Source: Christiangramia fulva
GTDB lineage: Bacteria; Bacteroidota; Bacteroidia; Flavobacteriales; Flavobacteriaceae
Length of the DNA stretch: 64,000 nt
NCBI RefSeq assembly: GCF_003024155.1
Contig: NZ_CP028136.1
Coordinates: 3,844,001 to 3,908,000 of the forward strand
Reading direction: 5' to 3'
A program made the position numbers and the translations under genes. The notes under the pieces are model-generated. The model did no database searches. It was not told the DNA's origin and saw only the letters and a program-made list of their open reading frames with translations. Below, piece by piece: positions 1 to 64,000 of the stretch. Position 1 is the stretch's first letter; the number at the start of each line of letters is the position of its first letter.

Positions 1-1911
1 TCCAAAGTAAATGGTGCCTTCGGTATCTTTATAATATGAACCGGCTATAAATTCCTTACCCTGAAGACCATTAGCAGGATGAAATTGCTGGATTTCCTCA
101 ATATTTATTTTATCGCCGACCTTTTCGTAAGTCAGACGAAGTAATCCTTCATTGGTGCTGATCCATAATTTTCTGGAATTTTCCTCCACAATCCCATTAA
201 TGATATTGGTAGTAAGACCACTTTTTTTACCAAAATTTATAAATTTTCCCGTATTTAAATTAATGGCATATAATCCCTTTCCAGAAGTACCGATCCATAA
301 CCAGTTATTCAGGTAATAAAGAGTATTTATAACCACATTTTTCAACTCTCTGTTTACAGTTTTACTTAACTCTTGAAATTCCAGATCTTTTTCACTGAAA
401 AGTTGAATTCCTCCAGGATCAAATCCTACAGCGATGAGCGAATCATTAATTCTTGTTATAGATTTAACCGCGCTATTATCCGCGCCATGAGGAGAAAATT
501 CTTTTACCTCTCCAGATGATTTATTTAAAGAAATTAAACCGGAAGACTGACTACCAGCCCAAAGATTATCCTGCGAGCCTTCCAGTAAACACCAGATGAT
601 CTTTTTTTTCTCCTCCTCATCGTCAAACACTTTTTTTTCATTGGTTTTTGAATTAATTACGGCAATCCCGCGCCCGTGAGTTCCCATCCAAATATTTCCT
701 TGCTTATCTGCCCGCAGTGCATTGATTCTCAGTTTATTTTCGGTTTTAAAAAGGGAATCTACTTTGATACGTTGGAAAGAATATTCATCAATCTGTTTGA
801 TTAGATTCCCATCTGCAGCTAGCCAGAGATTATTATCCTTATCTTTAGTGATGGCCCGCGTTTGATATAATGAAATTTCTTTTGATAGATTTTGGACATC
901 TAAAAAGTGAAAATCTCTAAAACTCTTATCAAAATAGTTAATACCTCCGCCTTCCGTGCCTATCCAAATAGCGCCTTCACTGTCTTCAAAAATGCACAAA
1001 ATATAATTGCTTGAAAGGGTACCTCGCCTATTTTTATTGGTTACCAAATGCTCATTATTCCTATATTTCTTATCTAAAAGATATAAGCCCTGCCCATAAG
1101 TTCCCAACCATTGCATAGCATCATCTTTATGATGATGTGATAAATGAACATATTTAGGAGCATTGGATTTATGGAATTGGTTTGAATTTACCGGAAGTAC
1201 GAATTGATATTCCTTGGTGTTGCCAAAAAAAAGATTACCAAATAATTCTTCAGCCCATATAATATTTTCACCGGATAAATAAGAAGCGGTATGGTTTTTC
1301 TGTATCTCATTTATCCCGTTATCTGTAAGTATCCAAATTTTATTAGTAGAATCTTTGAAAAGCTTATTGATTTTATCGGAGCTGATTTTATTAGATAAAG
1401 GTGCAGTAGCATAAAAACGACTAATAATATCCATATTCCTATTTACCAGGTAAACTCCATCATTCCTGGTAGCCAGCCATATTTTGTTATCATCTTCTAT
1501 CAATAGGTCTATCAAAGGAGGAATAACAATCTCTGAATTATTAAATTTCAAATACTTGCAAAAATCGCCTGTCTTAAGAGCCATCTTTTCAAGTCTGCCC
1601 CCACGAACTATCATCCATAAATCTTCGCCGTACACTTCTATTCTTCCCGTTCGCACATCAGTTCCGGAAACATTAAAATCAAACGATATAGGATAATAGG
1701 TGAAATTAGTACCATCATATTTGTTAAGGCCATCGGGAGTAGCGATCCACATATAATTTAAACTATCCTGGGTAATATCAAGCACGGTATTTTGAGAAAG
1801 CCCATTTTCAACACTTATATTCCGGAACCAATAGTTCTGCTCCTGACTGCTTAATAAGTTTGAAAAAAAAAGCAAAAGGTTTAAAAAAATAAATTTCCAA
1901 ATACTTATCAT
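1..1911 (-). CDS. Two-component regulator propeller sensor, 5' part only (runs off left edge)
   Basis: This frame is open for 637 codons from an ATG at 1911 to base 1, so the C-terminal part is missing from the window. The product starts with a hydrophobic signal sequence (about residues 1-22), which points to export of the following region to the periplasm. It then shows about ten repeats of the regulator-propeller type, each with a W-[ILM]-x-T-x-x-G-[IL] core, for example WIGTEGGGINYFDK and WMGTHGRGIAVINSK. Two seven-bladed propellers with this repeat form the periplasmic sensor of Bacteroidota hybrid two-component systems that detect glycans, and of simpler sensors ending in a histidine kinase or LuxR domain. 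Which C-terminus this one has cannot be seen. It is divergent from an AraC-type regulator gene. Family confidence is high; ligand and output are unknown. Confidence 0.85.
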   Translation of the reverse strand, partial: MISIWKFIFLNLLLFFSNLLSSQEQNYWFRNISVENGLSQNTVLDITQDSLNYMWIATPDGLNKYDGTNFTYYPISFDFNVSGTDVRTGRIEVYGEDLWMIVRGGRLEKMALKTGDFCKYLKFNNSEIVIPPLIDLLIEDDNKIWLATRNDGVYLVNRNMDIISRFYATAPLSNKISSDKINKLFKDSTNKIWILTDNGINEIQKNHTASYLSGENIIWAEELFGNLFFGNTKEYQFVLPVNSNQFHKSNAPKYVHLSHHHKDDAMQWLGTYGQGLYLLDKKYRNNEHLVTNKNRRGTLSSNYILCIFEDSEGAIWIGTEGGGINYFDKSFRDFHFLDVQNLSKEISLYQTRAITKDKDNNLWLAADGNLIKQIDEYSFQRIKVDSLFKTENKLRINALRADKQGNIWMGTHGRGIAVINSKTNEKKVFDDEEEKKKIIWCLLEGSQDNLWAGSQSSGLISLNKSSGEVKEFSPHGADNSAVKSITRINDSLIAVGFDPGGIQLFSEKDLEFQELSKTVNRELKNVVINTLYYLNNWLWIGTSGKGLYAINLNTGKFINFGKKSGLTTNIINGIVEENSRKLWISTNEGLLRLTYEKVGDKINIEEIQQFHPANGLQGKEFIAGSYYKDTEGTIYFG

Positions 1912-1930
1912 AGAAATTGTTACGCGACTA

Positions 1931-1938
1931 CAAATCTA
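1931..1938 (-). promoter_or_regulatory. Candidate -7 promoter element for the propeller sensor
   Basis: On the minus strand this reads TAGATTTG, an exact match to the Bacteroidota -7 consensus TAnnTTTG. It lies 19 bases before the ATG at 1911, which would give a very short 5' leader. No convincing TTG element is seen at the usual distance upstream, so the call rests on the -7 box and position. Confidence 0.4.
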
Positions 1939-2127
1939 ATTTAGTATAATAAACTGGATTTAAACAGGGGAAAATCACCCCCCAATTCAAGTTTGAATAT
2001 TATTAAATATTATATTTTCTAAATATTTTCTAATAAAAAAATTTCTTTAAATAATAATTAACGGCACAGTAGGCCGAAGTTAGAGATTGAATGATTACCT
2101 TAAATAACGAATCAACCTAATAAAAAA

Positions 2128-3165
2128 ATGGAAATTTTTCATTTAGAAATAGACGATGTTAACGATTTTATACCAAAACTTGCCGATACTCTAAATATTA
2201 GCTATGAAAATAATCTCGGGGAGCAAAAACTAATTATTCCAGACTCTCTGGGTAGCGGTTCCATCATGGGAATAAATTTTCCCAACGGTGTAGGTTTATA
2301 TACGTACCAGTGCCAATTATCCAAAGATGTTAAACTTCAAATCAACCATAGAAAGATCCAGCCTTTAAGGTTTGTTTATTGCATGGAAGGAGAATTGGAA
2401 AATCATTTTAGCGGAAAATCTGGAAATATTACGATCACTCATCATCAACATCTTATTTACGCCCCCTCCAGGGGAGATAATCATCATTTTATTTTAAGAA
2501 AAGATCAGCATTATAACATATGTTATCTCGAAATAGACAGGCTCCGCTTTCAGGAATATCTCTCTTTTAGTCTAAGGGATGCGGAACCAATATTCTATGA
2601 TATTTTCAGCGATGTAAAAGGAGAGGAAAGAGTTTGTGAGCTAGGTAAATTCAGTCTTCGCACCGCCGAAGTTATTAAAGAGATAAAAACCTGCAATGTG
2701 GATGGCTTTCCACGTATAAATTTTATGGGAGCAAAAGCCCTGGAGATCTTGAGTTATATGCTTTATAGATTTAAGAACAAAAAAGATGATTTTCACAATA
2801 ATAACCTCAAGGAAAAGGATCTTAAAGCCATAGAGGAAGTTGTGGAATATATTGAAGACAATATTGCAAATGCGGGAACTGTACAACAGCTCGCACGCCG
2901 TGCAGGCATAAACACCAATAAACTGCAGGAAGGTTTTCAGGCAATCTACGGTAAAACCGTTAATGAATACCTTCGCGATGAAAGGCTTTCAAAATCACTT
3001 GATATGCTGTCCGATGGCAAGAAAAATGTCAGCGAAGTAGTCTATGAGCTGGGCCTTTCAAGCAGAAGCTACTTCTCAAAAATCTTTAAGGAAAAATATG
3101 GTGTTTCGCCGCGAAAAGTACTACAGGGAACACCTGTTGAGCAGGAAGAAAACCTGGCGAAATAA
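2128..3165 (+). CDS. AraC family transcriptional regulator
   Basis: The 345-residue protein has an N-terminal sensing half and a C-terminal AraC/XylS DNA-binding domain at about residues 240-335. The first helix-turn-helix lies around VQQLARRAGINTNKL and the second around VSEVVYELGLSSRSYFSKIF, ending in the family hallmark YGVSPRKV. The N-terminal half (about residues 60-170) has the spacing of a cupin-like ligand-binding fold, with many histidines near HHQHLIYAPSRGDNHH, but no ligand can be named. It is encoded divergently from the propeller sensor, with 216 bp between the two starts. The ATG at 2128 follows an A-rich stretch typical of flavobacterial starts. Regulators of this shape often control nearby uptake or stress genes; no specific target is evident here. 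Confidence 0.85.
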   Translation: MEIFHLEIDDVNDFIPKLADTLNISYENNLGEQKLIIPDSLGSGSIMGINFPNGVGLYTYQCQLSKDVKLQINHRKIQPLRFVYCMEGELENHFSGKSGNITITHHQHLIYAPSRGDNHHFILRKDQHYNICYLEIDRLRFQEYLSFSLRDAEPIFYDIFSDVKGEERVCELGKFSLRTAEVIKEIKTCNVDGFPRINFMGAKALEILSYMLYRFKNKKDDFHNNNLKEKDLKAIEEVVEYIEDNIANAGTVQQLARRAGINTNKLQEGFQAIYGKTVNEYLRDERLSKSLDMLSDGKKNVSEVVYELGLSSRSYFSKIFKEKYGVSPRKVLQGTPVEQEENLAK

Positions 3166-3503
3166 GAAGTCGATAATTTTAATAAAAGGGTGTTTTTCCC
3201 CTTTTACGGGATTATTTCCTGTTCTATATTAGTGAAATAATTTAGTACTGATCTTTTAGTTGCACTTCCCCTCCTGGTGCAAAAGCCTTCCCCCAATTTT
3301 AAGTAGAAATGTTAAGCAATTTGATAAACTCTTTCAAAGGGGACAATCATTCATCAATCAAGATCATCAAAATTTCATTAAAATTTGAATTAGCCATTCA
3401 ATAAGTATTGCTTATCATCTCTATTTCATCTCACAGTTGAAGTGTCGGTATCTACCGACACTTTTTATTTTTTTCTTCCATAGAAATTTCTACTTTTCCG
3501 GGT
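3166..3503. other. Intergenic region between araC-type gene and rluE
   Basis: This 338-base stretch has no credible gene. Just after the regulator stop is a weak hairpin (AAAAGGG at 3184-3190 with CCCTTTT at 3199-3205) that lacks a T-run. The only strong element is the intrinsic terminator at 3441-3475, about 275 bases past the stop codon. The regulator mRNA therefore has a long 3' untranslated region, or a small RNA ends at this terminator. Confidence 0.5.
3441..3475 (+). terminator. Rho-independent terminator
   Basis: AGTGTCGGTA at 3441-3450 is perfectly complementary to TACCGACACT at 3453-3462, giving a GC-containing stem with a tight loop. It is followed directly by a T-rich tract (3462-3474). 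It lies upstream of the pseudouridine synthase start at 3504 and would separate that gene from the regulator. Confidence 0.85.
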
Positions 3504-4076
3504 ATGTATAAACATTTCAAGATCTATAAGCCCTATGGTTTTTTGAGCCAGTTTATCTCAAATCAGAAAAAGCAGGAAAAGTCACATTTTCTGGGAGAAT
3601 TATTCAATTTTCCTGAAGGGACCATGTCTATAGGTCGGCTAGATAAAGATTCTGAAGGACTTTTACTGCTCACTAACAACGGCAAATTAAGCAAACTTAT
3701 CACCGCCGGAAATGTAGAAAAGGAATATTACGTGCAGCTTGATGGCGAAATTACCGAAGAAGCTTTATCACTGCTCAGAAATGGGATTGAAATTAGTATA
3801 AACGGAAAAATCTACCTCAGCCTTCCGTGTAAGGCTTTTAAACTGAACAAAACACCTGAATTCCCCGAACGAGGCAAAAAGATAAGGGATCCCCGGCATG
3901 GCGCAACCAGCTGGATCTCAATCACCCTCACCGAAGGAAAATTTCGCCAGGTACGAAAAATGACCGCCGCCGCAGGATTTCCCACGCTGCGGCTGGTTCG
4001 CGTTCGTATAGGAAATGAAAAAATTGAAAATATGCTGCCGGGAGAGGTGATCGAAAAAGAATTTTTCGAACTTTAA
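3504..4076 (+). CDS. rluE: 23S rRNA pseudouridine synthase, RsuA/RluE family
   Basis: The 190-residue protein would convert a specific uridine in rRNA to pseudouridine in the cytoplasm. It contains the catalytic motif of the RsuA/RluB/E/F group at about residues 43-60 (GRLDKDSEGLLLLTNNG), where the Asp of GRLD is the nucleophile. The start KPYGFLSQF and the later FRQVRKMTAAAGFPTLRLVR are also diagnostic. There is no N-terminal S4 domain, as in RluE, and the length is close to that of E. coli RluE (217 residues). It appears to be a single-gene unit: a terminator lies just upstream and the next gene is convergent. The family is secure; the exact target uridine is inferred from similarity to RluE. 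Confidence 0.85.
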   Translation: MYKHFKIYKPYGFLSQFISNQKKQEKSHFLGELFNFPEGTMSIGRLDKDSEGLLLLTNNGKLSKLITAGNVEKEYYVQLDGEITEEALSLLRNGIEISINGKIYLSLPCKAFKLNKTPEFPERGKKIRDPRHGATSWISITLTEGKFRQVRKMTAAAGFPTLRLVRVRIGNEKIENMLPGEVIEKEFFEL

Positions 4077-4130
4077 CCTATCGCTTATCAAACTCCATTA
4101 TTTCCAGTTGCCCGAAATTACAATATCGAT

Positions 4131-4697
4131 TTATTGATTACTCAAACTTCTTTCAATTTTAAAAGCAGCTTCAAACAAACGAAAAGTTTCAATGGCTTTT
4201 TGTGACGCCAGTTGAGTTTCCTGTTCAGAAAAATCTCTATTTCTAATTTCTTTCTGGAATTTATTCCAGCCCTTTGCGTTCTCCTTTGAGGCATTATAGA
4301 AATACTGTTCGGGAAGCCCGTGGAGGGCCCCGCAATATTTTATTTGCTTCCCAATCATCATTCCTCCCATGGCCGAGCCTTCGACCACATAGGCAATTCC
4401 CAGAGCCTCTATCTCATCTTTACATTCAAAAGGAAAATCCCAGAAAAAATCGGGGTTTTTAACTCCCAAATTTTCAAGATCCTTTTTTATCCTTTCTGCC
4501 TTCAAAAAAGGATGAAAGTTGAGATATTTTTGAAGCAATTTTTCTGTTTTCCGGTAAGCCTGAAAATTCTGAAGTAAAAGCAACAAATATTCTTCGTGGT
4601 TAATACTGTGATCAATAATTTTTTGAGCCAGATTTTTACTTTCCAGTGCTTCATGGATTTCCCGGGTTTCTTCTCTCAACCTATTCAGCATTGTCAT
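4131..4697 (-). CDS. Heme oxygenase, biliverdin-forming (BphO type)
   Basis: The 188-residue all-alpha protein matches bacterial heme oxygenases. It has a proximal heme-ligand histidine in the N-terminal helix (REETREIHEALES) and the flexible glycine-rich distal helix GSAMGGMMIGKQI at about residues 110-122. Heme oxygenase opens heme to biliverdin, Fe2+ and CO. It lies downstream of a bacteriophytochrome and overlaps the response regulator gene by a few codons, so its likely job is chromophore supply rather than iron scavenging. The ATG at 4697 was preferred over the TTG one codon earlier; another ATG at 4691 is also possible. Overlap with the upstream stop suggests translational coupling. 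The partner reductase is not in the window. Confidence 0.88.
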   Translation of the reverse strand: MTMLNRLREETREIHEALESKNLAQKIIDHSINHEEYLLLLLQNFQAYRKTEKLLQKYLNFHPFLKAERIKKDLENLGVKNPDFFWDFPFECKDEIEALGIAYVVEGSAMGGMMIGKQIKYCGALHGLPEQYFYNASKENAKGWNKFQKEIRNRDFSEQETQLASQKAIETFRLFEAAFKIERSLSNQ

Positions 4698-5238
4698 CAA
4701 TTTTAAATCGGCTAATGGCCTGTTTTATCTTTTCGATATTATCAACCTGTTCGGCATTATCTGCATCGATCTTTGCCAGGTATTCATGAATTTGATTCAC
4801 GGTTATCCTATTATTCCTAATACGCTCCCGAACTTCATCCCTGGCAGTCATATTCACCACCACTTTTTTAAGAAAAGGCTCCAACTTAGCGGCCAGGTTC
4901 TTCATATGTTTTTTAAGGATGTACCCGGAGGCTCCGCTTAATATAGTATGAGCCGCAAGCTCTTCATCATTGATAGTTCCGGTAACAAAGATCAGCGGCA
5001 GTTCTTCGTCAAATTCCTTTACCATTTCAAGTACATCAAGACCTGTAAAACCAGGTAGATTATAATCTGAAAGTACAACATCGGGTGCGAAATTTATCAG
5101 AAATTCCCTGCAGCCTGTAAGGGTATCGGTAACTTCAATTTGAGATTTTTCGGCAATTTTTCCCAGCTGTCTTTTTATAAGACCTGCATCAACTTCATTA
5201 TCTTCAACAAGTAATATTCTCAGGGGCGTTTTTATCAT
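4681..5238 (-). CDS. Response regulator, receiver domain plus short C-terminal extension
   Basis: The 185-residue protein has a CheY-like receiver domain at about residues 5-130. Visible are the acidic pocket (LLVEDNEVD), the phospho-acceptor Asp in DVVLSDYNLPG, the conserved Thr in FVTGT and the Lys in GYILKK. The last 50 or so residues look helical and charged and match no DNA-binding output I recognise. It sits between the phytochrome kinase (37 bp upstream) and the heme oxygenase (17 bp overlap). It is the natural phosphorylation partner of the phytochrome kinase, as in other phytochrome operons. Whether the large CheB/CheR kinase also uses it cannot be told. Confidence 0.88.
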   Translation of the reverse strand: MIKTPLRILLVEDNEVDAGLIKRQLGKIAEKSQIEVTDTLTGCREFLINFAPDVVLSDYNLPGFTGLDVLEMVKEFDEELPLIFVTGTINDEELAAHTILSGASGYILKKHMKNLAAKLEPFLKKVVVNMTARDEVRERIRNNRITVNQIHEYLAKIDADNAEQVDNIEKIKQAISRFKIDDNAE

Positions 5239-5275
5239 CTTCAGGAATTAATCTTTTTTATTAAATTTTTAAAAA

Positions 5276-7489
5276 TCAGAGGTAAAAATAAAAAGCGGCG
5301 CCTTTTCCCGGTTGACTTTCAGCCCATATATCTCCACCATGTTTTTCGATAATCTTCTTGGCAATGGCTAAACCAATTCCGGTTCCTTTAAAAGGCTTTT
5401 CAGCAAATCTTGTGAATAGTTGAAATATTTCTTCTTTCTTTTCAGGGTCAAAACCTATCCCATTATCTATTACGAAATAAACAGTTTTATCATGAAGGGC
5501 TTTTGATCCGATTTCTATTTTAGGTTTCTCTGCTCTTTCGCTGTATTTCAAAGCATTCATTAGAATATTCGACCAAACCTGCACCAGCATTCTTTTATCC
5601 GCCATCATCTGCGGCATATCTGTCTGGACTATTATTTCTGAATGAGGATAATTAACTTTAAGGTTGAAAGATTTCAAAATATCCTGTAATAATTCATTTA
5701 CAGAAAACTCAGATTTCTTCAATTTCACTGCAGAAACACCTGAAAAGGAAAGAATATCGTCGATAAGCGCATTCATTTCAGCTACTGAATTCAAAATGGT
5801 GCTTATAGCCTGTTGGCCGGGCCCATCTAGTTTATCGTAATAATCTTCTTTTAATATTTGGGCATATCCATCAATTCCGCGCAAAGGAGCTTTTAGATCA
5901 TGGGAAAGTCCGTGACTGAATAACTGCAATTCCTTATGAGCCTTAAAAAGCTGTTCATTGAGGCGTTCGATCTTTTGTTTTTGCTTTTGAAGGATAATAT
6001 TGCTCAGGCTTTCCCTAATAGCCCTGGCCGCGCTTATTTGATAATCCTGCCAGGAATTGGAAATGCCGGTGAGCTGCTGGGTCCATTTTTTAAAAGATTT
6101 CCTGGGAGTGATTCGTTGCTTTTGCTCATCAAAACTGGCTTTTTTATCGGGATTCCCTCCCCAGCTTATATTCTGAACCACCTCAGGCCGAAACCACATA
6201 AGAAAATCATGGTCATTATTTCCCAGTTTTACAGCCAGGATTCCTGAAGCGGTACTGATAAAAGTCTTTGCCGGTTCATAAAATTTGCTCAGATTCCTGG
6301 TGAAGAACAAAGCTTCTTTACTTTTAGATAAAAAATCTGCCGTGAGCTTTTTCACCTGCTTTTTGGTGGGAGTTTTTCCAAGTAATCTTATTTTTCCATT
6401 AAGAATTAAGGCTCCACCGTCACATTCCAGCAAATCGGTAAAAATTGTCTTTTGCTTAAGCAAACCGTTTTTGATCTTGTCTTCATCTTTCATCTGTTCG
6501 ACCAGTTCTGTGCGAACTTTCCCCCATTCATCAAGCTTTTGAATATACCTACGGGTTTCTTTTAGCGATAATTCATTGGAGAAGATCTGCGTTAAAAATT
6601 CACAGGTTTGACGATGATAAAAGCTTATAATTTTTGCGGAATAGTGATGGCATGCCAGCAATCCCCATAGTTTTCCATTGCTGATCAAAGCTGCAGTAAG
6701 CGAGGCTCCCACTTTCATATTCTGAAGATATTCAATATGAATCGGGGAAACTGCTCGTAATTCAGATTTTGAGAGATCGATAGGCTGCAGATTTATTGGC
6801 GATATTTCTGGTTGAATGGGTACCGGACTGCTGTTGACATCAGCTATGATCCTCACGCGATGCTTTAAAAAAAGTTCCCTCGATTGTTTTGGAATATCAC
6901 TGGCGGGATAATGAAGTCCAAGCCAGCTCTCCAGTTCATCCTCTTTTTCTTCAGCTACTACTTCCCCATTCCATTCTTCATCAAATTTATAGATCATCAC
7001 CCTGTCATAACCAAAGATCTTTCTGGTAATAAGGGCCGCCTCATTGCATAGCTCGGCTGGTCCCTGAGCAGCTCCCAATTTTTTAAGAATATGGCTTAAT
7101 TGCCGCTGGTATTCATACGGATCATAACCAGTTTCTTTTAGCTCAAAATCAAGAATAATACTTTCCCCAGAGATATGAGGAATGATCACGAAATTGCGGT
7201 TATTTATACTTATTTCTTTAACTACCTGGCTTTCTTCCTTTTGGCTGGTATTCGCAATTTCCCCGCTTATCACTTCGCCAAGTAAATGCTTTAAATTTTT
7301 ACCGAGCAGTTCTTGATAAGAAATGCCGAAGAAAACTTCGGCATTCTCCCCGATTTGGGTGATGTCAAGATTTCTCTTATCACAAACCACAATAACCCCG
7401 TGAGCCTGTGATTTTCCGATGATGTGAATGGGTTCTTTTTCGCAGTTGCTAATATCTACCTTCTGTGGGTAGTATTCCCTTTGAGACAT
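5276..7489 (-). CDS. Bacteriophytochrome histidine kinase
   Basis: The 737-residue protein has the PAS-GAF-PHY-HisKA-HATPase order of a red/far-red photoreceptor kinase. Cys16 in SNCEKEPIHIIGKSQAHG is where bacteriophytochromes bind biliverdin covalently. The GAF domain carries the phytochrome signature YPASDIPKQSRELF and the LWGLLACHH motif. The dimerization helix contains the phospho-acceptor His in LSHDLKAPLRG (about residue 530). The ATPase domain shows the N box (ILMNALKYS), DNGIGF and GTGIGLAIAKKI. The start ATG directly follows the TAG of the CheB/CheR kinase gene with no intergenic base, and the response regulator and heme oxygenase are downstream. Together they form a self-contained light-sensing unit. 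All key residues are present. Confidence 0.95.
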   Translation of the reverse strand: MSQREYYPQKVDISNCEKEPIHIIGKSQAHGVIVVCDKRNLDITQIGENAEVFFGISYQELLGKNLKHLLGEVISGEIANTSQKEESQVVKEISINNRNFVIIPHISGESIILDFELKETGYDPYEYQRQLSHILKKLGAAQGPAELCNEAALITRKIFGYDRVMIYKFDEEWNGEVVAEEKEDELESWLGLHYPASDIPKQSRELFLKHRVRIIADVNSSPVPIQPEISPINLQPIDLSKSELRAVSPIHIEYLQNMKVGASLTAALISNGKLWGLLACHHYSAKIISFYHRQTCEFLTQIFSNELSLKETRRYIQKLDEWGKVRTELVEQMKDEDKIKNGLLKQKTIFTDLLECDGGALILNGKIRLLGKTPTKKQVKKLTADFLSKSKEALFFTRNLSKFYEPAKTFISTASGILAVKLGNNDHDFLMWFRPEVVQNISWGGNPDKKASFDEQKQRITPRKSFKKWTQQLTGISNSWQDYQISAARAIRESLSNIILQKQKQKIERLNEQLFKAHKELQLFSHGLSHDLKAPLRGIDGYAQILKEDYYDKLDGPGQQAISTILNSVAEMNALIDDILSFSGVSAVKLKKSEFSVNELLQDILKSFNLKVNYPHSEIIVQTDMPQMMADKRMLVQVWSNILMNALKYSERAEKPKIEIGSKALHDKTVYFVIDNGIGFDPEKKEEIFQLFTRFAEKPFKGTGIGLAIAKKIIEKHGGDIWAESQPGKGAAFYFYL

Positions 7490-10400
7490 CTAGCTGGCTT
7501 TTAATTTAAAGTAAAAGGTACTTCCAACTCCAACCTGCGAATCCACCCAAATAGTACCTTCATGTAAAAGCACGATCTTTTCAACGTGCGCCAGCCCCAC
7601 GCCGGTTCCGTCTACGGAGTCATTTCCCGGCACACGATTAAAAATGGTAAATATATTCTTCCTGTCTTCTTCAGAAATTCCCACGCCATTATCCATTATT
7701 GAGAAAACCCAGTAATCTTCTTCCCTGTAAGCGGAGATCCGTATCTCCGGTTTTCGGCCTTTCGGAACATATTTAATAGCGTTGCTGATGAGATTCTGAA
7801 ATAATAACCTCAACTCGATTTCATAACCCTGGATATGAGGCAGGGAACCAGAATGGATTTTTGCCTTCGAATCTTTTATACTCTTGGTGAGATCGTATTT
7901 TACGACTTCTACAACTTCATTCACATCTACCGTGGTTTTTCGCCCGTTTTTCCCAATCCTTGAATGTTCCAGCAGCGCACGAATCTGTGCAGAAAGGCGA
8001 TCTGAAGCATTCTTGATATACTTCACATAATTCTCTCCTTTTTCGTCAAGTTTGTCGGCATACATCTTGCCCAGCACATCGCTTCCAAACTTTATGGTAG
8101 AAAGCGGCTCCTGGAGATCGTGAGAACAAATAGAGACAAATTGTTCAAGATCGCGGTTGGCCCTTTCAAGATCGGCCTTCTGCTCTCTTAATTGTACCTC
8201 AGCCTTTTTAAGTGCAGAAATATCCACACAGGTGTACCTGATAGTGAGAAGGTTTCCTTTTTCATCTTTCTCGGCAGTGGCATTAAGGATCACGGGGAGT
8301 TTCTCCCCGTCTTTCGTGATCATGTCCTGGCTGATGTTGGTCAATTCGCGGGATTCCTTAAAACTTTCCTTTAGTTTATCTGCCGAGGTATGGGAATCTT
8401 TGTCGAAAAGATCAAAAACAGTTTTATTGATAAGCTCTTCTTTGCTTTCATAACCAAGCTTCTCTACCACCTTTTTATTGCATTGTACAATAAGTGAGGT
8501 GCGTGGATCGACGCTAAGGTGCAAAACCGGATCATCTTCATAGAATGATTTAAAGCGTTTTTCACTGGCTTCCAGTTTTTCCCTTGATTTTTGAATGCTT
8601 TCAATATCAATAAAAGAAATTACCACTCCATTTATTTGTTCGTCAGATTCTATATAAGGGGAAATTCTTTGCAGATAATTTTTACCTTCCCGGGAAACGA
8701 TATGTTTTTCCAGTATCTTCCCTGTTTTGAGAACCTTTTTGCAGCGATCAAGAAAACTGCGTTTACGGCTTAAACCAAAACTATTGGTAAAATTATCTAT
8801 AGGCCGTCCCACATCTCCATTTATCAGACTAAAATGTTTTTTAATGGCGGGAGTGAATTTTCTGATTTTAAAACTGCTGTCAAGAAAGATCACGCCAATA
8901 TCTGTACTTTTCAGTAGGTTGTTCATATCGGCGTTCAAAGCAGCGAGATCATCCATTTTCTGAATGTTCTCCGCATTAACGGTATTGATCTCTTCATTTA
9001 CGCTTTGAAGTTCCTCATTAGTACTTTGCAATTCTTCGTTAGATGCCAGTAATTCTTCATTGGCAGCCTGCAGCTCTTCATTACTGGTCTCAACCTCTTC
9101 CAGTGAAGTTTGAAGATCTTCCTTGGTCTTCTTGAGTTCCTCTTCAAGACCGGCGACATATTCTTTGGTCTGCTCTGAAGGGCTGATCTTTGGAACCTCT
9201 TTCATTTGCTCCAGATCCAGCTCTTTTTCAACAAAAGTGATAATATAATTAACCTCGCCATTAAGATTGTGTTCGGTAAAAGGTTTTACAATAATATCAG
9301 CACCAGTGTTTATCCCGTTTTTAGTAACGATCGCATCGCGGTAAATTACTTTATCATTCTGTTTCTTCGCCTGGTTAAAGGTTGTTTGCACTACATATTT
9401 GAGATCAGATTCCAGCATATCTAAAAGGTTAATCGAAAATCCGCTCACGGGAAGGTTGGCGTATTTTCGAAATTCCCCCACTGCATGAAGTATGTTATAA
9501 TTGGAATCTACAAAGACCGATGCCCCTCCAAACTGCTCCAGAAGTGTTTCATGCAGCTGCTGCTGTAACTTCGTTTTTATTGGATTGCTTTTAGCATTGT
9601 TCCTGAAAGATTTTCGATCCCTGCTCATTTTATTCTCTATGAGTTTGGCTCCATTGATCTTTGAAGCCGCTGAAGCTCCAGGGGTAATACCACTATTAAG
9701 TCTTTTACTCGGTACTATATTCCTGTAAATTTTCCAGCGCCGATCTATTTCGGCAAAACTATCACGGTTGCTGTTCACACTTTCACTTGTACCTAAAACC
9801 AGCACACCATCTTTTTTTAAGGCGTAATGCAATACGTTCATCGCCTTTTTCTGAATGCTGTTCTGAAAATAAATCAGCAAATTTCTGCATACTACCATAT
9901 CCATATTGCTAAAAGGCGGATTTTTGATAACGTTATGCTTGGAGAAAATAACCATTCTTCTGATTTTCTCCACGATTTGGTAGCTATGCGATTTACTTAA
10001 AAAGTACTTCAGAAGGAATTCTTTAGAAACATCTGCCACAATACTTTCAGGATATTCACCCTTACTTCCAATATCGAGATGCGGTTTGGAAATATCGGTC
10101 GCGAAGATCTTGATGGTAAGATCTTTCCCTTGCTTTTCCATTTCTTCATAAAGGCTCATGGCAAACGAATAAGCCTCTTCCCCGGTACTACAGCCAACAT
10201 CCCACACTTTTAGGACTTCTCCATCTTCTTTTTCTGAAATAAGTTTAGGAAAGACCTTTTCTCGTAAAACCTTCCACACCTCCTCATCTCGGAAGAATTT
10301 GGTAACTCCAATAAGAAATTCACGATACAGGATCTCAACCTCTTCCTCATTTTTTGTGAGATATTCATAGTAATCGGCGAGGTTTGGGCATTTGCAAATA

Positions 10401-11164
10401 TTAACCCTTCTTGCCACGCGTCGTGCCAGGGTAGCATACTTATATTCCCGAAAATCAAGCCCCGCCTTTTCGTCTATATAATTGAGAATTTTATTAAGCT
10501 CCTTTTCGTCATACTGAACATCACCATCCTTAAAATGAAAAATTGGTGGAGTAGAAATGAAATTTTTCAGCTCCGGGCCCATTTTCGCAACCGGCAGTAT
10601 GTAATCTACAAGTCCGGTATTAATAGCACTTTTAGGCATCCCGTCAAATTTCGCTTCTGAAGGTTCCTGCACCATTACCATTCCATTCTTTTCTTTGATA
10701 GCTCTCGCTCCACGAGTTCCATCGCTTCCGGTTCCGCTTAAAATCACTCCTATCGCCTGCTCTTCCCTTTGCTCGGCAAGCGATTCAAAAAAGATATCAA
10801 TAGGAAGATTTAATTGCTGATTCTTTGGCTTTTCACTTAAACACAGCCTATTATCCTCCAGAACCAGGTTATGTGCCGGCGGAATAAGAAATATTTTTCC
10901 CGGCTGCAGCTCCATCTGATCTGTGATCTGTACTATGGGTAAATTGGAGTTTTTGGTAAGTAATTCCCCCATCATGCTCTTATAATCTGGAGAAAGATGC
11001 TGAATTACCACATAAGAGTTGGTATCGCTGGCTGGTATGTTCTTAAAAAAGGATTTTAAAGCTTCCAAACCTCCGGCACTGGCTCCCACGGCAATAACTC
11101 TTGAATGTTTAACTAATTTTTCTTGTGCCGTATTATTTTTTGGACTTTCCTTGGTTCTTTTCAT
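7490..11164 (-). CDS. CheB/CheR fusion with PAS domains and histidine kinase
   Basis: This 1224-residue protein fuses a methylesterase, a methyltransferase and a sensor kinase. The CheB domain (about 25-215) has the Ser of GASAGG, the His of VIQHLSPDY and the Asp of SGTGSDGTRG. The CheR domain (about 230-490) has the SAM-binding DVGCSTGEEAYSFAM. A coiled coil follows at about 665-745 with repeated NEELQ heptads typical of this family. Two PAS domains come next, then HisKA (SHDLQEPLST) and HATPase (DNGVGIS, GTGVGLAHVEK). Family members are seen with light or redox sensors and without classical chemotaxis receptors, as here. The ATG at 11164 was chosen over a TTG three codons earlier. It is the first gene of the four-gene photosensory operon. 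Confidence 0.93.
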   Translation of the reverse strand: MKRTKESPKNNTAQEKLVKHSRVIAVGASAGGLEALKSFFKNIPASDTNSYVVIQHLSPDYKSMMGELLTKNSNLPIVQITDQMELQPGKIFLIPPAHNLVLEDNRLCLSEKPKNQQLNLPIDIFFESLAEQREEQAIGVILSGTGSDGTRGARAIKEKNGMVMVQEPSEAKFDGMPKSAINTGLVDYILPVAKMGPELKNFISTPPIFHFKDGDVQYDEKELNKILNYIDEKAGLDFREYKYATLARRVARRVNICKCPNLADYYEYLTKNEEEVEILYREFLIGVTKFFRDEEVWKVLREKVFPKLISEKEDGEVLKVWDVGCSTGEEAYSFAMSLYEEMEKQGKDLTIKIFATDISKPHLDIGSKGEYPESIVADVSKEFLLKYFLSKSHSYQIVEKIRRMVIFSKHNVIKNPPFSNMDMVVCRNLLIYFQNSIQKKAMNVLHYALKKDGVLVLGTSESVNSNRDSFAEIDRRWKIYRNIVPSKRLNSGITPGASAASKINGAKLIENKMSRDRKSFRNNAKSNPIKTKLQQQLHETLLEQFGGASVFVDSNYNILHAVGEFRKYANLPVSGFSINLLDMLESDLKYVVQTTFNQAKKQNDKVIYRDAIVTKNGINTGADIIVKPFTEHNLNGEVNYIITFVEKELDLEQMKEVPKISPSEQTKEYVAGLEEELKKTKEDLQTSLEEVETSNEELQAANEELLASNEELQSTNEELQSVNEEINTVNAENIQKMDDLAALNADMNNLLKSTDIGVIFLDSSFKIRKFTPAIKKHFSLINGDVGRPIDNFTNSFGLSRKRSFLDRCKKVLKTGKILEKHIVSREGKNYLQRISPYIESDEQINGVVISFIDIESIQKSREKLEASEKRFKSFYEDDPVLHLSVDPRTSLIVQCNKKVVEKLGYESKEELINKTVFDLFDKDSHTSADKLKESFKESRELTNISQDMITKDGEKLPVILNATAEKDEKGNLLTIRYTCVDISALKKAEVQLREQKADLERANRDLEQFVSICSHDLQEPLSTIKFGSDVLGKMYADKLDEKGENYVKYIKNASDRLSAQIRALLEHSRIGKNGRKTTVDVNEVVEVVKYDLTKSIKDSKAKIHSGSLPHIQGYEIELRLLFQNLISNAIKYVPKGRKPEIRISAYREEDYWVFSIMDNGVGISEEDRKNIFTIFNRVPGNDSVDGTGVGLAHVEKIVLLHEGTIWVDSQVGVGSTFYFKLKAS

Positions 11165-11746
11165 TAATATCAATCACAGGTTTAGTGAAGGCAAATAACT
11201 TCTTCTTATAAAATGTTAATTATAAATAATTTTCGTCATACCAATTACGGTTTTTATAACAAATATTGCGGTTATTGGAGCTAAAGCCTATTTTTAGGAG
11301 TTAAAAATCGCTCCCATTAAAAAAAATTTAACTTTTCAACTTTTGTGCCAGCTCCTTTCATTAAAGGGACTGCCAAAGTAACATGCGGAAATGGCAGACG
11401 CAACTATCTATAAATCCTAAATTATTCTTAAAGTTTTACCTGAGAATTACGCAGGAGAAAAAAATATGAGCCAATTTAGGTTTTGAAGATCTCCTATTTG
11501 TTTTATGAATTGAATGCGAAACTCATAAAAAGCACCAGCGTAATTTTGTGATTTTTAAAAATATATGACAGATGACTGAGGATAATTTATGAGAATTTAA
11601 TTTTTTATTAATGTTTTATTATAGAATTGAAGCTTATATTTTTCCAGATTTCAGATTTTACCCGAATTGGCTGCCGGCTTCGCACAGTCTTTGTGCCATA
11701 TACAGCCAAAAGGTTTAAAACCAGAAAATAAATCAAAAAAGAGAAA
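11165..11746. other. Divergent intergenic region upstream of proC and the CheB/CheR kinase
   Basis: There is no credible gene in these 582 bases. The region is AT-rich. It holds one exact TAnnTTTG match on the plus strand (TAATTTTG, 11541-11548) without a TTG element at the usual spacing, and a two-part inverted repeat at 11667-11709 close to proC. Promoters for both divergent operons must lie here. Confidence 0.5.
11667..11709 (+). promoter_or_regulatory. Long imperfect hairpin in the proC 5' region
   Basis: TTGGCTG at 11667-11673 pairs perfectly with CAGCCAA at 11703-11709. Inside it, GCACA at 11682-11686 pairs with TGTGC at 11692-11696 around a five-base loop, leaving an internal loop between the two stems. 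It ends 37 bases before the proC ATG and has no T-run, so it is not a plain terminator. A 5' UTR structure or a protein-binding site for the proline operon is possible; its function is unknown. Confidence 0.4.
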
Positions 11747-12553
11747 ATGAAAACATTAGTAATTGGAGCAGGAAACATGGGTCTTACTTACGCCGAAGGA
11801 ATGGCCAAATCTCCGATATTGAATCGCAGAAATTTAATGGTATTCGATAAATCGGCCGATGTCATCGCAAGACTTCGTGATCTTGACCATTTTGATGTAT
11901 ATGAAAAACTTGAAGAGTGTCTTCCTAAAGCCGATATGGTTTTTATTGCCGTAAAACCATATCATTGTGAAGAACTTTTCGCCGAAATGAAACCCATGGT
12001 AAACGAGGAACAAATTTTTGTTTCTCTAATGGCAGGAGTTACCATTAATAAGATCCAACAGGGACTTGGGATCAGAAAAGTGGTGAGATCAATGCCAAAT
12101 TTACCTGCCCAGGTGGGAAAAGGAGTAACCTCTTATACCCAATCTAAAGAAGTATCGAGAGTTGAACTTTTAATGGTTCGCAATCTGCTCGATACCACAG
12201 GAGAGTCAATCCATGTAAAATCTGAACAATTTATAGACGCTTCCACAGGAATTTCAGGAAGTGGTCCCGCCTACGTATTCTATTTTATGCAGTCTATGCT
12301 GGAAGCCGCTTTAAAAATGGGATTCTCAAAAAATGATTCCCGCGTCCTGGTAAGTCAGACCTTCGAAGGTGCGGTAGAACTATTTAACCGCAACGACCTT
12401 TCTCCCGATACCTGGATGGAAAGAGTAGCGTCTAAAGGTGGGACTACCCGTGCTGCTTTAGATTCAATGGATGATAACAATGTAAAAGAGCTCATAAAAG
12501 AAGCTGCCTATGCCGCTTTTGACAGAGCTGTTGAACTGGGAGAAGAAAAATAA
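11747..12553 (+). CDS. proC: Pyrroline-5-carboxylate reductase
   Basis: The 268-residue enzyme reduces 1-pyrroline-5-carboxylate to proline with NAD(P)H, the last step of proline synthesis from glutamate. The N-terminal Rossmann fold starts with VIGAGNMGLTYAEGM. The family signature region is at about residues 165-225, including GISGSGPAYVFYFMQSM, the stretch around QTFEGAVELF and SKGGTTRAALDSM. Length matches the family (about 270 residues). It is the first gene of the compact proC-proB-proA operon; the proB start lies 31 bases downstream. The start codon is preceded by an A-rich sequence (AAAAAAGAGAAA). Confidence 0.96.
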   Translation: MKTLVIGAGNMGLTYAEGMAKSPILNRRNLMVFDKSADVIARLRDLDHFDVYEKLEECLPKADMVFIAVKPYHCEELFAEMKPMVNEEQIFVSLMAGVTINKIQQGLGIRKVVRSMPNLPAQVGKGVTSYTQSKEVSRVELLMVRNLLDTTGESIHVKSEQFIDASTGISGSGPAYVFYFMQSMLEAALKMGFSKNDSRVLVSQTFEGAVELFNRNDLSPDTWMERVASKGGTTRAALDSMDDNNVKELIKEAAYAAFDRAVELGEEK

Positions 12554-12584
12554 TTCTAAAAAAGTTAAACCATAGAAGATCAAA

Positions 12585-13358
12585 ATGGATAAAAAAAGAA
12601 GAATTGTTGTAAAGGTGGGAACAAACGTAATGACCAACAAGGATAACCGTATTCTTGGACCGGTATTAAAAAGCCTTGTTCGCCAGATTGCCAGCCTTTA
12701 CGAAGAAGATATACTTACCGTTCTGGTATCGTCTGGATCTGCAATTGCCGGGAAAGAAATTCTTGGCGAGATCAATATTAAAGACGACAGCAAAAGACGA
12801 CAGGTTTATTCTTCGGTTGGACAGCCAAGAATGATGAGGCATTATTACGGCATTTTCCATGATTATGGAATGCGCTGTGCCCAGGTTCTAGCTACCAAAA
12901 GAGATTTTAGTCCGGGAATTCACCGGGAAAATATGATCAATTGTTATGAATCTCTTTTATCTGAAGGAATCATTCCTATCGCCAATGAAGATGATGCTGT
13001 TTCGGTGACCATGTCTATGTTTTCAGATAATGATGAACTGGCAAGTCTTGTAGCCGAATTGATAGGAGCTGAAAAACTGATCATTTTAAGTGATACCGAA
13101 GGACTTTATACCGGACATCCGGAAGATGACGATTCAGAAAAACTGAATAAGGTGCAGATCGATGAAAATGTTGAAAAATACGTTCAGGAATCTGACAAAG
13201 GTGAGGGTGAAGGCCGCGGCGGAATGGAATCTAAGATCAAGATAGCCAAAGGCACGGCAGCCAAAAATATTACCACCTATATCGCTAATGGAAAACGCGA
13301 AAATGTAATTCTGGACATTATGGCCGGAAAATCGGTGGGAACAAAATTTACCTCGTAA
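12585..13358 (+). CDS. proB: Glutamate 5-kinase, short form without PUA domain
   Basis: The 257-residue enzyme phosphorylates glutamate to gamma-glutamyl phosphate, the first committed step of proline synthesis. It is a single amino-acid-kinase fold: VVKVGTNVMT near the start, the Gly-rich VLVSSGSAIAGKE, and the nucleotide-binding region GEGRGGMESKIKIAKG. E. coli ProB (367 residues) has an extra C-terminal PUA domain that is absent here; short forms are known in several lineages, so this is not read as a truncation. The next gene, proA, starts 30 bases downstream. In other bacteria ProB is feedback-inhibited by proline; that cannot be judged from this sequence. Confidence 0.94.
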   Translation: MDKKRRIVVKVGTNVMTNKDNRILGPVLKSLVRQIASLYEEDILTVLVSSGSAIAGKEILGEINIKDDSKRRQVYSSVGQPRMMRHYYGIFHDYGMRCAQVLATKRDFSPGIHRENMINCYESLLSEGIIPIANEDDAVSVTMSMFSDNDELASLVAELIGAEKLIILSDTEGLYTGHPEDDDSEKLNKVQIDENVEKYVQESDKGEGEGRGGMESKIKIAKGTAAKNITTYIANGKRENVILDIMAGKSVGTKFTS

Positions 13359-13388
13359 AGAATATTAATAACTTAAAGAAACGAAGAA

Positions 13389-14588
13389 ATGAAGTTGATA
13401 AAATCAGAAGTTAAAAACAAGGTCCTGCAGTCCATGATGAAAATCCTTGACCGCAGGCGAAAAGAAATTATCGAAGCCAATAAGAAAGATCTGGACGCTT
13501 TTAGTAAAGACGATCAGGCCATGTATGACCGCCTTATCGTGGATGATAAGAAAGTTGACGGGATGATCCAATCTGTTAAAGAAGTGAGGGAGCAGGAAGA
13601 TCCTGTAGGCAAAGTAATTGAACACCGAACCCTGGATACCGGTCTTGACATCACTAACAAAACAGCGCCTTTCGGGAATATTCTTATTATTTACGAATCT
13701 CGTCCCGACGTAACTATCGAGGCGGCCGTACTTGCTTTTAAAGCCAACAACAAGATCTATCTCAAAGGTGGGAAAGAAGCCATAAATTCTAACAAAATTC
13801 TGGAAGAATGCTGGCATGAAGCACTGGAAGAGAATGGTCTCAGTAAAGACTGGATCAAACTTTTACACCTCGACAGGACTCAAACCCAGGAATTTTTGAA
13901 AAATCCGCCGGAACAATTAGACCTTATCGTACCCAGAGGCGGAGAACGTCTGATCGCATTTGTTAAGGAACATGCTACCGGGGCCGTTCTGGTGAGCGGT
14001 AGAGGGAACAACTTTTTATATGTCTCTAAAAATGCCGATTTTGAGGTAGCAAAAAAAGTGATGCTGAACGCCAAGATCGATAAAATCTCAGGTTGTAACG
14101 CTTTAGATAAAGTGCTGGTTGATAAAAATATCAACAATTATGAAAGTAAATTGAAAGAACTTCAGCAGTTATTCCGCGATAATAAGGTTTCTGTGCTTGT
14201 AGATGAGGAAGTATCAAAAGTATTGACCGATGAAGAGAAAATCCCTTCTGAAGATACCTGGTACGAAGAATTCCTCGCTATGAAGATCGTAATTGGAGCG
14301 GTGGACGGCCTGGATGCAGCGATCGAGAAGATCAACAAATATTCCGGAGGCCATTCAGCTTCTATTATCACTACCGATAAAGACGAAGCCCTGACTTTTA
14401 TGGAACAGGTAGACAGCGCTGCGGTCTATCACAATGCCTCCACCCGATTTACCGACGGCGGACAAATGGGCGTGGGTGCCGAGCTCGCTATTTCAACCGA
14501 CAAACTTCACCACCGCGGTCCCTTAGGATTGAAACAATTAGTAACGAATAAGTATTATGTACTTGGTGAAGGGCACGTGAGAGTATAA
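13389..14588 (+). CDS. proA: Gamma-glutamyl phosphate reductase
   Basis: The 399-residue aldehyde-dehydrogenase-fold enzyme reduces gamma-glutamyl phosphate to glutamate semialdehyde, which cyclises to the ProC substrate. The catalytic Cys is in KIDKISGCNALDKVLV (about residue 237). The family motifs YESRPDVTIEAAVLAFKANN and the C-terminal NASTRFTDGGQMGVGAELAIST with HHRGPLGL are complete. Length is slightly below E. coli ProA (417). It is the last gene of the operon and is followed after 19 bases by a strong intrinsic terminator. Confidence 0.96.
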   Translation: MKLIKSEVKNKVLQSMMKILDRRRKEIIEANKKDLDAFSKDDQAMYDRLIVDDKKVDGMIQSVKEVREQEDPVGKVIEHRTLDTGLDITNKTAPFGNILIIYESRPDVTIEAAVLAFKANNKIYLKGGKEAINSNKILEECWHEALEENGLSKDWIKLLHLDRTQTQEFLKNPPEQLDLIVPRGGERLIAFVKEHATGAVLVSGRGNNFLYVSKNADFEVAKKVMLNAKIDKISGCNALDKVLVDKNINNYESKLKELQQLFRDNKVSVLVDEEVSKVLTDEEKIPSEDTWYEEFLAMKIVIGAVDGLDAAIEKINKYSGGHSASIITTDKDEALTFMEQVDSAAVYHNASTRFTDGGQMGVGAELAISTDKLHHRGPLGLKQLVTNKYYVLGEGHVRV

Positions 14589-14607
14589 ATTTGAAATTCT
14601 ATATAAT

Positions 14608-14633
14608 AAAAAGCGCCGTTTGGCGCTTTTTTT
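14608..14633 (+). terminator. Rho-independent terminator of the pro operon
   Basis: An A-tract leads into GCGCC (14613-14617), a GTTT loop, GGCGC (14622-14626) and seven Ts. The A- and T-tracts extend the stem, so it could also work weakly from the opposite strand. It separates proA from the M61 peptidase gene. Confidence 0.92.
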
Positions 14634-14683
14634 ATGTAACAATTACCCATTAATTAGGTCTAACCTTGAAAACATCAAATTTT

Positions 14684-16549
14684 ATGAGAAAATTAATTAT
14701 GGGGCTTGCAGGGGCAATGATGCTGTTTTCCTGTAAGACCCGGCAAGTTAACACCCCGGAGCAGCCCATCACTGCTACGATCAATCTGGTAGATGTCCAA
14801 AATGATAAAGTTCAGGTAAGCGTAGATCCTGACAGGTTTACCAGCGACACCACCACTTTTTTTATTCCTAAAACCGTTCCCGGCACCTATTCTACCGATA
14901 ACTACGGAAAGTTTTCTGAAAATTTTAAGGCATTCGACTACAAAGGCCGTGAAATGAAATTCAAAAAGCTCGACGAAAACAGCTGGATGATCACCCATGC
15001 GAAAGATCTCGATAAGGTGACTTATCTGGTGAATGACTCTTTCGATTGGGAAAATGAAGGCGGCTTATATTCCATGGCCGGCACAAATATTTTAAAGGAT
15101 AAGAATTTCCTTTTAAATCTTCACGGTTTTGTGGGCTATTTTAAAGGAATGAAAGAAAAACAGTATAAACTGGTAATTGAAAGGCCTTCTGATCTGATCC
15201 CCGGCACTTCGTTAAAAGTTTCAACTACTACGGCTGATGACGCTGAAAATACTAAAACCGATATTTACAATATCAATCGTTATTTTGAGGTGATCGATCA
15301 TCCTATCATGTACGCCGAACCGGATACAGTTCATATTGACGCACAGGGAATGGATGTTATTCTGGATGTTTATTCTCCCAATGACAAGTTTAGCGCACAG
15401 GATCTTAAACCTGCGGTTAGCCGAATGATCAGGGCACAGAAACGATTTATGGGTGATATCAATACCACCGATAAATATGCTATTCTGCTTTACCTTGCGG
15501 AAGAAGATAAGCCTGACGCACGAAATTTTGGTGCCTTAGAGCATCATACTTCAACAGTAGTGGTACTTTCAGAATCTATGACAAAACCGGCTCTTGAAGA
15601 ATCCCTTACCGATATAGTTTCGCACGAATTCTTCCATACCATAACGCCTCTCTCGATTCATTCCAAAGAGATCCATTATTTCGATTATAACGATCCGAAA
15701 ATGTCTGAACATTTATGGATGTACGAAGGAGTAACCGAATATTTTGCCAATTTGTTCCAGGTAAATCAGGGCCTAATCTCCAATCAGGAGTTTTATGACC
15801 GGATGGTAGAAAAAATTCAGACTTCCAGGCATTTTGACAATTCCATGTCTTTTACTGAAATGAGCCGGAATATCCTCAAAGATCCTTATAAAGACAATTA
15901 TTATAATGTCTATTTAAAAGGCGCACTCATTGGAATGGCTCTTGACCTCCGCCTTCGTGAATTAAGCGGCGGAAAAATGGGAGTGCTCGAGCTAATGAAA
16001 AAGCTCAGTGAAAAGTACGGAAAGGATAAACCTTTCAGCGATGAGGAATTAATTCCGACCATTGTAGATTTGACCTATCCTCAAATTCAGGATTTCTTTG
16101 ATAAATATGTAACCGGCACTACTCCTATTCCATATTATGAATTTTTTGCCAAGGCTGGACTGGAAGAAGAAATGGTTATGAGTGAAGTGGGTTATTTCCT
16201 GAATGGCCAAACTCCTTACGTTTTTGCCGATCGGCAAACCGGAGATATCTATTTTCGGGATGATATTGAGCTCAATTCCTTTTTAAAAGGCCTTGGAGTT
16301 AAAGGTGGCGATGTTCTGAAATATATAAATGGTGAAGAATATACTAGTCAAAATATTTTTGAACTGATAAAAGAAACAGAAACATGGACCGTAGATGCGC
16401 CTATCACTATGACTGTAATTCGCGATGGTAAAGAGATTACACTTGAAGGCAGGATTGTAACCCCCATGGACAAAACGAAAAAACTGGTTGAAAATCAAAA
16501 TGCCGATGGAGACGAGATCGAGATCCGTCACGCCTGGCTAAAAGGATAA
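14684..16549 (+). CDS. M61-family (glycyl aminopeptidase-like) lipoprotein peptidase with PDZ domain
   Basis: The 621-residue protein begins MRKLIMGLAGAMMLFSC, a lipoprotein signal peptide whose Cys would be lipidated, so the mature enzyme is probably periplasmic or outer-membrane bound. This is why the ATG at 14684 was chosen over the TTG at 14666. The central catalytic domain carries the zinc motif HEFFH (about residue 320) followed by LWMYEGVTEYFANL, the M61 arrangement in which the Glu is the third zinc ligand. A PDZ domain lies at about 505-595 (FLKGLGVKGGDVLKYINGE). M61 enzymes release N-terminal residues from peptides. The gene stands alone, flanked on both sides by strong terminators. 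Confidence 0.9.
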   Translation: MRKLIMGLAGAMMLFSCKTRQVNTPEQPITATINLVDVQNDKVQVSVDPDRFTSDTTTFFIPKTVPGTYSTDNYGKFSENFKAFDYKGREMKFKKLDENSWMITHAKDLDKVTYLVNDSFDWENEGGLYSMAGTNILKDKNFLLNLHGFVGYFKGMKEKQYKLVIERPSDLIPGTSLKVSTTTADDAENTKTDIYNINRYFEVIDHPIMYAEPDTVHIDAQGMDVILDVYSPNDKFSAQDLKPAVSRMIRAQKRFMGDINTTDKYAILLYLAEEDKPDARNFGALEHHTSTVVVLSESMTKPALEESLTDIVSHEFFHTITPLSIHSKEIHYFDYNDPKMSEHLWMYEGVTEYFANLFQVNQGLISNQEFYDRMVEKIQTSRHFDNSMSFTEMSRNILKDPYKDNYYNVYLKGALIGMALDLRLRELSGGKMGVLELMKKLSEKYGKDKPFSDEELIPTIVDLTYPQIQDFFDKYVTGTTPIPYYEFFAKAGLEEEMVMSEVGYFLNGQTPYVFADRQTGDIYFRDDIELNSFLKGLGVKGGDVLKYINGEEYTSQNIFELIKETETWTVDAPITMTVIRDGKEITLEGRIVTPMDKTKKLVENQNADGDEIEIRHAWLKG

Positions 16550-16572
16550 TCCTTATTTTAAATAAGTACAAT

Positions 16573-16604
16573 GCCGCCGAAAAAAATTTTCGGCGGCTTT
16601 TTTG
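16573..16604 (+). terminator. Rho-independent terminator after the M61 gene
   Basis: GCCGCCGAAAA pairs with TTTTCGGCGGC (16587-16597) and is followed by six Ts. The stem is GC-rich and perfect. It lies 23 bases after the stop codon and insulates the downstream antiporter gene. Confidence 0.93.
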
Positions 16605-16622
16605 TTTTCATAAGCAACGAAA

Positions 16623-16642
16623 AAAGATAACTTGTTATCTTT
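16623..16642. promoter_or_regulatory. Perfect 9-bp palindrome before the antiporter gene (operator candidate)
   Basis: AAAGATAAC (16623-16631) and GTTATCTTT (16634-16642) are exact reverse complements separated by TT. The right arm overlaps TATCTTTA, one base off the Bacteroidota -7 consensus TAnnTTTG. It is 25 bases from the ATG at 16668. A dimeric regulator binding over the promoter is a reasonable inference; the regulator is unknown. Confidence 0.4.
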
Positions 16643-16667
16643 AAAACAAATCTAAACCAACCACCGC

Positions 16668-18674
16668 ATGGAAATCCCAATGTTACAGGATATAGTTGTG
16701 ATTCTGGGCCTGTCGATCTTTATCATTCTGGGCTTTCAGAAAATCAAGCTGCCTTCGATCCTGGGATTTCTCCTGGCCGGGATTATTGCCGGCCCCTATG
16801 CATTCAACCTTATAAGTTCCCGCGAGGAAGTAGAATTACTTTCAGAAATTGGGATCATTTTTCTGTTGTTTGTGATCGGGATAGAACTTTCGCTAAAAGG
16901 CCTGGCCTCTATAAAAAGAATTATTTTTCTTGGAGGAGGGATCCAGGTGGGCGGCACCATTCTCATCACTTTTCTTATCTCCTACTTTACAGGATTACAC
17001 TGGCATACGGCAATTTTCCTCGGATTTCTTTTTAGTTTAAGCAGTACGGCTATCGTGCTTAAGCTTTTACAGGAAAAAGGCGAAGTAAGTGCCCCACATG
17101 GACGAATAGGCCTGGGAATTTTAATTTTTCAGGATATTATCGTGGTCCCCATGATGCTTTTCACGCCGTTGCTGGCCGGAGAAACACCAAATATTCTGAG
17201 TACCGTTGCCATAATGGCCATCAAGATCATCGCAGTACTGATCATTGTTTACCTACTCGCGCAATATATTGTCCCGAGAGTTTTAGGCTGGGTGGTGAAA
17301 ACTAAAAACCAGGAACTTTTCATCCTAACCGTAGTAGTTTTGTGCTTCGGGGTTGCCTGGCTAACTTCTACAGTAGGACTTTCTTTAGCTTTAGGAGCTT
17401 TTTTCGCCGGACTCATCATTTCAGAATCTGATTACAGTCATCAGGCTACGGCAAATGTCCTTCCGTTCCGGGAGATCTTTATCAGTTTTTTCTTTATTTC
17501 GGTAGGTTCACTTCTGAATCTTCAGTTTTTTGGTGAGCATTTTTTTATCATTTTAATGCTGATAATTGGCGTTGTGCTCATGAAAATGCTGATAGTTGGC
17601 CTAACGGTTTTAATATTGCGTTACCCCTTCCGAACTACTTTAATGGCAGCTTTCAGCCTTTTCCAGGTGGGTGAATTTTCGCTTTTATTATCCAGTGTGG
17701 GTAGGGAAAGTGATATTATTCCTGAAAATATCTATCAGTATTTCCTGGCAATTTCGATCATCAGTATGGGAATTACGCCCTTTTTTATTTCCAATGCGGA
17801 AAAATGGACCTATGCGATTTTAAAAGCTCCGATCTCTTCAGCGGTTAGAAAAAGACTCGAAAACATCAAAAAAAATGCAAAAGCTGAAGAGGAATTTTCT
17901 GAAGAAAACCTTCACGACCACCTTATCGTTATCGGCTACGGAATTAATGGTCAGAATATCTCAAAAGCAGCGAAAAATGCCAAAATTCCTTATGTGATCC
18001 TCGATATAAATCCGGATACCTTCAGAAAAGCAAAAAACGGAAAAGAACCCATCATCTTTGGTGATGCCACCAATCCCACCATTCTTAAACACGCGCATGT
18101 GCAGGAGGCCAGGGTGGTGGTTATTGCCATTTCAGATGCCAATGCAACGAAAAAAATTCTCACGAACATCCGCCAGTTTACCCAAACAGCAACCGTGATC
18201 GTGCGAACCAGGTATGTAAGGGAAATTGAAGAGATCATCAAACTGGGCGCTGATGAGGTAATTCCGGAAGAATTTGAGACTTCCATAGAGATCTTTACCC
18301 GCGTGCTCAAAAAATATCTTGTGCCCTTTGATGAGATACAGGATTTTATCAACCAGGTAAGATCTTCAGATTATGAGATGCTTACTTCTTTAAAAAAAGA
18401 ACCTTACGCGCCTGCCCTTCAGCATCTTAATATTCCCAATAAAGAGATTGTAACTATAAAAGTGCAAAGGGATACCCGCAAAATCGTAGGAAAAAGTATT
18501 GAGGAAGCCGGGATTGGTAAAAATTACCAGGTTACGGTCCTGGCCATACATCGCGACAGGAAATACCTTACCGAAATTTCTCCTCAAACAATAATCCAGC
18601 AGGGTGACCTCCTATATTTATTCGGACATCCCAATAATATTAACGATCTCAATAGCATGCTTACTTTTCGATAG
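16668..18674 (+). CDS. Kef-type monovalent cation:proton antiporter (CPA2) with TrkA-N/TrkA-C domains
   Basis: The 668-residue inner-membrane protein would exchange K+ (or Na+) for protons. About the first 390 residues form 12-13 hydrophobic helices typical of CPA2 antiporters, with family motifs such as LLFVIGIELS, SLSSTAIVLKLLQEKG and LGAFFAGLIISES. Next is a TrkA-N (RCK) nucleotide-binding domain at about 415-530 with the Rossmann signature LIVIGYGINGQN and FGDATNPTIL. A TrkA-C domain ends the protein (VGKSIEEAGIGKNYQVTV...GDLLYLFG). This architecture is like KefB/KefC and YbaL. An alternative start is the ATG at 16680. A perfect palindrome sits just upstream. A UbiB-family gene follows after 47 bases. 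Confidence 0.93.
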   Translation: MEIPMLQDIVVILGLSIFIILGFQKIKLPSILGFLLAGIIAGPYAFNLISSREEVELLSEIGIIFLLFVIGIELSLKGLASIKRIIFLGGGIQVGGTILITFLISYFTGLHWHTAIFLGFLFSLSSTAIVLKLLQEKGEVSAPHGRIGLGILIFQDIIVVPMMLFTPLLAGETPNILSTVAIMAIKIIAVLIIVYLLAQYIVPRVLGWVVKTKNQELFILTVVVLCFGVAWLTSTVGLSLALGAFFAGLIISESDYSHQATANVLPFREIFISFFFISVGSLLNLQFFGEHFFIILMLIIGVVLMKMLIVGLTVLILRYPFRTTLMAAFSLFQVGEFSLLLSSVGRESDIIPENIYQYFLAISIISMGITPFFISNAEKWTYAILKAPISSAVRKRLENIKKNAKAEEEFSEENLHDHLIVIGYGINGQNISKAAKNAKIPYVILDINPDTFRKAKNGKEPIIFGDATNPTILKHAHVQEARVVVIAISDANATKKILTNIRQFTQTATVIVRTRYVREIEEIIKLGADEVIPEEFETSIEIFTRVLKKYLVPFDEIQDFINQVRSSDYEMLTSLKKEPYAPALQHLNIPNKEIVTIKVQRDTRKIVGKSIEEAGIGKNYQVTVLAIHRDRKYLTEISPQTIIQQGDLLYLFGHPNNINDLNSMLTFR

Positions 18675-18721
18675 CGCAATATTTTCCTAAATTTAAATTC
18701 AATATAAATTCAGAACAACCA

Positions 18722-20407
18722 ATGAGCCATAAACCAGAAAAAATCAGGCGTTATTACAAATTCATCCGGTTCATGCTAAAGTACTGGAACAGTGATATTT
18801 TTCGAAAAACCAGTGCCATTGCCATGGACGAAGGTTACGATGATGACGATGATGAAAGGAATGAACATAAATTCGAGCAATCTCCGCAGGAACTCGTAGA
18901 AGATCTAAAAGACATGGGGCCAACTTATATCAAGCTGGGCCAACTACTATCTACCCGTCCCGATCTACTGCCAGACGAATATCTGGATGCACTCGCAAAT
19001 TTACAGGATAATATTTCGCCGGTTCCTTTTGAAGATGTTAGAGAAATTGTGGAAGAAGAACTGGGAACGAAAATTTCAAAAGCTTTTAATTTTTTTGAAG
19101 AAAAACCCATTGCCAGCGCTTCTATTGGCCAGGTACACCGCGCAGAATTACTTTCAGGGCAACCAGTGGCAGTAAAGGTACAGAGGCCGGGAATTAAAGA
19201 TCAGTTTCTCAAGGACCTGGAAACGCTTGATGAAATGACCAAAATGGCCGTAAAGCACCTGGAAAAAGCCAAAACTTATGCCCTGGACGAGGTTTTTGCC
19301 GAATTGAGGCATGTACTTCTTAATGAACTCGACTATAAAAAGGAAGCTCAGAATCTTAAAACTTTAAAAAGAAATCTCCGGGATTATGAGCATATAATCG
19401 TACCGGCTCCCATTAACGACTACAGCTCAACGAGGGTCCTCACCATGGAATTTGTTTCCGGTAAGAAGATCACTTCTCTTTCACCTTTGCGCCAGATAGA
19501 AAGTGATTTTTCTGAACTGGTCGAAGAGCTTGTGGAAGCCTACCTTCAACAAATTATCAATGACGGATTTGCACATGCCGATCCCCATCCCGGAAACATA
19601 AAGTTCACCGCGGAGAATAAGATCGCGCTGATAGACCTGGGAATGGTAGCGAGATTTAGCCCTCATTTACAGGATCAATTAATTGCCCTTCTTCTGGCAA
19701 TGAGCAAGAGCAATGGAGAAAAGGCTGCCGATGTTCTGCTGAAGATGAGCGAACAGAATGAATGGTCAGATAAACATAAGTTTACCAAGACAGTCACGCA
19801 GGTGATCATGGAAAGTAAAGACAGCCGGGCCAAAGATCTTGAAACCGGTAGAATTCTTATTCAGCTTAATCGTCTGGCCGTAAATACGCATATTAAACTT
19901 CCTGTAGAAATAAATATTCTTGGGAAGATACTTCTTAATCTTGACCAGATAATAGCCATGCTTGATCCCGATTATGATCTTAGAATGGCGATCCATGACA
20001 ATGTTACCGGGATCATGCGCAAGAAAATGCTGAGCGAGTTAAAACCTGAAAACTTCTTCGAATTGATCCTTGAGACGAAAAATTTTCTGGAAAAAATGCC
20101 GGGGCGAATGAACAGAATTTCAGAAAACCTTGCCAATAATGAGCTGAAGATCGAGATCGATGCCATTGATGAAAAGCGGGTTACCGACGGGTTTCAAAAA
20201 GTGGCGAACCGCATTACCCTGGGGCTTATCATTGCCGCGACCATTATTGGGGCTTCAATGCTGATGCAGGTTCCTTCAGATTTTACTATTTTCGGCTATC
20301 CGGGCTTAGCGATGATCTTTTTTCTGCTCGCAGCTGCCGGCGGAATAATGCTTACTTATGTAATTATTTTCCGGGATGAAAATCTGGATGATAATAAGAA
20401 AATTTAA
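18722..20407 (+). CDS. ABC1/UbiB family atypical kinase-like protein
   Basis: The 561-residue protein belongs to the ABC1/AarF/UbiB family of atypical kinases or ATPases, which support ubiquinone or other quinone-lipid metabolism. Visible motifs are the KxGQ-type YIKLGQLLSTRPDLLP, the Ala-rich loop ASASIGQVHRAEL that replaces the usual P-loop, VAVKVQRPG with the invariant Lys, HADPHPGN in the catalytic loop and LIDLGMVARF for the metal-binding DFG equivalent. Two hydrophobic helices near the C-terminus (about 495-550) would anchor it in the membrane, as in UbiB. An acidic DDDDDER run lies near residue 42. Flavobacteria use menaquinone, so a strict ubiquinone role is unlikely; the substrate is unknown. 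It follows the antiporter and may be co-transcribed. Confidence 0.9.
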   Translation: MSHKPEKIRRYYKFIRFMLKYWNSDIFRKTSAIAMDEGYDDDDDERNEHKFEQSPQELVEDLKDMGPTYIKLGQLLSTRPDLLPDEYLDALANLQDNISPVPFEDVREIVEEELGTKISKAFNFFEEKPIASASIGQVHRAELLSGQPVAVKVQRPGIKDQFLKDLETLDEMTKMAVKHLEKAKTYALDEVFAELRHVLLNELDYKKEAQNLKTLKRNLRDYEHIIVPAPINDYSSTRVLTMEFVSGKKITSLSPLRQIESDFSELVEELVEAYLQQIINDGFAHADPHPGNIKFTAENKIALIDLGMVARFSPHLQDQLIALLLAMSKSNGEKAADVLLKMSEQNEWSDKHKFTKTVTQVIMESKDSRAKDLETGRILIQLNRLAVNTHIKLPVEINILGKILLNLDQIIAMLDPDYDLRMAIHDNVTGIMRKKMLSELKPENFFELILETKNFLEKMPGRMNRISENLANNELKIEIDAIDEKRVTDGFQKVANRITLGLIIAATIIGASMLMQVPSDFTIFGYPGLAMIFFLLAAAGGIMLTYVIIFRDENLDDNKKI

Positions 20408-20426
20408 GCTTCATTCATATTTAGAT

Positions 20427-20452
20427 GTAATTTTTCAACTTGAAAAAATTAC
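20427..20452. terminator. AT-rich inverted repeat between convergent genes
   Basis: GTAATTTTTCAA (20427-20438) is complementary to TTGAAAAAATTAC (20440-20452) with one extra A. It lies in the 127-base gap between the convergent UbiB-family and thrC genes, where a bidirectional terminator would be expected. Its low GC content makes this uncertain. Confidence 0.35.
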
Positions 20453-20534
20453 CAATTTTAGGTATATTTTGAAAAAGTCCAAAATGAACAAAAACACATC
20501 AATATCATTAGGTGATTATTGTAAAATATTAATT

Positions 20535-21830
20535 TTAGTCTAAAAGAAATCCTTTCAGGTCTTCGTAATTGCTGATCTGGAGGGATTTTTTTTGTTTATT
20601 TTCCAGTTTCCTGATCGGCTCCGGAATTTCAACTTTTTCATTGATCACTCCTTCCACAGTTTCCAAAAATTTCACCGGATGAGCGGTTTCCAGAAAAACT
20701 CCTTCAAAATCAATATTTTCTTTTAAAAACTGCTTTAATCCAAGGTAACCCACGGCACCGTGAGGATCCATTAAATAACCGCTTTTCTGATAAACTTCTG
20801 AAATTGCCTTTTTCGTGGCCTCGTCATCAAAACTGTAGGATGAAAGTGCATTTTTCACATTCTCATACCTGTTTTCAAAAAGCTGCAGGATACGCACAAA
20901 GTTGCTGGGATCACCTACATCCATCGCGTTCGAAATCGTTGCTTTACTGGGCTTTGCCTTATATTCTGAAGTTTTCAAATACTCTGTTACCGTATCATTT
21001 ACATTCGTTGAAGCCACAAAATGATCGATTGGCAGACCCATTTGCCTGGCCAGTAAGCCTGCACAAATATTTCCGAAATTGCCGCTGGGAACCGAAAAAA
21101 CAAGTTTTTTCTTCTTCGGTTGCAGTTGTTGAAAAGCAAAGAAATAATAGAACATTTGTGGCAGCCAGCGCGCAAGATTGATGGAATTTGCCGAAGTAAG
21201 CATTCTTTTTTTCTGAATTTCATCATCAAGAAACGCCTGTTTTACCATTCTCTGGCAATCGTCAAAAACGCCATCTACTTCTAAAGCCGTGATATTCTGG
21301 CCCAGGGTGGTAAGCTGTCTTTCCTGAATTTCACTAACTTTTCCTTTCGGATATAGGATCACTACATCGATGCCTTCAACCCCCAGAAAACCATTTGCCA
21401 CGGCCCCACCGGTATCACCAGAGGTCGCAACGAGAACGGTAGCTTTTCCATGATTCCCTTTTTTGATAAAATATCCAAGGCAGCCAGCCATAAATCGCGC
21501 GCCAACATCTTTAAAAGCCAGCGTTGGACCATGATATAACTCAAGACTTGAAATATTATCTTCCACAGGAACCACCGGAAAATTAAAATCAAGAGTTTCA
21601 AAAATGATCTTTTTTAGTTCCTCATCCGGAATTTCTCCGCCCACAAATTCTTTAATAACCTGAAAAGCGATCTCATGTCTCCCAAGATCTAACAAACTAT
21701 CGATAAAATCTTTGCTGAGGGTAGGAATCCTTTCCGGAAAATAAAGTCCTTTATCAGGGGCAATTCCTCTGATAACGGCATCTTCAAAATTACTTTTATG
21801 CTGATTGTTATTTAAACTGAAATACTTCAT
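20535..21830 (-). CDS. thrC: Threonine synthase
   Basis: The 431-residue PLP enzyme converts O-phosphohomoserine to threonine. The PLP-binding Lys is in LYHGPTLAFKDVGARFM (about residue 111), and the phosphate-binding loop SGDTGGAVANGFLG follows. Length and layout match the fold type II threonine synthases of the ThrC group that lack a SAM-regulated N-terminal domain. It is the last gene of thrA-thrB-thrC, 9 bases after thrB. The ATG at 21830 is preceded by A-rich sequence. Confidence 0.95.
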   Translation of the reverse strand: MKYFSLNNNQHKSNFEDAVIRGIAPDKGLYFPERIPTLSKDFIDSLLDLGRHEIAFQVIKEFVGGEIPDEELKKIIFETLDFNFPVVPVEDNISSLELYHGPTLAFKDVGARFMAGCLGYFIKKGNHGKATVLVATSGDTGGAVANGFLGVEGIDVVILYPKGKVSEIQERQLTTLGQNITALEVDGVFDDCQRMVKQAFLDDEIQKKRMLTSANSINLARWLPQMFYYFFAFQQLQPKKKKLVFSVPSGNFGNICAGLLARQMGLPIDHFVASTNVNDTVTEYLKTSEYKAKPSKATISNAMDVGDPSNFVRILQLFENRYENVKNALSSYSFDDEATKKAISEVYQKSGYLMDPHGAVGYLGLKQFLKENIDFEGVFLETAHPVKFLETVEGVINEKVEIPEPIRKLENKQKKSLQISNYEDLKGFLLD

Positions 21831-21839
21831 GTAACTTGT

Positions 21840-22760
21840 TTATAGAATTTTCACTCCTTCATTACTAATTCCGGAAAGATGTAAATTGAAATCTATTCCT
21901 TTTTTGCAGTAGAAATTTTGAATAGAATCCCGAACCTTTTCCGCGACCTTTTCTCCTTTACAAAGCGCAAAAACCGAAGGTCCGGAACCTGAAATTCCAA
22001 AACCCAAAGCACCTTCTTCTTTAGATAATTTCTGAAGTTCTGAAAAATAAGGAATAAGAATAGAGCGAACCGGTTCAACGATCTCATCTTTCAGACTGCG
22101 GCCCAAAAGCTCATAATCATTTGAATATAAAGCGCTGACAAAAGCACCCAAATTTCCCCACTGGGAAATGGCATTCCTCAGGCTAACATTTTGTTTGATG
22201 ATCGAACGGGAATCGCGGGTTTTGATCTCAATAAGCGGGTGCAAAATCACCATTTTCAAATCTGGCGGCACCGGAAGGCTGATTACCTCAAGAGGTTCAT
22301 AACTTCTGATAAGGCTAAAACCACCCAACAAAGCCGGCGCAACATTATCGGCATGAGCATTGCCACTGGCAAGCATTTCCCCGGCCATGGCAAAAGGAAT
22401 TAATTCTTTTAAAGTATAAGGTTCACCCAATAAATAGTTCACCGCATAAACAGCTCCAGCAGAACTTGCCGCGCTACTACCGATGCCGCTGCCGGGAAGG
22501 ATCTTTTTATCGATCTCGATATCGAAACCTTTATCAGAGCCTAATCTTGTCAGCAATGATTTAACCGCTACTCCAGCCACATTTTTATCGGCTTCCATAG
22601 GTAAATCCTGACCAGTAATTTTGGTAATTCTCACCTCATTTAGATCATTCTCGCGAATGATCATCTCGTCACCCACATTGTCAAGACAGCAGCCCAAAAC
22701 ATCAAATCCGCAGGAAAGATTAGCCACCGTGGCCGGAGCGAAAACTTTAATTTCTTTCAT
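21840..22760 (-). CDS. thrB: Homoserine kinase
   Basis: The 306-residue GHMP kinase phosphorylates homoserine for ThrC. It has the N-terminal substrate motif KVFAPATVANLSCGFDVLG and the ATP-binding PGSGIGSSAASSAGAV at about residues 84-99, plus the C-terminal GISGSGPSVFALC. The ATG at 22760 was chosen because the conserved domain begins right there and the length then matches the family. A GTG at 22847, 8 bases past thrA, would add 29 unconserved residues. With the ATG start, 94 bases separate it from thrA. Confidence 0.94.
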   Translation of the reverse strand: MKEIKVFAPATVANLSCGFDVLGCCLDNVGDEMIIRENDLNEVRITKITGQDLPMEADKNVAGVAVKSLLTRLGSDKGFDIEIDKKILPGSGIGSSAASSAGAVYAVNYLLGEPYTLKELIPFAMAGEMLASGNAHADNVAPALLGGFSLIRSYEPLEVISLPVPPDLKMVILHPLIEIKTRDSRSIIKQNVSLRNAISQWGNLGAFVSALYSNDYELLGRSLKDEIVEPVRSILIPYFSELQKLSKEEGALGFGISGSGPSVFALCKGEKVAEKVRDSIQNFYCKKGIDFNLHLSGISNEGVKIL

Positions 22761-22854
22761 CTGTTGCTTTTTATTCGTTTTTCCATGGATTTGATGCAAA
22801 TCGGCAATAATTTTTGTTTTCGTTTCAAAATTCCTGATTTGGCTCACTTCAAAA

Positions 22855-25302
22855 TTATTTCTTTCCTATTCTAATGATATCTGCAAAAATTCCAGATGCA
22901 GTCACCTCAGCTCCCGCCCCGGCTCCTTTTACAATGAGCGGCTGCTGCGGATAACGATCGGTAAAAAACAGCACGATATTATCGCTTCCGCTAAGATTGG
23001 CAAAGGGATGCTGAGGTCCCACTTCCTGGAGTCCGACTTTTGCTTTTCCGTCTTCCAATTGCGCGACATATTTCAGCTCGGCATCTTTATCTATCGCATG
23101 CTGATAGATCTCTTTAAATTTAGGCTCATCTTCTTTTAAAATTCGGAAGAACTCTTCGTTATTTTCAGAATTAAGACTCTCCTGGGAAAGGAAATCTTCG
23201 CTTTCAATATCTTCAAGTTCCAGTTTTAATCCGCTTTCGCGGGCAAGAATCAGAATTTTACGCGCTACATCCACACCGCTTAGATCTATCTTTGGGTCTG
23301 GTTCAGTATAACCTTCCTTCATCGCCTGCTCCACAACTTTATAAAAGGGCTCAGAAGTATCGTAATTATTAAAAACAAAGTTCAGACTTCCCGAAAGTAC
23401 CGCCTGTATCTTCCTGATCCTGTCACCTGAAGCTACCAGGTTTTGCAGCGTATCGATAATAGGTAATCCCGCGCCCACATTGGTTTCATATTGAAATGAA
23501 GCTCCATATTCCCTGGCGAGGTTCTGCAGGTTGGCGTAATTTTCATAAGAATCGGCACAGGCGATCTTATTACAGGTCACTACCGAAATAGAATTGGCGA
23601 GATAATGCTTATACCATTCTGAAATTTCGGGACTGGCGGTATTATCAACAAAAATACTGTTACGCAGGTTCAACTGTTTAACCTGGTTGAAGAATTCCTG
23701 TTTATTGGCTTTCTCACCCTTTTCAAGTAATTTCTGCCAGTTTTCGAGATCAAGACCATCTTCATCAAATATCATTTTTCGGGAATTCGATAATCCCAGC
23801 ACTCGCACTTTTAATCTCAGTTTTTCAAGCAGATAATCTTCCTGTTTTTTCAGCTGATCGATAAGTTTACTTCCAACATTACCAACGCCGGTTATGAACA
23901 GGTTGAGCTCTTTGGAAGGAACTTCAAAAAACTGCTCATGAAGCGTGTTTAGTGCTTTTACCACGTCTTTCTTAGCGATCACTGCTGAAATATTCCTTTC
24001 TGAAGAACCCTGTGCAATTGCGCGAATATTGATGTTATTGTTCCCGAGGGCGCTGAACATTTTTCCGCTTAAACCATGGTGGCTTTTCATGCGATCGCCC
24101 ACCAAAGCGATGATCGCAACATTATCTTCAATTTCTACGGGTTTGATCTTATTCAATTTTATTTCAGCTTCAAAGGCTTCATCGAGGGCCGTTTTGGCAA
24201 TTTCAGCCTCATCAGCTTTCACGGCAATACAAATACTGTGTTCAGAAGAAGCCTGAGTGATCAGCACCACATTTACGTTTTCCTGAAAAAGAATCTCGAA
24301 AAACCGTTTTGAAAATCCGGGAATACCAACCATCCCGCTGCCTTCGATGTTAAGCAATTTAATAGAATCTATATGAGTTATTCCGGTAACCCAGCGAAAA
24401 TTCTTCTTGCTGGATTTCGAAATGACCGTTCCCGGTTGATCGGGGGCAAAAGTATTCTTGATATGAATTTCAATATTCTTATCTAATAAAGGCTGAAGCG
24501 TTGGTGGATAAAGCACTTTAGCACCAAAATGAGAGAGTTCCATGGCTTCTTCGTAAGAAATGTCATGCAGCGAATACGCATGCGGCACAAGGCTCGGATT
24601 TGCGGTGAACATTCCATTTACATCGGTGTAAATTATAACTTTATCAGTATCAAGAGCGCCGGCAAAAATCGCAGCGGTAAAATCTGATCCTCCGCGGCCC
24701 AATGTACTCGGAACTCCCTGTTCATTGCGAGCTACAAAACCGGGAGCTACAAATAGACCCGTGCGGTTATTTTTAAAAAATGCCTGAAGATTAGCGTAGG
24801 TCTTTTCATAATTGACCTGCACCTTTTCATTGGTATTTTTACATACAATAAGTTCACGGGAATCCACAAACTGACTATCCACTCCCTGGCTTTTAAAATA
24901 TTCGGCGATAATCAAAGAGCTTAAAATTTCCCCAAAACCGGAAATGACATGCCGGGTCTTATCTGAAAGCTCATTCAGAAGAAAAACTCCTTCAAATAAA
25001 GTCTCAAGACGATTAAATTCATTTTTTACCTTGCTGAGGATCGCGCTCTGAGAAGTTACGGGAATCAGTTCCCTCACCGCTTCAAGGTGCCTTTTCTCAT
25101 TTTTTTCAAGGATTTCTTTATAGGCCTGATCTTCTCGCGCAGCCAATTCGGCCATTAGTAAAAGATCGTTGGTAACACCACCAAAAGCCGAAAATATACT
25201 GATGACAGAATCATTTTCGAGGTGTTGCTGAACAGTTTTTGCAACCAGTTTTACCCGGTCTGGTGAGGCTAACGAAGAACCTCCAAATTTCAGGACTTGC
25301 AT
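22855..25302 (-). CDS. thrA: Bifunctional aspartokinase / homoserine dehydrogenase
   Basis: The 815-residue fusion carries the first and third steps of the aspartate pathway. The aspartokinase part (about 1-290) begins MQVLKFGGSSLASPDRV and has RGGSDFTAAIFAGAL. Two ACT domains, for allosteric control by threonine in known homologues, lie at about 310-460. The homoserine dehydrogenase part (about 465-815) has the NAD(P)-binding ITGVGNVGSKLIDQL and the catalytic region around GYTEPDPKIDLSGVDVARK. The size equals E. coli ThrA (820). It leads the thrABC operon. Upstream are a good promoter and an Ile/Thr-rich leader peptide candidate, so transcription attenuation is likely. Confidence 0.96.
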   Translation of the reverse strand: MQVLKFGGSSLASPDRVKLVAKTVQQHLENDSVISIFSAFGGVTNDLLLMAELAAREDQAYKEILEKNEKRHLEAVRELIPVTSQSAILSKVKNEFNRLETLFEGVFLLNELSDKTRHVISGFGEILSSLIIAEYFKSQGVDSQFVDSRELIVCKNTNEKVQVNYEKTYANLQAFFKNNRTGLFVAPGFVARNEQGVPSTLGRGGSDFTAAIFAGALDTDKVIIYTDVNGMFTANPSLVPHAYSLHDISYEEAMELSHFGAKVLYPPTLQPLLDKNIEIHIKNTFAPDQPGTVISKSSKKNFRWVTGITHIDSIKLLNIEGSGMVGIPGFSKRFFEILFQENVNVVLITQASSEHSICIAVKADEAEIAKTALDEAFEAEIKLNKIKPVEIEDNVAIIALVGDRMKSHHGLSGKMFSALGNNNINIRAIAQGSSERNISAVIAKKDVVKALNTLHEQFFEVPSKELNLFITGVGNVGSKLIDQLKKQEDYLLEKLRLKVRVLGLSNSRKMIFDEDGLDLENWQKLLEKGEKANKQEFFNQVKQLNLRNSIFVDNTASPEISEWYKHYLANSISVVTCNKIACADSYENYANLQNLAREYGASFQYETNVGAGLPIIDTLQNLVASGDRIRKIQAVLSGSLNFVFNNYDTSEPFYKVVEQAMKEGYTEPDPKIDLSGVDVARKILILARESGLKLELEDIESEDFLSQESLNSENNEEFFRILKEDEPKFKEIYQHAIDKDAELKYVAQLEDGKAKVGLQEVGPQHPFANLSGSDNIVLFFTDRYPQQPLIVKGAGAGAEVTASGIFADIIRIGKK

Positions 25303-25338
25303 AGCTGAAATTATTTAAAAAGATTAATTAGTATAGAT

Positions 25339-25405
25339 TAAAATACAGGTGTACAGGACGGAAAGTTATATAGCTAGAACCCCAAAAGGGGTAATAATGC
25401 CTGTA
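25339..25405 (-). promoter_or_regulatory. Candidate threonine/isoleucine attenuator structure
   Basis: On the minus strand TACAGG (25405-25400), inside the leader codons, can pair with either of two CCTGTA copies (25357-25352 and 25349-25344). The second copy is followed by TTTTAAT. A compact inner hairpin, ACCCC-TTTT-GGGGT, lies at 25392-25379. A ribosome stalled on the Ile/Thr codons would cover TACAGG and block the outer stem. The stem is short, so this is a model rather than a clear terminator. Confidence 0.35.
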
Positions 25406-25419
25406 ATAATCATTGTCAT
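25366..25419 (-). CDS. Candidate thr operon leader peptide
   Basis: This 17-codon frame, ATG to TAA, encodes MTMIITGIITPFGVLAI: five Ile and three Thr in 17 residues, in two II-T clusters. It lies between the thrA promoter and the thrA start (64 bases from the stop to the thrA ATG). Amino-acid leader peptides rich in the pathway end products (Thr, and Ile made from Thr) are the classic sensors in thr attenuation. The same frame extends upstream to a GTG at about 25476 that has an AAAGGA sequence before it, giving a 36-residue alternative. The enrichment and position support the call; translation is not proven. Confidence 0.45.
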   Translation of the reverse strand: MTMIITGIITPFGVLAI

Positions 25420-25500
25420 AACCGCAGAAGCAGAAATGTTTCCGTTGCTAATAATGATATTTGACTGAAGTCTATTCACAGGTGTCCTTTAAATGAGTGA

Positions 25501-25532
25501 TAAAGGTATACAAAATTATTTGTGGGCAAAAC
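25501..25532 (-). promoter_or_regulatory. Candidate thrA promoter
   Basis: On the minus strand GTTTTG (25532-25527) is followed after exactly 18 bases by TACCTTTA (25508-25501). This matches the Bacteroidota pattern of a TTG element and TAnnTTTG at about 17-23 bases, with one mismatch in the -7 box. Transcription would begin near 25495, giving a leader RNA of about 190 bases that contains the leader peptide. Confidence 0.6.
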
Positions 25533-25637
25533 TCTTCTTTAAAAAGAGTGAAATTTTTATGATTTCGATAATTTGAAAATAAAAAACTGCCCTTAATGAC
25601 AAAATCAAAGGCGGTTTTCAAGCATATTTTAAAATAT

Positions 25638-27101
25638 TTACAAGCCGCTGATGTAACTTCCGTAAAGATCTTTGAATTGCAAGCCTTTAGAAAATCGTTG
25701 TTTACTCAGTTTTTTGTGTTCAACCAGCGCCCAAAGAAGAAATTCTTTCATAAAATACCTGTCTTTTTCAGGAAGATCCGACTGGTATTTCTTAATCAGG
25801 TTTTCAAGTGGCGTTATGGAATCGAGCTTTTCTTTATATTCTTTTTCTGAAATATCATCTGGCAGCTCAAATCCGCTGCTCTCGAAAAACCATTCTATCA
25901 AATTGTCATAAGGAGTGGTTTCATCGGGACGTTGCAGCTTTTCAATCTTCGGAAAATAATTTGGGAATAAAGATTTGGTCGCATCCCCAATAAGCTGAAG
26001 TGCCACAAAAGCGGCTCCCTCCTGCTCTCCTTCATAGACCAGTTCGACCTTTCCCGTTATAGCAGGTATCACTCCTAAAAAATCACTGAATCTTAATAAA
26101 GTTTCCTCTTCCTTATTCTTCAAAGCCCGTCTTTCCGCGGCACTTAAAAGATTCTCATAAGCTGTGATACTCATCCTGGCGCTTACCCCACTTTTATGAT
26201 CGATAAATTCACTGTCACGGGCTTCAAAGCTTATCTGTTCCAAAAGATCTTTTGCGACCTCCGGTACATAAACCAACTCTTTTTGTCGCTCATCCAGCTG
26301 CGCCTCCTGGGCTGTTATGGTTTTTGCCACTTCAATACTTTCAGGATAATGCGTCAGGATTTGTGAACCAATGCGGTCTTTAAGCGGAGTCACGATGCTT
26401 CCCCGGTTGGTATAATCCTCAGGGTTTGCCGTAAAAACGAACTGCATATCCAATGGAAGACGCAGCTTAAAACCACGAATTTGAATATCTCCTTCCTGAA
26501 GAATATTAAAAAGTGCCACCTGAATACGGGCCTGCAGGTCGGGCAATTCATTGATCACAAAAATACTCCTGTTCGCCCTTGGGATCATTCCAAAGTGTAT
26601 AACACGATCATCAGCATAGCTCAACCGCAAATTGGCAGCTTTTATCGGGTCAACATCCCCGATAAGGTCGGCAACGGTCACATCAGGTGTCGCGAGTTTT
26701 TCAAAAAAACGTTCGTCGCGATGCACCCATGAGACAGGCGTATCATCTGCTTTTTCTTTAATTAGTTCTTTGGCATAACGGCTGATAGGCTTCAGAGGAT
26801 CGTCATTTACCTCAGAACCCTCTACTACCGGCATCCACTCATCCAGCAAACCGACCATCAGTCGTGCCAGCCGTGTTTTCGCCTGTCCGCGGAGGCCGAG
26901 CAAATTGATGTTATGCCGTGAAAGAATGGCCCTTTCAAGCTCAGGGATCACCGTATAATCGTACCCATGGATTCCCTTAAAAGAAGCTTCATTATTCCGG
27001 ATTTTCTCTTTCAAATTATCCCGAAGTTCCTCCTTTATGCTTTTGGATATATAACCCGCTTTTTTTAGTTCTCCGAGCGTTTTAATATTTTCCTTTTCCA
27101 T
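25638..27101 (-). CDS. MoxR/ChlI-type AAA+ ATPase
   Basis: The 487-residue protein is an AAA+ ATPase of the MoxR/magnesium-chelatase-I clade. The Walker A motif is in NLLGLRGQAKTRLARLM (about residue 72), the Walker B in FVINELPDL, and the sensor region in QFVFTANPEDYTNRGSIVTPLKDRIG. The C-terminal half (about 330-487) is helical and specific to this subgroup. MoxR proteins act as chaperone-like motors with VWA-domain partners in assembling or activating other proteins. The partner VWA gene is directly upstream with a 2-base gap, so the two are surely co-expressed. The client protein is unknown. Confidence 0.88.
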   Translation of the reverse strand: MEKENIKTLGELKKAGYISKSIKEELRDNLKEKIRNNEASFKGIHGYDYTVIPELERAILSRHNINLLGLRGQAKTRLARLMVGLLDEWMPVVEGSEVNDDPLKPISRYAKELIKEKADDTPVSWVHRDERFFEKLATPDVTVADLIGDVDPIKAANLRLSYADDRVIHFGMIPRANRSIFVINELPDLQARIQVALFNILQEGDIQIRGFKLRLPLDMQFVFTANPEDYTNRGSIVTPLKDRIGSQILTHYPESIEVAKTITAQEAQLDERQKELVYVPEVAKDLLEQISFEARDSEFIDHKSGVSARMSITAYENLLSAAERRALKNKEEETLLRFSDFLGVIPAITGKVELVYEGEQEGAAFVALQLIGDATKSLFPNYFPKIEKLQRPDETTPYDNLIEWFFESSGFELPDDISEKEYKEKLDSITPLENLIKKYQSDLPEKDRYFMKEFLLWALVEHKKLSKQRFSKGLQFKDLYGSYISGL

Positions 27102-27103
27102 AT

Positions 27104-28234
27104 TTATCCTCGAATTCTTTTTTTTCTGTTAATTTCATAGTCTTCAAAAATCATTTCACCCAGTCCTTTTAAGCCGGTATAAAATGCCTTTCCCTGGTTA
27201 GCCTCAGTAAACTCCTGAACAAAACTTGTAAGATATGGATCCTGAGCGATCATAAAAGTCGTGATGGGAATGCGCAGTTTTCTGGCCTGCCGTGCCATAT
27301 TATAACATTTATCCACAATATACGGGTCCAGGCCCATACTGTTTTTGTAATAATTGCCGTTTCGCTCCCTGATACAACTGGGTTTACCATCGGTGATCAT
27401 GAAGATCTGTTTATTGGTATTCCTTTTTCTTCGCAGAATATCCATCGCCAATTCCAGCCCTGCAACCGTATTGGTATGGTAGGGACCAACTTTGAGATAC
27501 GGCAATTCTGAAATGGAAATTGGCCAGGCATCATTCCCGAAAACAAGTATATCCAGCGTATCTTTTGGATACCGGGTGGTAATAAGTTCAGAAAGTGCCA
27601 TGGCAACTTTTTTGGCCGGTGTGATCCGGTCTTCGCCATAGAGGATCATGCTATGGCTGATATCGATCATAAGCACCGTACTCATTTGAGCTTTATAATG
27701 AGTTTCTTCTACTACCAGATCGTCTTCGCTCATGTTGAACTCACCAATCCCGTGGTTGATCTGCGCATTCCGCAGACTTTCAGTCATAGAAATCCGACTA
27801 AGGGAATCGCCAAACTGATAAGCCCGGAAATCACCGGTATGTTCATCTCCCCTTCCAATTCGGTTACTTCGGTGGTTACCTGAAGATCCTTTTTTGAGCT
27901 TTCCGAAGATCTGCTCCAAGGCCTGTTGGCGAATAGCTCTTTCAGTTTTTGCGGTGATCTTCATTCCGCCGGGGCCATTTTGATCAATTTCTTCGCGGAT
28001 ATATCCTTTTTTCTTAAGGTCTTCAACAAAATCATCCAGCGTATAATCTTCATCAGTTAATTGATATTCATCATCTAACTGTTTCATCCAGTCTAAAGCT
28101 TCGTCTAAATCTCCAGAAGTGTGGGTAATGATCTCCTTAAAGATATCGAACAATTTGTCAAAAGGAGATTTTTCCGGTTCATCATATTTTTTGAAGACAA
28201 AACCTCTTACAGCAGTATTATCTTTCTTTTTCAT
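27104..28234 (-). CDS. VWA-domain protein, partner of the MoxR ATPase
   Basis: The 376-residue protein has a charged N-terminal half (about 1-165) and a von Willebrand A domain at about 175-360. The metal-ion-dependent adhesion site is complete: DISHS in VLMIDISHSMI, a conserved Thr in HTNTVAGLELAM and the Asp of FMITDGKPS. Such a domain binds Mg2+ and protein partners. No signal peptide is seen, so it is cytoplasmic like the ATPase. It resembles the stand-alone VWA partners of ChlI/MoxR ATPases rather than ChlD, because it lacks an AAA domain. It is the first gene of the two-gene operon. Confidence 0.87.
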   Translation of the reverse strand: MKKKDNTAVRGFVFKKYDEPEKSPFDKLFDIFKEIITHTSGDLDEALDWMKQLDDEYQLTDEDYTLDDFVEDLKKKGYIREEIDQNGPGGMKITAKTERAIRQQALEQIFGKLKKGSSGNHRSNRIGRGDEHTGDFRAYQFGDSLSRISMTESLRNAQINHGIGEFNMSEDDLVVEETHYKAQMSTVLMIDISHSMILYGEDRITPAKKVAMALSELITTRYPKDTLDILVFGNDAWPISISELPYLKVGPYHTNTVAGLELAMDILRRKRNTNKQIFMITDGKPSCIRERNGNYYKNSMGLDPYIVDKCYNMARQARKLRIPITTFMIAQDPYLTSFVQEFTEANQGKAFYTGLKGLGEMIFEDYEINRKKRIRG

Positions 28235-28400
28235 ATCCCTAAATGTAAGTCTTTTTGAAGGAAATTGGAAAGGAAGTGCCTCAAACAGGATTTAAACTTT
28301 TGTTAATGCACTTCTAAGCCAGGTAAGGCTTTTATTGTTATTCTTTTCTTAATAAAACCAGCAATATTCCTAAGTTTTGGGAGATTTGAAAAAAAAGAGA

Positions 28401-29222
28401 ATGAAAAGGATCATTTCGACGATAGTTTTATTTCTTACACTTACATCAGGATTTTCACAAAAAAATTCATCCCCTTATAAAACCGATTTTCTAAAAGATG
28501 GAAGTATCATAACCGGAGAATTGGCCTTAAATGCTCTGGGCTTTTATCTTATTCAAAATAAAGATGCTTTAACTCAAGAGGAATTAAATGCGCTCGATAA
28601 AGATGATTTGTGGGGTATTAACAGGCCTGCAGCCGGAAATTTTTCCCACAGGGCCGATAAGCTCAGTTATATTCCTTTTTACGCTTCCTTCGCGACTCCA
28701 TTACTTTTTCTCTTTGAAAAAGAGGAAAGAGAAAATTATGGACAAATTGCAGTGATGTTTATTGAAACAATGGCTACTACCGGGGCTTTATTTACAAATA
28801 CCGCGGGTTTGGTAGAAAAAAGCCGGCCACTGGTCTATAATGAAAATCTGCCTTTGGAAGAGAGGACCGAAGCGGGAGCCCAACGCTCTTTTTTTGCGGG
28901 ACATACTGCTGCCACTGCTGCGGCAACGTTTTTTACTGCCAAAATATGCCAGGATTTTAATCCCGATTCACCAGCAGTTCCTTATGTTTGGGCCGGTGCG
29001 GTGGCTGTTCCAGCCCTTGTTGGATATATGAGAATGGAAGCTGGGAAACATTTTTTAACCGACAATATAATAGGCTTTGGAATTGGTGCAATAAGTGGTA
29101 TCTTAATACCACAATTACATAAAATCGGGAATGAGAAGGTGGAGGTTTATCCTGCGGTGAATACAAATATCAGAGGAACCGGTATAAATTCTCAGGGAAT
29201 TGGAATTAATTTTGTTCTATAA
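28401..29222 (+). CDS. PAP2-family phosphatase, exported
   Basis: The 273-residue protein starts MKRIISTIVLFLTLTSGFSQ, a signal peptide, which is why the ATG at 28401 was preferred to the TTG at 28377. It carries the acid-phosphatase signature: KSRPLVYN (motif 1), QRSFFAGHTAA (motif 2, with the catalytic His) and GKHFLTDNIIGFGIGA (motif 3, with the nucleophilic His). PAP2 enzymes remove phosphate from lipid phosphates or other phosphomonoesters. The active site would be outside the cytoplasmic membrane. The EEP-family gene starts 11 bases downstream and probably belongs to the same transcript. Confidence 0.85.
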   Translation: MKRIISTIVLFLTLTSGFSQKNSSPYKTDFLKDGSIITGELALNALGFYLIQNKDALTQEELNALDKDDLWGINRPAAGNFSHRADKLSYIPFYASFATPLLFLFEKEERENYGQIAVMFIETMATTGALFTNTAGLVEKSRPLVYNENLPLEERTEAGAQRSFFAGHTAATAAATFFTAKICQDFNPDSPAVPYVWAGAVAVPALVGYMRMEAGKHFLTDNIIGFGIGAISGILIPQLHKIGNEKVEVYPAVNTNIRGTGINSQGIGINFVL

Positions 29223-29233
29223 TTAAGCTTTTT

Positions 29234-30325
29234 ATGAATATTACCGAAATATTCGCGCTCATTTTCTCGGTGCTGGCCTTTATCCCCACTTTAGCTTCCA
29301 TTACCAAATTCGATCAGTGGTGGATTCGCGGTTTTGATTTTCCGCGGATACAGATAAGTTTTTTGATCATTGTAATGATCCTGGTGGATGTCTGGATTTT
29401 TGATTTTTCGGAAACCTGGCACTATGTTGCGACCATTGGCCTTGGGTTAAGTCTGTTATATCAGTTTGAAAAAATTTTCCCATATACTTACCTTGCCAGC
29501 AAACAGGTGGTTAAATTTAAAGGAAATGATCCAGATGCGAATATTTCAGTTCTGGTAAGCAATGTGCTTACACCAAACGAGCACTATGGAAAGCTAATAG
29601 GGCTAATACAGGAAGTAGAACCTGATTTAATTCTCACCCTCGAAAGCGACAAGAAATGGGAAAAAGAACTTTCAGTAATAGAGAAAGATTATCCCAATAC
29701 GGTGAAAATTCCGCAGGATAATCTTTACGGGATGCATTTATATTCCCGGTTAAAACTGGAAGATATTAAGGTGCAGAATATCGTTCAGAAGGATATTCCC
29801 TCTATTCACGGTTATGTTATTCTTCGGAATGGGAAAAAAATCAGGCTGCATTGCCTGCATCCTATGCCTCCCAGTCCTACAGAAAGCGATACCTCTACCA
29901 ATCGGGATGCCGAATTATTAATGCTGGGGCGGGATATAAATCCGGTAAAAAGAAGCACTCTGGTAATTGGGGATTTAAATGATGTCGCCTGGTCGCGAAC
30001 CACAAGGCTTTTTCAAAAAATGAGCGGGCTAATGGATCCCCGGCGAGGAAGAGGTTTCTTTAATACCTACAATGCCAATTATTTTCTTTTGCGCTGGCCC
30101 CTGGACCATATGTTCCATACCAAAGATTTTTCCCTTGTAAAAATCAAAAGGGAAAGACCAATAGGCTCTGATCATTTTCCTATTTTTATAAAACTACATC
30201 ATCAGCAAAATGCAGGAATGGCAAATGAAGATACCGATGAAGCTGATCACGAAGAAAAAGAATGGGCACAGGAAAAAATTGACAGGGCCAATCCGCTGGT
30301 ACAAAAAATAGATTTTTCTTCTTAA
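29234..30325 (+). CDS. Membrane-anchored endonuclease/exonuclease/phosphatase (EEP) family protein
   Basis: The 363-residue protein has about three hydrophobic helices in residues 1-85. An EEP domain follows at about 100-330. Seen are SNVLTPNE at its start, the acidic metal ligand in LILTLESDKKW, the catalytic-region HCLHPMPPSP, VIGDLNDVAWS with the conserved Asp-Asn pair, and the C-terminal IGSDHFPIFIKL with the Asp-His pair. The domain probably faces the periplasm. EEP proteins cleave phosphodiester or phosphomonoester bonds in DNA, lipids or inositol phosphates; the substrate is unknown. Its stop overlaps the stop of the convergent response regulator by 4 bases. Confidence 0.87.
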   Translation: MNITEIFALIFSVLAFIPTLASITKFDQWWIRGFDFPRIQISFLIIVMILVDVWIFDFSETWHYVATIGLGLSLLYQFEKIFPYTYLASKQVVKFKGNDPDANISVLVSNVLTPNEHYGKLIGLIQEVEPDLILTLESDKKWEKELSVIEKDYPNTVKIPQDNLYGMHLYSRLKLEDIKVQNIVQKDIPSIHGYVILRNGKKIRLHCLHPMPPSPTESDTSTNRDAELLMLGRDINPVKRSTLVIGDLNDVAWSRTTRLFQKMSGLMDPRRGRGFFNTYNANYFLLRWPLDHMFHTKDFSLVKIKRERPIGSDHFPIFIKLHHQQNAGMANEDTDEADHEEKEWAQEKIDRANPLVQKIDFSS

Positions 30326-30717
30326 AAGTGAACGGAAAGTTTGGTAATGCCTTTTAATTTAGCACAGTGTCTAGCCGAAACAGGTTTTTCGATATAATCT
30401 ACAACCAGATTATTATTCGCTGCCTTTAATTTATCCTTACGATCTATAGAAGAAGTTACCATTACCACGTGACAATTTTCCTTATTCCGAATTTTTTCAA
30501 GCTCATCCAGAAATTCCCAGCCGTTCATATTGGGCATATTTATATCTAGCAAAATAAGGTACTCAGTATCCGGATCACTTTCTTCTGTAAGAAAATTCAA
30601 CGCATCTCTGCCTTTTTCAAAAACATAAGGTTGAGGATCAAGATCGCTTTTCGCGACCATCTTCTTTTGCAAAAAGGTGACGATTTTATCGTCATCTACA
30701 ATAATTGTTCGAAGCAT
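30322..30717 (-). CDS. Single-domain response regulator (CheY-like)
   Basis: The 131-residue protein is a receiver domain only. It has the acidic pair in IIVDDDKIV, the phospho-acceptor Asp in ILLDINMPNMNGWEF, the Ser/Thr switch in VMVTSS and the Lys in VDYIEKPVS. It has no output domain. It lies 22 bases after the multi-PAS gene on the same strand, so it is probably co-transcribed and may act with it. In flavobacteria such small receivers often sit beside PAS-rich sensors. Confidence 0.9.
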   Translation of the reverse strand: MLRTIIVDDDKIVTFLQKKMVAKSDLDPQPYVFEKGRDALNFLTEESDPDTEYLILLDINMPNMNGWEFLDELEKIRNKENCHVVMVTSSIDRKDKLKAANNNLVVDYIEKPVSARHCAKLKGITKLSVHF

Positions 30718-30739
30718 AGCATTAAGATTTGGGGTTTTC

Positions 30740-32842
30740 TCAAAGCTCCTTTTCTGTCTTTACAGCGATTTTTCTTATTATTTTATCGAGCTCATATGAT
30801 GAAGTTAAAATATTTTCCAATATTTCATCAACATTTTCTAAATCATTTTTATAATTTTTCAATAGATCGACTAAACCCATCACTTTAGCGAGTGGAGCTC
30901 TTACCACATGAGATTGCGTCCAGGCGATTTCCTTCAAGCGTTCATTATGTTCCTCAATGGCAATTAAATGCCGTTTTCTCTCAGTTATATCTTGCATCGA
31001 AGCAATGATCCGTTGAGGTTCTCCTTTGTCATTCAGGATTAGAAAACTTCGATCCTGTATATGCTTATAAGTTCCGTCAGCACATTTAAACCGATATTCA
31101 ATCGTAAGTTTTTTCTTACGGTTTTGATGCATTTCATCAATAAGAGGGCGAATTTCTTTTAAATCATCAGGATGTATTTTTTCCTGCCACCAGCAACCGT
31201 TTTCTTGCACCTCATCGCGGGAATAACCGAACATTTCATAGATCGTATCACTAAATTTCATGGAATGGGTCCTGATATCATAATCGGTGATCAAATCACT
31301 TGTAGCCTTAGCCACTATATTATAGCGTTCCAGACTTTCCAGCAGTTTTTCTTTCTGCTCCATAAATGGGGTAATATCCCTCGAGTTCAGAACAAGGCCA
31401 TGGATGGTAGGATCTTCATTTAAATTGGTCACAATAGTTTCAAGCCAGCGAAATTTTCCTTTTTTATCAATGATACGATATGGAGGTAATTGAATTCTTT
31501 TCTCCCTGTCCATCCTGGAAAGCAGATCTACCAGTTCAGGAAGATCTTCCGGAGTAATATGTTCTTTAAAACTGGTACCTATCATCTCTTCCGGCGCCAT
31601 TCCAAAAACATTCAAAGAGGCAGGACTTATGAAAGAATATTTCAGATTCGTATCAAGAATAGAAATAACATCAGAACCTTCCTGAATAAGTGATTTGAAA
31701 CGTTTCTCACTTTCCATTAACTTTCTTTCCGCTTCTACTTTAGCAGTTATATCTTTAACCAGGGAAACCCTTGCTAACATTCCGTTAAGGTTAATGGGAT
31801 TGCTCTTGACCTCTACATAAATAAGACTGCCGTCTTTTTTAAGATGTCTGACCTCTAATTTAAAGTAGCTGTCCTGATTTTCCCTAACCACCTTCTGAAT
31901 TTCATTTTCCTGATTTGGAGCCCAAAGGTCTTTTACCGACATTTTTAAAAATTCAGCTTCGGAATATCCATAGAGTTCGATCGCTGCTTTATTGACGCTT
32001 AAAAATTTTAATTCATCCCGGTCAACCACCCAAAGGGGTAAAGGATTGTAATCAAAAAGACTTCGATATTTTTCTTCAGAAAGCCTGATTTGTTCCTGTG
32101 CCTGTACACTCGAGGTAATGTCTTTCGCAATTCCATATACGCCCACAATCTTATCCTGATAAACAATAGGAAAATTGGTAACCGAAAGTATCTTACGCTG
32201 GTTTTTCAGATTAATAAAACCAGTTCTGTATTTAATGAATTCCCCCTGTTTAGCCTTCTCAAAATTTTTGAGCACCCTCTCCTGATCTTCAGGCGGAATA
32301 AGAGGAAGAAAATTCATGCTGAGGAGATTTTCTATGGAAGTTCCCGCGAGATCTGCTGAACTTGCATTAACATCCACAAAATTTCCTTCCAAATCGAAAG
32401 AATAAACAGCATCGGGATTATACTCGAACAGATTGCGATAGAGCTGCCTGTCGTATTCCAGGCTGCGAAAAAAACCATTCTGCCCTTCAAGAAAACCTAA
32501 AAAATTCGAAGAAGAATTCTTAACAGGAGTTATGGAAATAGAAATTTCTGGCTCCCCCTTTTCTTTTAAAAGTGGCGTGAACTGAAATTCATAAAGCTGA
32601 TTATTAATTGGGAAACCATGTCTTTGAAAAGAACCACTTAGAGCAAGTTCTACCTTTTTTGCGATAATTTCTTTATCAGATTTTAAAAGATCAGAAAATT
32701 TAAGGTTTGGGCAGATCTTTATCTGAAAATGAAAATCGAAAAAATAACGCGCAGCCTCATTAAAAGCTGTAACAGAATGATCTGCATCCAGCTTTAAAAC
32801 AGGCGTAACAAAAGCACCGGAATTATAATTCTCTGTACTCAA
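30740..32842 (-). CDS. Multi-PAS sensor with HisKA-like helices but no ATPase domain
   Basis: The 700-residue cytoplasmic protein has about five PAS domains, at roughly 15-115, 135-250, 258-375, 380-500 and 505-625. Typical motifs are YNPDAVYSFDLEGNF and GYSRDEV. The last 75 residues form a HisKA-like dimerization hairpin with a candidate phospho-His in WTQSHVVRAPLAKVMGLVDLL, then stop; no N, G1 or G2 box of an ATPase follows. It could be a phosphotransfer or scaffold protein that receives phosphate from another kinase and passes it to the adjacent receiver. No ATG lies near the start; the TTG at 32842 is the first usable start in frame. No frameshift is evident at the 3' end. Confidence 0.82.
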   Translation of the reverse strand: MSTENYNSGAFVTPVLKLDADHSVTAFNEAARYFFDFHFQIKICPNLKFSDLLKSDKEIIAKKVELALSGSFQRHGFPINNQLYEFQFTPLLKEKGEPEISISITPVKNSSSNFLGFLEGQNGFFRSLEYDRQLYRNLFEYNPDAVYSFDLEGNFVDVNASSADLAGTSIENLLSMNFLPLIPPEDQERVLKNFEKAKQGEFIKYRTGFINLKNQRKILSVTNFPIVYQDKIVGVYGIAKDITSSVQAQEQIRLSEEKYRSLFDYNPLPLWVVDRDELKFLSVNKAAIELYGYSEAEFLKMSVKDLWAPNQENEIQKVVRENQDSYFKLEVRHLKKDGSLIYVEVKSNPINLNGMLARVSLVKDITAKVEAERKLMESEKRFKSLIQEGSDVISILDTNLKYSFISPASLNVFGMAPEEMIGTSFKEHITPEDLPELVDLLSRMDREKRIQLPPYRIIDKKGKFRWLETIVTNLNEDPTIHGLVLNSRDITPFMEQKEKLLESLERYNIVAKATSDLITDYDIRTHSMKFSDTIYEMFGYSRDEVQENGCWWQEKIHPDDLKEIRPLIDEMHQNRKKKLTIEYRFKCADGTYKHIQDRSFLILNDKGEPQRIIASMQDITERKRHLIAIEEHNERLKEIAWTQSHVVRAPLAKVMGLVDLLKNYKNDLENVDEILENILTSSYELDKIIRKIAVKTEKEL

Positions 32843-32898
32843 AGTAGGGTTAAAATAGATTTGGCGGTAGGAAAATACAAAAAAAATAACAACTGAAC

Positions 32899-34257
32899 CT
32901 AAAAAAGATCCCTTGAGTATTTGAGTCCAACTCCAAAAACGGAGTTTTCATAAGACTTTATATCAGCCCCTAATTGGAGTTTCAGCTTATTTTCATTTTC
33001 CAGAAGAGAAAGTTCGAGAAGAGAAGAATAAATAACTCTTTTTTGAGGATAAAAAGAATCTTTAATTCCGTAATTCTGGCGGTAACTAAACAGAAAACGA
33101 TACGGAATATTAGAGAAGGCTTCCCCTTTTATTCCAATATGGTGAACCATTATTATATTGGTCCCAATACGAAACCTATTATCATTTAAAAGAATAAAAG
33201 GAGTGCCGATCACCTGATTTTGATAGGTCCATCCCGAACGATAAAGATTATTATTGAAGTAATTGTCAGCACCATCACGCCGGGAACTCTGCCTGTCCCT
33301 GCTCTGATTTTTGGTATAATAAATCTCATACATAAATGCCCGAACCCAGGGCGTTCCCCAGAAAGTATCACGATTATCCTCAATATAAATTCCGTAACGG
33401 CCATCGGGAAAATTCCCCATTTTCATTCCCGACCCATCTTCGAAAATATGATTGTAAATGAATTCCACATCAAGATCGTTGATTTTGGTATTCACGTTAA
33501 TGACATACGTGCCTAACTGATTTCCGAGCGCGTTTACTTCCTGGCCGCCTACCGCATCATCGCTCGCCCTCCCGGTTATTGCTTTGAGATAATCGCTAAA
33601 TTCTGAAGGCAATTTCCCGAATTCATCAGATATTCCTCCCCATTGTACATAATGATCGGCCCCCAGTGCAATTTGGAAATTAGAAAGAGACCTATACACC
33701 AGGCGAAAACTTTTATGGTGAAGACGTGCCGATTCAATATACCGGTCGTCATCCATCAGATATTCTTCAAAAGCAAATTTAAATCCCAGGCCGTGATCGC
33801 CCAGAAAAAATACGGGATCGTGAATAAAAAATCGTATGCCGGGAATCGCGGCTGCATTTTGAGAATGAAGAATAGTTTCATTAGAAGCAGATAATCCCTG
33901 ATACAGATCGGGATAATGCTTTTTCCCGACAACCACTCCAATGTTGCGACCTAAATACGAAAAATACGCCTGATCGAGCCCTATTTTGTCATCAAAGCCA
34001 TCTTTAGCCAGAACACCTGCTCCTATTTCAAAGGAAGAAACATCAGATAGCGCTATATTTGCTTTCATTGTAAAAACCGATGATAAATGAGTTTTTTCAT
34101 CAACTCTTCCCAGCGTATTTGTATGCAGCCAGAAAGGTGAAGTTTCTCCAGTATATAAGCTTCCATAACCTTCAAGTACACCTTTGAAATCTACAGTTTG
34201 GGCCAAAAGAGAAACTGAGGTAAGAAAAAGTAGAGAAAATGCTATAATGCTACGCAT
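32899..34257 (-). CDS. Wzi-like capsule assembly outer-membrane protein
   Basis: The 452-residue protein starts with a signal peptide (MRSIIAFSLLFLTSVSLLAQ) and continues with alternating, aromatic-rich segments typical of an outer-membrane beta-barrel. Recognisable Wzi-family stretches are GSLYTGETSPFWLHTNTLG near the N-terminus, YLGRNIGVVVGKKHYPD, and DHYVQWGGISDEFG. In enteric bacteria Wzi anchors capsule polysaccharide at the cell surface. Its place beside Wza, Wzc and a CpsB-type phosphatase fits that role. It is divergent from the phosphatase gene with 76 bases between the starts. The family call is by pattern and context. Confidence 0.8.
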   Translation of the reverse strand: MRSIIAFSLLFLTSVSLLAQTVDFKGVLEGYGSLYTGETSPFWLHTNTLGRVDEKTHLSSVFTMKANIALSDVSSFEIGAGVLAKDGFDDKIGLDQAYFSYLGRNIGVVVGKKHYPDLYQGLSASNETILHSQNAAAIPGIRFFIHDPVFFLGDHGLGFKFAFEEYLMDDDRYIESARLHHKSFRLVYRSLSNFQIALGADHYVQWGGISDEFGKLPSEFSDYLKAITGRASDDAVGGQEVNALGNQLGTYVINVNTKINDLDVEFIYNHIFEDGSGMKMGNFPDGRYGIYIEDNRDTFWGTPWVRAFMYEIYYTKNQSRDRQSSRRDGADNYFNNNLYRSGWTYQNQVIGTPFILLNDNRFRIGTNIIMVHHIGIKGEAFSNIPYRFLFSYRQNYGIKDSFYPQKRVIYSSLLELSLLENENKLKLQLGADIKSYENSVFGVGLKYSRDLF

Positions 34258-34307
34258 GCATGCCGGTTAGATCGCTGCAAATATTATTAATAAGAATTTA
34301 ATTTATG

Positions 34308-34315
34308 TAATTTTG
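34308..34315 (+). promoter_or_regulatory. Candidate -7 promoter element for the CpsB-type gene
   Basis: TAATTTTG is an exact match to TAnnTTTG. It is 18 bases from the ATG at 34334, a typical spacing for short flavobacterial leaders. No clear TTG element is seen upstream. Confidence 0.45.
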
Positions 34316-34333
34316 AACGGTAAAATAATCGAA

Positions 34334-35059
34334 ATGTTTTCATTTTTTCAGAAAAAGAGGTATCTGGTTGATCTTTTAGGCGGATTTACAGATTTTCATA
34401 ATCATATTTTGCCTGGTATCGATGACGGGGCAAAAGATGTGGAGGAATCTATAGAACTGATAGAAGAATTTTCGAAAATCGGAGTTGAAAATTTTGTTTG
34501 CACACCTCATGTAATGGGAGAATATTACCCTAACACTCCAGAAAGCATCAAAAAGGCACTGGATAATTTAAAATCCAATACTTCAGTAAAATTAAGTGCA
34601 TCAGGAGAATATATGATGGATCAGCAATTTTCTGAAATTATAGAAAAAGGCGAAATACTCCCGATAGTCGAAACAAAAGTTCTTGTTGAAATGTCTTATT
34701 TTCAGGCTCCCATTAATCTTAATGAAATTCTTTTCAAACTTCAAAACCATTCCTACTCACCTATCCTGGCCCACCCGGAACGTTATGTTTATTTTCATTC
34801 CTCTTCCATGGAAAAATATAAAGACTTTAAAACCCGGGGTTGTGCTTTTCAGTTGAATATGCTCTCATTGATAGGGCATTACGGAACAAACATTCAACAT
34901 AAAGCATTTAAGTTACTGGAAGCCGGAATGATCGATTTTATAAGCAGTGATGCCCACAGGCTTGAGCATATTGAAAAGATCAAAACCATCAGTATTAAAA
35001 AGAAACACCTCCCAATCCTGGAAGGTGTGATAGAGAATAGTAAAAATTTATTCCTTTAA
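34334..35059 (+). CDS. CpsB/YwqE-type PHP protein-tyrosine phosphatase
   Basis: The 241-residue protein has a PHP-domain metal centre: HxH in FTDFHNHILPGIDDG, the His in CTPHVMG, ILAHPERY, and SSDAHRLEH near the C-terminus. Gram-positive CpsB and YwqE with this fold dephosphorylate the tyrosine kinase that controls capsule length. Here the Wzc-type kinase gene ends one base away on the other strand, which strongly suggests the same pairing. The ATG at 34334 was chosen over a TTG at 34313 that overlaps the promoter element. No signal peptide is present, so it acts in the cytoplasm, where the Wzc tyrosine tail lies. Confidence 0.9.
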   Translation: MFSFFQKKRYLVDLLGGFTDFHNHILPGIDDGAKDVEESIELIEEFSKIGVENFVCTPHVMGEYYPNTPESIKKALDNLKSNTSVKLSASGEYMMDQQFSEIIEKGEILPIVETKVLVEMSYFQAPINLNEILFKLQNHSYSPILAHPERYVYFHSSSMEKYKDFKTRGCAFQLNMLSLIGHYGTNIQHKAFKLLEAGMIDFISSDAHRLEHIEKIKTISIKKKHLPILEGVIENSKNLFL

Positions 35060-35060
35060 T

Positions 35061-37469
35061 TTATCCGAATAGTTTTTTCTTCAGGCGTTCCCAACGCGAT
35101 TCTTTATCGACACCATAGCCGTAGCCATATCCGTAGGAATAACCATATTGGGCTCCATAAGAGAATTTGGAGTAATCAATATCATTTAAAATAACCGCAA
35201 CGCCTTTGAGTTTACCCTGTTTTTTGAGGTCTTTTGGAAACTCCAGAAGATTTTTCTCTGTAAAATCAGCCCTGGTAACATATAAGGTATAATCGGCCAA
35301 CTGACTAATTAACAAGGTATCGGTAACTATCATAGTGGGAGCCGTATCCACGATTATATAATCATATAAAGGCTTGACTTCACCAATAAGTTCTTCCATA
35401 CGTTCGTTCATAAGGAGTTCTGCGGGATTGGGAGGAATCGGACCTGTAAGGATCACATCAACTGCAATTCCCTCATCATTGGTTTTAGAAATAATCTCTT
35501 CAGGTTTCACCCCATAATCATAAAGATAATCAGAAAAGCCTTTTTCCCGGGCACCTTTTGTTAAATGAGTATATCGGTGCAATTTCGGGTTTCGGATATC
35601 AGCTCCTATCAACAGAACTTTTTTGCCAGTGCTTGAAAGGGTACGGGACAAATTATAGGAAATAAAGGTTTTTCCTTCGCCTTTTACCGTTGAAGTGACA
35701 AAAATAATATCTGCAATATCCTTCTCTTTTTTCTGAATTAAATACGCGAGGTTTGTTCTTAATATTCTAAAGGATTCAGCCAGAGGGGAACGATCATTTA
35801 TTTGGATAATATCGTTCTGTTCAGTGCCTATCCTGGGAACTTCTCCGATAAAAGGCACTGATTTTAATAAAGATTGAAGATCTCCTTTATGATGAACTTT
35901 GGTATCCAGCAGGTTTTTAACAAAAATCACAATGATAGGAATGATCAATCCAACTAAGATGCCCCCTATCAAAATCAATAGGGGTTGCGGAGTTACCGGC
36001 GCTCCATGAGTAAATGCCGGATCGACAATTTTAGCAACATCTGAAGTCACGGCAAAAGCGATAGCTGCTTCTTCCCTTCTTTGCAGAAGAAAAAGATAGA
36101 GCTGTTCTTTTATTTGCTGCTGACGTTCGATCCCTCTCATCCCCTTTTCCATTCCCGGAAACATACTAAATCGGGTTTGTGCCTTTTGTTCCCGATTTTG
36201 ATATTCATCAAGGCGCAATTGAAGAGAGTTAATGGTTGAATTGACAGTCTCCATTAGATTAGCCCTTAAAGATTTCAATTGTTCATCCAAATCCTCGATA
36301 ACCGGATTTTTTTTCGTAGAATTCTGAAGCAAAGCTTTCCTTTGAAGAAGCAACTGATTATAACTGGCGATCAAAGATTCAATATTTCCTTCACTTATTC
36401 CAAGATTTGCCGGTAAAAGCTCAAAAGGATCGGATTTCGCCAATAACTTTTTAACCGATTGAATAACGTTAAGCTGGGTTTCCAGATTTAGTATTTGTTC
36501 TTCCGCAGAACTTTTTTTACTAATAAATTCAGAAGCTCCTGAACCTACATCCATAAACTGGTTGGATCTTTTAAAATCGGCGATATCAGTTTCCACCGAA
36601 TCTAATTCAGAATTAAGTATTTGAAGTCGATCCTGAATAAATTGTGTGGTTTTTAAAGCTACCTGCTGCTTATCTTTTACTCCATTTTTGTTAAACTGAA
36701 TCATAAGCTGATCCAGAAAATCTTCCGCCCTCCTACTCTCAGTATCAACCAAAGAAAGCGCAAGGATATCCTGTGCTTTGCCCTTGGGACCTATTTCCAG
36801 GCGGGAAAGATAGGAACCGGCAACATCCTCAACGGGCCTGATACTTATAATTGTGGTGTTCGAACTTTTTAACTGGTCTTCATTATTAGGCCGTGGAAGA
36901 ATGGTGAATTCCAATCCATTAAAATTAATAATCTCACCAAATTCATGTTCACGCTCGTAAAGTGTAGATTCTTCCTTAAGCTTAAACCTGTTTTTATTAA
37001 TAGGTGTTACCAAAAATGTTTTGGATACTTTATTTACCACCGAATCGGGTGAAATAAAATTAATTATAACGGGACTTGTTTTATAAGCTTCTGTGGTAAT
37101 TACCTTTCCTTCAATATAGTAGCTTATATTATGATTAAGTTCATCAACCACTTCCTTGATCAGACTTTTTGATCGCAAGGTGACGATCTGGTTTTCCAGG
37201 CTGTTATCTGCAAGTTTTATGATCGAAGCCGAAGAACCACTGGAAGGCAAAATACTTGAGGAGGCATTATCCTCAGATTTTGTGATCATCATACTTGCTT
37301 CTGAAAGATATTTCGGAATAGTATACCTGTTATAAAGATAGGCCAGAGCTCCTCCAACAATCATCCCAAGCAAAAGCCATTTCCAGTAAATTAAATATTT
37401 AAATAATTCTGCTTTTAGATCAAAATTAGATTCTTCCTGCTTTTCGGTATAGTCGAAAATTTCTTCCAT
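35061..37469 (-). CDS. wzc: Wzc-type polysaccharide co-polymerase and tyrosine autokinase
   Basis: The 802-residue inner-membrane protein combines a periplasmic Wzz/GumC-like region between two membrane helices (about 30-50 and 505-525), with coiled coils, and a cytoplasmic BY-kinase domain. The kinase motifs are Walker A in TSTVKGEGKTFISYN, Walker A' in LLIGADIRNPKLH, and Walker B in DYIIVDTAPT. The C-terminus has a run of alternating Tyr and Gly (about 776-790), the autophosphorylation cluster. In known systems cycles of phosphorylation and dephosphorylation control chain length and export through Wza. It directly follows wza (8-base gap) and faces the CpsB-type phosphatase gene. Confidence 0.94.
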   Translation of the reverse strand: MEEIFDYTEKQEESNFDLKAELFKYLIYWKWLLLGMIVGGALAYLYNRYTIPKYLSEASMMITKSEDNASSSILPSSGSSASIIKLADNSLENQIVTLRSKSLIKEVVDELNHNISYYIEGKVITTEAYKTSPVIINFISPDSVVNKVSKTFLVTPINKNRFKLKEESTLYEREHEFGEIINFNGLEFTILPRPNNEDQLKSSNTTIISIRPVEDVAGSYLSRLEIGPKGKAQDILALSLVDTESRRAEDFLDQLMIQFNKNGVKDKQQVALKTTQFIQDRLQILNSELDSVETDIADFKRSNQFMDVGSGASEFISKKSSAEEQILNLETQLNVIQSVKKLLAKSDPFELLPANLGISEGNIESLIASYNQLLLQRKALLQNSTKKNPVIEDLDEQLKSLRANLMETVNSTINSLQLRLDEYQNREQKAQTRFSMFPGMEKGMRGIERQQQIKEQLYLFLLQRREEAAIAFAVTSDVAKIVDPAFTHGAPVTPQPLLILIGGILVGLIIPIIVIFVKNLLDTKVHHKGDLQSLLKSVPFIGEVPRIGTEQNDIIQINDRSPLAESFRILRTNLAYLIQKKEKDIADIIFVTSTVKGEGKTFISYNLSRTLSSTGKKVLLIGADIRNPKLHRYTHLTKGAREKGFSDYLYDYGVKPEEIISKTNDEGIAVDVILTGPIPPNPAELLMNERMEELIGEVKPLYDYIIVDTAPTMIVTDTLLISQLADYTLYVTRADFTEKNLLEFPKDLKKQGKLKGVAVILNDIDYSKFSYGAQYGYSYGYGYGYGVDKESRWERLKKKLFG

Positions 37470-37477
37470 TAATCTCT

Positions 37478-38248
37478 TTATCTGCTAAATAGAAATATTA
37501 ATCCTGTAATAGAGCCTATAAGTGAAAAGATCCCGGTATAACTGGTAATAAATCCAGCTGATTTTATCTTTTTATAAGTAGGTTCCACATACACGATATC
37601 ATTTTGTCTTAAGTAATAATAGGGATTGTTAAAAACATCAGAACTGGTAATATCAACCCGTCCCATAGATTTAACCCCATCAACTTCCCTAATGACCAGG
37701 ATATTTTCTCTTTTTCCGCTATAGGAAATATCGCCAGCCTCTGCAATAAGTTGCGGAAGGGTCATCCTACCGTCATCTACCGATATCCTGCCCGGGCTTC
37801 CTACTTCTCCAAGGACAGTTATCTTAAAATTAACAATTCGTACACTTACCACGGCGTCAGTGACCATGCTGCGAATTTGTTCCTGCAGATCCTGCTCAAG
37901 TTCTGTACGGGTCTTTCCCGCTACTTTTACCTGGCCTAATACCGGAAATTGAATATAGCCTTTGGGATCGACAAGGTAGCCCGTTAGAGACAGATTTTGT
38001 CCACCGCCACCACCACTTTGTTGATTTCCCAAATTCATTTGAAAAGGCTTTACCACCTCTTCATTTCGTGAAGATACATTTATACGAAGAACGTCATTTT
38101 TTTCAATAACCGGTTCGTAATCCAGCAGGTTTTTCATTCCGTTAATATCTTCTGCTTTCTGAAAATAAACGACCTCGTCTCTGGTCGCGCAGCTAAATAG
38201 ACTTACTAAAAGAATACTTGTAAGGAGCAGGCCAGATAACTTCTTCAT
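37478..38248 (-). CDS. wza: Wza-type polysaccharide export lipoprotein
   Basis: The 256-residue protein starts with a lipoprotein signal (MKKLSGLLLTSILLVSLFSC). It contains a polysaccharide-export domain at about 45-145 (YEPVIEKNDVLRINVS, GYLVDPKGYIQFPVLGQV) and an SLBB-type domain (KITVLGEVGSPGRISVDDGRMTLPQLIAEAGDI). A hydrophobic segment ends the protein (GIFSLIGSITGLIFLFSR). It would form the outer-membrane/periplasmic channel for the polymer. A Gly-rich loop (GGGGG near residue 80) is present. It is shorter than E. coli Wza (379) but typical of Bacteroidota homologues. It lies between the 4,6-dehydratase and wzc genes. Confidence 0.92.
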   Translation of the reverse strand: MKKLSGLLLTSILLVSLFSCATRDEVVYFQKAEDINGMKNLLDYEPVIEKNDVLRINVSSRNEEVVKPFQMNLGNQQSGGGGGQNLSLTGYLVDPKGYIQFPVLGQVKVAGKTRTELEQDLQEQIRSMVTDAVVSVRIVNFKITVLGEVGSPGRISVDDGRMTLPQLIAEAGDISYSGKRENILVIREVDGVKSMGRVDITSSDVFNNPYYYLRQNDIVYVEPTYKKIKSAGFITSYTGIFSLIGSITGLIFLFSR

Positions 38249-38260
38249 AAAAATTCTGAT

Positions 38261-40228
38261 TTATTTTTGTTGGAGTTGAACCGGATTATCTAAACGTTCA
38301 TAAGACGAATTATTGCTTTTAAACTCAGGAATTAGATCTTTAAGCTTAGCCACCACTTTATCATTCCTGAATTTATACGCCGAATTAATAATTCGTTCCA
38401 CTTTATTATTAATTAGATCATAATCTCGAACAACATCCTGGCCTATCATAATTTTCTTATGATGTGTAGGCAGGGTTTTACATTCATCATTCAGCAACTC
38501 TTCGTAAAGTTTTTCCCCCGGCCTTAAGCCTGTTATCCGCACTTTGATATTCTTATTTGGTTGGTAGCCTGCAAGTTTGATCATTTTAATGGCCAGATCC
38601 ATTATTTTTACCGGTTCTCCCATATCAAAAACAAAGATCTCACCGCCTTTACCCATAGCACCCGCTTCCAGCACCAGTTGGCAAGCCTCGGGAATGGTCA
38701 TAAAATACCTTATAATATCGGGATGAGTGATGGTGACAGGACCTCCATTCTCTATCTGCTTTTTGAATAAAGGCACGACAGATCCATTTGAGCCTAAAAC
38801 ATTCCCAAAGCGGGTAGTTATAAATTTTGTTGATTTTATTCCATTATTGGTGTTGTGATGATACAGTGATTGCACATACATTTCCGCAGCTCTCTTTGAA
38901 GCTCCCATCACATTGCTGGGATTCACGGCTTTATCGGTCGAAACCATCACAAAATGCCCTACAGAATATTTCACCGCCAAATCGGCAAGATTTTTAGTTC
39001 CATGGATATTCACAAAAATTGCTTCGTGCGGATTACTTTCCATGAGTGGAACGTGCTTATAAGCGGCTGCATGATAAACCACATCAATATTCTGATATTT
39101 GAACATTAGCTCAAGCCTGCGAATATTACTTACATCACACACAATCACTTTAAAATCCTGATCGGGGAACTTTGCCTCCACTTCAAGTTGCAGGTTATGC
39201 AAAGGAGTTTCAGCCTGATCAAGGATTATCAGTCGCTTTGGTTTATATTCGGCTACCTGCCTTACGATCTCACTACCTATAGATCCCGCGGCACCTGTAA
39301 CCAATATTGTTTTCCCGGTAAGCTGAGCGATCTTGTTTTCGGGATCGAGCTTAATGGGCTCCCTCTCCAGGAGATCCTCTATTTCCAGGGTCTTGATTTT
39401 TTGAGCTATAGGCTGATTCTCTTCCCAAGAAGATACCAGCGGGGCATTATACACGGCAATATTATGCTCCAGACATTCATCAACCAGTTTGAATTTTTCT
39501 TCAGATGAAAAAGTATTTTCTGAAAATATAATAGCTTCAGCTCCCAAAGCTTTTACTTCTTTATGGATTTTTCCTTTATGCTGAAGAACAGGCTTATCTA
39601 AAATTCGCAGACTGCGGTGGGAATTCTGGGTTAAAAATCCTTCAATTTTAAAGCGTTTTGGATGTTCAATATCCAGTGCACCCGCAATAGAAATGGCATT
39701 TTCATCAACTCCCAGGATCACCGCGTGGATCAAGGATTCGTTTTTCTGAAAATATTTAAAATATTCATAAACCTGCTTTACTCCTAACCTGAAAAGAAAC
39801 AATAATGAAAATGATATCCAAAGATTTATAAGGAGGCCTCCAATGAGAAATATTTTCTCACCCAGGAAAAACAAGCTTAGGTAATTAATAAAAAGAAGCG
39901 TAAGAAAAGTGCTGAAAGTTGCCAGTAACAACTTGATCGCATCAATATTAGAAGAATATCTTATAATCCCCGCATAAGTTTTAAAAACATAAAAGTAAAA
40001 AAGGTTGGTTCCTACAACTATAGCGGTTTTATCGAAATAGCTGAGGAGGCTATACTGCACCGGTGACAGATCCAACAAAATAAGGATGGTGACCATTACC
40101 GAAACAGTAACCAGTCCTAAATCGATCAAAAGAACAGCCCATCTGGGTAAATACTTGATATTTCTAATATCAAGAGCATTATCGGGGCCAGTAAGAATAT
40201 TTTTTAGGGCCTTATTTAATTTACCCAT
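38261..40228 (-). CDS. Membrane-bound nucleotide-sugar 4,6-dehydratase (PglF/CapD family)
   Basis: The 655-residue protein has four to five membrane helices (about 30-155), a linker domain, and a C-terminal SDR domain from about residue 300. The SDR part has the Rossmann motif VTGAAGSIGSEIVRQV, STDKAVNPSNVMGASKRAAE with Met in the usual Tyr position (a trait of this dehydratase family), and GSNGSVVPLF. Such enzymes form the UDP-4-keto-6-deoxy-HexNAc intermediate. With the neighbouring aminotransferase, acetyltransferase and phosphoglycosyl transferase it makes a set that resembles PglF/E/D/C of bacillosamine synthesis. It ends 12 bases before wza. Confidence 0.92.
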   Translation of the reverse strand: MGKLNKALKNILTGPDNALDIRNIKYLPRWAVLLIDLGLVTVSVMVTILILLDLSPVQYSLLSYFDKTAIVVGTNLFYFYVFKTYAGIIRYSSNIDAIKLLLATFSTFLTLLFINYLSLFFLGEKIFLIGGLLINLWISFSLLFLFRLGVKQVYEYFKYFQKNESLIHAVILGVDENAISIAGALDIEHPKRFKIEGFLTQNSHRSLRILDKPVLQHKGKIHKEVKALGAEAIIFSENTFSSEEKFKLVDECLEHNIAVYNAPLVSSWEENQPIAQKIKTLEIEDLLEREPIKLDPENKIAQLTGKTILVTGAAGSIGSEIVRQVAEYKPKRLIILDQAETPLHNLQLEVEAKFPDQDFKVIVCDVSNIRRLELMFKYQNIDVVYHAAAYKHVPLMESNPHEAIFVNIHGTKNLADLAVKYSVGHFVMVSTDKAVNPSNVMGASKRAAEMYVQSLYHHNTNNGIKSTKFITTRFGNVLGSNGSVVPLFKKQIENGGPVTITHPDIIRYFMTIPEACQLVLEAGAMGKGGEIFVFDMGEPVKIMDLAIKMIKLAGYQPNKNIKVRITGLRPGEKLYEELLNDECKTLPTHHKKIMIGQDVVRDYDLINNKVERIINSAYKFRNDKVVAKLKDLIPEFKSNNSSYERLDNPVQLQQK

Positions 40229-40235
40229 AATAAAT

Positions 40236-41387
40236 TTAATTTTTCAGGCAGCTTAAAATCGCATCCTTAATCCTATCCCGATCTTTAGGAGCGAGATTAG
40301 AACCACTTGGCAAACATAAGCCATTTTTGAACAAATCTTCGGCAACATCCGTACCATAGAACGGGCAATTCATAAAAACTGGTTGCAGATGCATGGGTTT
40401 CCAGAGTGGCCTACACTCAATGTTTTCAGCCTCCAGGTGCTTCCTTAAGGTTTCTCTGTCGATCCCTAATTTTTGCTTATCAATAAAGATAATGCTTAGC
40501 CAATGATTGCTGAAAAATTCCACATCAGGTTCGTCAAATACACTTATGCCGTCAATTCCGCGGAACAAATTTACGTAAAATTGAAACATTTCCCTTCTTT
40601 GCGAAACCCTTTTATCTATTACTTCCATTTGTCCGCGTCCAATTCCTGCAGATATATTACTAAGCCTGTAATTGTATCCAATTTCGCTGTGTTGATAATG
40701 TGGTGCCTCATCCCTGGCCTGTGTCGCTAAAAAAACTGCTTTTTTCTTATCTGAAAGGTTTCGGGTAATCAAAGCGCCCCCACCGGAGGTGGTAATAATC
40801 TTGTTACCGTTAAAAGATAATACCGCAAAGTCTCCAAAGCTGCCACATTTCCTGTTTTTATAGGTACTACCTAAAGCTTCCGCACTGTCTTCAATAACCG
40901 GAATTTCATATTCACTGGCAATTCTATGGATTTCATCTACCTGATAAGGCATCCCGTATAAATGCACCGCAATAATGGCTTTCGGCTTTTTTCCTTTGGC
41001 AATACGATCTTTTATTGCTTTTTCCAGCTGAACAGGGCAAAGATTTAGCGTTTTCTTTTCACTATCTATAAAAACAGGGGTAGCTCCCTGGTATACAATT
41101 GGATTAGCCGAGGCGGCAAAGGTCATGCTCTGACAAATAACCTCATCATCCCTTCTTACCCCGGCTAAAATTAAAGCGAGATGTAGAGCTGCCGTTCCGG
41201 AACTCAATGCTGCTACTTCAATACCCTGATTTTGCTCTCCATCGAGGTACTTTTGAATATCCTTTTCAAACTCATTAACGTTTGGACCTAAAGGCGCGAT
41301 CCAATTTTCTTCAAAAGCCTTATTGATATATTTTAATTCGTTCCCGCCCATATGAGGGGAAGAAAGCCATATTTTATCTTTATTCAT
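40236..41387 (-). CDS. DegT/DnrJ/EryC1-family sugar aminotransferase (PglE-like)
   Basis: The 383-residue PLP enzyme transfers an amino group to a keto-sugar nucleotide. Seen are SSGTAALHLAL near residue 65, the PLP-stacking region IEDSAEALGSTY and the PLP Lys in LSFNGNKIITTSGGG. The substrate is probably the 4-keto product of the adjacent dehydratase, giving a UDP-4-amino-4,6-dideoxy sugar. Its start overlaps the end of the acetyltransferase gene by 8 bases, and 7 bases separate it from the dehydratase gene. Confidence 0.92.
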   Translation of the reverse strand: MNKDKIWLSSPHMGGNELKYINKAFEENWIAPLGPNVNEFEKDIQKYLDGEQNQGIEVAALSSGTAALHLALILAGVRRDDEVICQSMTFAASANPIVYQGATPVFIDSEKKTLNLCPVQLEKAIKDRIAKGKKPKAIIAVHLYGMPYQVDEIHRIASEYEIPVIEDSAEALGSTYKNRKCGSFGDFAVLSFNGNKIITTSGGGALITRNLSDKKKAVFLATQARDEAPHYQHSEIGYNYRLSNISAGIGRGQMEVIDKRVSQRREMFQFYVNLFRGIDGISVFDEPDVEFFSNHWLSIIFIDKQKLGIDRETLRKHLEAENIECRPLWKPMHLQPVFMNCPFYGTDVAEDLFKNGLCLPSGSNLAPKDRDRIKDAILSCLKN

Positions 41388-41994
41388 TTTCGCATTTATT
41401 ATACTTGATGATCCTGCCCGGGTTTCCTACGACCACGGCAAAATCGGGCACATCATCAATTACCACAGCACCGGCTCCCACTGTTGCCCATTTCCCCACG
41501 GTGATCCCGGGAATAATAACAGCTCCGGCTCCAATATGTGCACCTTCACCTACCTTGACATTCCCTGTAAGAACCGTTCCAGGAGAAACATGCACGAAAT
41601 CTTCTAAAACCACCTCATGTTCCACAATCGAGGATGTATTAATTATACAATGTTTTCCTATTACCGCAGCGGGGTTGATCACAGCTCCCGCCATCACCAC
41701 AGAGCCTTCTCCCATTTTTAAATTTTCAGCAACTACGGCATCAGGATGAACAATGGGTTTCGCAAAATTTTCAATAGTTTTCTCCCTCACTATTTTATAG
41801 CGGGTATGATTATTGCCTATTCCGATAACAGCAGTATGCTTTTTCATAGCATCGGAAACTTTATGCAGGACTTCATAGTTTTCAATCTCCATTATATCAG
41901 GGTCTGCATCTACTATGTATTTTATAGATAAGTTCAGTTTGTGAATTATATCGATAATTACCCGGGCATGACCGCTTGCTCCAATTATTAGCAT
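41380..41994 (-). CDS. PglD/NeuD-type left-handed beta-helix acetyltransferase
   Basis: The 204-residue protein has an N-terminal Rossmann-like domain (MLIIGASGHARVIIDII) and a C-terminal left-handed parallel beta-helix of hexapeptide repeats (about 85-200). The catalytic His of PglD corresponds to the one in NTSSIVEHEVVLED. PglD uses acetyl-CoA to acetylate the 4-amino group of the UDP-sugar made by the aminotransferase next to it. Its start codon overlaps the stop of the sugar transferase gene by one base (TAATG), so the genes are translationally coupled. Confidence 0.9.
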   Translation of the reverse strand: MLIIGASGHARVIIDIIHKLNLSIKYIVDADPDIMEIENYEVLHKVSDAMKKHTAVIGIGNNHTRYKIVREKTIENFAKPIVHPDAVVAENLKMGEGSVVMAGAVINPAAVIGKHCIINTSSIVEHEVVLEDFVHVSPGTVLTGNVKVGEGAHIGAGAVIIPGITVGKWATVGAGAVVIDDVPDFAVVVGNPGRIIKYNKCENE

Positions 41995-42599
41995 TAGTTA
42001 TTTCCGTTAAAAGGTTCTGTAGTTGCCATATTCGCCGTATTAATTCCTTCTGAAAGGAAAACTTTTTGAATAGTTCTGAAAAAAATTTTCAAATCCAGTA
42101 AAAAGGATAAATGATCAACATACCACACATCATATTCAAATTTCCTGGTCCAGCTAATGGCATTTCTTCCATTCACTTGCGCCCAGCCTGTAATTCCCGG
42201 TTTTACCTCATGCCTCCTTTTCTGAAAAGGTGAATATATCTCTAAATATTCCGGCAATAAGGGCCGCGGCCCAATTAGGCTCATATCTCCTTTCAGCACA
42301 TTCCACAGCTGAGGGATTTCATCAATGGAAGTTTTCCTTACTATCTTACCGATAAATGTTAAGCGTTCAGCATCAGGCAGAAGTTTTCCCTCCTTATCAG
42401 TTCTGTCATTCATAGTCCTGAACTTCACTATGTTGAAAATCTTTCCATTTTTTCCCGGCCTTTTCTGAAAAAAGAACGGCTTTCCATTATTGACAATAAA
42501 AAGTAAAATGATTACTACCAGTAATAACGGACTTAAAAGCAGCAATCCCACAAAGGCTATTACAAAATCTGATAAAGGTTTCACTACTTTTCTATACAT
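41994..42599 (-). CDS. Monotopic phosphoglycosyl transferase (PglC-like initiating sugar transferase)
   Basis: The 201-residue protein has one N-terminal membrane segment (about 10-35) and the bacterial sugar transferase domain. Diagnostic motifs are KRPGKNGKIFNIVKFRTMND, PQLWNVLKGDMSLIGPRPLL and PGITGWAQVNGRN. The size equals PglC (about 200 residues), the minimal form without extra helices. It would move a sugar-1-phosphate onto undecaprenyl phosphate and start repeat-unit assembly. The adjacent genes suggest UDP-diNAc-bacillosamine or a related sugar as donor. It sits 41 bases after a GT4 gene. Confidence 0.93.
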   Translation of the reverse strand: MYRKVVKPLSDFVIAFVGLLLLSPLLLVVIILLFIVNNGKPFFFQKRPGKNGKIFNIVKFRTMNDRTDKEGKLLPDAERLTFIGKIVRKTSIDEIPQLWNVLKGDMSLIGPRPLLPEYLEIYSPFQKRRHEVKPGITGWAQVNGRNAISWTRKFEYDVWYVDHLSFLLDLKIFFRTIQKVFLSEGINTANMATTEPFNGNN

Positions 42600-42640
42600 T
42601 TTAGTTGTAGTCAGTCGGCCAACATAATCAGTGAACGAAT

Positions 42641-43804
42641 TTAAAAATGTTTATGAAGGGCTTCTAATTCTTTATATTCTTTTAACAAAATTTCCCAGAA
42701 ATCTTTTCGGTTATAATTTTCAATTATCTGTTTCCGGGTGTTTTTTCTCAGACTCTGATATTTTTCGGGCTCTGAAACCAATATTTTCATCTTCTCTTTC
42801 AAAACTTCCGGGTTTTTTACCGGAATGATAAATCCGTTTTCGCCCTCCTCAATTATTTCATTACAGCCATTTATATCGGTCACTATTGCCGGAAGATCCA
42901 TGGCATTTGCCTGCATGACCACATTAGGAAAACCTTCCCGGTAACTGGGGAAAGCAAGAGCATTGGAAATTGCAAAATAAGGTCTTACATCTACCTGGTA
43001 ACCCGTGGTGAAAATTTTAGCATGATCTTGAATAATTTTCAGCACCTCCTCATCTAAAGGATCCAGGTCCTGCTCCAACGGCCCCACTAAAAGTAGGGAA
43101 ATATCTTCAATTTCGTTTTGTAGCCTTACAAAGCTCCGAACAAGTTCGTTTATTCCTTTTTCCTTCACCAGCCTGCCAACGAAAATAAAAACGAAATCTT
43201 CTGAAGGAATCTTTAGATTCTTCCTCAATTCTACTTTATCGGAATCTTTATATTTATCAGGATTAAAATATTCCGTGTCAATGCCATTGGAGCTTCCCTT
43301 GCCTAAAACTTTGAGTTTATTTTCAGAAGTATAACCAAGGTTTAAAATAATTTTTTTTAATTCTTTAGAATTAGGATAAACCCTGGTCGCACACTGGTAA
43401 GTGAGCTTTTCAACAAAATCGAGGAGCTTACGCTTATTCCCCTGTGCTTCCAGCAAAGGTAATCCGGCAACGGTATGCAGCCGTATTGGAACTCCAGCTA
43501 TTTTAGCCGCCAGCATTCCTATAATTCCGGCTTTGGGAGTGTGGGTATGGACGATCAAAGGTTTTTCTTTTCTGAAGAAATTGTATAGTTTAGTGAGTGC
43601 TTTTAAATCTTTCCATGGAGTGATAGCACGGGTCATATCAACACAATAGGTTCTGACGCCATTATTCTCTCCATACCTCTTCAATCGTTCTTCTTCCGCG
43701 GAAACAGCCGTAACTTCATAATACTGATTCATAAAAGTAAGCTGACCTTCCAGAAGTTTTTCCAGAGATAAAGGAATGGTAGTTATTCGCACTAATTTTT
43801 CCAT
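42641..43804 (-). CDS. GT4-type glycosyltransferase
   Basis: The 387-residue GT-B enzyme has the GT4 C-terminal donor domain: FIFVGRLVKEKGINELVRSF, and the EX7E region YREGFPNVVMQANAMDLPAIVTD. The N-terminal part includes VHTHTPKAGIIGMLAAKIAG, which resembles GT4 enzymes acting on lipid-linked HexNAc (PglA/CapM-like). As the gene next to the initiating transferase, it is a good candidate for the second sugar. Its start overlaps the stop of the preceding GT gene (TAATG). Confidence 0.9.
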   Translation of the reverse strand: MEKLVRITTIPLSLEKLLEGQLTFMNQYYEVTAVSAEEERLKRYGENNGVRTYCVDMTRAITPWKDLKALTKLYNFFRKEKPLIVHTHTPKAGIIGMLAAKIAGVPIRLHTVAGLPLLEAQGNKRKLLDFVEKLTYQCATRVYPNSKELKKIILNLGYTSENKLKVLGKGSSNGIDTEYFNPDKYKDSDKVELRKNLKIPSEDFVFIFVGRLVKEKGINELVRSFVRLQNEIEDISLLLVGPLEQDLDPLDEEVLKIIQDHAKIFTTGYQVDVRPYFAISNALAFPSYREGFPNVVMQANAMDLPAIVTDINGCNEIIEEGENGFIIPVKNPEVLKEKMKILVSEPEKYQSLRKNTRKQIIENYNRKDFWEILLKEYKELEALHKHF

Positions 43805-44979
43805 TAATCTTCCTCTAAAGACTTATTTAATTTCTGGTTTATTTCCTGAATAATTGTTTGAGAATAACAATCCCAGGTATATTTTTTGGCGATCCTTTCA
43901 ATAGTTTGATGATTATTCCTCAAACCTTCCCTGAAATCCTTGTTTTCAATTAATCTCAACAGGTCTTCTTTTAAGAAGCGATTATCTTCTGAAGAAATAA
44001 TCAAATCTTCATTATTTCGAAAAATTTTCTTTACTGAATCTATATCCGGTGCAATTACAGGTAACCCTGCGGCGAGATATTCAAAAATCTTCAGCGGATT
44101 CATGTAATGGTTGGCATAATGATGTACCGCTATATCAAAACAGTTGAGATGCTCATTCACCTGTTCATGCTTTATCCAACCTTTGAGAATAATTTTATTT
44201 TCTAAAGAATAATGTTTTATAAAATGATGAATTTTTGAATACGCCGGTCCATCGCCAATAATAACAAGAGCCGTATCAGGTAGTTCTTTTTCGATTTCTC
44301 TGAAGGCTTCGGTTAATCGAAGTAATTTTTTATGAAAATCAAGGGTTCCAATATAACCGATTATTATTTTATCTTCCGGATAACCAAGCTTTTCTCGAAT
44401 TTCCTTTTTATCGGGCAGTGGAAAAAATTTACTGATATCAGTACCGTTATAAATCACTTTATCCCGGCTCTCGTCAAGATCACTTCCCATAATACGCTGA
44501 CGGGAAAAGTCGGAAATAAAGAAATTCAGATCACTTTTTGTATAGGAATGCCTTTGTTTTTTTATAAATAAATTTCTGAAAGTTATATTCCTGTAAAATT
44601 CATCAAATGGAGAACCATTTATCTGCGCACAAATTAAAAGATCCGGAAAAAGCTTTCGCAGCTTGTCAATTTGAAGAAAATTTGAATCCATTTGTAAAAT
44701 GAGCACATCGGGTTTTACCTCTCTTATCCTTTTAATCAGGCCAGAAAAATAAAATCTATTCCTTCTGAAAAAGGAAACTGCCTGAAAAAGACCGAACTTT
44801 TTTAAAAAGGACTTTATTCCATTATCTTTTCGCGGCTTTTTTATGGAATCCTTACCTGTTTCAGGAAACAAATATTTCTCAACCGATTTATCTTTATCAA
44901 GATGCCGAAAAAATTCAATAGATTGAATACTCCCGCCGTGACTGGCGTGATAAGAAGTAGTATAATAAAGAATCTTCAT
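43804..44979 (-). CDS. GT4-type glycosyltransferase
   Basis: The 391-residue GT-B enzyme begins MKILYYTTSYHASHGGSIQS, a typical acceptor-side start. It has the donor-binding segment IIGYIGTLDFHKKLLRLTEAFREI and a C-terminal FEYLAAGLPVIAPD in place of the classical E-x7-E, with Glu in IFEYLAAG. The sugar specificity cannot be read. It is 1 base after the GT29-like gene and overlaps the next GT gene by 1 base. Confidence 0.87.
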   Translation of the reverse strand: MKILYYTTSYHASHGGSIQSIEFFRHLDKDKSVEKYLFPETGKDSIKKPRKDNGIKSFLKKFGLFQAVSFFRRNRFYFSGLIKRIREVKPDVLILQMDSNFLQIDKLRKLFPDLLICAQINGSPFDEFYRNITFRNLFIKKQRHSYTKSDLNFFISDFSRQRIMGSDLDESRDKVIYNGTDISKFFPLPDKKEIREKLGYPEDKIIIGYIGTLDFHKKLLRLTEAFREIEKELPDTALVIIGDGPAYSKIHHFIKHYSLENKIILKGWIKHEQVNEHLNCFDIAVHHYANHYMNPLKIFEYLAAGLPVIAPDIDSVKKIFRNNEDLIISSEDNRFLKEDLLRLIENKDFREGLRNNHQTIERIAKKYTWDCYSQTIIQEINQKLNKSLEED

Positions 44980-44980
44980 A

Positions 44981-45724
44981 TTAAGTTTCAGGCTCGATAA
45001 TTTTTTCTAAATAATCGTCCAAGATAATTTTTTTTGAGGGTGAAGTCCTAAGAAAATCTTTAAAAACCTGAAATTCTTTATCGGGTGAATGTAAGCCCTG
45101 CGCAGCGATATGATTTTCGTTATCTCTTTGATCTTCGAGATGATCGCGATAGCCTTTATAATACGCAGTTTTAAAAAAACTAAAGCCGGCGATAAAGACC
45201 TGTTCGGTTTGAGGAATAAGGGAAGAAGCAAGCGCATAAAAACCGATAGTTGGTAAATGAGAACCAAATCTCGAAGAGATATTTTCAGAAATTTCTTTAT
45301 TTAACAAATAGGTGGGAATTCTTTGTTTTTTCCTTTTATAAAAATTCAATTGGGCTTTTCTTCCTAATGAATTATTATTAGGATTGATAATTTTTTGAAT
45401 TCCAAATTTGGTATAAAGGTCCAAATCTATTTCCCCGCCTCCACTCTGCTCATTTTCAAAAAAACTATGGTATAAAATGTCGATCCGCTTCCCCATATAT
45501 TTATCCAGGGAAGGCTCCCACGCATGCGGAGCTTTATTTACGCGAATAACAATATCAGAAGCTTCAATTATTTCCCTGTTTGATTTAATAAGGGCTGTGT
45601 CTGCCGCTCCTATGACCGCAATTTTCTTTTGACTGAATTCGGCTACGGGATCAAATTCGGCTACAGAAATATGGAAAAGGTATTTCCCGTACAGGTGTCG
45701 TATAACTTTATTCAAAGGATTCAA
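44981..45724 (-). CDS. GT29-like (sialyltransferase-family) glycosyltransferase
   Basis: The 247-residue protein shows the pattern of GT29 sialyltransferase motifs: motif L at 36-63 (AVIGAADTALI to DIVIRVNKAP), motif S at 157-184 (LPTIGFYALAS to VFIAGFSFF) and a VS-like His-x4-Glu at 212-217 (GLHSPDKEF). GT29 enzymes use CMP-activated sialic acids or related ulosonic acids. The CMP-sugar synthetase gene two positions upstream supports a CMP donor. The length is close to bacterial GT29-like proteins. No ATG is available: the TTG at 45724 is the first start after an in-frame stop, and it overlaps the HAD gene by 17 bases. The family call comes from motif pattern, not a search. Confidence 0.72.
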   Translation of the reverse strand: MNPLNKVIRHLYGKYLFHISVAEFDPVAEFSQKKIAVIGAADTALIKSNREIIEASDIVIRVNKAPHAWEPSLDKYMGKRIDILYHSFFENEQSGGGEIDLDLYTKFGIQKIINPNNNSLGRKAQLNFYKRKKQRIPTYLLNKEISENISSRFGSHLPTIGFYALASSLIPQTEQVFIAGFSFFKTAYYKGYRDHLEDQRDNENHIAAQGLHSPDKEFQVFKDFLRTSPSKKIILDDYLEKIIEPET

Positions 45725-46331
45725 TATAGTTAAGGTCTTTTTCTTTTAAGGCCGGGTTATTGAAGCCAAAAAACTGAACATTATTTTTTTCAGCTGCCTC
45801 ATAGTCGTTTACCGAATCTCCAATGAGAACACTTTCAGAAGGCTCAATTTTCTTTTTTTCAAGTAGCTGCTTTACAAGTTGTGGCTTCGGCGTTGGGGAA
45901 CCTTCTATTTCTTCAAAAAGATGGGCGATTTCCAGTTCTTTACATAAAAACCTCAGTTCTTCTCCATCGGAACCGGAAACAATCAGCATTCGATAATTAT
46001 CTTTATTTTTTTGAATAAATTGAAGCGTTTCCGGTATCAGCACTTTTTTATCGACCAGTTTTTTTACCATGATATCTGAAAAACGTGAAGCCAGCTCCTC
46101 TACTCTCTCATCACTGACCTCTTCGTGACGGATCTCTTCAAAGAAATAACGAAATTTTACATACCGCGAGATCCCGCCGTTTTGATGATGGTATTTAACC
46201 AATTGTTGTACCTGGTCTTTTGGATAATCTTCCAGTACTTTTTCGAATCCATAGGTCCGCACCTTTTCCGAATCGATAATCACACCGTCAAAATCCCAGA
46301 ATATTACATTTTTATCGATAAAATTTTTCAT
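45708..46331 (-). CDS. HAD-family phosphatase
   Basis: The 207-residue protein has all four HAD motifs: FWDFDGVIID with nucleophile Asp13 and Asp15, the Ser of MLIVSGSDGEE, the Lys of PTPKPQLVKQLL, and VLIGDSVNDYEAA. A helical cap at about 20-90 places it among the phosphoglycolate-phosphatase/beta-phosphoglucomutase type. In this cassette the likely job is removing phosphate from a sugar-acid phosphate before CMP activation, the role KdsC or the Kdn-9-P and Neu5Ac-9-P phosphatases play elsewhere. It overlaps the CMP-sugar synthetase gene by 20 bases. Confidence 0.85.
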   Translation of the reverse strand: MKNFIDKNVIFWDFDGVIIDSEKVRTYGFEKVLEDYPKDQVQQLVKYHHQNGGISRYVKFRYFFEEIRHEEVSDERVEELASRFSDIMVKKLVDKKVLIPETLQFIQKNKDNYRMLIVSGSDGEELRFLCKELEIAHLFEEIEGSPTPKPQLVKQLLEKKKIEPSESVLIGDSVNDYEAAEKNNVQFFGFNNPALKEKDLNYIESFE

Positions 46332-46992
46332 AAATCGCTTCGGCTAATTTAAAATCAAGATCGGTATCAATATCCCAGGAGTCCAATTTATTCATTTCAT
46401 ATAAAAAAGGATCTTTACCAATTCTGTTTCCATTTTCGTAAAACTTCCTACTGGCCAGGAAAATGGCACTATTCACCTGATAAATTTCTTCCAGATCCTG
46501 TGAACGCGGCCATACCTGATTTCCCTTGGCGTTGGCCAATCTTTTCTTCTTTCGGTCCCAAAAAAATTCTTTTTTACATTCTACCGACATCAATGAATCA
46601 TGATTTTCAAGATTCCTGAATTTCTCAATGGCATCCCGATAATTTTCTGCCTGGCAGAATGGCGAGGTCACATGGCTCCATAAAATATGTTCGCATTGGG
46701 TAATTTGAGGAATATATTTAATAAGGTCGGTAAGCTTTGTTTCTGAAGAAGAAAGTTCTTCAGGACGTTGGACTATCTTTAAGGAACTTAACTTCTCCTT
46801 AAAACCTTCAGCAATCTCGATACATTGGGGATCATTGGTTGAAATTATTATCTCGGTAAAAGAAGTAATTTTAAGTAACTGGTTAAGTTTCAACTCAAGT
46901 AATCCGCCGGGGATATCAGAGAATTTTCTCGTGTTCTTTTCTTTTACACGTTCACTCCCTTTTCTTACAGGTATGAATAATGCGAGGCTCAC
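46312..46992 (-). CDS. CMP-sugar synthetase (acylneuraminate cytidylyltransferase family)
   Basis: The 226-residue protein starts with the nucleotide-binding signature FIPVRKGSERVKEKNTRKF of the NeuA/KdsB superfamily, closest in form to NeuA. It goes on with IIISTNDPQCIEIA and HVTSPFCQAENYRDAIEKF. It would form a CMP-ulosonic acid (CMP-NeuAc, CMP-Kdn, CMP-Kdo or a new relative) from CTP. The start is GTG, sharing a base with the aldolase stop (TAGTG). Neighbouring aldolase, HAD and GT29-like genes form a full make-activate-transfer series. The substrate is unknown because no NeuB-type synthase is visible. Confidence 0.86.
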   Translation of the reverse strand: MSLALFIPVRKGSERVKEKNTRKFSDIPGGLLELKLNQLLKITSFTEIIISTNDPQCIEIAEGFKEKLSSLKIVQRPEELSSSETKLTDLIKYIPQITQCEHILWSHVTSPFCQAENYRDAIEKFRNLENHDSLMSVECKKEFFWDRKKKRLANAKGNQVWPRSQDLEEIYQVNSAIFLASRKFYENGNRIGKDPFLYEMNKLDSWDIDTDLDFKLAEAIYEKFYR

Positions 46993-48518
46993 TAAATTAA
47001 GGTATAAATTGATCTGGAATCTAATGAATATTCGGTTGGGGTTAAACTCCAGATTTTAAGTTCATCTTTAAAATCTTCAAAAATCCTTGAGTTTTCCTCG
47101 AAAAGTTCAAGTTCTTCCTTGGTCATAGTTCCTCCATAACCATCATAACCGGTAACAAAAAGCTCTTTTATAGAATGTTTCAGACAAAACTGTAATATCA
47201 AGGCAGTCATGGAGCGCTGGTACTTCTGGTCAAAATCTTTGCTTTTCAGTTTTATTGACTGCTTTTCAAGATTTTCCGGGATATATGTCAAAGTTGAAAA
47301 GAAATCGGGTGCTAAAATGGCAATTCTATTTGAAAAATCTTTGATTTCTTTTTGAGATTGCAAGCGTTTTCCTTCGTTTCCGGCTAAAAAGTGAAGTTGA
47401 AAATTAGAACTCTCTGAAAAGCAGGTAACATTTTTAGAACTGGCAAAAATGATAAGAATATTTTTCTCATTTTCGGCAAATTCGTTTATGGCTTCACAAT
47501 GGGATTTCACTGAATCCCCACCACCTATTAGAATGGCTTTTTCAAATTTGGGAAATTTATAATTTTCTGAAACGGGCTCTTTTTTCGTCGAGATATCTTT
47601 TTTAAAGGAATTCAACGAAAAAAATCGCTTTTTCACTTGTGACATAACGGCATCTTGTGGAAGGGATCTGATACCCGAAACCATATAAGGCAAATTAGTG
47701 CCCCAGTGATATTTCCCCCGAAATTCTTCAAAAATATCGCTGATCGAATTCAGCACATCCAGATCCAGCTCGATAATCTGCTCTTTAAAAAGGACACTCA
47801 GTAAAAGTTCCGTTCTTAAATTCCCGGCACCTCTACCCATTCCTAGAACAGTGGAATCAATAATTCCTGCACCGGAATTGCGCGCAGCTAAAGAATTCGC
47901 CAGAGCAAGTTCCAGATTATTATGGCCATGAAATCCAATTAGGATAGTTAATTCAGATTTCAAATAGGCAAGACATTTTTGTACAGAATCGGGAAACATT
48001 CCTCCATAAGAATCCACCAGATAAAAGAAATCAAAACCTTCATTTATCTGCTGCAAAATTTCTTTTCCCGGATAATTATCCTGCCATTCACTTGCGTACA
48101 TAAGATTTAGAGCCACCTCAAAACCTTCTTCCTTTATTCTTTTGCCAAGTTTTAAAGATCGTTCAAGATTTTCCGGTTTTACTGCGAGCCGAACCAAATC
48201 GATATAACCTTTTGCATTTTCCAGTAAGGAAGAACAATCATTTTCACTAACTTCCTTTTCATTGATCATTACCGCCAGTTTATGAATGGAGCGGTCGCAG
48301 CACTTTTCGAGCACTTTTTGCGGCAGGTAGTAAAAAGCTCCGTGGTAATCTTCTTTTTGAATTGAAAAATAACCTATTTCAATATAATCCAAAGGCAGTT
48401 GATTGGTCAATTCGAAATATGAAATTAGAAGATCCTCAGGAAAATCCCAGTTTGTATAGTATCCGCCATCCCGCAGCGTACAATCCAGAAGTAAAAGCCT
48501 GTCTTCTTTGAAATTCAT
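46992..48518 (-). CDS. DRE-TIM aldolase-like protein with extra C-terminal domain
   Basis: The 508-residue protein has an HMG-CoA-lyase/4-hydroxy-2-oxovalerate-aldolase-type barrel at about 7-290. The DRE-TIM signature is LDCTLRDGG (Asp12, Arg16, Asp17), the metal ligands are His197 and His199 in GFHGHNN, and GMGRGAGN lies at 226-233. Known members form or cleave C-C bonds between pyruvate (or acetyl-CoA) and an aldehyde or keto acid, using a divalent metal. The C-terminal 190 residues are separate and have a Rossmann-like KAILIGGGDS (327-336) and LFVTGYDGYGG (453-463); I do not recognise this domain with certainty. It leads a cassette with CMP-sugar synthetase, HAD phosphatase and GT29-like genes. 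It may make a 2-keto-3-deoxy sugar acid in place of NeuB. Confidence 0.8.
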   Translation of the reverse strand: MNFKEDRLLLLDCTLRDGGYYTNWDFPEDLLISYFELTNQLPLDYIEIGYFSIQKEDYHGAFYYLPQKVLEKCCDRSIHKLAVMINEKEVSENDCSSLLENAKGYIDLVRLAVKPENLERSLKLGKRIKEEGFEVALNLMYASEWQDNYPGKEILQQINEGFDFFYLVDSYGGMFPDSVQKCLAYLKSELTILIGFHGHNNLELALANSLAARNSGAGIIDSTVLGMGRGAGNLRTELLLSVLFKEQIIELDLDVLNSISDIFEEFRGKYHWGTNLPYMVSGIRSLPQDAVMSQVKKRFFSLNSFKKDISTKKEPVSENYKFPKFEKAILIGGGDSVKSHCEAINEFAENEKNILIIFASSKNVTCFSESSNFQLHFLAGNEGKRLQSQKEIKDFSNRIAILAPDFFSTLTYIPENLEKQSIKLKSKDFDQKYQRSMTALILQFCLKHSIKELFVTGYDGYGGTMTKEELELFEENSRIFEDFKDELKIWSLTPTEYSLDSRSIYTLI

Positions 48519-48562
48519 GAAACGATCTTTATTAGCGGCAATTTAAAAGGATTTCCGTAAAC

Positions 48563-49480
48563 TCAATCAACCTTAAGATTATTTTGATACTTTCCTGTTA
48601 AGAATTGTTTCAAAGCCCTGGTATAAATTTTTGAACTTTTAGATCCACTTTTTTTAAAATAACCCAAAGGTATTTTTATCAGAATTTTCAGGAAGGTAAA
48701 AGCAAAAGCTGAATAATACCTTTGCTGGTAGAATATATGTAAAAGATTTCGTGCAGAATAAAATTCACGATTCCTGTTAACTTCTTTCTTTTTAAGATTC
48801 GGACGATAGTCTTCGGCTGAATCGCCGTATTTATAACGAACCTGAAGCCAGGTCCTGGCATCCACGAAATTATGGAAACCGGCGTTTTTCGATTTTAAAC
48901 TTAGATCAAGGTCTTCAAAGGCAAAAAAAAGATTGGGATCGGGAAGAATTTTTCTTCGAACTAATTCCGAATTCACAAATAAGGTATGTCCTCCCGGCAC
49001 AACATCGGTCTCCAATATTTCTTTTCCTCTTAATTCAGCATTGGAATGAGATCTTATTCTTCCAGTGAGGCTATTAAAAGAAGCTCCGGTGCCGGCCATT
49101 AAACCGGGTTTTCGGCTTTCTTTTTCTAAGCGGTTTATGCACTCCAGCATTCTTTTAAAAACGCTATCATCCCGCGGCGGATTATTATCATCTCCCCAGT
49201 AGATCCATTCAAACCCTTCCTTAGCCAATTGCTCCAGCCCTATTTTCGAAGCTCCTGCTGGTCCTGAATTATATCCAACCTTATAATAGGAGATTTTAGG
49301 ATTTGACAAGGATTCCACCAATTTTTCGGTAGTATCATTATCACTATTATCAACAATTAAAAGTTCTTCAGGAGGCAAGGACTGAGACAGTATTTTTTTT
49401 ATAGTATCAGGAAGAACCTGAACCCGGTTATAGGTGATAACGAAAGCCGCAAATCTTATAGATACTCTTTTTTCAGTCAT
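48563..49480 (-). CDS. GT2-family glycosyltransferase
   Basis: The 305-residue GT-A enzyme starts with AFVITYNRVQVLPDTIKKIL and IVDNSDNDTTEKLVE, and has an acidic metal-binding motif in WIYWGDDNNPPRDD (about residue 93). VVPGGHTLFVNSELV and FFAFEDLDLSLK match the galactofuranosyl/rhamnosyl-type GT2 group. The C-terminus is basic and hydrophobic (about 245-290), suggesting membrane association. It ends 44 bases before the aldolase start and begins 1 base from the ABC transporter gene. Confidence 0.9.
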   Translation of the reverse strand: MTEKRVSIRFAAFVITYNRVQVLPDTIKKILSQSLPPEELLIVDNSDNDTTEKLVESLSNPKISYYKVGYNSGPAGASKIGLEQLAKEGFEWIYWGDDNNPPRDDSVFKRMLECINRLEKESRKPGLMAGTGASFNSLTGRIRSHSNAELRGKEILETDVVPGGHTLFVNSELVRRKILPDPNLFFAFEDLDLSLKSKNAGFHNFVDARTWLQVRYKYGDSAEDYRPNLKKKEVNRNREFYSARNLLHIFYQQRYYSAFAFTFLKILIKIPLGYFKKSGSKSSKIYTRALKQFLTGKYQNNLKVD

Positions 49481-49481
49481 T

Positions 49482-51266
49482 TTAAAGGCTCTGGTAGCGG
49501 ACCATCCGCTGGAATTCTTTACTTTTCGACATCAGTTCGGCATAGGTACCACTGGATTCGATGCGACCGTCTTTTAAAACAATGATCTTATCTGCAAATT
49601 TCACCGTTGAAAGGCGATGGGCAATGATAATCATCGTGTATTTTCCTTTAAGGCTGATCAGGTTATTCTGAATTTCATTCTCTGTTTCACTATCCAGGGA
49701 AGAAGTCGCCTCATCCATAAAAAGAATTTCAGTTTCCTTAAATAGTTCCCTGGCAATAGAAAATCGCTGTTTTTGACCTCCACTGATGTTTATTCCGTTA
49801 TAACCCAGCAGAGTTTCTTCCTTATATGGTAAGCTTTTAATATATGAATCGATTGCCGCTTTTTCTGCGGCTTTCCAGAATCTATCAAGACTTGCATTAT
49901 TTTTTTCTTTCCAGAAACTGATGTTATTAAATACCGAATCATTAAAAATAACGGGGTCCTGAACTATATACCCGGTCTTTTTCCTAAAAGAGATCAGGTC
50001 CAGATTTTTCATCGGTTCTCCATCAACAATAAAACGGCCACTATCGGGAGTTATAATTCCTGAAAGGATATTCATTAATGTAGTTTTACCGGCACCACTC
50101 TCCCCAACGATCGCAACAATTTCATTTTTGCTGATTACCAGATCGATATCCTTCAACACCGGCCGTTTTTTTTCATAGGAAAAGGAAACTGCTTTTAATT
50201 CAATTTTATCGTCAAAACTTTTAAAAACAATATCTCCTGAGGATTCCTGATTATTCTTTAATTCTTTTCTGAAGTGGATAATATTTGAAATACTTCCTGA
50301 ATTTCCCAGGAAAAAATTCCATTGTTCCTGCATGGCCATAAAAAAAGTGATTGCTCGGTAAAGAAGGATCAGACTCAACATAATGGTAGCCACCGGCCTT
50401 TCGGAAAAATGAATAAATGTGAAAATAGCACCAAAGACAATAATAATTATCAATGGTTCCCTTAGCCCACTTAAAATCGCTTCAGAGATCCCCAGTTTTT
50501 TCTGGTATTTCTCCAGAATTTTTACCCTGTCCTTTATCCGTTTGCCGAAGGTTCTATTCAGTCCCGTGGCTTTTAAATACTGAAAATGATTGATCGCCTG
50601 CATCAGCAATCCCTGGAAATGATGGCTTTCCTGTGTATATTTTTTGGAGAAATATTTCGTTCTTTTATAAATATAGGAGAAAACAAAGTTCATCAAAAGG
50701 CCCCCGAGGAGCACCAACAGGGAAAAGATCCAGGCAGTCCTTATGGCTAAAAGCACATAAACCACCACAAGTGCGAAATAATGCAAAGATTTAAAATACT
50801 GTTTGTAAGCACCATTGATTCGGTTAATTTCCCCGGTAAAACTGTTCTGAATTCTCCCGGTATCGGCTACGGAAAATTTCTGATAATCGTAAGTATTGAA
50901 AAGATCCAAATGTTCGAATCTTAATTTCCGCATAAAAAACTGCTGGAGATAAACGCGGTAAGTGATCTCCATAAAACGAAGAATTCCTTTTAAAGAAAAA
51001 ATGATCAGAATTAAAAAAAATACATTCTTCAGGGAAAGCTCAATCGAAATAAAATTTAAAAAACGGTCCAGATAATTATTCACCTCGACGCCCGATTCTA
51101 TTCCCAAAGAGAGTTGGATAAGCGGAATGAACATCGCTATTCCCAAACCATCAAGTAGACCTAAAATAATGCTGAGAAAAACATCAATAAAGAGCCTTAA
51201 ACCCAGATAATCATAGAAGAAATTGAAATAAAAGAAATTCTTCTTAAAAGTTTGCTTGTTGATCAT
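49482..51266 (-). CDS. ABC exporter with fused permease and ATPase (PglK/MsbA-like flippase candidate)
   Basis: The 594-residue half-transporter has an N-terminal membrane domain with about six helices (20-320) and a C-terminal ATPase. Walker A is IVGESGAGKTTLMNIL, the signature is NISGGQKQRFSIAREL, Walker B is TEILFMDEATSSLD, and the H-loop is IIIAHRLSTV. Homodimers of this type flip lipid-linked oligosaccharides (PglK) or lipid A core (MsbA). In a locus with a PglC-like starter and no Wzx protein in the window, it is a good candidate for flipping the undecaprenyl-linked repeat unit. The start ATG at 51266 follows an 83-base gap after asnB. Confidence 0.9.
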   Translation of the reverse strand: MINKQTFKKNFFYFNFFYDYLGLRLFIDVFLSIILGLLDGLGIAMFIPLIQLSLGIESGVEVNNYLDRFLNFISIELSLKNVFFLILIIFSLKGILRFMEITYRVYLQQFFMRKLRFEHLDLFNTYDYQKFSVADTGRIQNSFTGEINRINGAYKQYFKSLHYFALVVVYVLLAIRTAWIFSLLVLLGGLLMNFVFSYIYKRTKYFSKKYTQESHHFQGLLMQAINHFQYLKATGLNRTFGKRIKDRVKILEKYQKKLGISEAILSGLREPLIIIIVFGAIFTFIHFSERPVATIMLSLILLYRAITFFMAMQEQWNFFLGNSGSISNIIHFRKELKNNQESSGDIVFKSFDDKIELKAVSFSYEKKRPVLKDIDLVISKNEIVAIVGESGAGKTTLMNILSGIITPDSGRFIVDGEPMKNLDLISFRKKTGYIVQDPVIFNDSVFNNISFWKEKNNASLDRFWKAAEKAAIDSYIKSLPYKEETLLGYNGINISGGQKQRFSIARELFKETEILFMDEATSSLDSETENEIQNNLISLKGKYTMIIIAHRLSTVKFADKIIVLKDGRIESSGTYAELMSKSKEFQRMVRYQSL

Positions 51267-51349
51267 GCCGGCCGGTTACTTAACTCAAATCTACTATTTT
51301 TTTGGAAAGGGAATAGAAAGCTGTTTTCCTTTTCCTTTTGAAATGAAAA

Positions 51350-53245
51350 CTAAATGGACAAAAAGGTGTTTTTATACCACTTCTGAAAACAGTAAAAGGC
51401 CCATACCTTAAAGGTATTATCCTCTTTAGAATTTAGATGCCTTTCTACCAAAGTATTTACGCGGGTAGTATTGAAGATGCCCTGTTTTTCTAAAAAATCA
51501 TAATTGGAGTAAGATTTCAGTTCGGCAGAAAGATGTTCACGCAACCAATCGCCCACCGGAACCCCAAATCCTTTTTTAGATTTATCTAAAAATTTGTCGG
51601 GGAATTCTTTGCGATAGGCATCTTTTAAAATATGCTTTTTGTCCCAACCTTTCATTAAATAATCGTCAGGCAGGGAATTGGTATAATCCCATAGTTTTTT
51701 ATTTAAGAATGGCGCCCTGCTTTCCAGGGAGGTGAGCATGCTGGTGCGGTCAACTTTTACAAGCATATCACCTTCCAGGCTTATATGTTTGTCAACAAGC
51801 CTGAAATCACCTAAAGTTTCGATCCTTGAAGGAAAAATCTTTTTCCAGTGACTCCAAATATTACCATTATAATATTTCGGTCTTAAAAGCTCTCTTAATT
51901 CCTGGGCCTGATTAGCAAGTGAAATGATATTGAAATAGAAGTTCCCATCATAATTCACAGAGGCCAGGGTTTTTTTTACCTTGAACCTCAAACCTCTCTT
52001 ATCATCCTTACTGGAAAGAAGCGGATTTAATACAGAAGAAAGGACTTCGTGTCCTTGTTCGGGAATAACAGAGGTATATTTTCTGTTCATTTTTCCCATA
52101 TAATATTTATTATAACCTCCAAAGACCTCATCACCACCATCACCGGTAAGCGCAACCTTTACAAATTGCCGTGTTTTATGCGCAACCAGATAGGTAGGAA
52201 GCGATGAAGAATCAGCAAAGGGTTCATCAAAATTCAACAAAATACTGTCAATATTATCCCTAAGATCTTTGATGGAAATTATAAATTCATGGTGTTTACT
52301 ATTGATCAGCTTCGCTACCGTTCTTGCTTTATCAGATTCATCAAAAGATTTCTTTTCAAAGCCTATCGAGAATGTATCGATTCTATAATCCTTCTGTTGA
52401 GCCAGGGCAAGAGAAACGATAGAAGAATCAACTCCTCCAGAAAGAAAGGTTCCCAAAGGCACATCGGCATAAGATCGGCTTTCCACACTTTCATTTACAA
52501 GATCATAAGTTTTCTTTTTTGCCTCCTCATAACTTATTTGAGAATCCTTTTCAATATGTTCCTCCTTCACAATTTTATTTAGAGAAAATGAAAGATCCTC
52601 ACAATTAATTTCGAGATAGGAATTAGCTTCCAGTTTAAAAATATTCTCATAGATGCTAAAAGGAGCTGGAATATAGGTTAAGCGGAAGAAAAGGTCGAGT
52701 CCTTCAACAGAAATTGAAGGCTTATTTTCAAGATGGGGTACAATTGATTTTAGTTCTGATGCCCAAAAAAATGAATTCCCATTTCGGGTATAATAAAGAG
52801 GTTTTTCACCAAAAAAATCACGGGCTATAAAAATCTTTTTCAAATTATCATCATAAATACTGAAGGCAAACATTCCGTCAAGCATTCTGAAAGAATCTGT
52901 TCCATATTTTTCATATAGTCGCAGGATAACTTCAGTATCTGAAGTAGTATTGAAAACAACACCTTTAGCTTCCAATTGCCGCCTTAGTTTCTGGAAATTA
53001 TAGATTTCACCGTTAAAGACCAGGGCGATCTTACCATCTTCAGAATAAAAAGGCTGTTTTCCGGTTGCAAGATCAATAATAGATAAACGACGCATTGCCA
53101 TACCGATTCTGAAAGAAGAATTTTCATTTTCGAAAAATCCGTCTTCATCGGGGCCGCGATGAATAATTTTTTGATTCATATCCGCAAGAATTGATCGAAC
53201 AGATCTCGAAGAATTCAGGGTCAAAACGCCGTTTATTCCACACAT
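51350..53245 (-). CDS. asnB: Asparagine-synthase-type glutamine amidotransferase
   Basis: The 631-residue protein has a class II glutaminase domain (Cys2 in MCGINGVL, then RGPDEDGF, RRLSIIDLATGKQP, NGEIYNF) and an ATP-dependent synthetase domain with the PP-loop LGTFLSGGVDSSIV at about residue 270. Canonical AsnB makes asparagine. Copies in polysaccharide loci are often thought to amidate sugar carboxyl groups such as uronic or ulosonic acids. Position between the deacetylase (3-base gap) and the ABC exporter supports a role in polymer modification. The symbol gives the family; the substrate is inferred. Confidence 0.9.
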   Translation of the reverse strand: MCGINGVLTLNSSRSVRSILADMNQKIIHRGPDEDGFFENENSSFRIGMAMRRLSIIDLATGKQPFYSEDGKIALVFNGEIYNFQKLRRQLEAKGVVFNTTSDTEVILRLYEKYGTDSFRMLDGMFAFSIYDDNLKKIFIARDFFGEKPLYYTRNGNSFFWASELKSIVPHLENKPSISVEGLDLFFRLTYIPAPFSIYENIFKLEANSYLEINCEDLSFSLNKIVKEEHIEKDSQISYEEAKKKTYDLVNESVESRSYADVPLGTFLSGGVDSSIVSLALAQQKDYRIDTFSIGFEKKSFDESDKARTVAKLINSKHHEFIISIKDLRDNIDSILLNFDEPFADSSSLPTYLVAHKTRQFVKVALTGDGGDEVFGGYNKYYMGKMNRKYTSVIPEQGHEVLSSVLNPLLSSKDDKRGLRFKVKKTLASVNYDGNFYFNIISLANQAQELRELLRPKYYNGNIWSHWKKIFPSRIETLGDFRLVDKHISLEGDMLVKVDRTSMLTSLESRAPFLNKKLWDYTNSLPDDYLMKGWDKKHILKDAYRKEFPDKFLDKSKKGFGVPVGDWLREHLSAELKSYSNYDFLEKQGIFNTTRVNTLVERHLNSKEDNTFKVWAFYCFQKWYKNTFLSI

Positions 53246-53248
53246 ACC

Positions 53249-54223
53249 TTAGCTTATCTTAGCTCCAATCTCCTGCATATTTAGCGATTGGAAATTATAT
53301 TTTTCTTTTAGTTTTGAAAAATGATCTAATATCGATTTTAAGTCCTTTAAACTTTCCTGAGGATGGTTTCCAAAATTATGAGGATGCCACCAAAGGTGAT
53401 AAATTTCCGCATTTTTCGCAGCATTTTCCATTTCGTTGAGAATCCTTCTCATCTTCACATTATGAAGAAAAAAATTTTCTTCATAAGGCCTGAAGAAGCG
53501 ACTAGCCGGCTGCTGAAGCGGCATGCCTTCCTGGCGTTGAAGATTCGAAAGAGGATAGGTCTTCTTTCCGAAATTGACGTAGGCATCTCCTGTACGGGCA
53601 ATTTTAGTTGGCAGGTTGGAGTCTAAAGGGTTTTTCCAATACCAGCTGGAGGGATTAGAACGAACATTTTCAATTCCATATTGGTAACAAACTTTGAGAT
53701 AATCCTCATTTAGTTGATTTCTGGGGAAAACAAGGGATTTTAAGGAAATTCCCTGTTCCGTCGCCAATTTCACAGCGGTTTCCAGATCGGCTTCGAATTG
53801 TTTAACATCCTGCCCTTTTTCTCCACAGTAATAATGGCTATAGGTATGGGTTCCTATTTCCTGACCCGGTGTTTTCTTAATAGTATCTATAAGTTCTGGT
53901 GCGAAACAAAATATTTCGGAATCTGGATCCGCCTTGAATTCCATTCCAAAGTTATAGGCTGAAAGTTTTGAATTCTCGTAGACAGATTGCACCACCGGAA
54001 TATTACGCTTCCATTCATCCCAGCCTTTATTGAAAAGCATGCCTACAACAGCCCAGGTTACATGAATATTATGTTGTGAGAATTCCTTTAAAAGTTCCGG
54101 AATAAGTTTCTTTGTATTTGAAAAATATTCAAAAACATTAGAAGGCTCCGTATGATCAAACACCCCCCAAAGAAGTTCAAAATCCAGGGAAATTGTAAAG
54201 ATGCCATACTTTTTTTGGTTCAT
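53249..54223 (-). CDS. Polysaccharide deacetylase (NodB/CE4-like)
   Basis: The 324-residue protein shows the CE4/NodB pattern: the first motif FTISLDFELLWG with the metal-binding Asp, the second motif EIGTHTYSHYYCG with HxxxxH-type spacing, and a C-terminal region around YHLWWHPHNFG. It has no signal peptide, so it would work in the cytoplasm or on a lipid-linked intermediate. CE4 enzymes remove N- or O-acetyl groups from sugars. It is the gene before asnB in transcription order with a 3-base gap, which suggests a joint modification step. Upstream of its start is a cluster of GGTTAAT repeats. Confidence 0.87.
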   Translation of the reverse strand: MNQKKYGIFTISLDFELLWGVFDHTEPSNVFEYFSNTKKLIPELLKEFSQHNIHVTWAVVGMLFNKGWDEWKRNIPVVQSVYENSKLSAYNFGMEFKADPDSEIFCFAPELIDTIKKTPGQEIGTHTYSHYYCGEKGQDVKQFEADLETAVKLATEQGISLKSLVFPRNQLNEDYLKVCYQYGIENVRSNPSSWYWKNPLDSNLPTKIARTGDAYVNFGKKTYPLSNLQRQEGMPLQQPASRFFRPYEENFFLHNVKMRRILNEMENAAKNAEIYHLWWHPHNFGNHPQESLKDLKSILDHFSKLKEKYNFQSLNMQEIGAKIS

Positions 54224-54238
54224 TTTGAAAGCTTAATC

Positions 54239-54298
54239 GGTTAATTAGGGATTGGTTAATCGGTTAATGGGATGGGTTAATTGGTTAATTTGTTAATT
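54239..54298. repeat. Cluster of GGTTAAT short repeats
   Basis: GGTTAAT occurs five times at about 54239, 54254, 54262, 54275 and 54283, and a TGTTAAT variant follows at 54291. Some copies form pairs one base apart (GGTTAAT-C-GGTTAAT). The cluster lies 16-75 bases upstream of the deacetylase start on the minus strand. It may be a dispersed minisatellite-like repeat or an array of binding sites. Confidence 0.65.
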
Positions 54299-54443
54299 CG
54301 GGATTGAATACTTCGACTCTAAAGGTCTAACTGCATCAGCGCTAAGTGATAAGGTTAAACCACAACGGATACAAATTCTGGATCCTTTATTCACCAAAAA
54401 ATCTCTCCTGTCTAATAGTCTCCTTTTCTCCGCGTCTTTTTTT

Positions 54444-54590
54444 GTCTCCCAGTCTCCCTTTCTCTTTGTCTTCTTTTTTTTTCTCTTGTCATTCCTTAAA
54501 AAATCCCACTCTTAATATACTTTGTAAATTAATTTTCACTCAATACTGAACAGTGAACACTTACAACTTCATCCTCAAATCTCCTGCTCC
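54444..54590. repeat. Polypyrimidine-led dispersed repeat, copy 1
   Basis: It starts GTCTCCCAGTCTCCCTTTCTC, passes through an AT-rich middle, and ends with a well-kept block containing CAATACTGAACAGTGAACAC and CTTCATCCTCAAATCTCCTG. Copy 2 begins about 225 bases later. The plus strand is nearly all C and T in the first 60 bases. Confidence 0.8.
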
Positions 54591-54668
54591 ACCTGTCACT
54601 TCATCACAAGATCACACTTTCAAAGCATCACTTCATTACTACTTCACAAGTTTATCTATCCTTTCCCC

Positions 54669-54821
54669 GTCTCCCAGTCTCCCTTTCTCCGCGTCTCCTT
54701 TTTTCTTTCTATTATCATTCCGTACAAAAATCCTATTACTCTACTAATACTTTATAATTTATTTTTTACTCAATACTGAACAGTGAACACTCACAACTTC
54801 ATCCTCAAATCTCCTGCTTCC
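54669..54821. repeat. Polypyrimidine-led dispersed repeat, copy 2
   Basis: It repeats copy 1 in the same orientation: the same 21-base start, a diverged AT-rich middle, and an almost identical block of about 50 bases at the end (54770-54819). The offset is 225 at the start and 230 at the end, which shows small indels. The polymerase gene ends 30 bases further on. Confidence 0.8.
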
Positions 54822-54851
54822 CCTTTCCTCCTGATCACAACTTCTTCACTC

Positions 54852-56054
54852 CTAAACGGCCACTTCAATTTCCTTTATCCTTCGTTCTCTCAATTTCTGC
54901 AGTTTTTTGATCCTGATAAACTTTTTTTCAGCGAGATAATAGTAGATCACGAAAAACAAATAATACATAACCATCGTCTTTTGCCGCATGATGATTCCCA
55001 AATTCGACATTACAAAGGTCATGGCAACCGAAGCCGATAAAAATATCACGAAACTCATTTTAACCATGGAAGGAGACTTTCGAAGAAATTTGATAAAATC
55101 TTTTTTGAGAATTTTTACAAATAACAATAAATAAAGCAGGTTTTCAACAGAGGTAATAATTCCAAGGAAATTGGGAGCATCAATAAAAAGGGGACGAAAC
55201 CAAAAGGTAAACAGTTTTAAAGGCAATGGGTAAGAGCTCATATCTACTCCCGAGCCGGCTTTACTTAAATCTTCGGCATTTTTTTCCGCAGCCTGTTCAA
55301 AATCTGTAACAATGTCCTCTGAATTTTGCAATCCCATTACTCCCAGGATCTTGTCCTGAGCAATATAAACGGCTCCAATCATACAAATATATACGAGTAT
55401 CTTTTTCCATAATGCGATTTTTTCCCTTCCGCTCATATATCCCATTACAGCTCCCAAAGCTACAAATAGAAACACATGGGGTCGGATATAAAAGATAATG
55501 GCAGAACCCAGAAAAAGAATGGGAAGGCGAGATTTTGGTTCAGCGATCGCATAGGTAAACATCATCAATCCCAAAAAAATTGGAGCTCCTTTTCCCAGAG
55601 AGGCGGTCCAGAAATGCATATTGGGAAAGAACAGGATCAGGGTCATTAGATCAAAACGCTTAAAAACCTGCACCTTTACTGGTATTTTTTCCCGGAAGAA
55701 TAAATAAGCATAAACAAAGCCTAAATATCCAAACCAGGAAAAGGTACACATAAGCATATCATACGAAAATCCCAGTTCATAAAACGGATAGGCTAAAAAA
55801 TGAATGAAAGCAGTATCTGTTCCAAATAATCCAAACCAGGAAAGACGATTTTGTTCGAAAAATTTAAAATAGGATTTTGAATCAGATAAATTAAAATATG
55901 CGTAAGCTGAGTAGATCCCATAGAAGACAAGATGATACAGGTATAAAAGGTTCATCTTCTTTTTATCAAAAAAAGGATGCCTTTTGGTGTAGGCCGCAAA
56001 GATGACCTGGTTCAGAAGATAAAATAATATGATTAAAAAAAATACTCCCAACAT
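54852..56054 (-). CDS. Wzy/EpsG-like polysaccharide polymerase, multi-pass membrane protein
   Basis: The 400-residue protein has about ten hydrophobic segments across its length and a larger loop at about 235-275. N-terminal features such as FNLSDSKSYFKFFEQNRL and FIHFLAYPFYELGFSYDML resemble the EpsG/Wzy-type polymerases, which are poorly conserved. It is the only good candidate for the repeat-unit polymerase in the window. It is 2 bases from the GNAT gene. Its 3' end abuts the pyrimidine repeats. The alternative is another type of polysaccharide membrane protein. Confidence 0.72.
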   Translation of the reverse strand: MLGVFFLIILFYLLNQVIFAAYTKRHPFFDKKKMNLLYLYHLVFYGIYSAYAYFNLSDSKSYFKFFEQNRLSWFGLFGTDTAFIHFLAYPFYELGFSYDMLMCTFSWFGYLGFVYAYLFFREKIPVKVQVFKRFDLMTLILFFPNMHFWTASLGKGAPIFLGLMMFTYAIAEPKSRLPILFLGSAIIFYIRPHVFLFVALGAVMGYMSGREKIALWKKILVYICMIGAVYIAQDKILGVMGLQNSEDIVTDFEQAAEKNAEDLSKAGSGVDMSSYPLPLKLFTFWFRPLFIDAPNFLGIITSVENLLYLLLFVKILKKDFIKFLRKSPSMVKMSFVIFLSASVAMTFVMSNLGIIMRQKTMVMYYLFFVIYYYLAEKKFIRIKKLQKLRERRIKEIEVAV

Positions 56055-56056
56055 CT

Positions 56057-57007
56057 TTAAAATAATTCCAGATCTCCAAGGCTGTTATGCCACTCCTGTA
56101 TTTGAAGAAATTGTTTTTCTTTTTGTTCTAATAAATTCAGATTCCGAAGGGTCAGGATAGGTCCGTAATTACCCTTGATCTTTAGGAAACCAGTTTTCAG
56201 AAAAGCCGGAGCAAAACTCAGAAATTGAGCTCCAAATTTCTTCTCCAGCTTGCTAATCGCACGGTCCACCTCTTTTTGCGCTTCTACACTGCTTTTATCA
56301 TAGATGCATTCGGCTATGCGCAATTCCTTTAATCTTTTTCTCTTTTTCACATAAGCTGCCAAATAGAATTTCCTATTACTCATTACCTCATAGCTTTGCA
56401 GGGGATTATTTTCATATCTCCAGTAAAGGAACTTAGGAGATTTGGGGGTAAATAATTTATTCGCCGACATTTTATCGGAATTCCATTTCTCACACAGGTT
56501 TTCTATATCTTCTCCGGAACCACTCCTGGTGATATTATAGTCTATTTTCTTTTGGAAACCAAATATACCATGAACTGAAGGTTTTAGGCCTACTTTTATT
56601 TTACCGACGGCTTGCCATCCCATTTTTAAATAACCGGGACGGCTCTTTTCGTTGGGAGTATTGAAAATAAAATCTTCACCATTCCCCTTCGCTATCTCGA
56701 CAGCCTTTAAGGTAAGCTTCTTGAATATACCTTTCCCCTGGTGAGCAGGATGAGTAGCCGTATCTACCGCCCGAAAACAATGATATAACTGCTCTGCCTG
56801 CTGCCAGTCCCATCTCATAAAAGCCCTTATCCCAATAATTTCTCCATCTTCTTCGGCAACCAAAACCAATGACTTTCCAAAAGGATTGTCTATATGCTTA
56901 TATCTCCAAACCTTTTCTGAGAGCAGCAATTGATCCTCCCCAAGGCTGGACTTTAAAACCTTTACAATGTCGGGAATATCATTTTCTGTTGCTTCTCTGA
57001 TGATCAT
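56057..57007 (-). CDS. GNAT-family N-acyltransferase
   Basis: The 316-residue protein has an N-terminal GNAT domain: MIIREATENDIPDIVKVL, LVAEEDGEIIGIRAFM, and the acetyl-CoA loop THPAHQGKGIFKKLTLKAVE with NTPNEKSRPGYLKMGW. The C-terminal half (about 165-316) is an extra domain of unclear fold. In a polysaccharide locus it could acylate an amino sugar, or add an amino acid if the second half is GNAT-like (FemAB-type). It lies between the polymerase gene and a repeat-rich gap. Confidence 0.8.
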   Translation of the reverse strand: MIIREATENDIPDIVKVLKSSLGEDQLLLSEKVWRYKHIDNPFGKSLVLVAEEDGEIIGIRAFMRWDWQQAEQLYHCFRAVDTATHPAHQGKGIFKKLTLKAVEIAKGNGEDFIFNTPNEKSRPGYLKMGWQAVGKIKVGLKPSVHGIFGFQKKIDYNITRSGSGEDIENLCEKWNSDKMSANKLFTPKSPKFLYWRYENNPLQSYEVMSNRKFYLAAYVKKRKRLKELRIAECIYDKSSVEAQKEVDRAISKLEKKFGAQFLSFAPAFLKTGFLKIKGNYGPILTLRNLNLLEQKEKQFLQIQEWHNSLGDLELF

Positions 57008-57077
57008 TTATTCAAATTTTGATTTCACGGATTTAAACGGATTTCATGGATTCAGTGAAGCAAACCAGGTATTTATT

Positions 57078-57241
57078 TCAACCTCTCCAAATCTCCTCGT
57101 CTCCAAGCCCCCTTTTCTCCTCGTCCCCCAAGTCTCGCAGTTTCGCCGTGTCCCCTTTTCTCCTCGTCCCCAAGTCTCCTCGTCCCAAGGTCTCCTCTTC
57201 CCCGAGTCTCCAAGTCTCCCCCTTCTCTATGTCCCCTCGTC
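57078..57241. repeat. Irregular GTCTCC / CGTCCCC polypyrimidine array
   Basis: Over about 160 bases the plus strand repeats short units such as CAAGTCTCC, TCGTCCCC and TTTTCTCCTCGTCCCC at irregular 7-20 base spacing, with almost no A or G runs. It shares the GTCTCC core with the repeats at 54444 and 54669 and the same orientation. The minus strand, which is the one transcribed, is purine-rich with several GGGG runs. Confidence 0.75.
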
Positions 57242-57257
57242 CTAAATGAATTGTCCC

Positions 57258-57275
57258 ATCGAGCGGAGTCGAGAT
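57258..57275. repeat. Short GC-rich motif ATCGAGCGGAGTCGAGAT
   Basis: This GC-rich word stands out in AT-rich surroundings. Its ends (ATC and GAT with TCGA on each side) make an imperfect palindrome. From memory, the complementary CTCGACTCCGCTCGA word is frequent between genes in flavobacterial genomes, so it is listed as a dispersed repeat. Only one copy is in this window. Confidence 0.45.
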
Positions 57276-57327
57276 TTCATCACTTCCTCACAAGATCACT
57301 TCCTCCCAAGATCACTACTTCACAGCA

Positions 57328-58440
57328 TCACTCCTTCACAATCTCACCATAAATCCCCTCCAACTCCTCAACCATCCTCTTCAAACTAAAATTCTTCACC
57401 ACCCGTTCCCGGGCCGCTTTTTGGAAGGTTTTAAGTTTTTCAGGATCGTTCATAAGACTGAGACAAAGATCAGAAAGTTTTTCCCAATCTTCAACTTCGC
57501 AGATCAGGCCATCCTGCCCATTCCTGATCACCTCCTTAACTCCACCGGCAGCAGTTGACACAATGGCACACTCCATACTCATGCCTTCCAATAAAGCTAT
57601 AGGAAGGCCTTCAAAAGAGGAACTCATCATAAAAATATCCATAGCAGAAAAGAAAGAGATCGTATCAGTCTGCAATCCCGGGAAAACGAGTCTGCCTTCC
57701 AGGCCATATTCGTTTGCATGAGATTTTAGCTGTTCTTCCTGAGGCCCCGCACCCACCAGGATACCATAAGCATCCCTGCTTTCACTTATTCTTTTAAAGG
57801 CCTTTATCCAGGCGGTCAGGTTCTTTTGTTCCCGAAAAACCGCGATATTTCCTATAACCACAGCATTTGCAGGAATATTATATTTCTTGCGGATAGCCAG
57901 ACCTTTTTGAAGGTCTCGTTTAAATTTACTTGTATTCACTCCGTTCAAAAGAGTTTGAACCGGGATTTGAGGTTTGATATTCTCTCTTATAGATCTGGTT
58001 GCATCTTCAGAAACCCCAAGGGCCATACTCTGCCGGTTAAAGCTGAATTTGTTCAGAAGTTTTGTTGCTTTGTGGTATCGCTCCTGAATGTTGTGTTCGG
58101 TATAAACAACCGGGATTCCGGTTTTTTTATAGATCAGCCTTGCCAGAAAACCGGACCAGGGCAAATGAGCATGGATTAATTGGATCTGATTTTTATCGCA
58201 ATACCTGACGACTTCCGATTGCTTTAAAATAAGCTCAATATTATTTTTTGCCAGGAAACAGGTAACAGTTCCCCCTTGTGCTTTGATCTCCCCGACCATC
58301 TGATTTTTCCAGGGCAGAAAATAAATATAGTGAAATTCGAAGTGATCCCGGTTGTGCAAACTCAGGGTCTCCGGTAACAACATTTCAGCACCTCCGCGGC
58401 CGAGGGATTTTATGATGTGAAGTATCTTAATTTTTGACAT
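57328..58440 (-). CDS. GT4-type glycosyltransferase
   Basis: The 370-residue GT-B enzyme begins KILHIIKSLGRGGAEMLLPE, a typical GT4 acceptor start, with LIHAHLPWSGFLARLI and YTEHNIQERYH. The donor half has VIGNIAVFREQKNLTAWIKAF and the E-x7-E motif in SSSFEGLPIALLEGMSMECAIV. Specificity is unknown. Its last codons lie in repeat-derived sequence (the TGA at 57328), so the C-terminus may have been altered by repeat insertion or recombination. It lies 11 bases after the tandem glycosyltransferase gene. Confidence 0.92.
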   Translation of the reverse strand: MSKIKILHIIKSLGRGGAEMLLPETLSLHNRDHFEFHYIYFLPWKNQMVGEIKAQGGTVTCFLAKNNIELILKQSEVVRYCDKNQIQLIHAHLPWSGFLARLIYKKTGIPVVYTEHNIQERYHKATKLLNKFSFNRQSMALGVSEDATRSIRENIKPQIPVQTLLNGVNTSKFKRDLQKGLAIRKKYNIPANAVVIGNIAVFREQKNLTAWIKAFKRISESRDAYGILVGAGPQEEQLKSHANEYGLEGRLVFPGLQTDTISFFSAMDIFMMSSSFEGLPIALLEGMSMECAIVSTAAGGVKEVIRNGQDGLICEVEDWEKLSDLCLSLMNDPEKLKTFQKAARERVVKNFSLKRMVEELEGIYGEIVKE

Positions 58441-58451
58441 TTATAAACTGT

Positions 58452-60677
58452 CTAAAACTTATGTTCATCAATCGTTTCGTAATACACTTGAAGAAAAGAA
58501 TCGGATAAATTTTTAATACAAAAATCACCATCAACGATTTTTTTTGCATTTTCTATTTTAGAAGAATCCTGAGAATCATATACATTGCACATGGCTTCCA
58601 CGAAAGATTTAATATTATTTTTAGGAATAAGATAGCCAGTTTCATCTGTGAGAATTTCAGAAATTCCTCCTACGTCATAAGCGATAACCGGGGTAGATAA
58701 ATACATGGCTTCCAGAATAACTCCAGGCAAACCCTCAATCAAACTCGGTAATACAAGCATATCCGCAAAGCTAATATATGCATCTGGTTGTAACTTTTCC
58801 CCATACATGGTTACAACTTGATCTAACCTTTCAACTTTAATTTTTGATTGAACTTTTTCAAACAACCTGCCCTCTCCGATAATATGTAAATGGGCATTGG
58901 GTTTAATTTTTAAAAATTCGGAAAAGATCTTTAATAATTCAAAATGATTTTTTTCGGGTGTTAATGATCCTACATGGACAATATTAATACATTTTTCATT
59001 AAACGGATTTTTAAATTGTTGCTCTTCACGGGGGCCGATACCGTTGGTTATTACCCTGCTTTTTAAGGTAGTAAAAGGATATACCTCATTTAAATCTTTT
59101 CTTGAAGATTCTGAAACCGAAACTATCTTATCAACATTCTTAAGTAACATCCTATTCAGTTCCTTTGAAATTCTACTATTTATGTAATAACTGATTACAC
59201 TTGCATTTCGAAAAATGATTGGGACCTCCCAACCAAATATCTTTTTTGAAAAAACAGTATATTTTAAGGTGTCAGAAGCATTCGCCTGTATAATATCCGG
59301 TTGAAAATTTTTAACAATTTCGGCAATAGCTTTCCATCCCTGAAAATCTATATAGCGATAATTTTCTTTTCTTTTTAAAGATTTTATCGGTTTAGAATAG
59401 GAAAGATTTGCTTTACCCTCATATATGCTATAGATCTCTACTTCATGACCTGACTTTTCTAATTGAGAGGATAATTGACAACTAAAAATTTCTGCTCCCC
59501 GGTATTGTTTCTTCTGGATTATCTGAAGGATTTTTAGTTTTTTATCTTTACCCAAAGAAGAAATGGTTCTTTTCTCTGATAAGCGGGTATATAAGGTTTC
59601 AAATTTCTTTGCATTTTTTTCAGGATTAAATTCATCAATTACCAGTCTTTCGGCATTATCCCCCATAATTTTTCTTAGCGAATCATTATTACATAGGTTT
59701 AAAATTTTATCAACAAAAAGTTCTATCTTAAATTCATCAATAATGTAACCTGTTTTTCCATCTATTAACACCTCTTTCACACCGCCAACATTTGAAGCTA
59801 TTGCAGGTTTATTTTGAACCGCTGCTTCTAATATTACTCCTGGCACTCCTTCCACAAGACTCGAAAGAACTATAAAATCTGAAGCTGCAAGTAATTCCGG
59901 AATTTCCTTTCTAAATCCCAGCAAGAAAATAGTATCTCCCAGGTTTCTCTTTTTTACCTCTTCTTCAATGAATCTATAAGTTACACCATCTCCTACACAT
60001 ATCAGTTTTACCAGGTTATCCTTTTTCCTTATTTCTTGAAAGGTTTCTACAAGAAAGATATGATTTTTCTCCGGGCTAAAATTTCCAACATGCATTACAA
60101 TTTTTGCTTGTGAAGGAATGCCAAGTTGGCTTTTGAGTTTTGTCGTATTGAAATTAACATCAACTTTTTCTGTAGGAATTCCCCGCCTTATCACCGAAGT
60201 CTTTTCTTCCGGATAATTAAGAGTCCTTATCAAGTCTTCAATAGATTCAGAGCCCACTGAAGTAACATGGTCAACCTTTTTAAAAATTTTCCTGTACAAA
60301 GAAAGCTTAAATGAAGAATCCAGCCATTGACTAATTGTGCTAATATTTCGATAAACCAATGGTTTTCTATCGAGAAAATAATTTGCAGCCACCATATATT
60401 TCAAGGTGTCACTTCCATTGCACTGTATGACATCGGGGTTTGTTTCCTTAATAAGTTCTACTAGTCGTTTTAGTAGGTTGATATTAAATTTCCCATCCTT
60501 TTTTTTTGAAAGATCAAGATTGATCGCTCCTTCTACTTCAAGGATATTCTCATCATTTTTATAAATTCCCGCAAATATAATGGTATGCCCAAAACCAATA
60601 AGTTCTTTGCTTAAATTAGCGGCAAAGACTTCTGCTCCCCTGTATTGTCGTTTTGTTACCAGTTGAAGAATTTTCAT
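58452..60677 (-). CDS. Tandem double GT4 glycosyltransferase
   Basis: The 741-residue protein contains two complete GT4 enzymes. Unit 1 (about 1-365) starts MKILQLVTKRQYRGAEVFA and has VMHVGNFSPEKNHIFLVETF and VEGVPGVILEAAVQNKPAI. Unit 2 (about 382-741) starts LKILQIIQKKQYRGAEIFS and has IVHVGSLTPEKNHFELLKIF and IEGLPGVILEAMYLSTPVI. The near-identical starts and matching order point to an in-frame tandem duplication with loss of the stop between them. Both E-x7-E motifs are intact, so both units may be active and could add two sugars in sequence or build a short homopolymer. Confidence 0.93.
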   Translation of the reverse strand: MKILQLVTKRQYRGAEVFAANLSKELIGFGHTIIFAGIYKNDENILEVEGAINLDLSKKKDGKFNINLLKRLVELIKETNPDVIQCNGSDTLKYMVAANYFLDRKPLVYRNISTISQWLDSSFKLSLYRKIFKKVDHVTSVGSESIEDLIRTLNYPEEKTSVIRRGIPTEKVDVNFNTTKLKSQLGIPSQAKIVMHVGNFSPEKNHIFLVETFQEIRKKDNLVKLICVGDGVTYRFIEEEVKKRNLGDTIFLLGFRKEIPELLAASDFIVLSSLVEGVPGVILEAAVQNKPAIASNVGGVKEVLIDGKTGYIIDEFKIELFVDKILNLCNNDSLRKIMGDNAERLVIDEFNPEKNAKKFETLYTRLSEKRTISSLGKDKKLKILQIIQKKQYRGAEIFSCQLSSQLEKSGHEVEIYSIYEGKANLSYSKPIKSLKRKENYRYIDFQGWKAIAEIVKNFQPDIIQANASDTLKYTVFSKKIFGWEVPIIFRNASVISYYINSRISKELNRMLLKNVDKIVSVSESSRKDLNEVYPFTTLKSRVITNGIGPREEQQFKNPFNEKCINIVHVGSLTPEKNHFELLKIFSEFLKIKPNAHLHIIGEGRLFEKVQSKIKVERLDQVVTMYGEKLQPDAYISFADMLVLPSLIEGLPGVILEAMYLSTPVIAYDVGGISEILTDETGYLIPKNNIKSFVEAMCNVYDSQDSSKIENAKKIVDGDFCIKNLSDSFLQVYYETIDEHKF

Positions 60678-60680
60678 TAC

Positions 60681-61796
60681 TTAGGCCTTTAGGACTCTTT
60701 TATACATACCAAACATTTGTTTATTTATTGCATTTAATTGAAATGCTTTTTTAAATCTGGAATAAGAATACTGACTTAATGAATCTCTAAGATCTTTATT
60801 ATTGTATAATTTCAGGATTTGTTCAGCTAAACATTTGAAATCTCCTGGTGCACAAAACAAGGCACCTTTTTCGTCACCTACCACTTCCCGCAAGACTGGA
60901 AGATCTGAACAAATGCAGGGAAGTTGGGCCGCAAAAGCTTCGATTAGGGCCCCACCGAGGCCTTCGTAGTAAGAAGGAAATACAAATACAGAAGATTTGG
61001 AAAGTTCTTCCTCTACATTCTTGACAAAACCAGGGATCTGAACCCGATCCTGAAGTTCGGCTTTTAATACAAAATCCTGCAGATTTTTACTGCACTTGCC
61101 TTCAAAACCTAAGATTTTCAAGTAAATCTCTGTAATACCATATTCTGTTTCCAAATACTTTAAGGCCTTCAAAAGAATTATTTGACCTTTAGCAAACTCT
61201 TGTCTTCCTACATTTATAAGGGTAAATCTATGATTGCCTTTATCCATTTTCAGATTCTTATTTTCATTACGCCCTCTGAAGATGATTTGATAATTATTCT
61301 TAATTCTATAGATCGGTCTATAGTGATCCAATACTGTTTCAGTAATCGAATGGTAGAAACTTGGATATAACCTTGCAGTCCATAAATCAAATTGTTTGGC
61401 CAGGAGAAACTTTTGCCATGATAATCTGCTATCTTTTTTTCGCTCCTGTGAATATGGAGTATTAACCAAGCTTTGAATCACTTTTCCTTTCTTGGTAAAA
61501 CTCCGGGAAAGCCGGACTAGGATATTTGAACTAACTAATACCGAGTGTATAATTTCGGGCTTAAATTCTTCAATGTGAGTGGATAATTCATGCACCTTAC
61601 TAAAAAGACCCTTATTCTGAAGAAATCTTATATTGATGCCAAATTTTCTTACTTCTTCCTCATAACTTACTTCCCTTTTATCCCTGCAGATAAAAATCAC
61701 ATCATGACTCTCCTTTTTTAAAAATTTGGCATATACCACCATCGATTTCTCTGCCCCGCCTGTCCCAAGAGAATCTATTACTATCATTATTTTCAT
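60681..61796 (-). CDS. GT4-type glycosyltransferase
   Basis: The 371-residue GT-B enzyme begins MKIMIVIDSLGTGGAEKSM. The donor half has LINVGRQEFAKGQIILLKAL and the E-x7-E motif in PSYYEGLGGALIEAFAAQLPCI. The N-terminal half includes IIHSVLVSSNILVRLSRSF. It lies between the tandem GT gene (3-base gap) and another glycosyltransferase gene (48-base gap). The sugar it adds is not readable from sequence. Confidence 0.92.
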   Translation of the reverse strand: MKIMIVIDSLGTGGAEKSMVVYAKFLKKESHDVIFICRDKREVSYEEEVRKFGINIRFLQNKGLFSKVHELSTHIEEFKPEIIHSVLVSSNILVRLSRSFTKKGKVIQSLVNTPYSQERKKDSRLSWQKFLLAKQFDLWTARLYPSFYHSITETVLDHYRPIYRIKNNYQIIFRGRNENKNLKMDKGNHRFTLINVGRQEFAKGQIILLKALKYLETEYGITEIYLKILGFEGKCSKNLQDFVLKAELQDRVQIPGFVKNVEEELSKSSVFVFPSYYEGLGGALIEAFAAQLPCICSDLPVLREVVGDEKGALFCAPGDFKCLAEQILKLYNNKDLRDSLSQYSYSRFKKAFQLNAINKQMFGMYKRVLKA

Positions 61797-61844
61797 ATGC
61801 CAAAAAAGCCTTTTTAATATTAATAAATGATCTACCTTTAAAAA

Positions 61845-62933
61845 TCAGTTTAGTTGCAGTTTCAATTTCTTTTTCCAAATATCCCTATCAAGTTGTTTAG
61901 TGCACTCTTCTATATCAAGAGAAGAATTTTTGAATTCCCTGTGAAATTCAAAAATTCTCTTTGCCATAGCTTCGGGACTTTCATTTAAACAAACCAATAA
62001 ACCTATATTATACCGATCAAAATAATCTTTGATATCCCAATCGATCTCAGTTGAAACAACATAACAGTTACTTGCAAGATATTCGGCTAATTTTGTTGGG
62101 AAACAAACTCTATTTACAATATGATCTTTTCTAATTAAGAATCCTGCCTTACACTCAGCTATGTATTTGGCTACCTCCTCGAATTTATGGCTGGAAACAA
62201 ATTCTATATTAGAGCTAGGTATGTTCTTTGCTAAAATTTCCGTCCGCTCATCTCTACTGATTACTCTAAATTTCAGTGATGAATCCCTTTTGTACAGTTC
62301 GTCCCAAATTTCGGATACAAGGTCCAAGGCCTGCCACACTGCCCCGGAACCTAAATAACAAAAATCGATAGCCTTTTGAACATCATAGTCTCCAAAAACA
62401 GTGGTATCAACACAGGTAGGTGCAGCAAATACTTTCTCTATTTGTAATCGAGATTTTACTAGACTATTCATCCTGTGTGAAACAGTTACTACGAGATCAA
62501 TATTTTTTATCATCGTTTTCTTTATAAACCATAATAAATCAACTTTTTTATTCTGGATAAAAGAGTTTTCAGAAAATGTTTTCTCTTCTGGAACACCATT
62601 TATAAACCAAACAGTTTTCTCAGCTTCCAAACTGTAACCAAATTCCAGAGAAGAAAATCCAATTAGTCCTAGAAAACTCAGGTCAGAATTTCCAATAAAA
62701 TTTTTGATAGCACGGTTTGTTAAAAAAAAATGCTGATATCTATGCTCTAGAATCAAAGTCTTATTGAAAGAATATTCCGAAATAAATAAATCGGAATAAT
62801 ATTTTCTATCTCCCTCATTAACCCGTGGAGATATCCAAATAAAGTTAATTTCAGTATATCTTTCTTTTAGGGTCTCAAATAAAAATGCAAGTCGTGCTCT
62901 TTCCAGAGGTCCTCTGTAAATGATTAGATTCAT
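61845..62933 (-). CDS. Divergent GT-B glycosyltransferase
   Basis: The 362-residue protein looks like a GT-B glycosyltransferase but is more divergent than its neighbours. It has a nucleotide-sugar domain with IDFCYLGSGAVWQALDLVSEIW, FRVISRDERTE, and a late AGFLIRKDHIVNRVCFPTKLAEYLA, where KLAEYLA matches the GT4 pattern of a conserved Glu near the donor. VVTVSHRMNSLVKSRL is the usual hinge region. Its start overlaps the stop of the epimerase gene by 4 bases (ATGA), so the two are coupled. Confidence 0.75.
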   Translation of the reverse strand: MNLIIYRGPLERARLAFLFETLKERYTEINFIWISPRVNEGDRKYYSDLFISEYSFNKTLILEHRYQHFFLTNRAIKNFIGNSDLSFLGLIGFSSLEFGYSLEAEKTVWFINGVPEEKTFSENSFIQNKKVDLLWFIKKTMIKNIDLVVTVSHRMNSLVKSRLQIEKVFAAPTCVDTTVFGDYDVQKAIDFCYLGSGAVWQALDLVSEIWDELYKRDSSLKFRVISRDERTEILAKNIPSSNIEFVSSHKFEEVAKYIAECKAGFLIRKDHIVNRVCFPTKLAEYLASNCYVVSTEIDWDIKDYFDRYNIGLLVCLNESPEAMAKRIFEFHREFKNSSLDIEECTKQLDRDIWKKKLKLQLN

Positions 62934-64000
62934 ACCAAATTTTTCTTTTCCTGAAGTATTGAAACTATCTGTTTCGCAGCGGTTCCATCTCCATAGGGAT
63001 TAACAGCATTTGCCATTTTATCATAAATTTCCTTATTAGACAATAATTCCTGCACCGCATTAATAATATTTGATTTGTTGGTCCCTACCAATTTCACTGT
63101 TCCATGTTTAAGAGCTTCCGGCCGCTCTGTATTATCCCTCATAACCAAAATAGGTTTCCCCAAACCGGGACCTTCTTCCTGTACTCCACCCGAGTCAGTA
63201 AGAATAAGTGTGCTCCTTTTCATTGCACTAATAAATTCTGGATAGCCTAAAGGTTTTATTAATTTAACATTTTCAAGATCAGACAAATATTCTCTCACCG
63301 TTTCCTGTACATTAGGATTTAAATGCAATGGGTATATAAAATATACGTTAGGATTGGAATTGGCAAGGGCTCTAATTGCCTCACTGATTCCAATAAATCC
63401 TTTCCCAAAATTTTCTCTTCTATGTCCTGTAATTAGGACTAGTTTTTTTTCTTTTAGACCCCCGGTAAAGAAAGCCTCAAGTTCTTCAGGATATATATTC
63501 TCTTTGGTTACCTTCTCCGCTGAAAATAATAAGGCGTCTATAACTGTATTTCCTGTAACAAACACCTTTTCTTTAGTGACATTTTCCTGCAGTAAATTAT
63601 TTTTATTGTTATCCGTAGGAGCAAAATGAAAATCTGCAATCTTTGAGATCAAATTCCTGTTCACTTCCTCCGGCCATGGAGAAAGATTGTTATAAGTACG
63701 CAATCCGGCTTCTACATGAGCTACCTTTATTTTATTATAGAAGGCGACCAACGAAGAGATGAAGGCTGTTGTTGTGTCTCCCTGAGTAATTAAAAGATCT
63801 GGGGATATTTTATTAAGAACAACCTCAAGCCTTTCTATGCATAAGGCAGAAAGAGAAGACAAAGTTTGATTAGGTTTCATTAATTCCAGATCATAATCCG
63901 GGGATATCTCAAACCATTCAAGAATTGGCTCCAGCATTTCCTTATGTTGACCAGTTGAAATAACAGTAACATCTAAGAACCCATTCTTCTCCAATTCCTT
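62930..64000 (-). CDS. wecB: UDP-N-acetylglucosamine 2-epimerase (non-hydrolysing), 5' end beyond window
   Basis: The frame stays open to the right edge, so the true start is outside; 356 residues are visible. It matches WecB/MnaA, which interconverts UDP-GlcNAc and UDP-ManNAc. Seen are ISTGQHKEML near the start, ITQGDTTTAFISSLVAFY, HVEAGLRTYNNLSPWPEEVNR, LITGHRRENFGKGF, and SGGVQEEGPGLGKPILVMRDNTERPEAL. Full-length homologues are about 370-380 residues, so only the first 20-30 are missing. It would supply ManNAc or ManNAc-derived sugars to the polymer. The hydrolysing NeuC type is less likely because the motifs are the WecB form. Confidence 0.94.
   Translation of the reverse strand, partial: KELEKNGFLDVTVISTGQHKEMLEPILEWFEISPDYDLELMKPNQTLSSLSALCIERLEVVLNKISPDLLITQGDTTTAFISSLVAFYNKIKVAHVEAGLRTYNNLSPWPEEVNRNLISKIADFHFAPTDNNKNNLLQENVTKEKVFVTGNTVIDALLFSAEKVTKENIYPEELEAFFTGGLKEKKLVLITGHRRENFGKGFIGISEAIRALANSNPNVYFIYPLHLNPNVQETVREYLSDLENVKLIKPLGYPEFISAMKRSTLILTDSGGVQEEGPGLGKPILVMRDNTERPEALKHGTVKLVGTNKSNIINAVQELLSNKEIYDKMANAVNPYGDGTAAKQIVSILQEKKNLV

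Follow-up and report, generated by a model that had tools for sequence, protein, structure and literature searches.

A four-gene cassette of Christiangramia fulva probably makes a 3-deoxy-2-ulosonic acid and activates it with CMP without PEP, using a pyruvate aldolase. To our knowledge, the CMP-activated acid sugars with known routes are all made by PEP-dependent synthases. The cassette lies in a Wza/Wzc/CpsB-type polysaccharide locus within the stretch of DNA that we analyzed (64,000 nucleotides, hereafter the window), where it consists of the following genes and domains:

46992..48518, minus strand: DRE-TIM aldolase, 508 amino acids, first in transcription order (PF00682, 2.2e-21)
47592..48497, minus strand: DRE-TIM (HMGL-like) pyruvate-aldolase-type barrel of the aldolase, residues 8-309 (34-homologue alignment and pairwise alignment to 4lrs)
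46995..47567, minus strand: C-terminal domain of the aldolase, residues 318-508, predicted Maf/MptE/CstII-like fold
46312..46992, minus strand: CMP-sugar synthetase, 226 amino acids, GTG start, second (PF02348, 1.2e-14)
45708..46331, minus strand: HAD phosphatase, 207 amino acids, third (PF13419, 7.9e-21)
44981..45724, minus strand: GT29-like transferase, 247 amino acids, TTG start, fourth (PF00777, 1.1e-7)

The initial annotation had described four overlapping or abutting ORFs of these families in this order and had seen no PEP-dependent synthase at the locus. Both descriptions held: all four ORFs score above the Pfam gathering scores, successive ORFs overlap by 1, 20 and 17 bases, and neither NeuB nor KdsA was found among the 20 window proteins scanned against Pfam. 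We infer the following reactions, step order and type of aldose. The DRE-TIM barrel would take a divalent metal and pyruvate and generate the enolate, whose addition to an aldose, most likely in phosphorylated form, would give the phosphate of a 4-hydroxy-2-oxo (3-deoxy-2-ulosonic) acid. This phosphate would be stripped off by the HAD enzyme, after which the synthetase would couple the acid to CMP. In the window, the activated sugar would then be moved by the GT29-like enzyme into the polysaccharide specified by the enclosing locus. With the NeuB-HAD-NeuA systems (sialic/KDN/Leg/Pse) the cassette shares the 2-keto-3-deoxy acid logic, a phosphatase, a NeuA/PseF-like synthetase and a sialyltransferase-family enzyme, whereas it has the DRE-TIM enzyme instead of NeuB and its HAD protein is not of the KdsC type. 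A pyruvate aldolase also feeds a CMP synthetase in the laboratory one-pot scheme of sialic acid aldolase and CMP-sialate synthetase described in PMC7729866, which operates in vitro, whereas the arrangement described here is a genomic cassette.

To analyze the linkage of these genes, we compared 81 loci, namely the best 80 of 150 relatives found with aldolase peptides plus the window, and kept loci without a HAD gene and loci with an HpcH/HpaI gene in all counts. A CMP-sugar synthetase gene lies within three genes of the aldolase in 81/81 loci, and in 66 of them it is the directly adjacent next gene on the same strand; at more than five positions from the aldolase in the same loci, 9/647 genes belong to the CMP family, a label that includes weak members. 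A HAD gene is found within three genes in 66/81 loci, against a background of 0/647. These background counts rule out chance or operon-only neighbours. In the remaining 15 loci a HAD gene is absent even at a distance of up to five genes, and in two of them a kinase stands instead, which fits poorly with simple dephosphorylation. In a phylum sample, a CMP-sugar gene also accompanied the aldolase in all nine loci, from eight genomes besides the window (three of these loci, L115, L116 and L119, repeat L057, L053 and L014). The constant pairing of aldolase and CMP synthetase, proposed as a check in the initial annotation, is borne out, and no full-length homologue examined stands without a neighbouring CMP-sugar gene. 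The GT29 gene, which had been seen as a standing member of the cassette, is optional, as it occurs in 18/81 aldolase loci (partly identified by iterated search, which is prone to drift).

The aldolase/synthetase/HAD trio is found, as annotated, on a Leisingera plasmid and in Verrucomicrobiota (L063). The phylum sample gave four further, more distant aldolase matches (110-143 bits, L122-L125): a KdsB-like gene adjoins L125, whereas no CMP gene accompanies L122 or L124. L123 is on a 3.5 kb contig. In the three phylum searches (aldolase, HAD and GT29), scoring covered the top 3 or 7 first-pass candidates of each genome, so that misses are possible. Matches were obtained in 52 of 72,556 plasmid records, none covering >80% of the query, and the phage records gave no match at E<=1e-5. 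Homologues of the N-terminal domain without CMP genes include, besides L122 and L124, those of Mesorhizobium (L091) and Priestia (L094), the last two by annotation. The Mesorhizobium and Priestia plasmid neighbourhoods have no annotated polysaccharide genes, that of Desulfobaculum has some, and that of Streptomyces is unannotated.

The HAD protein of the window is nearest to beta-phosphoglucomutase/phosphoglycolate-phosphatase types and not to KdsC, whose model it matches with 27.4 bits (cut-off 106.95). Residues D13, D15, S119, K149, D172 and D176, which we take to be the four HAD motifs, are kept in >=95% of 66 sequences. Two of 11 strong HAD matches (L180 and L181) stand apart from any aldolase. 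The GT29-like protein scores 32.0 bits against PF00777 (gathering score 23), and its H212 and E217, an H-x4-E pair that presumably represents sialylmotif VS, are invariant in 17 sequences.

The synthetase of the window is NeuA/PseF-like and not KdsB-like (77.3 bits against the PseF model, cut-off 205.7; 16.6 bits against the KdsB model, cut-off 193), and it matches the CMP-Neu5Ac synthetase 1qwj (9.2e-11). Its active-site residues are preserved, P8, R10, G12, S13, R15, K19, Q165, D207 and D209 being invariant in 47 synthetase sequences. The synthetases found beside the aldolase form three lineages that have been swapped repeatedly, with 15 changes on the aldolase tree; supported branches require a minimum of 6 for one type or of 7 for another. 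One of these lineages is KdsB-type and occurs in 30/81 aldolase loci, a feature that these sister loci share with the KdsA-KdsC-KdsB pathway for Kdo, although the cassette has no KdsA. In the Kdo-binding domain, Gln or Ala replaces His181 in 31/31 cassette copies and in 5/5 copies from HpcH cassettes, whereas His181 is present in 15/15 housekeeping KdsB copies. The housekeeping set came from 14 of 17 genomes with a KdsB-type cassette plus the window genome, the other three giving the cassette copy alone (E<=1e-30). L146, a KdsB-like +7 gene of L039 that adjoins an HpcH gene at +6, lies outside both sets. In a quick tree with midpoint root, the housekeeping copies formed one clade free of cassette copies. 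The changed His181 suggests that the sugar of the KdsB-type relatives is probably not Kdo and counters Kdo as the product for these relatives alone; because the window synthetase is of another lineage, the argument carries nothing direct for the window.

Synthetases of this kind could also act on an ulosonic acid supplied by a housekeeping KdsA or a distant NeuB route, with the DRE-TIM enzyme remodelling that acid by retro-aldol cleavage and re-addition (C4 epimerisation or a chain change). The KdsB-type synthetases are in line with this, and the window genome contains both a KdsA-sized gene and a single NeuB gene (C1:57525). This NeuB lies away from the cassette and has its own NeuA (C1:50546), so that, by position, no dedicated NeuB feeds the cassette synthetase, in agreement with the initial annotation. 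In a same-family sample of 120 genomes, NeuB was present in 75 and the aldolase in 4 (two of these loci, L126 and L127, repeat L023 and L029); because all 4 aldolase genomes have NeuB, which would also suit the remodelling, this sample gives no sign of NeuB independence. For 50 of the 80 loci, we also searched the genome, in some cases a MAG, for NeuB and did not find it in 14 of the 50; the complete Pedobacter chromosome (as annotated) of L052 is among the 14. Furthermore, 17/20 loci with a flanking NeuB hold a second CMP-family gene, weakly matched (67-101 bits) in L011, L022, L024, L029 and L055. The separate NeuA, the NeuB-less genomes and the second CMP genes weaken a distant NeuB as the feeder, although it may still supply the acid in the window genome. 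The first two of these observations, with the altered residue in every KdsB-type cassette copy, make the remodelling of a PEP-derived acid unlikely. The window GT29 could nevertheless use a CMP-NulO: NeuB is present in the genome, and a search of 395 genomes found a GT29-like gene in 2, of which the one besides the window genome (G530) has it within a NeuB locus.

For the aldolase, the initial annotation had the family right and missed the second, C-terminal domain. The nearest solved relative of the protein is BVU_2661 of Bacteroides vulgatus (3dxi), deposited as a putative aldolase and corresponding to the N-terminal domain only, and the next best structural-database matches of the barrel are pyruvate aldolases. 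R16, D17, S170, H197 and H199 are invariant in 34/34 homologues, and alignment to 4lrs shows that the barrel retains the residues with which 4-hydroxy-2-oxovalerate aldolases bind metal and pyruvate. From their roles in HOA aldolases, we take D17, H197 and H199 to be the metal ligands and R16 the catalytic Arg. The catalytic His position is occupied by Tyr20, which is invariant in the homologue alignment; we assume that the His after the RDG motif is the general base in DmpG and BphI. The window protein differs from DmpG, BphI and HsaF by this Tyr and its extra C-terminal domain, and in scoring 80.1 bits against TIGR03217 (4-hydroxy-2-oxovalerate aldolase), far under the equivalog cut-off of 286. 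The partner acylating aldehyde dehydrogenase was not found among the 20 window proteins scanned. The missing His, and the fact that the barrel also matches other DRE-TIM enzymes (isopropylmalate synthase, homocitrate synthase and pyruvate carboxylase), would suit an enzyme that condenses or decarboxylates another 2-oxo acid in a Claisen or transcarboxylase-type reaction for acyl decoration, with the CMP linkage reflecting shared use of polysaccharide loci. We consider this quite unlikely, as the barrel motifs VDS and GFHGHNN resemble those of HOA aldolase, the synthetase is the next gene in 66/81 loci against 9/647 genes beyond five positions, and no CoA-related gene was recognised by eye among 44 recurrent neighbour families.

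The C-terminal domain shares its predicted fold with Maf flagellin transferase, CstII (GT42) and MptE at 9-16% identity. A sequence search against solved structures gave chance-level matches alone (best E 0.1), and comparison by hhalign was weak with GT29 (41.5%) and reached 96.1% with MptE-like neighbours over a short stretch of 27 columns. PF01973 (MptE-like) did not match the window copy and gave 25.1 bits with the L014 copy, below the gathering score of 34.6. An invariant His resembling the sialyltransferase base was not found in the alignment of this domain. The domain may bind the CMP-sugar for product sensing, hand-over or, at loci without GT29, transfer.

HpcH/HpaI proteins are pyruvate aldolases and belong to a Pfam family different from that of the window enzyme. 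Such a gene is present at +1 in 11/81 cassettes, of which two were scanned against Pfam and one is nearest to YfaU. HpcH/HpaI also occurs with a CMP synthetase and a HAD gene where no DRE-TIM gene is present (7/10 distant-HAD loci), and a KDG-kinase homologue is found at +2 in L084 and L088. Together with the KdsB-type synthetases, this context speaks for chemistry of the 2-keto-3-deoxy acid type. Should the aldolase of the 11 loci be HpcH/HpaI, the DRE-TIM protein would have another role there, or both would act. In one such reading, HpcH/HpaI makes the acid in its cassettes and the DRE-TIM protein acts at a later step or as a regulator, its Maf-like domain handling the CMP-sugar and its barrel being specialised otherwise. 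This would agree with the cassettes lacking a DRE-TIM gene and with the Maf/CstII-like fold, but is very unlikely given that all 34 homologues keep the metal and pyruvate residues and that HpcH/HpaI is absent at +1 from 70/81 loci, among them the window.

Formation of the acid by the DRE-TIM aldolase, as proposed in the initial annotation, is the reading we prefer, and the data support it in part. A broader proposal, which we advance tentatively and would sooner expect to fail in some part than to hold entire, is a PEP-independent CMP-ulosonate class in which a fused aldolase and sialyltransferase-fold protein would make a new 3-deoxy-ulosonic acid, distinct from Kdo and from the known nonulosonic acids, and would also handle the CMP-activated product, HpcH/HpaI filling the same place in sister cassettes. 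A literature search of titles and abstract openings among the matches listed, with few subscription papers, returned no such cassette. If correct, a recurrent route through a pyruvate aldolase would represent an additional biosynthetic class, give a function to the structural-genomics protein 3dxi and provide enzymes for the production of rare ulosonic acids, and it would predict unreported acid sugars on the surfaces of Bacteroidota.

All 4 open reading frames of the cassette described in the initial annotation are present on the minus strand:

48518-46992, minus strand: aldolase (508 amino acids), a DRE-TIM barrel with a C-terminal domain of predicted Maf/MptE/sialyltransferase fold
46992-46312, minus strand: CMP-sugar synthetase
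46331-45708, minus strand: HAD phosphatase
45724-44981, minus strand: GT29-like sialyltransferase

The frames overlap by 1, 20, and 17 bases, and their products matched the Pfam families HMGL-like, CTP_transf_3, HAD_2, and Glyco_transf_29, respectively, every score exceeding the gathering score. Residues of the HAD motifs were conserved in ≥95% of 66 sequences, the catalytic residues of the synthetase were kept across 47 sequences, and the GT29 H-x4-E motif was present in 17 sequences. A Pfam scan of the neighbours placed the cassette within a polysaccharide locus (CpsB/CapC, Wzc-like, Wza-like, Polysacc_synt_2 dehydratase, DegT aminotransferase, PglD-like acetyltransferase, bacterial sugar transferase, several glycosyltransferases, and an ABC transporter). 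Four of these genes, from the dehydratase through the aminotransferase and acetyltransferase to the sugar transferase, follow one another at 38261-42599, an arrangement that we take to resemble a UDP-diNAc-bacillosamine and initiating-transferase set.

The genome was also searched for PEP-dependent synthases; the window (C1:3844001-3908000) lies within a single 4.38-Mb contig. A single NeuB was found (C1:57525), in a nonulosonate locus (L002, C1:45000-64000) that is apart from the cassette and has a NeuA of its own (C1:50546) as well as a gene resembling NeuC (positions within L002):

12286-13299, minus strand: NeuB
7849-9012, minus strand: NeuC-like, named by eye
6101-6997, minus strand: formyltransferase-like, named by eye
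5421-6104, minus strand: NeuA

PF00793 matched 2 frames of 273 and 366 amino acids, sizes that would fit KdsA and DAHP synthase. PF02348 synthetases were 3: the copy in the NeuB locus, a KdsB-type protein at 2974023, and the window copy. Of the 3, the window copy is thus the one that no PEP synthase accompanies, and judged by position no NeuB is dedicated to it.

GTDB species genomes were scanned with aldolase peptides alone and the best 80 of 150 relatives (mainly Bacteroidota, plus Balneolota and one Akkermansiaceae) were kept, giving 81 loci with the window. A CMP-family synthetase gene occupied positions +1 to +3 relative to the aldolase in 79 of these 81 loci (same strand at +1 in 66) and -1 in the remaining 2. 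A HAD gene was found at +1 to +5 in 66/81, and the gap between the aldolase gene and the one after it was ≤30 bases in 76/81. More than 5 positions from the aldolase, CMP-family genes were 9/647 and cassette-type HAD genes 0/647. An evenly drawn set of 395 genomes from the phylum contained, apart from the window, 9 full-length aldolase loci; they lie in 8 genomes, 3 of them repeat loci already counted, and all 9 had both synthetase and HAD ≤4 genes away. Four more distant aldolase matches in this set were of other kinds, one adjoined by a KdsB-like gene. Three genes are consecutive on a Leisingera plasmid (Alphaproteobacteria): the aldolase and 2 that are annotated as 3-deoxy-manno-octulosonate cytidylyltransferase and HAD hydrolase. 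The distant match next to the KdsB-like gene, L125 (5504-7549), encodes a 681-amino-acid protein with a HOA-aldolase-like N part and an unassigned C part, and a Desulfobaculum plasmid (L095, 7962-8975) an N-domain-only aldolase homologue adjoined by 2 transketolase-annotated genes and rfbH.

Synthetases in the 81 loci (window plus best 80 of 150) were NeuA/PseF-like (46), KdsB-like (30), or of another NeuA-like type (5). On the aldolase tree, the types required 15 changes versus a shuffled mean of 29.0 (bootstrap still unsettled), and well-supported branches forced at least 6 (NeuA/PseF-like type) or at least 7 (KdsB type). The synthetase lineage was thus swapped repeatedly while the link to the aldolase was retained, which argues for a working link. 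GT29 genes occurred in 18 of the 81 loci, with a divergent one additionally in L064. Across the 395 sampled genomes, just one further GT29-like gene was found (L194 of G530, 8245-9063); it lies in a NeuB locus, in which a 597-amino-acid frame contains NeuB and NeuA-type genes are also present.

NeuB was also sought in the 50 genomes holding loci L011-L060. Fourteen had no NeuB match, including that of L052, deposited as a complete Pedobacter chromosome, and 3 further genomes had weak matches alone (E 2.9e-8, 2.1e-6, and 7.5e-4). NeuB lay within the fetched flank in 20 of the 81 loci (window plus best 80 of 150), 17 of which carry a second CMP-family gene, weakly matched in 5. Against independence from NeuB counts the same-family sample, in which 4/4 aldolase genomes have NeuB (75/120 overall).

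A quick FastTree phylogeny, rooted at its midpoint, grouped the 15 housekeeping KdsB proteins into one clade containing 0/31 cassette copies. Position 181 (window-genome KdsB numbering), a His presumably contacting Kdo, was His in 15/15 housekeeping proteins. Among the 31 KdsB-type cassette copies it was replaced by Gln in 27 and by Ala in 4, and in HpcH cassettes it was Gln in 5/5; D103, D238, and other invariant residues were unchanged. Kdo is bound by the C-terminal domain of KdsB, as stated in PMC3149649. The replacement of His181 suggests that the acid activated in these KdsB-type relatives is Kdo-like yet not Kdo. The window synthetase itself is not KdsB-type, and this reading concerns the relatives.

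The genes, their order and linkage, the residues, and the predicted folds are established here. In the proposed pathway, the aldolase would use a metal ion to join pyruvate to an aldose or aldose phosphate in an aldol reaction, the product would be dephosphorylated and activated with CMP, and the activated sugar would finally be transferred. This follows the logic of known CMP-ulosonate pathways, but differs in the carbon-bond-forming enzyme. The same pairing of aldolase and CMP synthetase appears in the laboratory synthesis of CMP-sialates by sialic acid aldolase with pyruvate, then CMP synthetase (PMC7729866). Among the papers searched by title and opening of the abstract, no account of such a cassette was found.

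A second pyruvate-aldolase family, HpcH/HpaI, recurs in these loci. Its gene lies directly 3' of the aldolase gene in 11 of the 81 loci (window plus best 80 of 150); both proteins tested matched PF03328, and one was closest to YfaU (1.5e-34), a 2-keto-3-deoxy sugar aldolase. In L039, an HpcH/HpaI gene (+6) adjoins a second KdsB-like gene (+7). L084 and L088 lack the HAD gene, and a homologue of 2-keto-3-deoxygluconate kinase (2afb, 5.9e-94 for L084) follows the synthetase, in the place usually taken by HAD (12229-13266 and 12240-13268, respectively). A HAD profile gave 11 strong matches in the 395 genomes (window included), 9 adjoining the aldolase and 2 not, plus one shortened match adjoining it and 10 weaker ones. 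Of the latter, 7 (L182, L183, L186, L187, L189, L190, and L191) lie in loci that lack the DRE-TIM gene and pair a CMP synthetase with an HpcH/HpaI aldolase, and 3 accompany a NeuA-type gene with no HpcH/HpaI. Some of these loci also carry a 6-phosphogluconolactonase/glucosamine isomerase family member, SIS, transaldolase, or 2-hydroxyacid dehydrogenase. The HpcH/HpaI cassettes possibly represent a second new ulosonate pathway, and with the DRE-TIM type they make pyruvate aldolase, HAD, and CMP synthetase a wider theme, in which 2 aldolase families occupy one place.
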